33,546 bases of DNA from a virus. Of this stretch, positions 1 to 33,546 are shown in pieces. The first letter of the stretch is position 1. Each line of letters begins with the position of its first letter. The notes under the pieces were generated by a model. That model was not told the origin of the DNA, made no database searches, and saw only the letters and a list, made by a program, of their open reading frames with translations. The position numbers were made by a program, and so were the translations under genes. The DNA is taken from positions 1-33,546 of IMG/VR virus record IMGVR_UViG_3300025711_000021; one strand, written 5' to 3'.

Positions 1-25
1 ATCTGTCGTCTACTCTTTAAGTTGT

Positions 26-127
26 ACGGCTTAACCGCCTGCATTAATGCCAACTTTTAGCGCACGGCTCTCTCCCAAGAGCCATTTCCCTAGACCGAAT
101 ATAGGAATCGTATTCGGTCTTTTTTTT
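26..127 (+). ncRNA. sdsR: SdsR (RyeB) small regulatory RNA
   Basis: The sequence matches my memory of enterobacterial SdsR: a short 5' stem (GGC..GCC near 29-40), the conserved central stretch GCATTAATGCCAACTTTTAG (41-60), a CUCUC/GAG hairpin (about 70-83) and a strong terminator (GACCGAAT...ATTCGGTC plus eight T). An extended -10-like CTACTCT at 10-16 fits the sigma-S promoter known for this RNA. SdsR is an abundant stationary-phase, Hfq-binding RNA that represses targets such as porin and mismatch-repair mRNAs. The prophage junction falls in the terminator, whose sequence is preserved, so SdsR expression should survive. The overlapping antisense RNA RyeA/SraC, read from the other strand, would be separated from its upstream region. 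The exact 5' end is inferred. Confidence 0.85.
110..127 (+). repeat. Left attachment-site core (18 bp)
   Basis: GTATTCGGTCTTTTTTTT is the distal arm and T tract of the SdsR terminator. An identical copy in the same orientation lies at 32454-32471. Flanking bases differ on both sides, so the shared core is exactly 18 bp. I read the pair as attL and attR of the integrated element. Confidence 0.75.
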
Positions 128-189
128 GAACATTTCTCAAATCAATAACTTACCGTTAAAACAATCACTTAAACCACTTCCTGTTACCT

Positions 190-478
190 TCAATGCTGCT
201 CATTTGGACTTTCTGCCGCCACTTTGTCGCCACCCATTTGAGCCAGCGGATTCAGGTGAATAGCGTCTTCCAGGTGATCGGGAGCGAAGTGCGCGTAGAG
301 CATCGTGATGCGGATATCTGAGTTATCTGAGTGCCCGAGGATGCGCTGAAGCACGATGATATTGCCCATGCTGTTCGCTGGTGGCCATGAGTCGCAGGAT
401 TTGTTCCTGGGTCAGCCATGCCATTTCACGTTCCGGTTGATCAAACTCGCGGATATTTTCGGGAGGGGTTGATTGAGT
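190..478 (-). pseudogene. int: P2-type integrase remnant with internal deletion
   Basis: Tyrosine recombinase of the P2 Int family, in two pieces in different frames. The downstream piece (about 378 to 190) carries the C-terminal catalytic region: MGNIIVLQRILGHS, then TMLYAHFAP with the catalytic tyrosine, then a normal end at a TGA (190-192). The upstream piece (about 478 to 380) encodes PPENIREF...MAWLTQEQILRLMATSEQ, which belongs to the linker before the catalytic domain. The roughly 80-100 residues that should lie between them, with the first catalytic Arg, are absent and the frame shifts at the join. The N-terminal arm- and core-binding part is also missing. The 3' end faces the left att core, as for P2 int. 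However, this is the ogr end of the main prophage, whereas int should sit beside CI. Confidence 0.8.
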
Positions 479-622
479 CAGTCGTATACATGCAAAGGGC
501 GCAACCGATGGGTTTGTCTAAGCAAATATCTTTTGGAAAGGTTGCGGCGCAAACGGTGAAATTTTTATGCCAGGTTGTTAAGATTAGTCTTAACAGTTTG
601 CTTTCACTATAAGGACTTAATG

Positions 623-988
623 ATGAAGTTTGTTCTGGGATTTGCTGCTTTAGTGCTTCCGTTTGCCGTGAGTGCTGCATTTGTCAACCCTATGGAATTC
701 GATGGTTCCGAAGCGCAAAAACAAGAAGTAATTGAATACATCAAGGCGAGGGTGAAGGCTGATTACTGTGATGGTGCCGTTAATATGTGCCAGCCAACAA
801 CGCTTCGTATGATGGAAAAGCAAAATCTGACCGCTTTTAAAAATCTGACCAAAGCCAAAAATAAAGAAATATTAGATAAGGTTATCGGGGATTATTGTGA
901 AGGTGCGGTTAATATGTGCACTTACGCGACTCTGGATATGATGTACAAACAAAATCTGAAAGCCAGCGGTGAGCAACTTAGCTGGTGA
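623..988 (+). CDS. Small exported protein with two cysteine-containing repeats
   Basis: A 121-aa protein of unknown function. The start at 623 is chosen because AAGGA (611-615) stands 7 nt upstream; the ATG at 620 would be too close. Residues 1-18 form a signal peptide ending VSA-AF, so a periplasmic or secreted location is likely. The mature part holds two tandem copies of about 40 residues around DYC(D/E)GAVNMC, then TL.MM.KQNL, each with two cysteines seven residues apart. It lies between the integrase remnant and ogr with its own terminator, like a prophage moron. I do not recognise the family. The paired cysteines suggest disulfides after export, which is inference. Confidence 0.7.
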   Translation: MKFVLGFAALVLPFAVSAAFVNPMEFDGSEAQKQEVIEYIKARVKADYCDGAVNMCQPTTLRMMEKQNLTAFKNLTKAKNKEILDKVIGDYCEGAVNMCTYATLDMMYKQNLKASGEQLSW

Positions 989-1002
989 TCCTGAATGTTA
1001 AA

Positions 1003-1023
1003 AAACCCGCCATTGGCGGGTTT
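1003..1023. terminator. Bidirectional intrinsic terminator
   Basis: AAACCCGCC-att-GGCGGGTTT forms a 9-bp stem with a T-rich tail on both strands. It separates the exported-protein gene (plus) from the convergent ogr remnant (minus) and can serve both. Confidence 0.9.
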
Positions 1024-1029
1024 CTTGTT

Positions 1030-1250
1030 TTAATGCATCTGCAAAGATTGTTGCTGATGTTTATCCGGATGCAACTGAACAGCATGAACGGTGCCAGGTT
1101 CAACAATGATGTCCGCAATGGACTCATGCGTTTTGAACGTACAACTGCAATTAATGTTCTGGCACTGGTGATAACGTTCTTTGATATTGATGCTCAGATA
1201 ACGGCTTGAACGGGCGTGTGCTCGTGCTGACATTTCGGGCAGTGCATCAT
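1030..1250 (-). pseudogene. ogr: Ogr/Delta late-gene activator, frameshifted
   Basis: P2 Ogr is a small zinc-binding protein of about 72 aa that binds upstream of the late promoters and recruits RNA polymerase. The ATG at 1250 opens MMHCPKCQHE, with the first CxxC. One base is then missing (expected CAG CAC GAx GCA CAC GCC) and the rest of the family sequence continues in another frame: AHARSSRYLSINIKERYHQC, then NINCSCTF with the second cysteine pair, then the VEPG..H tail. In frame, translation from 1250 stops after 18 codons. Starting at the internal ATG at 1233 would lose the first two zinc ligands. Either way a functional activator is unlikely, unless the base is a sequencing error. Confidence 0.85.
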
Positions 1251-1337
1251 AATAATCACCATGTAATCATTTTTAATCAGATTTGATCATTTCGTTTTAT
1301 GATGAAAAACAGACATGTGAAATTACAGTGATTTACA

Positions 1338-1366
1338 TTGCAACGTAATAATAACAATCCTATAAA
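1338..1366 (+). promoter_or_regulatory. Sigma-70-like promoter for the GNAT gene
   Basis: TTGCAA (1338-1343), a 17-bp spacer, and TATAAA (1361-1366) lie 31 bp before the acetyltransferase start. This gives the moron its own promoter, independent of phage late control. Confidence 0.6.
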
Positions 1367-1397
1367 TAATAACTCTGCTTATTGAATTGGATGTTTT

Positions 1398-1811
1398 ATG
1401 ACTGTTCTGATTAAAAAATTACTTCCTTCAGAGTGGGAAAGCGCATTCCCGATCATTGCTCAGCTAAGAAATATCACCAAAGACGAATTTTTAAAAAGCG
1501 TAAGAGTTCAGACTCTGAATGGGTATGAGCTTGTTGCTGCTGTTCTCGAAGAAAGAATTATCGGTGTGATGGGCATAAGGCCTGTACACACGCTGGCACG
1601 AGGTTCTCACCTGCATATTGATGATCTGGTCGTTGATGAACATGAGCGCCATTCGGGAACGGGTAGGTTACTTCTTGATTTCGCTGTCAGTGAGGCTAAA
1701 AGCAGGGAGATGAATTTTGTTTTTCTTGATGCAAGGAAAGAAGCAATTCCCTTCTATGAAAGAAATGATTTCATTTTCCACACCTCACCTTCAATGAAAA
1801 AGATCCTTTAA
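1398..1811 (+). CDS. GNAT-family N-acetyltransferase
   Basis: A 137-aa single-domain acetyl-CoA-dependent acetyltransferase, normal length for the family. Motif A is clear: the beta4 strand HIDDLVVDEHER (residues 73-84) followed by the pyrophosphate-binding R84-x-x-G87-x-G89 and helix GRLLLDFAVSEAK. Motif B follows (NFVFLDA, then AIPFYERNDF). The substrate cannot be read from sequence; small molecules, aminoacyl toxins and proteins are all possible. It sits where P2 tail genes U and D should be, opposite to the late genes and with its own promoter. It is therefore a cargo gene tied to the replacement or deletion that truncated T. The gene appears intact. Confidence 0.85.
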   Translation: MTVLIKKLLPSEWESAFPIIAQLRNITKDEFLKSVRVQTLNGYELVAAVLEERIIGVMGIRPVHTLARGSHLHIDDLVVDEHERHSGTGRLLLDFAVSEAKSREMNFVFLDARKEAIPFYERNDFIFHTSPSMKKIL

Positions 1812-1829
1812 TTTTCCCTATCCGCAGGC

Positions 1830-1865
1830 ATGTTCAATCCCTGGTCTTACAATGGAATTGAACAT
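1830..1865. repeat. Inverted repeat between GNAT gene and truncated T
   Basis: ATGTTCAAT and ATTGAACAT form a 9-bp stem around an 18-base loop, in the 65 bp between the convergent GNAT and T genes. There is no T tract on either strand, so terminator function is doubtful. It may mark the junction of the acquired GNAT segment. Confidence 0.45.
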
Positions 1866-1876
1866 ACCTGATTGCT

Positions 1877-2803
1877 CTAACCAAACGCGGATTTCACGCC
1901 CATCAGCAGCGTGGCGTTTTCCTCCATGGTGCGCTTGTTTGCCAGGGACAGATTCAGGATGGTCGGCGTTGCCGCCAGAATGCCGTCCTTGTCCGCGCCG
2001 GACTTCGCCACGATGATTTGCGCGGCGGCGGCATCATCGGCAGAGGCAGCGGTGTTGTCGCCGAGCTGCCGCGCCTGGGTGCGCAGCGCGGTCATATCGG
2101 CGGAGTCTTTTTCCAGCCCGAGCGTCGCCTGTAATTCTGAGTTTTTCTGCGCAAAGTTGAATCCGGGCATCAGCAGCCCGACACCCGCCGCCGTGCCCGC
2201 CGTGCCCGCCGTGGGAATGCCGACGCCCGCCGCCCCTGCGCCGGTGACGCTGCCGGCCAGTTGTTTGCCCGCCTGATACCGGCCTTTCACCGCGTTGAGC
2301 TTGGCCTGCTGCGCGCTCACCCGTGCCAGTGATTCGCGCTGCCGGTTGAGCTGGGCGGTGGTTTCACTGATGGACGTTCTCAGGCGGCGCTCAGAGTCAG
2401 ACAGGGTGCGCGTGCTGATACCCGACTGGGTAAGTTCCGTGCGCTGACGCTGCACCGATTGCCGCAGCCCGTTGAACTGGGTCTGCAACTGCGCGGCGGT
2501 ACGCTTCGCGGACTCCATGGCCTGCGCCTGGGCGCGGGTCGGGCTGGCAGTGTTTTTAAACTGAATCGCCAGCGCCGCCGCTTCCGCTTTAGCGGCGTTG
2601 AGCTTCTGGCCGGTGACGGCGAGCTGCGCGCTGGATTTGCGGAAGCCGTCAATCTTTCCGGCCTGGGTGTTCAGGTCTTTGAGCGTGGTCTGCGAATTTT
2701 TAATCTCTCCGGCCAGCGCCTTACTGGCGTTCTGCACCGCTTTAAACGGGCGGGTCGCCTGGTCAACCGCCTTTAACAGCACCTCTACTTTTAAGTTACT
2801 CAC
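1877..2803 (-). pseudogene. T: Tail tape measure protein T, C-terminally truncated
   Basis: The tape measure sets tail length and fills the tail tube. The GTG start (2803) overlaps the E' stop as GTGAGTAA, the usual tight E'-T junction. Residues 1-308 give the typical N-terminal region: MSNLKVEVLLKAVDQATRPF, then a long Ala/Gln-rich coiled-coil (about residues 30-180) and a Gly/Ala-rich hydrophobic patch (about 185-215). P2 T is about 800 aa; here it stops after LLMGVKSAFG. The remainder of T and all of U and D are missing, replaced by the GNAT segment. A tape measure this short should not support a normal tail. Confidence 0.85.
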
Positions 2804-3232
2804 TGTCGGTGGCTCCGCTGCGCTGCATGGCCTTATGACGCCACACCAGCAGCTCGGTCAGCGTCATCGGGTTCAGTTCTGACGGCGGCCAGTGAAAAAT
2901 CACTGCAACGTCCGCCATCAGGTCATCAACGGTCAGTGCCGCAGGGAGTTTTACTGTTCCGACTTCGGCGATAAAAAACCGATCACCTTGCCTGCCATCG
3001 CAATCAAGTCGGGCAGGTTCAGGCTTTTGCAGTCCTGGGCGGTGAGGTTTGGCACGGTAATGCGCGGCAGAATGACGGTCAGCGCGTCCACGTCGGCATT
3101 CGCCAGCGCCGCCAGGCCAATCCCGCGCAGATGACCGGCGTTAGGTTTGATGATTTCAACCTGGCTGATCACCAGCTCGCCGCGTGCGATCGGCTCTTCA
3201 AGGATAACGATGTTTTCATTCTGTTCTGACAT
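2796..3232 (-). CDS. E': Tail chaperone E+E', made by -1 frameshift
   Basis: The extended tail assembly chaperone, corresponding to gpG-T in lambda. Ribosomes reading E shift -1 at the slippery heptamer T TTT TTA (2978 down to 2972), then read IAEVGTVKLPAALTVDDLMA and a C-terminal domain with FHWPPSELNPMTLTELL and WRHKAMQRSG. That domain ends at TAA (2796-2798), inside the T start. P2 uses a similar heptamer (T TTT TTG) at the same place. Without the shift, E ends nine codons later. The fusion product is thought to help load tape measure protein. The element is intact although T is truncated. Confidence 0.85.
2951..3232 (-). CDS. E: Tail chaperone E
   Basis: A 93-aa product, the unshifted form of the tail chaperone, similar in length to P2 E. 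It begins MSEQNENIVILEEPIARGEL and ends at TAA (2951-2953), shortly after the slippery site. It is the third gene of the FI-FII-E-T operon driven by the F promoter and acts in the cytoplasm with E+E' on the tape measure. Confidence 0.9.
   Translation of the reverse strand: MSEQNENIVILEEPIARGELVISQVEIIKPNAGHLRGIGLAALANADVDALTVILPRITVPNLTAQDCKSLNLPDLIAMAGKVIGFLSPKSEQ
2972..2978 (-). promoter_or_regulatory. -1 ribosomal frameshift heptamer T TTT TTA
   Basis: In the E reading frame the codons are GGT TTT TTA, so X XXY YYZ is T TTT TTA. Reading resumes in the -1 frame at ATC GCC GAA and stays open through the whole E' domain to 2796. Confidence 0.8.
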
Positions 3233-3290
3233 AGCGGTGTCTCTTCTTCAAAGGGGAGTTTTCGCGCCGGTGTCCGGCGCGGGTTGCGGA

Positions 3291-3800
3291 TTACAGGCCG
3301 ATGTTTTTGCGGTGTTCCGCCAGGCGGTCGGTGCCGTTAACGATTTCCACCATGTTCACGGTGTCCACCTCGATCACGTCCTGCCCGTTAATGCTCAGCT
3401 TGAAATAGGTGCACTGGGTAGAGACTTTGGTTTCGGTGTCTTCTCCCTGTTTGTACTCACCAAAATCAACCTCTTTGTGACGCCCGCGCATGGCGACTTC
3501 TACCGCCATCGTCTCGCCGGTGTCGTCCTGCTGGAAGGAACCGGCAAAGCGCAGCGGCGTCGCATCGACTGCACCCCACTGCTGGAGCACCAGCGCATCC
3601 AGCCCGCCCATCGTCCATTCCAGCGTCAGCGCATCGTCGTCCAGGCCGAAATCAATCGGCGCTGTGCCGTTCATGCCGCCGCCGCGATAGTTCTCCAGCT
3701 TGCGGGTCAGCTTCGGCAGCGTCAGCGCGCTGACCACGCCGACATAATTGTGACCGTCGTTAAACAGGTTCAGGTATTTCAGTTTCTTAGGCAGTGCCAT
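3291..3800 (-). CDS. FII: Major tail tube protein FII
   Basis: A 169-aa protein that polymerises into the inner tube of the contractile tail. Length and sequence fit P2 FII: MALPKKLKYLNLFNDG start, a KLTRKLENYRGGGM segment, and the RFAGSFQQDDTG...RGRHKEVDFG middle. It lies 13 bp after FI in the same operon. It appears complete. Confidence 0.95.
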   Translation of the reverse strand: MALPKKLKYLNLFNDGHNYVGVVSALTLPKLTRKLENYRGGGMNGTAPIDFGLDDDALTLEWTMGGLDALVLQQWGAVDATPLRFAGSFQQDDTGETMAVEVAMRGRHKEVDFGEYKQGEDTETKVSTQCTYFKLSINGQDVIEVDTVNMVEIVNGTDRLAEHRKNIGL

Positions 3801-3813
3801 GTTTTAGCGCCTC

Positions 3814-4983
3814 TTAGCTGTTGATGGCCGTGGCGAACGTCGCCAGGTACTGATCGGTGATGCGCTGACGCAAGGTTAAATCCTCCAGCGGCGGCACCGG
3901 CGTGTAGTCGTAATCAATGAACAGCTTGCCTGCTTTCAGGGTTTCAACGGTGTTCGCTTCGGGGTCATACCAGCAGGTGCCGTCAATGATCAGACCGGCG
4001 GTTTTCATTTCGCGCAGCTTGGCGTTAATGCCCGCAATCATGTCCTTGATAAGCGTCGGGGTCATTGGCCTGTCCATCGCCCACAGGTGCGCTTCCGCCA
4101 GTGTGTCCGCCAGCACCTGCGCGGTACGGGTGTAGTTCTCAAACAGGAACAGCGGATCATCGGAACATGTGCGCTGCCCCCAGAACTTAAAGCCGTCTTT
4201 GCGGATAAGCGTGGTCACGCACGCCTGGTTCAGCAGGTCGGCATCGGTGCCGGGGGTCTGCAAATCCCAGTACACGCTGGCCGACAGGCCGGTGACGCCG
4301 TTGATCCCGACGTTAGAGAGTGTTTTATGCCAGCCGGTTTCGGCGTCGATTTTGGCACGCAGGCCGAGGGCGTAAGCGGTGGCGGGGGCGATGTCGCTGG
4401 CGTTGGTGGTGGTGTTCCAGGCCACAAAATCCGGCCAGATCACCATCAGCTCACGCTGGCTGAAATTGTCGCGGTACTTGATGGCATCAGAGACCGTTTT
4501 GCAGCCGTATGCGCTGACGTAGCCGAATGCACGCAATTGCTGACAGACGGCGGCAAGCGCGGCGGCGACTTCCTGGTTATCCAGACCCGGCACGCCGAGA
4601 ATGCGCGGCTTTACGCCGAGTTCAGTCTGCGCGGACAGAAGGGCTTTCATGCCGGTATACATGCCGGTGTCGTCCGAACCGCCGATGATGTTGGAGGTGG
4701 TTTCCGCTTCGGTCTCGCCTTGTGCTACACGCACCACGACAACAACCGGTTTAGCCTGGTTGGCGATAGCCATCAGGGAGGCGCGCAGCGTGCCGGTTTT
4801 ACCGGCCTTGCCTGCGGCGGTCAGCACGTTGGTAATGAGTACCGGCGTATCCAGCGGGAAGGTCGCCGCGTCGGCATCCTCTGCAGTGCAGACCATCCCG
4901 ATGATGGCGGTGGAAACGGTGGAGATAACGCGGGTGCCGTCATTGATTTCAACAACGCGCACACCGTGATGATAATCAGCCAT
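3814..4983 (-). CDS. FI: Contractile tail sheath protein FI
   Basis: A 389-aa sheath subunit, close to the roughly 396 aa of P2 FI. It opens MADYHHGVRVVEINDGTRVI, which is typical, and ends with the C-terminal insertion-strand region (IDYDYTPVPPLEDLTLRQRI). It surrounds the FII tube and contracts to drive the tube into the host. It is first in the F operon; a candidate Ogr site lies about 70 bp upstream. No damage is visible. Confidence 0.95.
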   Translation of the reverse strand: MADYHHGVRVVEINDGTRVISTVSTAIIGMVCTAEDADAATFPLDTPVLITNVLTAAGKAGKTGTLRASLMAIANQAKPVVVVVRVAQGETEAETTSNIIGGSDDTGMYTGMKALLSAQTELGVKPRILGVPGLDNQEVAAALAAVCQQLRAFGYVSAYGCKTVSDAIKYRDNFSQRELMVIWPDFVAWNTTTNASDIAPATAYALGLRAKIDAETGWHKTLSNVGINGVTGLSASVYWDLQTPGTDADLLNQACVTTLIRKDGFKFWGQRTCSDDPLFLFENYTRTAQVLADTLAEAHLWAMDRPMTPTLIKDMIAGINAKLREMKTAGLIIDGTCWYDPEANTVETLKAGKLFIDYDYTPVPPLEDLTLRQRITDQYLATFATAINS

Positions 4984-5053
4984 GGTGTTTTTCCTGTGAT
5001 TGGGGTGAGGTCAATCATCGCGTGTTGGGGACAATCAGGCACGGCGGGAGGGA

Positions 5054-5071
5054 TGTTTGAACAATGGCACA
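5054..5071 (-). promoter_or_regulatory. Candidate Ogr binding site of the F late promoter
   Basis: On the minus strand TGT-N12-ACA (TGTGCCATTGTTCAAACA) fits the dyad recognised by P2 Ogr/Delta activators, which bind centred near -55. That places a start site near 5007, about 24 nt before the FI ATG. With ogr frameshifted here, the promoter would need an activator from another P2-like or P4-like element. Confidence 0.5.
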
Positions 5072-5082
5072 ACGCGGCTGCA

Positions 5083-5104
5083 GCACAGTCAGATTTGACT
5101 GTGC
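5083..5104. repeat. Perfect 9-bp hairpin upstream of FI
   Basis: GCACAGTCA-gatt-TGACTGTGC, a perfect stem with a tetraloop, between the G terminator and the FI promoter. No T tract adjoins it. It could be a second termination element or a protein site. Confidence 0.5.
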
Positions 5105-5111
5105 TCGATAC

Positions 5112-5131
5112 AAAAACGCCCCTTTCGGGGC
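5112..5131 (-). terminator. Intrinsic terminator after tail fibre operon
   Basis: On the minus strand GCCCC-gaaa-GGGGC is followed by GTTTTTG, beginning 15 bp after the G stop codon. It should end the V-W-J-I-H-G transcript. Confidence 0.85.
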
Positions 5132-5145
5132 ATGAATTACATGAA

Positions 5146-5601
5146 TTAAGCGGGAATTTCAGGCCAGGCAATATCCGGCGCGGCAGACAAATCCAGCCGG
5201 TTAAGGGCGACGCGGTATTTTTTCCAGGCGGTCAGGCTTGCCCGTTCCGCCTCTGTCGCATCGTCAATATCGACGGCATCCTGCAAAGGTGCGATAGCCG
5301 CGTTTGCTTTTGCCATCAGCGCGGACAAGGCCGTGACGGCTTCGGCCTTGCGTTCTTCAACCGTCGGCGGCGGAATATCCCCCCAGGCGGGCAGACCGTC
5401 CGTGCCCGCAACCCGCATTTTCCCCTCCGGCGGCGGGAGGGTTTGATATTCACGGTAAACAACATCGCTGACCGCAATGCCATCATCCGGCCAGCTTCCG
5501 GCATCGTCGTACACGTCCCGCAACGCACGCGGATAAAAACCGTTGGTGAGCGGGCTGTAAACATAAAGACTTGAGGTGACTGCGCTGTAATAGTTGCTCA
5601 T
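5146..5601 (-). CDS. G: Tail fibre assembly protein G
   Basis: A 151-aa chaperone of the Tfa/gpG class that helps fold or attach the distal tail fibre. The N-terminal half ([20 protein letters not shown]) and middle ([20 protein letters not shown]) are typical. The C-terminal domain has the usual [20 protein letters not shown] helix and the [14 protein letters not shown] motif. It starts 9 bp after H, its substrate. Confidence 0.92.
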
Positions 5602-5610
5602 TATTTTCCC

Positions 5611-8010
5611 TTACCAGCCGGTGGCTTCCCAGTAGCTGCCGCCGCTGTCCTGGCCGCAGGTGAAACCGATGTTATTGATAATTTGCGCCGTACCAAAGTT
5701 GTCGCTGAACGTCCCGCCGCCGCCATTGATGGCGCTCACCTGAACGTTGACGCAGGTGCTCGGGAAGGGAATGGGGAAATTCACCGTTGACCAGCCGCGA
5801 CTCCCTTTGTTGACGACGCCCCACTGCTTAATCATTCCTGTGTCACCGCAGCGCCACCAGCCGCCGCCGAGATTGGCGGTATTGGTATTGACCGGCTGCC
5901 GGTTATTGGGGCTGAAAACGCGCTGCCCCATCTCATAAATCCCGCCACCTTCGGCGGAAATACTCCCCTGCGTCGCCAGGTCACCGGTGCCGGTAAATCT
6001 GACAAACCCCGTTTGTACAGAATTCGCCTGATTAACGGTGCGGAAAAGAAAACCCCCCACGCCGCCGCCCCGGTTGTTCACAAAGTCGGATTCGCCCTGG
6101 CCGCCGCTTTCGTTCCAGCCTAAATAGGTCCCTTGCCCGTCGCCAGGGTGCGGGATGGTTATCGCCCGGAGATAATTCGCCGTGACGCGACCGTTGACAT
6201 CACCGCCCGCGCGGGGCAATGCGCCCACATTATCCGCATTCAGCCCGATATCCTGGGTGCCATCAAACGCCACACCGGCAATTTTGCGGGCGGTGGCGAG
6301 TTTGGACGCGGCGACTGCCGTCCCGCCCGCCGGTAACGCGCCGATGTCTGCCGGTGTCGGTTTGTTCGCCTGGCAGTAAATTTCATTCCAGGCCGTCCAG
6401 GGACCATCGACGCCGTTCCACGCCCCCGACGCGCCACGGGTAAACTGTCGTCCGTTGTTGTTAAAGGCAATCTGCTGCGTCGCATTCGGTCCCCAGGTCA
6501 CGAAAATCACGCCGACAAACCCGTTCATCGGATAGCCTTTGTCCGTGGTCGCGGCGGCGGCACCGGGCACGCCGTAATGCCCGAGCATGGCCGTGCCGTG
6601 CAGCGCGTTGGGCGAGTCTGTCGCGGTTAAATTGGCGCGAATTTTAAAGGCCGTCGCCACCTCATCCGCCAGCGCCTTTTCACTGGCGGCGCTTTGCGCA
6701 GCAGTCCATGCCCCCACGTCGGCGGCGGTGGGTTTGTTATTCGCGCTGTACGTGGGCACCCACTCTTTCCAGGGACCATCGACGCCGTTCCAGTCAGCGG
6801 ACAACCCGCGATTCCAGATATTGCCCGTGAACGTGACGTACATCTGCTGACAGCCGTAGGCGCTTGGTGTGACATACAACGTGCCTGCGATACCCTGCGG
6901 ATAGTGCAACGCCGCCGTGGCGTTGGCATTTTTAGGCTGCGCGTACAGGGCGGCGCTTCCGGCTCCGCTGGCAAAGCCCAGGGTATTAATATCCGTGGTT
7001 GTCAGGATGACCGACGGCACCGTGACGGAGTTCACCGCGCTGGCCTGCACCCAGTCACGCCAGGGTCCGTCCGTGCCATTCCAGGATGCATTGAGCGCAC
7101 GCGTCCACACCATGCCGGTATTTTGCACGGTGTAACGCTGCAGCACGCCGCCCGTCCAGGACGCGGGGATAACCTCCAGCACGCCCGCCGCCTGTGAACC
7201 GGCGGGATAGCCATTGGCGACGGTGGCATTCGCGCCGGTGCTTTGCACGTAAACCCCGATTTTTGCCAGATTAAACGTATTGATATTCGCGGTGCCTAGA
7301 ACGGCGGACGCGACAGGCAGCGCCCCCACGTCTGCCGCCGTCAGGGTAATGTCAGCGCCCAGCGCTTTATTGTTCACCTTGCGGGTGGACGGTACGCGGG
7401 TGTTGGCATTGTCGTTAGCGGACTTGACCGCTTTGGGCGTGGCGGCCAGCGCTTCGCTGGTACTGCTGACCGAGCTGTTAAGCTGCACAAAACCCTTTGC
7501 CGTCAGCGTGCCGTCGGGGTGGTTACGGGATTTTTCATGTGCGGCCAGCAGGTCATTCACATACTGCTCGGTGGCCATAATCACCGAGTCGTCGATCAGC
7601 AGGCTGATGGCCTCGGTATTGCTGACCGCAATCACCATCCGCAACGTCTGCGTGCGGCCTGAACCTTCCGCCAAAGTGGGCTTGTAAGTGTCCGCCATGT
7701 TGCAGACAGCAATCAGGGTGCCGTCGTCAGCAAACAGCCCCATTTCACGCATCCAGAAGCCACCGACGCTCGCAGAGAGTACCGCCTCAGCAATCACCCA
7801 GTTTCCGTGCGACGGGTCAAGCTTCAGCGAGTTGAGCGGCGTGCGGTACACCTCTTTAACCAGTTTTGTCTGTGTGGCAACCGGCGTGGTCGCCTTGCCG
7901 TTGCCGTCACCGACGGCAAGCTGCGTGATGTTGATATCAGTCCCCGCCGCAATGGCCGCCGCGATGCGCGACTGGCCGAGCGTGGTGACAACGGATTTAA
8001 ATGTGCTCAT
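5611..8010 (-). CDS. H: Tail fibre protein H with three knob-type repeats
   Basis: A 799-aa host-recognition fibre. The N-terminal 150 residues form the collar/attachment domain that fixes the fibre to the baseplate (MSTFKSVVTTLGQSRIAAAI...; FWMREMGLFADDGTLIAVCN). A linker with ADVGALP-type repeats follows. Three related modules of about 100 aa then each end in WNG.DGPW..W, at about residues 310, 405 and 530, resembling pyocin-knob fibre domains. The C-terminus (about 715-799: GGGWWRCGDTGMIKQWG to the GGSYWEATGW end) is a gp53-like tip that likely contacts the receptor. Two modules share an identical DNA tract, so recombination could change copy number. The gene is intact. Confidence 0.93.
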   Translation of the reverse strand: MSTFKSVVTTLGQSRIAAAIAAGTDINITQLAVGDGNGKATTPVATQTKLVKEVYRTPLNSLKLDPSHGNWVIAEAVLSASVGGFWMREMGLFADDGTLIAVCNMADTYKPTLAEGSGRTQTLRMVIAVSNTEAISLLIDDSVIMATEQYVNDLLAAHEKSRNHPDGTLTAKGFVQLNSSVSSTSEALAATPKAVKSANDNANTRVPSTRKVNNKALGADITLTAADVGALPVASAVLGTANINTFNLAKIGVYVQSTGANATVANGYPAGSQAAGVLEVIPASWTGGVLQRYTVQNTGMVWTRALNASWNGTDGPWRDWVQASAVNSVTVPSVILTTTDINTLGFASGAGSAALYAQPKNANATAALHYPQGIAGTLYVTPSAYGCQQMYVTFTGNIWNRGLSADWNGVDGPWKEWVPTYSANNKPTAADVGAWTAAQSAASEKALADEVATAFKIRANLTATDSPNALHGTAMLGHYGVPGAAAATTDKGYPMNGFVGVIFVTWGPNATQQIAFNNNGRQFTRGASGAWNGVDGPWTAWNEIYCQANKPTPADIGALPAGGTAVAASKLATARKIAGVAFDGTQDIGLNADNVGALPRAGGDVNGRVTANYLRAITIPHPGDGQGTYLGWNESGGQGESDFVNNRGGGVGGFLFRTVNQANSVQTGFVRFTGTGDLATQGSISAEGGGIYEMGQRVFSPNNRQPVNTNTANLGGGWWRCGDTGMIKQWGVVNKGSRGWSTVNFPIPFPSTCVNVQVSAINGGGGTFSDNFGTAQIINNIGFTCGQDSGGSYWEATGW

Positions 8011-8019
8011 AACGTCCTC

Positions 8020-8547
8020 TTATGCGGGGTAAACGGTCAGCAGTTCGCCCAGGTAGTGCGCCGCGCCGGTGTAAACGTCGCCTTTGATATCCTGGGTGAT
8101 GGTCAGGCCAATCAGATGGCGGCTGGCCGGTTTGGCGTCGGCAATCAGCCTTTCCATTTCCAAATACATTTCCTCGGTGATGCCGGTTTCCAGCACGCCG
8201 ATATCCAGGCGAAACGTGCCGGGTTCGTCATTCGTTTCCCACCACTCGGTCACGTTAATCAGGTAGCCGAGCGGCTCCACCACGCGCCGGATGGCACCGA
8301 TAGTTCCCTTATGGCAGTGAATGAACCAGGCGGACTGAATGACGCGGCGCTTGGTGGCGACAGGCCAGTTTTCATCCCAGCGGTCAACCGACAGCGCCCA
8401 CGCCAGGTACGGTAAAAACCTGGCCGGACAGGTCAGCGGATCCCAAAGCTGCCGCAGCGGCACCGGCACGTTTTCAAGCGCGGCGCAGGCCTCGGCGGCG
8501 GCAACTTCCAGCGCCGAGGAACCGACGGGCAGCAGGCGATCACTCAT
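8020..8547 (-). CDS. I: Baseplate / tail formation protein I
   Basis: A 175-aa protein matching P2 I in length and features: SDRLLPVGSSALEVAAAEAC, LWDPLTCPARFLPYLAWALS, and SAWFIHCHKGTIGAIRRVVEP. It is part of the baseplate wedge and precedes H by 9 bp. Its start overlaps the end of J by 8 bp, which indicates translational coupling. Confidence 0.93.
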   Translation of the reverse strand: MSDRLLPVGSSALEVAAAEACAALENVPVPLRQLWDPLTCPARFLPYLAWALSVDRWDENWPVATKRRVIQSAWFIHCHKGTIGAIRRVVEPLGYLINVTEWWETNDEPGTFRLDIGVLETGITEEMYLEMERLIADAKPASRHLIGLTITQDIKGDVYTGAAHYLGELLTVYPA

Positions 8548-9448
8548 CGTAGCCGCCCACTTTCAGGGTGTACGCGGTGCAGAATGACGCCTGCGTTTTA
8601 TCCAGCTCGATGTCAGCGGCGGGGCTTTTCAGCTCCACCCGCTGCACACCCTCAACGTGCAGCGCGGCATAAATGGCGGACAGCCGGATGTCGCGGCCTA
8701 AACGGTGCTGCGCGGTGGTGTAGGCGATAAGCTTCGCTTCGGCAGCTTCGCGGATAGGTTCGGCTTCCGGACCCGGAAACAGATACAGCACGGCGTCAAT
8801 GGTGTAATTCACGACGGTTGCTGACTGGACGGTCACGCGGTCAGCCACGGGGCGCACGTTCTCGTCATTGAGCGCGGCCTGTACTTTCGCCAGCAGGTCG
8901 GCGGGCGCGGTGCCGTTGCCGGTCTGTGCCAGCACGGAAATCGTTACGCAGGCGGGCGACGGACTGATGACCGAAATATCCGCCACCCGCCCGTCAGCCG
9001 AGCGCCCGTGATACTCATACGCGCCGACCGGACCCGCCACGCTCAGCCCTTCAAACGCCTGCTGTGCGCGGATACGCAAATCCGCATCGCTTTCCATCAC
9101 TGCCGCCACGGCGGGCATGCTGACCGTATCCGCAGGCGTGATGGTCAGGCGCTCCACGCTGAACGTCGCGGCGATATTGTCCAGATCCGTACCGGTGGCA
9201 TACGCCAGCATCACCGCCTGCGCCGCTTCGTTAACCCGCTGACGCAGGATCACTTCGCGGTAAGCGTTCTCCTCCAGCAGCTTCACCATCGGCTCAGACT
9301 CCAGGGTCAATGTGCGGGCGATGGCGGCTTGCTGGTCTTCGGGGTAAAGCGACACCAGCGTGGCTTTACGTTCCGCCAGGAGAATTTCGTAATCCAGCAC
9401 CTCCACCACGTCAGGGGCGGGTAACTGGCTGAGATCAATCGTTGCCAT
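8540..9448 (-). CDS. J: Baseplate assembly protein J
   Basis: A 302-aa protein, the expected length for P2 J, a wedge protein related to T4 gp6. Typical segments are MATIDLSQLPAPDVVEVLDY, LREVILRQRVNEAAQAVML-like text near residue 65, and LRIRAQQAFEGLSVAGP. It lies between W and I in the V operon and looks complete. Confidence 0.93.
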   Translation of the reverse strand: MATIDLSQLPAPDVVEVLDYEILLAERKATLVSLYPEDQQAAIARTLTLESEPMVKLLEENAYREVILRQRVNEAAQAVMLAYATGTDLDNIAATFSVERLTITPADTVSMPAVAAVMESDADLRIRAQQAFEGLSVAGPVGAYEYHGRSADGRVADISVISPSPACVTISVLAQTGNGTAPADLLAKVQAALNDENVRPVADRVTVQSATVVNYTIDAVLYLFPGPEAEPIREAAEAKLIAYTTAQHRLGRDIRLSAIYAALHVEGVQRVELKSPAADIELDKTQASFCTAYTLKVGGYDE

Positions 9449-9451
9449 AAT

Positions 9452-9802
9452 TCAGCTCACAGGAAGGGTTAAGGAAATGGCGGCGGACGTGTCTTTGCGG
9501 GTGCCGGTAATATCCACCACCATTTTTCCGTCAAACGTCATTTCAAAGGTGATGCCAGTGAGGGTGACGCGTGGCTCCCATTTCAAAATCGCGCTGTAAC
9601 AGGCCGCCATGATTTGCAGGCGCAGCGCCGCATTCTGCGGGCGGTCAGTCAGTATCGATAGCAGTGAACCATAGTCACGGCGCATGACGCGGGAACCGAC
9701 AGGCGTGCGCAGAATGTCGCTGACCGACTGCTGAATATGTGCCAGGTCTTCGACGCTGCGCCCCGTGTCGCGAGCCAGACCGATGTATTTGGCGTTAGTC
9801 AT
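9452..9802 (-). CDS. W: Baseplate protein W (gp25-like)
   Basis: A 116-aa lysozyme-fold wedge protein of the T4 gp25 family. It shows the family core: DILRTPVGSRVMRRDYGSLL with the RxDYG motif, then LTDRPQNAALRLQIMAA. It overlaps V by 4 bp (ATGA) and precedes J by 3 bp. Confidence 0.94.
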   Translation of the reverse strand: MTNAKYIGLARDTGRSVEDLAHIQQSVSDILRTPVGSRVMRRDYGSLLSILTDRPQNAALRLQIMAACYSAILKWEPRVTLTGITFEMTFDGKMVVDITGTRKDTSAAISLTLPVS

Positions 9803-10440
9803 GACGGCACCTGCGTCTGACCGCCGCCCGTCTGGACGCCGCCGTGTTTATGGGTGTGCACCACCACGCCGTTTGACGTCAGGTTGCCACCTGAGTGGGT
9901 GAGGTTCCCGGTCATCGTGCCGCCTTGTTTCACCTCCAGGCTGCCCGTGGTGAGCTTTTTGGTGCAGACCACCTCCGGCGTGTCGAGCGTGATGCGCGTT
10001 TTCGCCGTGCAGGTGATATCCGGTGCAGTTACAGCGACCTTATCCGCGGCGTTCACCGTGGCGGACTTGATACCGGTAGCCAGCAACGCGCCGGTCTTCG
10101 GCTCGTACTCAATTACCGCGCCGTCAGGAAACGTGACATGCACGGCATCGGCTGACGCCGACGGCGCGGGGAAGTCATCAGAGAAAACCCCCGGCATCAC
10201 AAAGGCGGTATCCAGCTCACCGCCCAGGCAAAACAGCAAAACCTGTTCACCGGCGGACGGTGCCCACCAGGAACGGGAGCGCCCCGCGCGGGAAGTCAGC
10301 CAGTGCAGCCAGTCCGTGACGTTGCCGCCGGTGTTAACGCGACAGGTTGCCGCATCCAAATCCACCTCGGCAACGGTGCCAATACGGATCAGATTGCGCA
10401 GCAGGCGCGGAATGTCGTTGTTTGGGATGGATGTATTCAT
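9799..10440 (-). CDS. V: Baseplate spike protein V
   Basis: A 213-aa membrane-puncturing spike, first gene of the V-W-J-I-H-G operon. The N-terminal OB-like part includes ATCRVNTGGNVTDWLHWLTS and PSAGEQVLLFCLGGELDTAF. The C-terminus is a beta-helix repeat (TLDTPEVVCTKKLTTGSLEV) ending HTHKHGGVQTGGGQT. In P2 this His-rich apex binds iron, and the HTHKH cluster here should do the same. Confidence 0.94.
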   Translation of the reverse strand: MNTSIPNNDIPRLLRNLIRIGTVAEVDLDAATCRVNTGGNVTDWLHWLTSRAGRSRSWWAPSAGEQVLLFCLGGELDTAFVMPGVFSDDFPAPSASADAVHVTFPDGAVIEYEPKTGALLATGIKSATVNAADKVAVTAPDITCTAKTRITLDTPEVVCTKKLTTGSLEVKQGGTMTGNLTHSGGNLTSNGVVVHTHKHGGVQTGGGQTQVPS

Positions 10441-10486
10441 GGGTAAAAGAATGCCCCCCTGTCAGGCGGCATACAATTTGAGGCGG

Positions 10487-10507
10487 GTTGATGGCGGGTG
10501 GCACAAC
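10487..10507 (-). promoter_or_regulatory. Possible degenerate Ogr site upstream of V
   Basis: The minus strand reads GTTGTGCCA...CATCAAC, sharing GTTGTGCCA with the F-promoter site, but its right half is CAA rather than ACA. It lies about 50-70 bp before the V start, closer than expected for a -55 activator site. Weak candidate. Confidence 0.25.
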
Positions 10508-10529
10508 ACGGGGATCACTGACTGAAGAA

Positions 10530-10554
10530 TATTAGCTCAAACTTGAGCTGACAC
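10530..10554 (+). repeat. Left arm of imperfect inverted repeat flanking the PIN cassette
   Basis: A 25-base arm starting TATTAGCTCA and ending CTGACAC. It matches the minus strand of 12399-12423 at 21 of 25 positions. The arm itself contains the palindrome AGCTCAA-ac-TTGAGCT. The 400 bp from the V start to the PIN cassette otherwise hold the V upstream region, then an AT-rich stretch with the cassette promoter. Confidence 0.65.
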
Positions 10555-10704
10555 ATTTCGTAGGTAGAACATCATTAAATCTGACAGTCTGGTTTGGCGA
10601 AAAACAGACTTCCCAGAGATTTATACACATAGTCTCTTGAACTGCATAGGGAGTACCTGCCATGGTTGTGGCTATTGTGAGTGCTAGAAAAAATATCTTT
10701 ACGA

Positions 10705-10733
10705 TTTAGATGGTTGAGTTAAAATTCTATAAT
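10705..10733 (+). promoter_or_regulatory. Promoter of the leader peptide / PIN cassette
   Basis: TTTAGA (10705-10710), a 17-bp spacer, and a perfect TATAAT (10728-10733). A transcript from about 10740 would begin some 20 nt before the small leader ORF. Confidence 0.65.
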
Positions 10734-10760
10734 TACCTTCAATGAATTAGAGAGAAAATA

Positions 10761-10832
10761 ATGTTTCAGTTAGGTTCATTTATGGGTGCGGGAGTTTTAA
10801 TTAATATTGGTTTGGTGGAATTTATCATTTAA
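10761..10832 (+). CDS. 23-aa hydrophobic leader peptide
   Basis: ATG to TAA encoding MFQLGSFMGAGVLINIGLVE plus FII, preceded by a purine-rich AGAGAGAAAATA. The peptide is almost wholly hydrophobic and could span a membrane. It sits between the cassette promoter and the PIN gene, 20 bp before the latter. It may be a regulatory leader, a small membrane toxin or partner, or chance; nothing in the sequence decides. Confidence 0.4.
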   Translation: MFQLGSFMGAGVLINIGLVEFII

Positions 10833-10852
10833 ATATCTTATGGGTGACTTAT

Positions 10853-12160
10853 ATGAAAGAAGAATTTAGTGGGTTTTATGGATTGGAAGAAGAAGAAGTC
10901 GAAAATCTTTATCGGAACAAGGAAACAGTTTTTATCTTTGATACTAATATATTACTCAACCTCTATCGCTGTGAAAAAAAAACCCGCGATACATTTATTT
11001 CAATCTGGAAAAGCATGAAAGAACAAGTGTGGGTTCCTTATCATGTAATACTTGAATATCAAAGAAATAGAATCCAATCTATCGAAGATAATGTTAACGA
11101 TTTAGATAGTATTCCTAAAGAGCTTGAGTTAAAAATAATTGAAATATTTAATAATTTAAAGAATTCGAAAAGTTCAACCATATCACGGTATAGTGAACTT
11201 AATAAGGAAATTGAAAAGTTAGAAGAAAAGGTAATTGCAGCAGTCAAATTATTCAAAACAAATCAGATTGAAAAAAGAATTGATTTTATTGATTTAATTA
11301 ATAAAAAAGACGTCGTGAGAGAATCGCTTGATGGTCTTTTAAGCAACCGAATTGGAAAAGCTCCTAGCCAAGATGAAATTGACAATATTAACAACAAAGG
11401 AAAGCAGAGATATAAAATTAAAACTGGCCCGGGTTTTTCTGATGAGAAAGAAAAATCCAAGTTAGAGAATTATAATTTTAATGGAATTGAATACACTCCA
11501 ATGTTTGGTGATCTATACATATGGCAAGAGATATTAGATTATGTTAAAAATAATCAGCTTAAAAATGTCATTTGGGTGTCGAATGATTTAAAAAAAGACT
11601 TCATTTACATAACAAATAGAAATAAAAAAAGAGGCGCAAGAGAAGATCTTAGAACTGAAATGAAAATAAATTCTGGGTGCCAGAATTTCACTGCGCATTC
11701 AATTAAGTCTTTTTTACATCATATAAATAAAGTTTCAACGATAAAGATGAGCGAGAAAGCCATTTCAGAATTAATTCAAACAGGAAGGGTGAGTATTTCA
11801 GACTCATACTTTATATCTCTAAATGAACCCTATGAAATAGCTGGAGTTCTAACCCGGCAGTTCAAAGGATTATCAAGGTTAGCTCATAAATTAAAGTCAA
11901 TGATAGTTGATCTCAATGAAAAAATCAAAACACACGGTAATGATGGGGACTATATAATGCATCTAAGCATGGAAAGTGCGGAGATAGAGCAAAATATTTC
12001 TGACGTAAACAAATTATTACTTAAAGTAGTTTCACTTCAAAGTAGATTTAATGAATCTTACGAAAGCGATTCATTTAAGAAAGAGTTTCTTGAGTTTTTC
12101 AAAGAGTCGTCGTATTACGTAAAAACAGCGTATAATAACGACTCGCAAGCATCTATATAA
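10853..12160 (+). CDS. PIN-like domain nuclease, probable anti-phage cargo
   Basis: A 435-aa protein. The ATG at 10853 is preferred over GTG 10844 because GGGTGA stands upstream at good spacing. It resembles the large PIN_8/DUF4935-type proteins, predicted metal-dependent RNases: FIFDTNILLNLYR with D30, VPYHVILEYQRNR with E68, then a long helical insertion (about residues 75-205). MFGDLYIW (D220) and VIWVSNDLKKDF (N244, D245) complete an acidic site. The C-terminal 150 residues are helical and unrecognised. The gene is far more AT-rich than the flanking S and V genes and runs against them, so it is an acquired moron. No antitoxin gene is visible beyond the leader peptide. An abortive-infection role is inference. 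Confidence 0.75.
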   Translation: MKEEFSGFYGLEEEEVENLYRNKETVFIFDTNILLNLYRCEKKTRDTFISIWKSMKEQVWVPYHVILEYQRNRIQSIEDNVNDLDSIPKELELKIIEIFNNLKNSKSSTISRYSELNKEIEKLEEKVIAAVKLFKTNQIEKRIDFIDLINKKDVVRESLDGLLSNRIGKAPSQDEIDNINNKGKQRYKIKTGPGFSDEKEKSKLENYNFNGIEYTPMFGDLYIWQEILDYVKNNQLKNVIWVSNDLKKDFIYITNRNKKRGAREDLRTEMKINSGCQNFTAHSIKSFLHHINKVSTIKMSEKAISELIQTGRVSISDSYFISLNEPYEIAGVLTRQFKGLSRLAHKLKSMIVDLNEKIKTHGNDGDYIMHLSMESAEIEQNISDVNKLLLKVVSLQSRFNESYESDSFKKEFLEFFKESSYYVKTAYNNDSQASI

Positions 12161-12178
12161 TTAATTGAAAACACAACC

Positions 12179-12215
12179 ACTTTGGCATACTCAATTAGAA
12201 TGAATATGCCAAAGT
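12179..12215 (+). terminator. Hairpin after the PIN gene
   Basis: ACTTTGGCATA (12179-12189) and TATGCCAAAGT (12205-12215) form a perfect 11-bp stem with a 15-base loop, 19 bp after the stop codon. It lacks a clear T tract, so it may protect the transcript end rather than terminate. The following 180 bp to the S gene are AT-rich with no gene I can see. Confidence 0.5.
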
Positions 12216-12398
12216 TAAATGACTTACCTATTATTAATGAAATCTTAATTCAAATTTATTTATTTCTGCCTTATGATCGCTTTATCTAATTTCAAGAATA
12301 AGATGGCGATATCCCGACCGTAGATATATCAAAGTAGGCAACGTCCGCTTATGGCACAGATCTCCCCGTCTGATTAGGTTTGGCTCTGCGCCGCAGTT

Positions 12399-12423
12399 AT
12401 GTCAGGTGAAGTCTGAGCTAATA
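12399..12423 (-). repeat. Right arm of inverted repeat flanking the PIN cassette
   Basis: The minus strand runs from TATTAGCTCA to CTGACAT, matching 10530-10554 at 21 of 25 bases. The arm includes the last codons and the stop of gene S, so the copy on the V side looks like a diverged inverted copy of the end of S. Confidence 0.65.
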
Positions 12424-12860
12424 AGTATTAGCAATTCATCTTCCACAATCTTCATATCCTCCGCGTCCAGCCCTAACATCGGGCGCGCCGGATACTGCAT
12501 TTCTTTTGCGCGAACGGACGGGCGATCCCGCAGCCCGTACTGATGCACTTTCGCCATGCGCTGAACCTGACCGGTGAATTCCACCACCGCGTTGTCAGCG
12601 GTGCCTTTGGCCTTCATGTATTTGGCCGTGCGCAATCTGGCGAACATCTCCCGCTTAATGCGGCCTTTCTTTGCCCGCAAAGGCTGCGGGCGTCGCGGGG
12701 TGAACGGCTGCCCTTCCGGCGTAACCTGCTGCTTAATGCGCTGCTGCTGATGTTTGCGCAGACGCTTCGCAATGGTCGCCGCCATCGCCTTCCGGCTTTG
12801 CGGTGACAGCGCGGCAATTAGCCCCGCCAGACGGGTATCAAAGGCTGACAGTTCACTCAT
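12402..12860 (-). CDS. S: Tail completion protein S
   Basis: A 152-aa protein, near the roughly 150 aa of P2 S (phage virion morphogenesis family). Typical segments are LSAFDTRLAGLIAALSPQSRK, AKRLRKHQQQRIKQQVTPEG and QRMAKVHQYGLRDRP. It acts with R in tail completion. It overlaps the 3' end of R by 8 bp. Confidence 0.93.
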   Translation of the reverse strand: MSELSAFDTRLAGLIAALSPQSRKAMAATIAKRLRKHQQQRIKQQVTPEGQPFTPRRPQPLRAKKGRIKREMFARLRTAKYMKAKGTADNAVVEFTGQVQRMAKVHQYGLRDRPSVRAKEMQYPARPMLGLDAEDMKIVEDELLILISSDFT

Positions 12861-13320
12861 GCCACTGGCTCACTAACTCGCCGTGCAGATACAGTTCACG
12901 CGACCTTTCCACCGGCTCAGGCAGCGGCGGTTCCGGAAAATGCTCTACGTACAGACCGGCATCAATCTGTTTCACAATCACGCGCTCGGTGAGCTGCACA
13001 TCAATAGCGATATCGTAGGTACCATCATCGAGCATATCGGCCTTAAATTTAAAGCCGGTCTGCTGCTTTTCCGGTGTCGCCATAATGTCCGGCTGGTTCT
13101 CACGCAGCCACGCCAGGATAGGCACAATAATCAGATCGCAGTCCTGGGCAAAGTTGGTGATCAGCAGCTCCGTCTGGTACTGATACTCAAACGACAGCGA
13201 GCTGGCTAACGTGGAAACGATGCGGCCATTATCCACAAACATCCGCAGGGTGTCGGGGCTGGTTTGCAGCACCGGCACGGCGTCAGTTAACGCTTTTCTC
13301 AGCTGGGCGGGTTTTAACAC
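12853..13320 (-). CDS. R: Tail completion protein R
   Basis: A 155-aa protein equal in length to P2 R. It begins MLKPAQLRKALTDAVPVLQ and has the central SSLSFEYQYQTELLITNFAQ block. It lies between the lysis cassette and S and overlaps lysC by 38 bp. It is required for a stable tail top. Confidence 0.93.
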   Translation of the reverse strand: MLKPAQLRKALTDAVPVLQTSPDTLRMFVDNGRIVSTLASSLSFEYQYQTELLITNFAQDCDLIIVPILAWLRENQPDIMATPEKQQTGFKFKADMLDDGTYDIAIDVQLTERVIVKQIDAGLYVEHFPEPPLPEPVERSRELYLHGELVSQWHE

Positions 13321-13573
13321 GGTGTTCCTCCTGGCATTGTTTGACCGCTTCCACCTGGAGGCCGCAGGTGGTCAGCGCGGCCTCCAGGTTTCTGACGTCA
13401 CTGCTTAAATCGCCGTTAGTGACCGGTGCGCTTGCCGGTATCGGGCAACTGGTTACCGCCGGACAGCCAACGTAAATAATCTGCGGCGCTGGCAAAGGCG
13501 GGACGGGCGTGCATCCGGCCAATGCCGTCAGGCAGACGAGCAGCGTACCAGTCGCGCATTTCCTGATTTTCAT
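13283..13573 (-). CDS. lysC: Outer-membrane spanin subunit LysC (Rz1-like lipoprotein)
   Basis: A 96-aa lipoprotein, overlapping lysB out of frame as Rz1 overlaps Rz. The start at 13573 is chosen because AAGG lies 8 nt upstream and a signal peptide follows directly: MKIRKCATGTLLVCLTALAG-C, with LAGC as the lipobox. A proline-rich segment (TPVPPLPAP) typical of o-spanins comes next. With LysB it should fuse inner and outer membranes at the end of lysis. Confidence 0.85.
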   Translation of the reverse strand: MKIRKCATGTLLVCLTALAGCTPVPPLPAPQIIYVGCPAVTSCPIPASAPVTNGDLSSDVRNLEAALTTCGLQVEAVKQCQEEHRVKTRPAEKSVN

Positions 13574-13841
13574 TGAGTAACCTTTGAATTGTGTATTCAC
13601 GTACGCGTGCCAGCTCACCCGCCTGTGAGAGCTGGGTGCGCAGGCTTTGCTCCTGGCGTTCCCGCGATACGGCCTCATCGTTCAGGCGGTGAATGGCGTT
13701 GTCTCGGCTTTCAATACCAGCGGACAGCGTGCCGATAATGCGCTGCGCCTGGTCGGCTTTATCATGCAGGCCGCCGATACGCCAGGTTTGCAGTCCCGCC
13801 AGCGCGCAGGCTGCCAGCAGTAACAAAATTAAAATGCGCAT
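13416..13841 (-). CDS. lysB: Inner-membrane spanin subunit LysB (Rz-like)
   Basis: A 141-aa protein, the same length as P2 LysB. Residues 1-20 (MRILILLLLAACALAGLQTW) form the N-terminal membrane anchor, followed by a long periplasmic coiled coil (about 28-100). Its ATG overlaps the endolysin stop as TGATG. The 3' half encodes lysC in another frame. Confidence 0.88.
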   Translation of the reverse strand: MRILILLLLAACALAGLQTWRIGGLHDKADQAQRIIGTLSAGIESRDNAIHRLNDEAVSRERQEQSLRTQLSQAGELARVREYTIQRLLNENQEMRDWYAARLPDGIGRMHARPAFASAADYLRWLSGGNQLPDTGKRTGH

Positions 13842-14350
13842 CAGACTCCCCGCAGGCAGTAGGCCAGTTCATTCGCGCGGCGGCGCTCCAGGCCGGTGAC
13901 GCGCTCGCCCTTCACAAACACCCAGCGCGGCAACTGTTCGCAGGCGTCCCGCCATCGACCTTTGTTGATGAAAAACGCTAACGTTGATTTACAGGCCGCT
14001 GTCACGCCGACGTTAAACGCAAAGGACACCACGGCGTCATACACCGGCGGCGGCATGGCAACCGGCATACAGCGTGCAATGCCTTTTTCCACCCGCATCA
14101 CGTCTTCCACCAGATTCACGGCGGCCTGACGTTCGCTGATTTGAGTGTGAGGCTTAACGCCTGCGGTATGCCCGATGCCGTTTGTCCAGACGCCCGCGCT
14201 GCACCGATAGGCGGACAGGCGGCAGCCTTCAAAATCGGCAATCAGTGCCAGACCGGCGGCGGACGTTTTCAACGTTGGCGTTTGCGGCAGCAACGCGGCA
14301 ATCGCAAGGACGGCGGCGACGGCACAGCGTCTAACGATTGATGGCTGCAT
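13841..14350 (-). CDS. SAR endolysin (GH24 lysozyme), P1 Lyz-like cysteine control
   Basis: A 169-aa muramidase in the position of P2 K but of a different family. The N-terminal hydrophobic segment (about residues 9-21) is a signal-anchor-release domain, so export needs no holin and the enzyme stays tethered until released. The catalytic triad is E41, C50 and T56 in FEGCRLSAYRCSAGVWTNGI; Cys replaces the usual Asp. With C9 in the anchor and C43 beside E41, this is the same spacing as P1 Lyz (C13, C44, C51). In P1 Lyz a C44-C51 disulfide blocks the active site until the anchor Cys swaps it. The gene overlaps the holin gene by 20 bp. Confidence 0.88.
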   Translation of the reverse strand: MQPSIVRRCAVAAVLAIAALLPQTPTLKTSAAGLALIADFEGCRLSAYRCSAGVWTNGIGHTAGVKPHTQISERQAAVNLVEDVMRVEKGIARCMPVAMPPPVYDAVVSFAFNVGVTAACKSTLAFFINKGRWRDACEQLPRWVFVKGERVTGLERRRANELAYCLRGV

Positions 14351-14546
14351 TAATGTCCCCTCTGATGCCCATAGCTTTCAGCAGGCGGTAAGTTTTGCGC
14401 CGGTAGTACCAGTTCACCAGGAAGGTCGCGACGCCGACGCCTGCCCCCACCAGAAAGGCGATATCCTGCGGTGACATTGCGCCGAGCCAGGCAAGAAAGG
14501 CCGCGACGCAGTAACAGATAAACGAGGTGATGCGCTCCATGGTCAT
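14331..14546 (-). CDS. Holin (HP1/P21-like class II)
   Basis: A 71-aa membrane protein with two transmembrane segments (about residues 5-22 and 30-47, including PQDIAFLVGAGVGVATFLVN) and a basic C-terminus (YYRRKTYRLLKA). The start at 14546 shares one base with the stop of X (TGATG). With an SAR endolysin it would act as a pinholin, depolarising the membrane to free the endolysin. It is in the position of P2 Y. Confidence 0.82.
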   Translation of the reverse strand: MTMERITSFICYCVAAFLAWLGAMSPQDIAFLVGAGVGVATFLVNWYYRRKTYRLLKAMGIRGDINAAINR

Positions 14547-14749
14547 CAGTCCCAAAGTGAGACGGTTTCACTGACTGCGGCCTGGGTAATATCCGGCAGA
14601 TCCACCGCGTAGCCATGGGGCAAAATTGCCCCCTGTGCGGCTAAGCCAACGTTAGCCGCGTAAACGTGTTCAACGACCGATCCCGTGCGCCCGTAGTACC
14701 GCCAGCAAAGCGAATCCACGGTGTCGCCCTGTTCCGCATAGACTTTCAT
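14546..14749 (-). CDS. X: Tail protein X
   Basis: A 67-aa LysM-like phage tail protein: MKVYAEQGDTVDSLCWRYYG, then VVEHVYAANVGLA. Standard P2 X length and place, between L and the holin, and coupled to L (shares base 14749). Confidence 0.93.
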   Translation of the reverse strand: MKVYAEQGDTVDSLCWRYYGRTGSVVEHVYAANVGLAAQGAILPHGYAVDLPDITQAAVSETVSLWD

Positions 14750-15219
14750 CAGAGCAGCCCGATGATGCAGTGAGACACACCGGCGACGTCGCTGATGGCG
14801 TTGCGGCCATCACGCCACAGTTCATCAACCGTACTTTCGACAATCTCCGCCTTTTTACTGCCAGCATCGGTGGTATCACTGTTCGGATATCGTTCCGCCA
14901 GAATGGCAGCCGTAATGGAGGAAACCGCCCGCAGATAGGCACAGACTTTTATACTTTCATCATCAATCTGGTCAGCCGGGACATCAGCGAGAGTTTTGTA
15001 TCCCTGAGCCAGTTGTGCGACGCGGTAGCTGTAAAGCTCGGCATTCACTTCGGTCAGAGCGTACTTAATGACGGCGCGCAGACGTTTGGTGGTCACCGTT
15101 CCTTCCAGGCGCAGCGTGTCGCGTAACTCCACCGGACTGATATCCGGCCAGAAGTGCGTGTTTTTGATCGCGGGTTCCGTCGCGGCGTCCGGCTTTGGTG
15201 CAGGTACAACAAGAGACAT
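14749..15219 (-). CDS. L: Head completion protein L
   Basis: A 156-aa head completion protein, somewhat shorter than the roughly 169 aa of P2 L. Characteristic blocks are FWPDISPVELRDTLRLEGTV, TTKRLRAVIKYALTEVNAEL and VDELWRDGRNAISDVAG. A good ribosome site (AGAGGT) precedes it. The 95 bp between M and L contain no further gene. Confidence 0.92.
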   Translation of the reverse strand: MSLVVPAPKPDAATEPAIKNTHFWPDISPVELRDTLRLEGTVTTKRLRAVIKYALTEVNAELYSYRVAQLAQGYKTLADVPADQIDDESIKVCAYLRAVSSITAAILAERYPNSDTTDAGSKKAEIVESTVDELWRDGRNAISDVAGVSHCIIGLL

Positions 15220-15314
15220 AGTGACCTCTGAATAGGGGACGGTGAACGCCAGCGTTGAACGAGGTCACAGACCTGTCGCGGCTGGCGTGCCGTCCGGCGC
15301 GGGGCGCGTTCTGT

Positions 15315-15971
15315 TTAGCTGCTGGCAGCCTTTTTGATGGCTGATTCCAACCGCTCAATATCCTTTTTAACGCCGCAGTTGCTGTTCAGCTGGAAGGCGC
15401 GTTTCAGGTGTTGCAGGGCGAGCGGTAGTTTCTCCGCATCGCGATACAGGTAACCGGTAATTTTGTGCAGCTTGGCGCGTACCTGATCCGGCATATCCTG
15501 ACTGTCAGTCAGTTCCATCGTGGTCATCAGTACATCGAGACTGACCGGCTCACCGGCAGCATGAGCGCGGGTGCTCATGTCGGCGATTTCCTCCGCCAGC
15601 GCATAACCGGCAGGACGTTTGCCGAACGGCATCGCCAGCTTGTAATGAAGCGCGTAGCGAGCGATTTCCAGCGCACCGGCGTAGTCACCGGCATCAATAC
15701 GCCAGAACATGATGGTCATCAGGATGGCGTCCTGAGCACCTTTCCCCTCGGCGAGAACGCCTGCCACCCACGGCGCATATTCAGGCAGCATCTTGCGTTT
15801 GAGTTCTGCCTTTTTCTCAGCGGAATAGGCTTTCTTCAGGGCTTTCTGGTCAGCATTAAGCTTTTGCAGCAGCAGTTCATAGCCGGTGGCATGACGCAGC
15901 AGGCTGGTATCCTGCTGCGCGGCTTCGATAGCTGACTGCCGCAACAAATGACGTCGGGCAGGGCTGGTCAT
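15315..15971 (-). CDS. M: Terminase endonuclease (small) subunit M
   Basis: A 218-aa protein; P2 M is about 247 aa. It begins MTSPARRHLLRQSAIEAAQQ and has the HATGYELLLQKLNADQKALK and QDAILMTIMFWRIDAGDYAG blocks. M cuts cos DNA together with P. It starts 3 bp after N. M looks complete, but its partner P is truncated. Confidence 0.92.
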   Translation of the reverse strand: MTSPARRHLLRQSAIEAAQQDTSLLRHATGYELLLQKLNADQKALKKAYSAEKKAELKRKMLPEYAPWVAGVLAEGKGAQDAILMTIMFWRIDAGDYAGALEIARYALHYKLAMPFGKRPAGYALAEEIADMSTRAHAAGEPVSLDVLMTTMELTDSQDMPDQVRAKLHKITGYLYRDAEKLPLALQHLKRAFQLNSNCGVKKDIERLESAIKKAASS

Positions 15972-15974
15972 GAC

Positions 15975-16982
15975 TTACTCCTGAGCTGCCGGTGTGGTGG
16001 CACCGGATGCAGTTTTGATGGCATCAACGATCGCCGAGGTAAATTTGCTGAGTTCGGCCTTTTCAGCTGTGTCATCTTCTCCGGCGGTCACTTCGATGTT
16101 CTCGATCAGACAGCCGCAACCGTAATCTTCCACCACGTAATCCTCGTTAATGGATTCGTAGTTTTCGATGCGGTCACGCTTTGGTACTTCCTCAACGTGG
16201 CGGCGGTGCGTGCCGTCCTGCCAGTAAATGGACAGGTTATCCAGACGGGTGATCAGCATGGCGTTAGCAGGGAAGCCGGGCACACGCACGGCGGGCAGAT
16301 TGCCGATGCGTTTCTGGCTGACGATCAGATCGGCAGCCATCGCCTCAGTGTTTGCCTGCTGTTTGTTGATCAGCGGGAAATACTTATCTGCGAGCAGCTT
16401 GCGGCCGCAGATCACCACCAGCTCGGTGTCGTCCTGATAGATTGGGTCGATCAGTTCATTCACCGCATCAATGACCAGCGCGTCGAGGTTTTTGTATTCA
16501 CCTTCGCCACCGACTTTCACCGCCTCATTGGTCACGGTACCGTCTTCGGCGACAATCATGCCCATCACTTTGGACGGGGCATTCAGGCGGTATTTTTGCA
16601 GCCAGCCCACGCCGACATCCTGCAACAGCGGATTCTGAACGCGGTTAGATGTCGGTGCGCGGGAAACACCGTTAAAGCCGACCAGGATGCGATCCAGCGC
16701 CTGACGCTTGATAATGGCGTCACGTAGACGGGTCTGAAAATCCTTGTAGCGCGCCCACAAATCCAGCTTGCTGTACATCCAGTGGAAGTCGTAGTTGGTT
16801 TTGGTGCAGTGATAGCCTTCCTGATCCAGCTTGGTGAAATCAGCGGTTTCACGCTCGTCACCGGCGTCAGTGTTGGTGGTACTGGCAATCGTGCCAGTTA
16901 CGCCGACGCCCACTTTCGCACCCATCATTTCGTCCACCGGAATGATGTTGATACGGGTCAGGAACTCTGAGGACTCCTGCAA
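15975..16982 (-). pseudogene. N: Major capsid precursor N, 5'-truncated
   Basis: The capsid protein, missing its start. The remaining 335 codons begin QESSEFLTRINIIPVDEMMG, which in P2 N is at about residue 45. Everything downstream is conserved to the end, including SASTTN-type and VGWLQKYRLNAP segments and RIENYESINEDYVVEDYG. Only a TTG derived from the deletion junction could start it. The N-terminal part lost is where P2 N is normally cleaved, and the late promoter and gene O upstream are gone too. Confidence 0.85.
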
Positions 16983-16983
16983 A
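16980..16983. other. Deletion junction removing 5' N, all of O, and 5' P
   Basis: N (minus) and P (plus) normally diverge, with scaffold/protease gene O and two late promoters between them. Here codon 45 or so of N abuts P at about residue 95-105, within a few bases. I estimate a loss of about 1.5 kb from P2 gene lengths. No insertion sequence is visible at the join. Confidence 0.8.
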
Positions 16984-16984
16984 C

Positions 16985-18350
16985 CGCTACAACCATACTG
17001 GCAGTGAGGCCGACTTAAATCCGAACGTCGCGAACCGCAATAAGGGCGAACGAAAGGTGCCCGATAAGAATGTTTTCAGTGATGAGGCCATTGAGAAACT
17101 CGGCGACATCTTCATTGAAACCTCGTTTGAGTATCAGCGCGGATGGCATCAGGCAGGGCTTCAGCACCGCATCCGCAACATCCTCAAGTCACGCCAGATA
17201 GGTGCAACATTCTACTTTGCCCGGGAAGCGTTGATTGACGCGCTGACCACCGGACGCAATCAGATTTTCCTGTCAGCCAGTAAGGCGCAGGCGCACGTCT
17301 TTAAGAACTACATCATCGACTTTGCGCGACAGGTTGACGTGGATCTAAAAGGCGACCCGATAGTGTTGCCGAACGGCGCACGGCTGATTTTCCTCGGTAC
17401 CAACGTCCGCACCGCGCAGAGCTACACCGGCAATTTGTACCTGGACGAATATTTCTGGATCCCCAAGTTTCAGGAGCTGCGCAAAGTGGCCTCCGGTATG
17501 TCCTTGCATAAAAAATGGCGTAGCACCTATTTTTCCACGCCATCCAGCCTGGCACACAGCGCCTATCCGTTCTGGTCGGGTGAACTTTTCAACAAAGGGC
17601 GCCGCAATAAAACCGACAGGATTGACCTGGATCTGACGCATGCGCATCTGTCGAAAGGCGTGCTATGTGATGACGGCCAGTGGCGGCAGATTGTGACGGT
17701 GGAAGATGCGCTGTCTGGTGGCTGTAACCTGTTCGACCTGGAACAGCTGCAACTGGAATACAGCCCCGCCGAATATGAAAACCTGCTGATGTGTGAGTTC
17801 GTGGACGATCAGGCTTCCGTGTTCCCGTTCGCCGAGTTGCAGGGCTGCATGGTGGACAGCCTGGATGAGTGGGAAGACTTCGACCCGTACCTGAAACGGC
17901 CATTTGCCTATCGTCCCGTCTGGATCGGTTACGACCCGTCGCACACCGGCGACAGCGCAGGCTGCGCGGTCATCGCTCCGCCGGTAGTTTCCGGCGGCAA
18001 GTTCCGGGTGCTGGAGCGTCATCAGTGGAAAGGCATGGATTTTGCCGCGCAGGCCAGAAGCATCGAGGAACTCACAAATCGTTATGCCGTTGAGTACATC
18101 GGTATCGATGCGACTGGCATCGGGCAGGGGGTATTCCAGCTCGTTCAGCAGTTCTTTCCGGCGGCGCGGGAAATCCGCTACAGCCCAGAAGTAAAAACTG
18201 CGCTGGTACTCAAAGCAAAAGACACCATCAGCTCCGGCCGCCTGGAATATGACACCGGCCATACCGACATCACCGCGTCGTTTATGGCGATCCGCAAAAC
18301 GATGACCGCCAGCGGCAACCGTTCAACCTACGAAGCCAGCCGCAGTGAAG
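16985..18350 (+). pseudogene. P: Terminase ATPase (large) subunit P, truncated at both ends
   Basis: The packaging motor of P2-like phages. The frame is open from the junction (NRYNHTGSEADLNPNVANRN), with no native start; the first ATG-like option is GTG 17057. The ATPase domain is complete: KSRQIGATFYFARE (deviant Walker A), GNLYLDEYFW (Walker B) and TYFSTPSS (coupling motif). The nuclease domain has WIGYDPSHTGDSAG and YIGIDATGIGQG with catalytic Asp residues. The end reads EASRSEEA and then runs out of frame into portal gene Q, stopping at 18367. About 100 N-terminal and 25-30 C-terminal residues are missing. Confidence 0.85.
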
Positions 18351-18352
18351 AG

Positions 18353-19116
18353 GCCATCCGCTGCTGAGCCAGCAGGAGTTCAGCAAATTCGCCTTGGACT
18401 ATTTGGTGTTCGGGAATGGGTACCTGGAACTGATCCGCAACCAGCTCGGCGAACCGCTAAGATTTGAGGCCGTGCCAGCTAAATATGTGCGGCGAGGAGT
18501 GGAAGAGGGGACTTACTGGTTTGTGCAGGGCTGGAAAGAACCACATCAGTTTACGGCCGGTAGCATCTTTCATCTAATCGAACCTGACATTAACCAGGAG
18601 ATTTATGGCTTGCCGGAATACCTGAGCGCTCTTAACTCTGCCTGGCTAAACGAAGCAGCGACACTGTTTCGCCGCAAGTATTATCAGAACGGCGCGCATG
18701 CAGGTTACATCTTGTATATGACCGACGCAGCGCAGAGCAGCAGTGATATTGACTCCATGCGTAAGGCGATGCGAGATACTAAAGGCCTGGGCAACTTTCG
18801 CAACCTGTTTATGTACGCCCCTAACGGCAAGAAAGACGGCATTCAGATCCTGCCACTGAGTGAAGTCGCCACCAAGGATGATTTCTTCAACATTAAGAAA
18901 TCCAGCCGTGACGACCTGCTGAGCGCACACCGAGTTCCGCCGCAGATGATGGGGATCATTCCCGATAATGCGGGCGGGTTTGGGGATGTGGAGAAGGCGG
19001 CGCAGGTGTTCGTTAGGAACGAGCCGACGCCGCTGCAGGAGAGGATTAGGGAGTTAAACGATTGGATCGGTAAGAGGGTTATTCGGTTGAAGTCTTACGA
19101 ACTTTCAGCAGAATAA
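18353..19116 (+). pseudogene. Q: Portal protein Q, N-terminally truncated
   Basis: The portal ring protein through which DNA enters the head. The frame begins at the P/Q junction with HPLLSQQEFSKFALDYLVFG, corresponding to about residue 85-90 of P2 Q (about 344 aa). It continues to the native end (RNEPTPLQERIRELNDWIGK...). The P frame overlaps out of phase at the join, so a deletion took the end of P and the start of Q. No start codon with a ribosome site lies at its new beginning. Confidence 0.85.
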
Positions 19117-19122
19117 TCCAGA

Positions 19123-19162
19123 CAGAACCCTATTAGCTCAGCTCTGAGCTAATAGGGTTCTG
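19123..19162 (+). terminator. Perfect 19-bp hairpin after Q
   Basis: CAGAACCCTATTAGCTCAG and its exact complement are separated by only CT, 6 bp after the Q stop. The long perfect stem suggests a transcription terminator, but the tail is TTCC rather than a T run. Its core TATTAGCTCAG resembles the arms flanking the PIN cassette. Confidence 0.7.
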
Positions 19163-19371
19163 TTCCAAGATACGGTAAAGATTGATAGTTGATCATAAGT
19201 GAAAAGTGGACATCAGCAATTAGCGGAGGATCTAAATATTAGAGGCAATATATTTTTATCATTGGGGATGGTAACATCTGGTATATAGGGTGAGAAAATG
19301 TTTTAATATTTTTAAATTCATTATCTCATGTATTTCTTCAATTAAACATCAGACTTATAAATAGGATGGCT

Positions 19372-19881
19372 ATGAAAAGTTGTAAATTTGATAAAGGTAC
19401 TCCAGGGGTGGGCGTTTATTCTTTGTACATAAAAGATATCATTCTTCCTATTATTGTTAGCTTAATTGGAGTGGGAGGCGCTTTAGGGGGGGTTATTGTC
19501 GCAAACCATCAAAATTCTGTTAACGATAAGGAAGCAAGAATCTATGCATACCAGAATAAAATAATTGACCAGAGAATAAATCTTGTTGATAGAGCTGCTA
19601 AAGTATTTGGTAAATCACCGGGATTACAAGATGAATGGAAAAAGTATAATGATAATTTAGTGAAAGGTAAGATTGATAAATCTATAGTAGACAAATTAAC
19701 CGAAGTTCAAGGTGAATTTCAGAGTGTTGTCTTTCTTGCGGCAGTTTATTTTGGCCCCAAAACTAAACGAGCTCTCCAAGAACTAGGTGAAGCGCCAGGA
19801 CCATGGTGGGAAAAGCCAAAAGACAAACAAGATAATCTAATAGTATCAATGACCGATGAGATTAACTATAAACTGCAATAA
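19372..19881 (+). CDS. Single-pass membrane protein, unknown function
   Basis: A 169-aa protein. The start at 19372 is preferred to the ATG at 19366 because AGGA (19363-19366) then lies 5 nt upstream. One clear transmembrane helix at residues 22-44 (IILPIIVSLIGVGGALGGVI) is followed by a charged helical domain (EARIYAYQNKIIDQRINLVD) and a tail with APGPWWEKPKDKQD. It is AT-rich and between the Q hairpin and the convergent TIR operon, in the region from Q to cos. The form, a short N-terminus, one helix and a soluble C-domain, is common among phage-encoded membrane effectors or exclusion proteins, but I do not recognise it. Confidence 0.6.
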   Translation: MKSCKFDKGTPGVGVYSLYIKDIILPIIVSLIGVGGALGGVIVANHQNSVNDKEARIYAYQNKIIDQRINLVDRAAKVFGKSPGLQDEWKKYNDNLVKGKIDKSIVDKLTEVQGEFQSVVFLAAVYFGPKTKRALQELGEAPGPWWEKPKDKQDNLIVSMTDEINYKLQ

Positions 19882-20632
19882 GCTTTCGGTATTGATCTTA
19901 TTTGTAAGTATAAGTTCATTGGTGTATTAATCCGGATGCCCCCTTTTCAATCGTAACTAATTAGAATATCCTAAATATTAGGAAAGCTTGCGAGTAGTAC
20001 ATTGACTTGGCCTATCCGGATATTGTCTGAGTGGGATGAAATAGTATCCATCTCTAGTGGAAAAGTAACGCAAAATAATTACTTTTCACTGCTATGAGCG
20101 AGAGGTGGAACTAGTGCTACAATTTAATTATATTTTTTTGTGTCTTAATGTTCTTGAAAATTAAAATTAATTATAAGTATTTTAAAGAATGAAGCATTTT
20201 TCTTTTCCCTGATACTCCATTTCAGGAAAAGAGTTGCTTCCTTTATCACCGCGTAGGCTAGTTTTTTCAAAATTTTAATTTTATTTTTTCTTTGATATTT
20301 TAATCTTCACTAAAGAATTGCCTGTGTACATTTCATGTTCCATTTCCCCTGACTGAATAAATTCATCACCATCATACTATTTATAATTATAGCATTATCA
20401 GAATGTATTAAGCCTGCAAGTCGGACATACTTTGCCTTCTTTGCGGTTGTCAGCCAATAGCTAAGTTGTGCTTTAATATATCTAAAGTATTAATTATTTC
20501 TGTCAATAATAACTTCCTGTTTTTTTCACCGCCTAGTCTTTGGGAGAGTAGCTAGCGTTAAGGCATTTAGGAGTTAGAGGTAGATATTTACTAGTGCGTA
20601 AATAAATAGGATTTTAGGTACTAGACTGATTT
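19882..20632. other. 750-bp AT-rich gap between convergent genes
   Basis: No complete gene is evident. A hairpin lies at 20056-20090 (AGTGGAAAAGTAA against TTACTTTTCACT, one bulge). A second, imperfect one lies near 20202-20232 (CTTTTCCCTGA against TCAGGAAAAG). On the minus strand near 20530-20330, short overlapping open stretches in two frames (LLLTEIINTLDILKHNLAIG, then YVRLAGLIHSDNA) look like the relic of a decayed gene. That reading is weak. Confidence 0.35.
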
Positions 20633-21289
20633 TTAACTATCACTAACCTGATGTTCATTGATAACTACTTTTGTGTATTTCATGATTTTTGACGCTAGAT
20701 GAAATAATTCTGCAGCTGTTATTTTGTACTTTTCAGCCAAGTGAAAAATTTCTTCAACTTTATTTTCTTGACCGTAACCTGGGTCAGGATAACGGCCTGC
20801 CCAATAAACGTAATGGGTTAATAGCTCTAAAATAGCAATATCTTTTTCAGATAGATTGGGGATGAAATTTGAGAGCTTATGCAGTTTATGATGACGATAT
20901 TTTTTCTCTTCCTCGTTGTAAACAAAAATACCTTTTTTTATAATTAACATAGCCTTCATGCATATTTCTAGGCTATAGCCAATCAACATTAATCCAGTAG
21001 CGCGATACTGACCATCACAAATCCCCCGTAAATATCTAGAGATATTACTGAATTCGGGTTCGCTTTTAAGAATTAAAATTGCAGCTTGAGTCAAAGCCTC
21101 TGCTTGCGTCATCCATAATATAGGGTTCTTAAGTTCTTCAGAAGTGGCTGGATTTTCAATGTCAATCAGATTGAAGCCAAATAATTCTGCGGCAATGCCC
21201 AAACGCATTCTACCCAATGCACTATAACCAAAAGGGTCTTCTTCAAATTCTTTCTTATTCGGCATTATATGCTGGTCAAACTTGTTCAT
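20633..21289 (-). CDS. HEPN-like helical protein, third gene of TIR operon
   Basis: A 218-aa, almost all-helical protein; ATG 21289 is preferred (GAGA 9 nt upstream), GTG 21325 is possible. Residues from about 90 on read GLMLIGYSLEICMKAMLIIK, a basic RHHKLHKLSNFIPNL, and THYVYWAGRYPDPG. This combination of a G-x-x-LE-xx-KA helix, an H-x-L-x-x-L segment and a G-RYP turn is seen in HEPN-type domains, many of which are RNases in defence and toxin systems. I do not see a convincing R-x(4-6)-H pair at the usual place, so catalysis is uncertain. It follows the TIR gene by 64 bp (28 bp if the GTG start is used) on the same strand. Confidence 0.5.
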   Translation of the reverse strand: MNKFDQHIMPNKKEFEEDPFGYSALGRMRLGIAAELFGFNLIDIENPATSEELKNPILWMTQAEALTQAAILILKSEPEFSNISRYLRGICDGQYRATGLMLIGYSLEICMKAMLIIKKGIFVYNEEEKKYRHHKLHKLSNFIPNLSEKDIAILELLTHYVYWAGRYPDPGYGQENKVEEIFHLAEKYKITAAELFHLASKIMKYTKVVINEHQVSDS

Positions 21290-21353
21290 GATGTAATATC
21301 TCGATTTAAAATTTAAATTTTTCACTTCTCATCGATAATATGCGCAATTCACT

Positions 21354-21764
21354 TTAACTGTTAATTCCTAAGGAAAAAATTGGATTAAATAATGGAGTCT
21401 CATCTATTAAATAAAAATTTCTGGGTGGTAAATAACACTTAGGGGGGAATAGGGTTTTCAAATTTTTCAAGGTTTCATTTCTGTCTGATATAGCATTGAC
21501 CACAATGATCGGGATGCGGTTATTTTTCGCCTCAGTTAACTCCCATTGAACCCACTCTGATTGAGTTATTGATCTAGACGCAATTAGAATAAGCAAGTCA
21601 GCCTGAGACAACATTATTTCGACATGCTGTTGCTTATCCGTTGCATTATTATGTAACAAATCGATGTAGCATTCGCCCCAATATGATAAAATTAAATTTA
21701 TATCTTTTAATAATTCGCGATCAATATAATGATCTCTTGTTGTGTAACTGACGAAAAAATCCAT
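21354..21764 (-). CDS. TIR-like domain protein
   Basis: A 136-aa protein consisting of one TIR/TIR-like domain. Strand A is MDFFVSYTTRD, a classic FVSY(S/T)xxD opening. A central hydrophobic strand (ADLLILIASRSI, residues 55-66) is followed by SEWVQWELTEA (69-79). The latter fits the catalytic S-x-W-x-x-x-E pattern with E75, used by NAD-cleaving or cyclic-ADPR-making TIR proteins. The next strand is RIPIIVVNAIS. The protein is short and has no recognition domain of its own, so it likely depends on partners. ATG 21764 comes one base after the stop of the membrane-protein gene, so translation is probably coupled. Antiviral NADase activity is inference. Confidence 0.75.
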   Translation of the reverse strand: MDFFVSYTTRDHYIDRELLKDINLILSYWGECYIDLLHNNATDKQQHVEIMLSQADLLILIASRSITQSEWVQWELTEAKNNRIPIIVVNAISDRNETLKNLKTLFPPKCYLPPRNFYLIDETPLFNPIFSLGINS

Positions 21765-21765
21765 G

Positions 21766-22206
21766 TTACTTACCTATACTGTAATATATGATCCACCCGC
21801 CACAACCAATTATAGCTAAAACATAATAAAGACACATTGAGTGATTAAATGCCGCACTACACCAACTTACTGTTAATTTATCAGGTTGATATCCAACAAT
21901 GTAATTTCGGCTAGCAATGGCCTCCAATTTTTTGCTCATGACTTCTCGAGTCTTACGCTGAAAGTAGTATGCAGAGAAGTCTGCGATCCAGAAGCCAAGA
22001 CATATAAGAAGTGGGATGAAAAAGTAGGAATCATCAACTCTACCATCAGTTAGCTTAACCAACACTGTCAAAATAACTCCAAGAAGCCCCACGCATATCT
22101 TCTTAAATTCAAAACAACTCTTACTTATTTGTAAGGTGGCTTCGTGGAGTTGATTTACAATCACCCAGTCTAACTCATCCTCACAATTTTTTTTATATTC
22201 TTCCAT
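21766..22206 (-). CDS. Three-helix membrane protein, first gene of TIR operon
   Basis: A 146-aa protein with an N-terminal cytoplasmic helix (residues 1-36, LDWVIVNQLHEATLQISKSC). It has transmembrane segments at about 37-52, 61-81 and 123-142, and a cytoplasmic loop between the second and third (QRKTREVMSKKLEAIASRNY). ATG 22206 has AGGA 4 nt upstream. Its family is unknown to me. Placed before a TIR gene and a HEPN-like gene with near-zero spacing, it may be a membrane sensor, anchor or pore. Confidence 0.6.
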   Translation of the reverse strand: MEEYKKNCEDELDWVIVNQLHEATLQISKSCFEFKKICVGLLGVILTVLVKLTDGRVDDSYFFIPLLICLGFWIADFSAYYFQRKTREVMSKKLEAIASRNYIVGYQPDKLTVSWCSAAFNHSMCLYYVLAIIGCGGWIIYYSIGK

Positions 22207-22586
22207 ATAGTCCTAACTTTCATAGTCAATTGAAATGAGTGTATCTTATGGTGTTTTAAGGAGATGGGATGGCATCTCTCATAGTTTTTCTATTATAAAC
22301 TAGCGCGTATACATCACCATTTCAACAGATGAATCACCTTATGAAAATGTCCGCTTCTGACGCCTGACTGATTGTCAGGTTTAATTGAACCATGTGACAA
22401 TAAGTGTCAGATTAAGTATGGGCAGATACACATCAAAGGCATTCTGACCTGACATTATTGCTTTATCCCTGACTATGCTGCATGAATCTAAGCACGCCAC
22501 CGAACAAACATGCCTAAACCCCGCAGCACGCTGAAAGAAAATCAGAGAACCTAGGTTGCGCAGTTTCCTGCGTGATACATCGTTCT
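22207..22586. other. Intergenic region between TIR operon and cos
   Basis: It carries the upstream region of the TIR operon. An inverted repeat GAGATG-ggatgg-CATCTC (22261-22278) lies 55 bp before the operon start and may be an operator. On the minus strand TATAAT occurs near 22295-22300 without a well-spaced -35. I see no gene. Confidence 0.4.
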
Positions 22587-22612
22587 GCGCGCAATGCTAT
22601 CCCCGCCACGCC
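22587..22612 (-). other. cos: P2-type cos site
   Basis: The minus strand reads GGCGTGGCGGGGATAGCAT then TGCGCGC. P2 cohesive ends are GGCGAGGCGGGGAAAGCAC followed by TGCGCGC, so 16 of 19 end bases match and the flank is identical. The site lies between the Q side and the A side, as in P2. Terminase M and P would cut here to leave 19-base 5' extensions. Confidence 0.85.
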
Positions 22613-22769
22613 TGCCCGCTTTATAGGTCGCTTTTGATGCAGTTGCGTGATCCACTGTGATCCACGCCAGCACTGGTCTCGTGGGGAAAAAAGAGCAGGG
22701 CGATCACCATGCAAAATCATGCACTCACTGCATGCAGAGCTATCAAAGAGCGCGCGCCCGCTTTCCTGG

Positions 22770-22961
22770 CTATTCTTCATCGTCGTAAACAGAGAATGGT
22801 TCTGACGGCGTGTCTGCTTCATCCAGAACGCTATCTGCCATATCAGAGATCATTTCCATCACCAGTGCGTACTCGTCATTTCTGCACTGGCCTGACTGTG
22901 CGATGTCAGCCATAAGCCGGATTTTTATCAAAGCCATCTTTAGCTCATGAGAGGATTCCAT
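22770..22961 (-). CDS. 63-aa SOS-controlled phage protein
   Basis: A small acidic protein (MESSHELKMALIKIRLMADI...; ends FSVYDDEE) of unknown function. GGAG stands 6 nt before the ATG. A near-consensus LexA box (22976-22995) lies 14 bp upstream, so the gene should be repressed by LexA and expressed after DNA damage. In phage 186 the LexA-controlled gene near cos is tum, the antirepressor of CI. This protein is much shorter and I see no sequence similarity to claim, but position and control match. Confidence 0.65.
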   Translation of the reverse strand: MESSHELKMALIKIRLMADIAQSGQCRNDEYALVMEMISDMADSVLDEADTPSEPFSVYDDEE

Positions 22962-22975
22962 TACTCACTCCAATG

Positions 22976-22995
22976 TACTGTTTATTCATACAGTA
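22976..22995 (-). promoter_or_regulatory. LexA operator (SOS box)
   Basis: TACTGTTTATTCATACAGTA (plus strand) has CTGT-N8-ACAG and matches 17 of 20 positions of the ideal enterobacterial LexA box. Just upstream on the minus strand, TTGGAA and TATTAT with an 18-bp spacer form a plausible promoter that the repressor would cover. Confidence 0.85.
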
Positions 22996-23142
22996 TAATA
23001 TTACCATTCCTTAACAAATTCCAATAAAAACTGAATGTTATTATCTGAGCAATAGCCCTGGTGAATGACTTGCTAAGGAATTTCGCTGGGTACCATGTCA
23101 GTAACTGCTTGCTAATGGCCAATCCAAAGTAAGAAAAGATTT

Positions 23143-23562
23143 TTATTGGTCGTGCTCAGGCGGCTTATCATCAATGGTGTCTGGAGAGGACGATTGAATA
23201 TTTTCACGGATTCTCTGTTCCTTCAGATCCTGTTCCTTCAGATCCTGTTCAGCCTTTTCGATAAATTGCTGCATATGCGGATATTTTGTGTACAGGATTT
23301 GCTGGAATGGAGGTAAATGGCTGAGACTCTTATCAATCTGGAAATAAGCGGACGGAATTGGTTCAAACTCAGGAGCTTGAGGAATTTGAGCAATATCTGC
23401 ATCTTCAAAGGCAGTTGATCCGCGACATGCATTACAAATTTTATCAATGTTGTAAAATTTTTCCTTGTAATTCAGTTCAGTACGGCAATTCCTACACCGT
23501 TTTATTTTATTTGCGAGATAGCGCGCTGTGTCCTCTTCCTTTTGCCATTCATCGTCGTACAT
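23143..23562 (-). CDS. Zinc-ribbon protein downstream of A
   Basis: A 139-aa protein with an N-terminal CxxC...CxxC zinc ribbon: C23 and C26 in KRCRNCRTEL, C43 and C46 in KICNACRGS. A strong AAGGAG stands 5 nt before the ATG, and the start overlaps the end of A by 61 bp. The C-terminal half is acidic and holds a short tandem repeat (EQDLKEQDLKEQ) encoded by two copies of CCTTCAGATCCTGTT-type DNA (about 23219-23249), which could slip. Function unknown; a DNA- or protein-binding accessory role is likely. Confidence 0.7.
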   Translation of the reverse strand: MYDDEWQKEEDTARYLANKIKRCRNCRTELNYKEKFYNIDKICNACRGSTAFEDADIAQIPQAPEFEPIPSAYFQIDKSLSHLPPFQQILYTKYPHMQQFIEKAEQDLKEQDLKEQRIRENIQSSSPDTIDDKPPEHDQ

Positions 23563-25757
23563 GTCTTCTCCTTGTTCTCAACTTCACCCGATGGTGAACC
23601 AAAGTCATACCTCGCGGTTTGCTCCTGCTTGGTAGCGCAATGCTCTCTCGGATGATGTCTCATTTCAACAGCATTATTGCAGTCTTGTTCTTCCATGTTT
23701 TGCCATAACACTTCTACACATGCACTTTTAGATTGAAGATGTGGTCTTGCAACACGCTTCCCTTTAAATTTTGCCACAATCGCCCTCACGGCGGCTGTGT
23801 CTGTCCAGTCAATGACTCGCAATGTGTATGAAGTGGATCCTGTAGCATCGCTTTCAGCCTGGCTATCGCGCCTATTTGTGGCTTGTTTCTTTTCACCTAA
23901 CCCACAGTTATTGACAGGACTCCGAGGCGCGCCGGAGGCGCTTTTTGACGTCAAAATCTCAACGTCAACGGCAGAAGAAACGATGCGCCATTGAGTTGTA
24001 CGGGTTTCATAAACACGGGCGTCACCGAGGTGAGGCGCGAAAATACCGACAACTTTTTTCACTTCTTCATCGTAGGCATTCAACTCATCAGCAACGCGGC
24101 GGGCTACACGCACCGTCTGATCGTCGCGTGGGACATTTGCGCCGCCCTGGGCTGACATGTACGCCATAAAATCACCGGCATCAGCAGCAGCGCGGACGGC
24201 TTCCACTTCTTCGTCAAAAGTTTCAGTCAGATTGGTGGAACGGATGCGGCGGCACTCACGGTATGAACCCATAGTAGGCAGGCCGATAGGATGAAATTGA
24301 GGGATCCGCCAGGTAGCAGCCCAGGCGGTAACAGCAGCAGCGGAATCTGTCAGCAGCTCACCGGTTTCGTGGTCACGCTCGCCTTCCAGTGCGTAACCGT
24401 CGATGTTCTTTGCGATGTATTTAGCGATGTAGCCAGCCGCGCCGCCACGGTTCAGATGCTTACAGTCAAAGCGGTTCTTTGCTGCACCGCGTTCGTCGCC
24501 GTCTTCTTTCATGGCGTATTTGCGCATGATATCGACCACCGGCTGACGCATGGCGGGCTTGCTGAACAGCATCATGTGCCAGTGCGGCGTCGCGTCGTGG
24601 TGAGGTTCTACAACGCGCATCCCATAAACGGACAGGTCGCTATCCTTGAACGCGGTGCGCATTTTGCTCCAGATCCCGCACAGATAACGCTGCGCATCTT
24701 TCGGGGTATAGGCTTCTTTGTCCCAGGCATGATTTCGCTGAACGCGCTTGTTATCACCTTTACCAACCATGCGGGTCGGGTGATATTTAGAAGGGGTGGT
24801 GATGGTCAGCAACATCCCGATGTCGCCATTTGCAGCGGCATATTTTTCGGTGCCGGCGATCGTGCTCATTAACTCCATGCGGCGGATTTCAGGGTTTGAA
24901 ATGCTCGCCATCACTTTGTCGATCAGACTGAAACGCTCGCAGGTTTCGATGTTCTCCAGGTCGCAGCTTTTCAGATAGTCGAGATTCGACAGACGGCGCG
25001 CACGTACCTCACGGATAGCCTGCTTACTGGCATACGGGGAAGCATCACGGTTCACTTTGCCGATGGCGATCAGTAAAGATTCACGCCAGCGGGTGCGCTG
25101 GCCTTTCAACTGGCGTAACCACCAATCCGGATTAACCAGGCGCGACATGGCAGCGATGGCGGAAACGGCATCCAGTCTGTCTTTGCAATACCTTGTCCAG
25201 TACATCGGCGTGACATTGAAAGCCTGTGCTATACCGGCTATTTCGCTGTACAGCTCGCACTGAGTATCACTTTCAAAAAGAATCGAATTATCGTCGTTGT
25301 ATTGAGCAAGCAGCTGATCACAACGCTCTTCATAGATTTCTTTCAATTGTCCGGCGATGTCCTGTGCGAACCGCCGCAGCGGTTTATCACCCATACTCGG
25401 CAGGCTGTGATAGGTGTCTGCCTCAGACATGAATTTCATGGAGGCTTTGACATTCATTGCGTGAGCCGCATTAACCGCCTCGACGCGGGGAAGGATGCTG
25501 CGACCAAGGGTATAAATCAGGTATTTATTGGCGGCGTGAATGCCCTGCGTTTTCAGCAGATACGCATGGCGACCTGTGAAAATTTCCCGTAGGTCGGTAG
25601 AGAGTGTTTTTACTCTGATTAAAACGGCTTGCCCCTGATCGTATTCATCACGGGTAAGCGGTCTTTCAAGACCAGAAACGGCCTGACGTGGTTTGTTCCA
25701 GGGAAACGCCCAAGCTGCGGGCGTTTTAATCTGAGGAGTGAAGCGGCTGGTCTGCAT
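23502..25757 (-). CDS. A: Replication initiator A (HUH rolling-circle nickase)
   Basis: A 751-aa protein, close to P2 A (about 761 aa). It nicks the phage origin and starts rolling-circle replication while covalently attached to DNA. The HUH metal motif is PHWH (H392, H394) within EPHHDATPHWHMMLF. The paired catalytic tyrosines are Y443 and Y447 in GYIAKYIAKN. The N-terminal 380 residues are the family's own domain. The ATG overlaps the stop of the preceding 27-aa peptide (TAATG). P2 A carries its origin within its own gene; I cannot locate the exact nick site here. Confidence 0.93.
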   Translation of the reverse strand: MQTSRFTPQIKTPAAWAFPWNKPRQAVSGLERPLTRDEYDQGQAVLIRVKTLSTDLREIFTGRHAYLLKTQGIHAANKYLIYTLGRSILPRVEAVNAAHAMNVKASMKFMSEADTYHSLPSMGDKPLRRFAQDIAGQLKEIYEERCDQLLAQYNDDNSILFESDTQCELYSEIAGIAQAFNVTPMYWTRYCKDRLDAVSAIAAMSRLVNPDWWLRQLKGQRTRWRESLLIAIGKVNRDASPYASKQAIREVRARRLSNLDYLKSCDLENIETCERFSLIDKVMASISNPEIRRMELMSTIAGTEKYAAANGDIGMLLTITTPSKYHPTRMVGKGDNKRVQRNHAWDKEAYTPKDAQRYLCGIWSKMRTAFKDSDLSVYGMRVVEPHHDATPHWHMMLFSKPAMRQPVVDIMRKYAMKEDGDERGAAKNRFDCKHLNRGGAAGYIAKYIAKNIDGYALEGERDHETGELLTDSAAAVTAWAATWRIPQFHPIGLPTMGSYRECRRIRSTNLTETFDEEVEAVRAAADAGDFMAYMSAQGGANVPRDDQTVRVARRVADELNAYDEEVKKVVGIFAPHLGDARVYETRTTQWRIVSSAVDVEILTSKSASGAPRSPVNNCGLGEKKQATNRRDSQAESDATGSTSYTLRVIDWTDTAAVRAIVAKFKGKRVARPHLQSKSACVEVLWQNMEEQDCNNAVEMRHHPREHCATKQEQTARYDFGSPSGEVENKEKTCTTMNGKRKRTQRAISQIK

Positions 25758-25840
25758 TACATGCCGTCTTTGAGATCAATAACCAGATAGCCCGCATTGA
25801 TCGCGGCCAGTACGAGCAACACTATCGCAAATATGATCAC
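25757..25840 (-). CDS. 27-aa membrane peptide between zinc finger and A
   Basis: A GTG start (25840) overlaps the stop of the zinc-finger gene (GTGA), and its TAA overlaps the A start (TAATG), so it is coupled at both ends. The sequence IIFAIVLLVLAAINAGYLVI is one transmembrane helix, followed by DLKDGM. Short membrane peptides of this kind occur in the early operon of many P2-like prophages. Function unknown. Confidence 0.65.
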   Translation of the reverse strand: MIIFAIVLLVLAAINAGYLVIDLKDGM

Positions 25841-26061
25841 TGGTTGCCTCGATAGTGTTTGGCATTGAGTTCAGCCAGCTCTTTGCAGTACACGCAAAGC
25901 TCAACACCAGGCAGAACGGCGCGGCGTGCTTCGGGAATTGGTCGGTCACAGTCAAGGCAAAACATTGCAGAAACGCCTGCAACAGTTGCGCGGGCGGCTT
26001 GGATTTGTGCAGCCAGAATCAGGTCTGCGCGTTCCTGGGCGGTGTCGATTACATCAGCCAT
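25837..26061 (-). CDS. TraR/DksA-type zinc finger protein
   Basis: A 74-aa protein with the C4 zinc finger C35-x2-C38...C56-x2-C59 (MFCLDCDRPIPEARR, then LCVYCKELAELNAK). This is the TraR/DksA family, related to P2 orf82. Such proteins enter the secondary channel of RNA polymerase. It lies 2 bp after the DUF2732-like gene in the early operon. Confidence 0.9.
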   Translation of the reverse strand: MADVIDTAQERADLILAAQIQAARATVAGVSAMFCLDCDRPIPEARRAVLPGVELCVYCKELAELNAKHYRGNQ

Positions 26062-26063
26062 TG

Positions 26064-26342
26064 TTACGCCTCCGCTTCACTTTGGATTCGGTTAGCTTCA
26101 ATGCGTAGTGCTTCTGCAGCTTCAATTCCTGTCATTTCACGTTTTAGGATAAAACTGGCAATCGCTTCCCGGCGGCTAGCAAATACCACCGCTCGATTGG
26201 CGCGTTCTTCATTACGAGCAGTGTCCAGCATCACCGATAAATCAGGAATAGAGGTGTAATCGCGTTTTGGTGAAGCTAAATCAATGCCCATAACTGGCAA
26301 ACCAACAATATTCTGACGGGTGTTATCAATCATATTTTTCAT
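26064..26342 (-). CDS. DUF2732-like phage protein
   Basis: A 92-aa protein of the early operon. ATG 26342 is chosen because AGGA precedes it by 8 nt. The C-terminal half (MLDTARNEERANRAVVFASR, then IEAAEALRIEANRI) is the typical helical pair of the DUF2732 family found next to A in P2-like phages. Its role is not known. Confidence 0.75.
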   Translation of the reverse strand: MKNMIDNTRQNIVGLPVMGIDLASPKRDYTSIPDLSVMLDTARNEERANRAVVFASRREAIASFILKREMTGIEAAEALRIEANRIQSEAEA

Positions 26343-26408
26343 ATAAGAATTCCTGTTTTCAGGCAAACGAATGCCCGGCGGGTTGACGCCAGTTAATTTG
26401 TATTCGGG

Positions 26409-26711
26409 TTAGTGTTTAATATTTATTTTGCAGTCATCTTCACTGATAAATTTCGGCAGTGATTCAGTTAAACCAAGCAAAGAATTTAGCGCCGCAACTA
26501 CTTGATGCCTTTCCGTCGGCGTTAATTCAGCAAACTTCATCTCAAGATGGCGACGAGATAAGCCAGCATGAAAACAGATTGTTCTACGCATATGCAGCGG
26601 CTGAGTATCAAATGTTTCCTGCGCTACATTCTTTCTGAAATCAAACATCTCTTTAATTCTGGAAAGATATTTTTTGCCTATTTGAATATGTTCTTCATTC
26701 ACTAAAGACAT
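26409..26711 (-). CDS. Early-operon protein, unknown
   Basis: A 100-aa protein; ATG 26711 with GAGGT just upstream is preferred over GTG 26717. Blocks include FDFRKNVAQETFDTQPLHMR and FAELTPTERHQVVAALNSLL. It sits where P2-like phages often have a small regulatory or B-like replication gene, but I do not recognise the family. Confidence 0.65.
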   Translation of the reverse strand: MSLVNEEHIQIGKKYLSRIKEMFDFRKNVAQETFDTQPLHMRRTICFHAGLSRRHLEMKFAELTPTERHQVVAALNSLLGLTESLPKFISEDDCKINIKH

Positions 26712-26718
26712 AATCACC

Positions 26719-26889
26719 TCAACTAAACAGACGCTTTAAAAGCGGTTTTGAATTTCTCACGGCCTGCGGGGCAGTGGCTTGTGACATTGAAGGGTTCCAG
26801 CGCTTGCCACCTGGCAACTCAATGTAACCGTGCCCAAAGTGGCGAGATGGACTTTGCTGTTTTAAAAATGGAGCAATAGAAACAGCCAT
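26719..26889 (-). CDS. fil: Fil-like protein (phage filamentation, DUF2724 type)
   Basis: A 56-aa protein: MAVSIAPFLKQQSPSRHFGH, then YIELPGGKRWNPS, ending PLLKRLFS. The opening SIAPFLKQQSP and the GYIELPGGKRW block agree with the Fil family of phage 186, whose overexpression makes cells filament. It starts 2 bp after CII and ends 7 bp before the next start, which is typical for the 186 early operon order cII-fil. Assignment is from memory of the family. Confidence 0.7.
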   Translation of the reverse strand: MAVSIAPFLKQQSPSRHFGHGYIELPGGKRWNPSMSQATAPQAVRNSKPLLKRLFS

Positions 26890-26891
26890 AG

Positions 26892-27398
26892 TCACATCAG
26901 CCCATTTGTCGTGACGCTTGCAATAGCACCAACTGCGGAAGCCAGAGCAGGGGAAGCCTGTACTCGGCCCTGAACAACTAAACTGATCAGCGACAGATGT
27001 CGAATACCGGCATTAACACCTTCGAGTAAGGACATTCGACGCTGAGAACTGACCGCACCACCTTTCACTGCATCGGCTGCAATAGAACCTACGGCGGCAG
27101 TTGCCTGTAGCGCGTAGGTTGAAAGATTAGAAGTAGCAATTTCATTGACCGGAACTGACGGCAGGCAATTTATCTGTGCCAGCATGCCATCGAGAAGGGT
27201 CGCGTCCTCAGTCAGATCAGTGATTAAAAGAACTTCCTCACAGGTAAGCTTATGAGGTTGCTCAGGGTTGAACTTATTGCGCAGGATTTGGGGTTTAGTT
27301 CCCATCAGCGCGGCAAGTTCGGTAAGGTTATGACGATTCACAAATGCCTTACATGCATCGTCAAAGTGAGCGTGTTTGGAAACGCGATAATCAAACAT
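26892..27398 (-). CDS. cII: CII-like regulatory protein (186 CII family)
   Basis: A 168-aa protein matching 186 CII in length and content: MFDYRVSKHAHFDDACKAFV, then a helix-turn-helix LTELAALMGTKPQILRNKFN, then LTCEEVLLITDLTEDATLLD. 186 CII activates the promoter for lysogenic establishment. The Ala-rich C-terminal half (SIAADAVKGGAVSSQ) is a helical oligomerisation region. It follows cox by 31 bp. Confidence 0.88.
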   Translation of the reverse strand: MFDYRVSKHAHFDDACKAFVNRHNLTELAALMGTKPQILRNKFNPEQPHKLTCEEVLLITDLTEDATLLDGMLAQINCLPSVPVNEIATSNLSTYALQATAAVGSIAADAVKGGAVSSQRRMSLLEGVNAGIRHLSLISLVVQGRVQASPALASAVGAIASVTTNGLM

Positions 27399-27429
27399 TG
27401 TTAGTCCCTGCTAGTTTGAATAAGCTGAC

Positions 27430-27846
27430 TCAACGATTTATGTAGCGGCACTTGATGGCTTGCTGACGGTTTTTCTCACGCCAGGCCTCAAGATTGATCA
27501 GGGCATTGCCATGACGTTCCATAACGACAGTTTGCATTTGACCTGTTTTTCTATTTTTGCGTTGCTGGGTGATTGTGGTTGAAGGCGTAGGTGCAAGCAG
27601 GACGACGCCATTCGCGATCCACTTTTCGAGGACTGCGGAGCTGATGCCGTTAATTGCAGCAAAATCTTTCTTAGAAATTGTTGGGGAATTGGCGAGCGTA
27701 GTCAGTTGCAAACTTATTGAGTTCGCAATAGTTGCCGAGAGGGCTGACTCCAAGGCCGGTAGCAGCTGGGATACTACAGAGTTCAACAGTTCCTTAGAAA
27801 CGGCTTTCTTATCAATGGCCACTTGAATTGCATTCTGGTCAGACAT
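27430..27846 (-). CDS. cox: Cox/Apl-type excisionase and repressor
   Basis: A 138-aa protein, first gene of the early operon, divergent from CI. The central segment (SPTISKKDFAAINGISSAVL, then EKWIANGVVLLAP) is a winged-helix recognition region of the Cox type. It is followed by a TGQMQTVVMERHG-type hairpin and ends INLEAWREKNRQQAI. P2 Cox represses the lysogenic promoter and directs excision. This protein has an extra N-terminal helical extension (about 50 aa) beyond the short P2 form. Excision is moot here, since no intact integrase is present. Confidence 0.8.
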   Translation of the reverse strand: MSDQNAIQVAIDKKAVSKELLNSVVSQLLPALESALSATIANSISLQLTTLANSPTISKKDFAAINGISSAVLEKWIANGVVLLAPTPSTTITQQRKNRKTGQMQTVVMERHGNALINLEAWREKNRQQAIKCRYINR

Positions 27847-27912
27847 AAAGCAAAATCTCCCTTTGAGCAGTTTGAGTTCTACTGTGTAACATGTGGTGTG
27901 TCGTCACTTTAG

Positions 27913-27947
27913 AATACAAACATAGATTTGTAAAATGCTTTTGTATT
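27913..27947. promoter_or_regulatory. Candidate CI/Cox operator region
   Basis: AATACAAA (27913-27920) and TTTGTATT (27940-27947) form a perfect inverted repeat around a third half-site TTTGTAA. They lie between divergent cox and CI. The third half-site gives three TTTGTA-like units, consistent with cooperative repressor binding. Confidence 0.55.
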
Positions 27948-27960
27948 TTTCAGGTGGGCA

Positions 27961-28827
27961 ATGTCTGAATCCAAACCTAATGCGTCGGAAGTACTTGATC
28001 GTTTATCTTCCTCTTATGGCGTCACAACACAGAAAGAGTTGGCTGTATGTCTGGAAATCTCTCCTGGCAACGTTAGTGCCTGGATGCAGAGGGGAAGCGT
28101 TCCCGGTAACGCCATCATCAAATGCGCGCTAGACACTGGTGCAGATCTCAAGTGGCTAGTAACTGGTTTGTTTGCAAAAGCAAATTTGAAAAATACTAAT
28201 GTCGCAAAAAGTGCCAGAGCTGACTGCGGTAAATCATTGTTAAAAAAAATGTTATCTGCGGGCGGGAAGTCAGTTCTTAAAAGAATTTTGGAGGCTTACG
28301 GTTTCACGACTCAAAAAGAATTAAGTGAATATTTAGAGATTTCTACAGGAACGATTAGCACATGGGTTCGTAGGGAATATTTTCCTGGCGATGTAGTGAT
28401 TACTTGTGTATTAGATACAGGTGTTTCACTTGAATGGCTCGCTACAGGGGAGATGAGTAATGAGTCGCAAGAGGAACCTGCAACCTCAGGAATACCAACT
28501 ATCTCTAAAAAAATACTTCTGGCAGGTAAACTTGATGATGATGGTTATTGTTACCTCGATGAGTCGTTTGTCCCTGAAGGAGTCAATTTAAAAAACCTCA
28601 ACTATGTTCGTAGCGGAAAATCAGCATGGTTAATAGAAATGCAAGTTAGCGAATTATCAAATGGATGGTGGCTGTTAGATATTGATGGGACGTTGGATGT
28701 TTACGCAGTTTCTAAACGTCCTGGGAATAAATTACGGATCAATGGTCATGATGGTGAGTTTGAGTGTTTAACAAATGAAGTTACACCAAAAGGATTGGTT
28801 ATAGTTATTTTAAAAACTGCGATATAA
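27961..28827 (+). CDS. cI: 186-type CI repressor with duplicated DNA-binding domain
   Basis: A 288-aa lysogeny repressor; 186 CI has about 192 aa. The extra length is a second N-terminal domain. Copy 1 (residues about 8-69) reads SYGVTTQKELAVCLEISPGN and KCALDTGADLKWLVTG. Copy 2 (about 104-164) reads AYGFTTQKELSEYLEISTGT and TCVLDTGVSLEWLATG. Each has its own helix-turn-helix (ELxxxLEIS..N/T.S.W) and is joined by a Lys/Ala-rich linker. The C-terminal oligomerisation domain (about 178-288: YLDESFVP, SGKSAWLIEM, WWLLDIDG) is single and normal. AGGTGGG precedes the ATG. CI should hold the early operon off; two tandem binding domains would change operator spacing. Confidence 0.85.
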   Translation: MSESKPNASEVLDRLSSSYGVTTQKELAVCLEISPGNVSAWMQRGSVPGNAIIKCALDTGADLKWLVTGLFAKANLKNTNVAKSARADCGKSLLKKMLSAGGKSVLKRILEAYGFTTQKELSEYLEISTGTISTWVRREYFPGDVVITCVLDTGVSLEWLATGEMSNESQEEPATSGIPTISKKILLAGKLDDDGYCYLDESFVPEGVNLKNLNYVRSGKSAWLIEMQVSELSNGWWLLDIDGTLDVYAVSKRPGNKLRINGHDGEFECLTNEVTPKGLVIVILKTAI

Positions 28828-29147
28828 GGAAATAGTGCAGAGGGTGGTGTATTTTTATGTTTAGTGTAGGATATTAGTTAAATGCTTATAGGTTATCTCA
28901 GCTGATTGCCGGCATGAGCATGCATAAGGTGTCTTTAGTAAGTAAAACCAATGAGTTAGACTCCATTTAGTTTGGATTTAATTAGCAATTAGTTAGTCTG
29001 AGTAAGTAATCCCCCTTGTGTATCGGCTGATATCACGTAGGGGAGTTTACTTAAAATTATTCTCAATCCTGCCGCAAACAACTCTTGAAATTTAATACTG
29101 AAAATTTTTAATGTTTTTCATGAGATTAAATTATTTCTTGTAAAAAA
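28828..29147. other. Gap between CI and ATPase module
   Basis: About 320 AT-rich bases where P2-like phages carry int. I find no integrase codons here on either strand, no RNA gene and no clear terminator. The two flanking genes converge on it. Confidence 0.5.
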
Positions 29148-30032
29148 TTATTTGTTCTTTGCCAGGTTTGCTTTTCCCGTTGGTACATGATGAATTGTTC
29201 CCGGTGTACCTTCCGGTTGTGTCACTCCATATCGGGTGACATTAATTTGGTCTGCCCCTCTAGAATCAATCCATTTTTGATCTTTTAAATACACATCCCA
29301 GTGGTATGCACCCCCTGGCGTATTGGGATTCGCCCATCCATTATCAGAAATATCTAAAAATACAGGTTTAGATTGCCGAGTGATTACACTATCAGTATTG
29401 CGTAAATACCATTTAACTGGTGGTGTAAATGAATATTCTCCTGTGTCAGGTAAAAGTATATCGTAACGAGTGGTCCATGGAACCTGAATGTTTCTCATTG
29501 AAGAAATACAAGCTATTGGGACTGCTCCATTCAAACCAGTGCTGGAGATATAAATTCTCCATCTTAAACGTTCGGTTATTTTAGAATGGCCAACAGTATG
29601 TGTTTTTATATTTCGTCCGTCTATTTCCTCAATGAAAAGGTAAGCTTGCTTGTAGTTAGAGATGCAATAAAATGCAGATCGGGCTAGGGAATCACCAAAG
29701 TCAATATCTTCTTTAGATGCTAAGTTATAGAACAATGGTTTTATGCCCCATGCACGAATATGTACCGTCGTACTCATATCGACAGTCTTAATGACTCTCC
29801 TTAGACTCAATAACGCTGTATTTAAATCCCCGTCATTAAATAGCTGTGTCAATTTTTTAATATATGTTCTTTCGATATATTTCCATTGGGCTTGATCAAC
29901 TATTATTCCACAATTAAAAGTGCGATTAATATTCAATATTTTTTTTAGGTTGGCTTTAACTTCGATAAGCCTTTGTTTGCTGTAATCTAACCCTTTAGCA
30001 GGGAGAAAAACATACGGGTCAATTAACATCAT
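29148..30032 (-). CDS. Unknown partner protein of the AAA ATPase module
   Basis: A 294-aa protein. ATG 30032 is preferred because AAGGA is 8 nt upstream; ATG 30041 is in frame. It overlaps the ATPase gene end by 14 bp, so the two are coupled. The N-terminal part (MLIDPYVFLPAKGLDYSKQR) is followed by a helical middle. A Trp/Asn/Gly-rich C-terminal domain reads DISDNGWANPNTPGGAYHWD, then DQINVTRYGVTQPEGTPGTI and HHVPTGK. The conserved-looking HWD, HH and Asp/Asn residues suggest an enzyme or ligand-binding site, but I recognise no family. As the second gene of an ATPase pair it is the likely effector of a defence module. Confidence 0.65.
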   Translation of the reverse strand: MMLIDPYVFLPAKGLDYSKQRLIEVKANLKKILNINRTFNCGIIVDQAQWKYIERTYIKKLTQLFNDGDLNTALLSLRRVIKTVDMSTTVHIRAWGIKPLFYNLASKEDIDFGDSLARSAFYCISNYKQAYLFIEEIDGRNIKTHTVGHSKITERLRWRIYISSTGLNGAVPIACISSMRNIQVPWTTRYDILLPDTGEYSFTPPVKWYLRNTDSVITRQSKPVFLDISDNGWANPNTPGGAYHWDVYLKDQKWIDSRGADQINVTRYGVTQPEGTPGTIHHVPTGKANLAKNK

Positions 30033-31599
30033 CCGGCTCATCCTTATCTAAATGCTCTATATTTCCCTCACTAACGTCTGATATATCATCCTCTTTGTCC
30101 AATGCAGCATAGTAAATTTCTTGTTCAGCATTTACTGCCGCATCCATGAAATCGGTTGGCCAAACTTCTATACTACCATCCCTCTTAATAAGGCTTGATT
30201 CAATTGATGTTTTCCCATCGGTCTGATTTACACTGACAACGCGAATATTAGTGCTGAGCCATTGCTCAATTTCACTTTCTGGTCGAGATTGGGCTAATAA
30301 TTTACGCAAACGTCGGACCATATGGTCACTATGTGTTTCAATAATTACTTGGCGATTTGCTCGCGCCAAAGAAACAAACCATGTTGATAGGCGTGACTGC
30401 ACTTTTGGATGAAGATGAGACTCTGGCTCTTCAAAGGCACAAAGGCGGTTTTTAACTGATTCAATGATATCAACTCCGAGTTTAAAACGCATAGGGTCAC
30501 TAAATAATCCTAGCTGAACTATGGGCAACAAATATGTGAGTCCTCTTCCTACATGAGAGAATGTCGCCTTACCAAACATTAGTCTAAACCCAACCTTTTC
30601 TATTTCGTGTATAGATAGGGGCGTATCAATCCCGAGACCTAAAAGAATCTCATTAATTGCGACGGCCAAACTAGTCTCTTTTGGTGTAAAAGGAATGTTT
30701 ATATCATCGAAGTTCGGAAAAAGATAATGTACAGGTTCCTCTTTATGAGTGTAAAGTAATTGCGCTGCAAACTCACCGCTAATTCCAATATCCTCTCCGC
30801 TTGATGAGTTAGGAGAATATATGGATAAAGGTAGGCCACGAGTAGAACTTAAATATGAGAAACCTTTTAGCAAGGATTCCAGAGAATCAAGGGGCTGAGT
30901 AAATAGAACATTAAAGGCGTTCGCAAGTGAACGTTGTCTATTTCTGGGACCTATATTCCGCCGATCTATTGAGATCGATGGAATGAAATGATGCACGTCA
31001 ACATCAATTTTTCTATATACTACGTCATCCCAGTAGCACTGATAGCGTCCTTCCTCGTTTCTATCGATCGTCAATCGCGCGCAAACGAAGGCTGAGTCAT
31101 GAAAATCTGAACTTAATGATGAGGTGAGACCTATTTTTTCTAATACAATTTTCCCATTTAACTCAGCATATTGTAAATCCAGTTTACAATAAAGCTGAAC
31201 TTCTTTCCCTAGATGATCCGCAAGCCATGGCAGTGCAGCTTTATCCATGAGAGTGGTAAGATCTGGATTTCCAGAAATTTCAAGAGCTTTATCGATATTC
31301 ACTTGTGAAGACCATTCAATAGAAAAGTATGGTCCTTTTACATTTCCCGTCGTTTCTGGCCAACCTGAAATTAACTCTCTTAGATTTACAGCGGAAACAT
31401 AACCATCGATATTTAATACAGTTTCAACCCTTGCTAATTCAAGTGTTTGCTTCAGTAAAAGTAACGCCTGAGTTATAGAGCTTTTCCCGCTATTATTTTT
31501 ACCGAGAAATACTGTTAGTTGGGCAAATTCAACCCTTGTTTTGTCATATATGCTTTTAAAGTTCTCTATCGTTAATGCAAGTAATTTTCCGGACTCCAT
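30019..31599 (-). CDS. RecF/OLD-like AAA ATPase (DUF3696-type), defence-module sensor
   Basis: A 526-aa ATPase. ATG 31599 is chosen (AGGG 8 nt upstream; MESGKLLALTIENFKSI is the classic opening). Walker A is GKNNSGKSS (33-41). A long insertion follows (about 60-330). The signature-like motif is SHVGRGLTYLLPIVQLGL, Walker B is CAFEEPESHLHP, and the switch His is in VIIETHSDHMVRRLR. The tail DGSIEVWPTDFMDAA matches DUF3696-type proteins. There is no Toprim domain, unlike P2 Old, so nuclease activity must come from elsewhere. The ATPase is followed by the overlapping partner gene, as in many sensor-effector defence pairs. The sequence is complete and AT-rich. Confidence 0.8.
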   Translation of the reverse strand: MESGKLLALTIENFKSIYDKTRVEFAQLTVFLGKNNSGKSSITQALLLLKQTLELARVETVLNIDGYVSAVNLRELISGWPETTGNVKGPYFSIEWSSQVNIDKALEISGNPDLTTLMDKAALPWLADHLGKEVQLYCKLDLQYAELNGKIVLEKIGLTSSLSSDFHDSAFVCARLTIDRNEEGRYQCYWDDVVYRKIDVDVHHFIPSISIDRRNIGPRNRQRSLANAFNVLFTQPLDSLESLLKGFSYLSSTRGLPLSIYSPNSSSGEDIGISGEFAAQLLYTHKEEPVHYLFPNFDDINIPFTPKETSLAVAINEILLGLGIDTPLSIHEIEKVGFRLMFGKATFSHVGRGLTYLLPIVQLGLFSDPMRFKLGVDIIESVKNRLCAFEEPESHLHPKVQSRLSTWFVSLARANRQVIIETHSDHMVRRLRKLLAQSRPESEIEQWLSTNIRVVSVNQTDGKTSIESSLIKRDGSIEVWPTDFMDAAVNAEQEIYYAALDKEDDISDVSEGNIEHLDKDEPDDVN

Positions 31600-31977
31600 A
31601 GCTAATACCCTATATACTTTTGAATTTTGATAAACACCAATGCGCAAATGTAAAACCTACTTGCCCATGATGCCCTCATTTATAGCGTTATTGAACAGAT
31701 TTGAAAAGTGTTACTATAGTAATTCTACGATTTCGACACAAAAATCACTCGCTTTTCTTCGTTGATGAAAGATCTTTGCATTCTTAGTGCTGAGCTCGTT
31801 CTTCTGGCACTAAAGAGACTTTTGTGTCGTTGTTTTAGTGCTGTGATATGTAGTATTCATGTTGATAAGTGCCAGACTATACATAAATTGGCATTATTTT
31901 ATGATAAACATACCCTTGCGCTGACATGCAGATACTATTTTCAACAAATTTTCTTGATAAAGTTCTGGAGTAATTCA
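31600..31977. other. Divergent intergenic region
   Basis: The upstream region shared by the ATPase module (minus) and the membrane-anchored protein gene (plus). An open frame from 31762 continues into the latter, but its first 70 codons are Cys-rich and atypical, so I do not count them as coding. Confidence 0.4.
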
Positions 31978-32391
31978 ATGATTTCGTCAGTTTTCTTAAC
32001 AGTCTTTTCTGGTGTGGCTGTGTTTGTAACCGGTCAGATAATAGTCAAAATAGGAATTGACCCATATATCGCATTCAAAGAGCAAACCGGAAGAATTTCA
32101 GCTTTGTTGTTGCGAGAACAGGCAAAAATTGTCAACGGTGTGTCCACTGCCGACCTAATCCTTGAACTTAAAGATGCATCTGCATTATTGCTGGCAAAAT
32201 ATTCAGCAGTACCTTGCTGTCTCAAGAAATCATATCTCAGAAGGAGAGTGTTACCATCTAAATCGAATGTCCTGAAGGCTGCCCATAACCTTAATCTGAT
32301 TTCTTCTGCATTAGAAGGTAATGAACATGCTACTTATTATTCTTATATCTCAGAAATCGGTACCTCTTTGGATATTCCAACTACCTATTAG
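31978..32391 (+). CDS. Membrane-anchored protein of a phage-cargo family
   Basis: A 137-aa protein; the start at 31978 has GGAG 9 nt upstream and puts a membrane helix at the N-terminus (ISSVFLTVFSGVAVFVTGQI, residues 2-21). The next segment VKIGIDPYIAFKEQTGRISA fits a recurring uncharacterised family with the pattern GVxxxVxGQxxxKxxIxPxxxxKxxxGxI. Then comes a helical cytoplasmic domain with LELKDASALLLAKYSAVPC and VLKAAHNLNLISSAL. Such proteins turn up in enterobacterial genomic and prophage islands. It ends 62 bp before the right att core, the usual place for late-acquired cargo. Confidence 0.6.
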   Translation: MISSVFLTVFSGVAVFVTGQIIVKIGIDPYIAFKEQTGRISALLLREQAKIVNGVSTADLILELKDASALLLAKYSAVPCCLKKSYLRRRVLPSKSNVLKAAHNLNLISSALEGNEHATYYSYISEIGTSLDIPTTY

Positions 32392-32453
32392 CCTTAAATC
32401 GCCAATTGATCGCCATTTTTTATGTAAAGTATTGATAATATTAAGCTTAATAA

Positions 32454-32471
32454 GTATTCGGTCTTTTTTTT
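32454..32471 (+). repeat. Right attachment-site core (18 bp)
   Basis: GTATTCGGTCTTTTTTTT, identical to 110-127 and in the same orientation. It is taken as attR of the element. Confidence 0.75.
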
Positions 32472-32505
32472 ACTATTTGATTTATAAAGATAATTTTATC
32501 ATCTC

Positions 32506-32557
32506 CCTAAATCCTAAATCCTAAATCCTAAATCCTAAATCCTAAATCCTAAATCCT
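32506..32557. repeat. Heptamer tandem repeat (CCTAAAT, 7.4 copies)
   Basis: Seven perfect copies of CCTAAAT plus CCT, starting 35 bp after the right att core and ending three bases before the stop codon of the second integrase remnant. Perfect copies suggest recent slippage, so the number may vary between strains. No promoter or coding use is evident. Confidence 0.95.
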
Positions 32558-32559
32558 GT

Positions 32560-32870
32560 CTATATCTCCGTCCACTCGGTACCGCGGCTATCAGGATAAA
32601 CGTTCGTCATTTTCATCGATTTATGCCCCAATAGTTTCTGAGCAAATTCCGCGCCGTATTCCCGCTCGTAAAGCCAGGAAGCAAGACTGCGGATCTCATG
32701 AAAAGACGGCGGGCTTTCGCTCCGTGATACACCGTTTTTTTACCGCGCGCCAGAATGCTTGGGTAATGCTATCCGCTCGAAGCGTGCCGGGCTGCCAGCC
32801 GGTTTTTCTGCTGGCAGAACTGAGAATGAACTCAGTATTATTATTCTGCAAACTAAAATTATATATAGGG
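32560..32870 (-). pseudogene. Second integrase remnant (lambdoid type), frameshifted
   Basis: The C-terminal catalytic part of a tyrosine recombinase unrelated to the left remnant. One frame gives KTGWQPGTLRADSITQAFWR; after an A-run near 32735-32741 a second frame continues SPPSFHEIRSLASWLYEREY with H-x-x-R, then QKLLGHKSMKMTNVYPDSRG with the catalytic Tyr, then TEWTEI and a stop (32560-32562). The N-terminal half is absent. The 3' end points at the right att core, so an earlier element probably used the same site. Confidence 0.8.
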
Positions 32871-33009
32871 GCTCTGTTGAGTAACAAGAACAGAAGAGAA
32901 TAAATCATAATAATAGTTATCATTCCTATTTCATGGATATCAGTATCATGAAGTGAACTAATGTCTGCTGAAATTTTCAGAATTAAGGTTATGCTAATAA
33001 TTCTTTTGT

Positions 33010-33312
33010 ATGATTCAGACTATGGGTAAATATGCTAAGAGCTCATTAATGAAGTTGCAACTCTGGAGTCTGTTACCCTATGAATACGCTATTTTTTTTC
33101 GTATTCTTCACGCCATGGTGGCATTTTTAATACTGTCGGAAATTATTAACGTTAATCTGACAGAGACCGAAGCAATTGCTGAACATAGTCTTGAAGGGGT
33201 TATAACCTGGATGCACATTATTTCAGGATTTGGGCTTATTATATGTGGTTTTCTAATTTCACTGAGGTCTATTTTTATACACATGGTGCGATGGGAGTTT
33301 TGCATCTTTTAA
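33010..33312 (+). pseudogene. Truncated cytochrome b561-like membrane protein
   Basis: A 100-aa product, or 96 aa from the ATG at 33022. It has two hydrophobic helices, AIFFRILHAMVAFLILSEII and WMHIISGFGLIICGFLISLR. Each carries a His in the place of heme ligands in b561-type proteins (RILHxxxA, MHxxxGxxxxxxxxxR). Full-length proteins have four helices, so this is half a protein that ends soon after the second. Similarity is weak and assigned by eye; it could also be an intact small membrane protein. Confidence 0.35.
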
Positions 33313-33402
33313 TTGAAGCATATAAAAATGGTACATCTGACTTAAGTGATTAATTTTTGGTGTGGCAATAATGTAGTTCGCCGTCCATTACAGGGTGAAA
33401 TA

Positions 33403-33546
33403 ATGAGTAAAAACAAAGAATTGACGCCATCCCTTACGCGCTACGCCTGGCTGTCCATTGCCACTGCGATTGCCACCATCGGACTAAAAGGTGTGGCGTG
33501 GAAAATGACCGGTTCGGTCGGTCTGCTGTCTGATGCCATCGAATCC
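33403..33546 (+). CDS. Cation diffusion facilitator transporter (5' part)
   Basis: The first 48 codons of a CDF-family metal efflux protein, cut by the window end. SLTRYAWLSIATAIATIGLK is the first membrane helix and TGSVGLLSDAIES is the hallmark start of the second, with the Asp that binds the transported metal. AGGGTG precedes the ATG. It is likely a normal chromosomal gene outside the element. Confidence 0.85.
   Translation, partial: MSKNKELTPSLTRYAWLSIATAIATIGLKGVAWKMTGSVGLLSDAIES

Follow-up and report, generated by a model that had tools for sequence, protein, structure and literature searches.

The window analysed here, a 33,546-nt stretch of viral DNA (IMG/VR record IMGVR_UViG_3300025711_000021), encodes the immunity repressor CI of a 186-type (Peduoviridae) prophage, and the DNA-binding domain of this repressor is duplicated. 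The second of the two domains, or heads, would read the conserved flanking sites and the first would read pR, two jobs that phage 186 packs into one head. Judging from sequence comparisons, we give this reading a probability of about 0.6. The features of the region are listed in Table 1.

Table 1. Features of the cI region in the window
Feature	Start	End	Strand	Details
cII homologue	26892	27398	-	PF06892
Candidate FR	27413	27430		AGTCAGCTTATTCAAACT on the minus strand; cox-cII gap, at the 186 FR position; imperfect palindrome, weak general-matrix match
Divergent early gene at the cox/apl position	27430	27846	-	138 aa; phrog_3554
pR	27906	27934	-	-35 TTTACA (27934-27929), 17-bp spacer, -10 TAAAGT (27911-27906); common to most group A phages
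Candidate head-1 operator pair	27911	27949		27911-27928 and 27932-27949, 21 bp apart; shuffle p ~0.11
Palindrome-like element, 18 bp	27915	27932		TACAAACATAGATTTGTA; across the pR spacer; one exact occurrence only in the window
cI, double-headed 186-type immunity repressor	27961	28827	+	288 aa, ATG start; ORF call, Pfam, separate HMM, AlphaFold2
Head 1	27982	28167	+	PF07022; residues ~8-69; recognition helix region PGNVSAWMQRG, variable in group A
Linker joining the heads	28168	28266	+	Residues 70-102; dN/dS 0.2-0.8 vs close relatives
Candidate FL	28169	28186		TGTTTGCAAAAGCAAATT; inside cI right after head 1; flanking-site matrix
Head 2	28267	28452	+	PF07022; residues ~103-164; recognition helix region TGTISTWVRRE, near-constant in group A
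C-terminal oligomerisation-type domain	28501	28785	+	PF16452; residues 181-275

Architecture of the repressor and its surroundings

A preliminary description of the gene had proposed two diverged copies of the 186 CI head on one tail, and the domain searches agree with it. Pfam finds two stretches of PF07022 (whole-protein E-value 5e-43, best stretch 105-164) and a single C-terminal PF16452 domain (E-value 4e-16), and the motifs quoted there are present in both copies (TTQKELAVCLEIS / TTQKELSEYLEIS and LDTGADLKWLVTG / LDTGVSLEWLATG). The two heads are not a chance match, as a separate HMM yields domain E-values of ~1e-34 and ~1e-33; the second head matches as strongly as the first. The recognition helices of the two heads are unlike. 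An AlphaFold2 model built on 27 relatives (mean pLDDT 77) places a linker helix (83-100) between two five-helix bundles (helices within residues 8-68 and 102-162) and ends in a beta-rich tail; the domain arrangement is uncertain (pTM 0.45). The top PDB match to this model is 186 CI, with 2fkd among the matches.

Like CI of phage 186 (PDB 2fjr, 2fkd; NP_052279), the window CI carries an N-terminal CI-type HTH head and the 186-type C-terminal oligomerisation domain, and its gene is divergent from a cox/apl-like gene and cII, with pR, on the minus strand, in the gap that separates cI from the cox-like gene. Unlike the window CI, 186 CI has exactly one head in 192 aa (L054 in our set; PDB 2fjr), as had been stated. 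Two DNA-binding domains per chain are also known from the repressor of cluster A mycobacteriophages (TipsytheTRex; PMC9283540), but those are unrelated domains (HTH and Stoperator) in a monomeric protein with asymmetric sites. We rejected a Stoperator-type repressor for the window, as both heads belong to PF07022 and the structure search leads to 186 CI.

In the open literature searched, we found no account of two-headed 186-type repressors; a prior report in subscription papers is possible. Public annotation already shows the architecture (Pfam; Midge record). The CI proteins of PSP3, SEN1, SW9/SI22, Midge, and RCIP0057 are annotated merely as "repressor", and the repressor passages of an Eganvirus comparison that includes PSP3, SW9, SI22, and SEN1 (PMC11126057) are silent on two heads.

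Adjoining cI, at 29148-31647 on the minus strand, are two genes at the place where relatives such as PSP3 have int. One encodes an ATPase of the OLD/AAA type (542 aa; best PADLOC model NsnB, E-value 5e-55) and the other a 297-aa protein with no match at all; together they may form a defence pair. In Yersinia phage 31.17, too, cI is followed by an ATPase gene. At 1877-2803, also on the minus strand, the tail tape-measure ORF is shortened to 308 aa, and no U, D, ogr, or int was seen in the window. The prophage seems to be decayed or rearranged at the tape-measure end.

The two-headed family and the divergence of its heads

A search for the same architecture elsewhere, which the preliminary description had suggested, returned dozens of independent two-headed CI records, GenBank phages included. 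Our set comprises 91 ORFs with two heads, encoding 66 distinct proteins, and 175 ORFs with one head; this sample is not unbiased, and no CI in it has three or more heads. An assembly or fusion artefact is ruled out by the 66 distinct two-headed proteins in independent records. The architecture of the window CI is shared by relatives in Rahnella laticis (82% identity), Rahnella inusitata, and Buttiauxella brennerae, by 44 IMG/VR contigs, and by phages PSP3, SI22, Midge, RCIP0057, and vB_EcoM-613R3. No near-identical cI gene was found in E. coli chromosomes.

The window type, group A, comprises 54 double-headed records, among them Rahnella and Buttiauxella prophages and phages PSP3, SI22, Midge, and others. 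CI of PSP3 (NP_958086), SEN1, SW9/SI22, Midge, and RCIP0057 has the same two heads, with 46-49% full-length identity to the window CI; these phages also possess the flanking-site network, while their head 1 and pR operators differ from those of the window. Throughout group A, head 2 is near-constant and keeps the helix S/T-G-T-I-S-T-W-V-R-R, whereas head 1 diverges. Group B, the Klebsiella type, comprises 36 double-headed records with a CI of ~313 aa. Like the window CI, its members (ST437-OXA245phi4.2, Kp4860-7, p1878-9k) have two PF07022 heads on a 186-type tail. They differ in a probably separate duplication, in the recognition helices of the two heads, which are nearly alike (QSTMANRYARD / KSTLANRYMRD), and in the conserved head, which is head 1. 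FL or pB copies of FR were not found in group B.

We built a tree of 75 heads. In it, the first heads of group A fall into a single clade (99/95), those of group B into another (100/100), and a branch (97/97) separates the group A heads and one Yersinia phage from group B and the other single heads. AU tests rejected a single clade, and hence one origin, for all double heads (p 0.006), and also head 1 of both groups as one clade (p 0.031). As the tree and the tests rest on only 66 alignment columns, we give this evidence moderate weight. The simplest reading is that the head duplication occurred independently, at least twice.

Several other arrangements of heads and tails were seen. The one-headed CI of YenM_31.17 (L064) clusters with the group A heads and could be an ancestral form or a case of head loss. 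In Gilliamella prophages (L004 and L051, 2880-4200), three separate ORFs stand side by side; each has a single CI-type head, and their short C-terminal tails are nearly identical. The cI genes of L031/L038 (heads 94-97% alike), of L003/L057, and of group B combine alike heads with strongly different tails (22-43% identity), which suggests a modular exchange of heads and tails.

We compared dN/dS of the window cI with five close relatives. The values were 0.03-0.10 for head 1, 0.05-0.16 for head 2, and 0.09-0.20 for the tail, while the linker was relaxed (0.22-0.80). Hence both heads are under purifying selection and therefore in use, and neither is degenerate in the relatives, as a copy without DNA-contact residues would be. 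It is highly improbable that head 1 has stopped binding specific DNA sequences and acts as a spacer, a dimer contact, or an antirepressor target instead. Such a role would agree with its faster divergence compared to head 2, but not with the strong purifying selection on it, its match to the Pfam HTH, or its conserved helix framework, in which W41 is invariant and R44 near-invariant.

Candidate sites at the flanking positions and at pR

In the record of 186, CI sites are annotated at FL (inside cI), FR (before cII), pB, and pR. Group A, the window included, has candidate flanking sites at corresponding positions: in most phages, a AACTTGCAAWWTCAAGTT-like palindrome is found at FL and FR, and in PSP3-type phages at pB too. 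The motif itself differs, being ATTCAC..GTGAAT in 186 and AACTTG..CAAGTT in group A. Group A phages other than those of the Rahnella-type clades have a near-perfect palindrome at the FR position in the cox-cII gap, for example AACTTGATTTTGCAAGTT. With a matrix derived from the flanking sites of non-Rahnella group A phages, the best match in the 33.5 kb of the window is the candidate FL, and the FR of the window clade, an imperfect palindrome, matches weakly. Rahnella-type relatives have no clear flanking site at pB. Upstream of ogr, the Rahnella-type phages L266-L273 have a conserved inverted repeat, TGTATG...CATACA, that is unlike the flanking motif.

The FL palindromes are kept while the encoded peptide changes (ELTNVR, KLEKAS, EFAFAK, LFANAN). 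In one phage (L007, 3205-3240), the FL position is expanded to a GCAAAT repeat encoding ANANAN.

We also ran a held-out matrix, trained on the FR sites of six phages from outside the PSP3 group, over complete genomes. In PSP3, it produced four outstanding matches (27.7, 16.2, 15.9, and 15.9; the next scored 6.5), namely FR, the cox 5' end, FL, and pB, and these places also rank highest in SI22, Midge, and SEN1. Nothing in the 186 genome scored above 6.2. As a positive control, a matrix from the FR of 186 alone ranked the 186 FL and both pB sites next. The best single score reached 15.9 in one of 25 surrogate PSP3 genomes, so one match could be due to chance, but several matches at the predicted places could not. 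The match at the cox 5' end (24239-24256 in PSP3, L278) is a fourth flanking-type palindrome, lying within the cox-like gene; SI22, Midge, and SEN1 have it at the corresponding position. No CI site is annotated at this place in 186. Yersinia phage 31.17 lacks the group A motif at FR despite a head-2-like recognition helix. Fels-2 (one head) and Kp4860-7 (group B) have an FR without matching FL or pB partners, and for this reason we do not extend the flanking-site argument to them.

The palindromes at FL, FR, and pB could instead belong to CII or the Cox-like protein, leaving the role of the second head unrelated to them. FR does adjoin the CII-activated pE region, and these phages differ in cox and cII as well. 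Still, all three positions are those of annotated CI sites in 186, whose own CII binds elsewhere, over the start of cII, according to the 186 record, and the Cox-type protein of 186, Apl, is described as binding direct repeats (PMC7498355), while these repeats are inverted. We consider this assignment improbable. Even less probable is that one polypeptide acts as a pseudo-dimer, gripping one asymmetric site with both its heads like the repressors of the cluster A mycobacteriophages. A monomeric repressor with two DNA-binding domains provides a precedent (PMC9283540), and one chain of CI does carry two different heads; yet the near-perfect palindromes at the flanking sites suit two identical heads, and the retained 186-type tail is the one that forms a 14-mer wheel in 186 (PMC8053113).

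At pR, the promoter element is common to most of group A, and the spacer and the upstream sequence vary between phages. We rejected the palindrome across the pR spacer of the window as a repeated site, since it has no second exact copy and its matches with three mismatches are at chance level. The L002 clade has two 16-bp sites, almost the same in sequence, at a spacing of 21 bp (shuffle p ~0.005), RCIP0057 has a similar pair (p ~0.01), and 21 bp is the best site spacing in several other clades, the window included. Such pairs would fit joint action of both heads at pR, with one subunit on paired sites about two helical turns apart providing strong repression alone. However, the paired copies are alike, while the recognition helices in group A differ, and 186 has several pR sites with one head. 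Moreover, a constant head 2 would not be expected to read a variable pR, and the pair in the window is not significant by itself (p 0.11). Overall, joint action at pR seems unlikely.

Proposed assignment of heads to sites and its consequences

The earlier suggestion that the two heads may recognise different operators gains comparative evidence in group A, where the helices differ and so do the two classes of candidate sites: the flanking class is constant and follows head 2, and the class at pR varies. PSP3, SI22, and RCIP0057 have in common head 2 (0.90-0.94) and FR (0.89-1.0), and differ in head 1 (0.48-0.57) and pR (0.42-0.48). In partial Mantel tests over 13 phages, a set assembled after the motif was seen, FR followed head 2 once head 1 was accounted for (r 0.42, p 0.006), and did not follow head 1 once head 2 was accounted for (r -0.14). 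FL likewise followed head 2 after correction for head 1 (r 0.57, p 0.0002), although linkage would have favoured head 1, as FL abuts the head-1 coding region. A weaker association of FL with head 1 was seen too (r 0.29, p 0.018).

The assignment of head 1 to pR is the weaker half of this model. Given head 2, the partial correlation of pR with head 1 over the 13 phages was 0.16 (p 0.15), and simple correlations of pR with the two heads did not separate them; the remaining association could be explained by linkage, since head 1 is encoded beside pR. The case for head 1 at pR comes from the variability of both, from elimination, and from one pair of phages, L003 and SI22, whose head 1 belongs to one clade and whose pR spacers agree at 0.88 identity, with little in common in the 5' leader (0.46) or the tail (0.35).

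Under the split reading, head 2, adjoining the oligomerisation domain, would bind the palindromic FL in cI and FR between cox and cII, as well as pB upstream of ogr where ogr is present. Head 1 would bind the operators overlapping pR and thereby set the immunity specificity of each phage. The subunits probably still assemble via the 186-type tail, and a single particle could then occupy pR through some of its heads and a flanking site through the rest. We infer from these comparisons that CI is the protein binding the flanking palindromes, with head 1 on pR and oligomers bridging pR and the flanking sites; a 14-mer wheel may be supposed by analogy with the tail of 186 CI.

CI of 186 serves as a model for a repressor with two different target sequences and action at a distance. 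Two sites do not require two heads, as 186 does both jobs with one head, which binds two distinct sequences (Shearwin 2002). There is about an even chance that the duplication freed head 1 and the pR operators to diversify, while the constant head keeps the flanking network and the control of pB. If so, the duplication would be an escape from the need of a single 186 head to read two unrelated operator classes, and the immunity type would be a plug-in module, replaceable with the flanking (looping or wrapping) network left intact. The same architecture appears to have arisen independently in Klebsiella phages. The same type of tail carries one head in some phages, two unlike heads in group A, and two like heads in group B. 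This natural series would allow one to test how dual specificity splits after duplication, and how immunity types can diversify while the remaining network stays functional; the function of the flanking sites would be testable as well, since mutation of one head could remove each class of sites.
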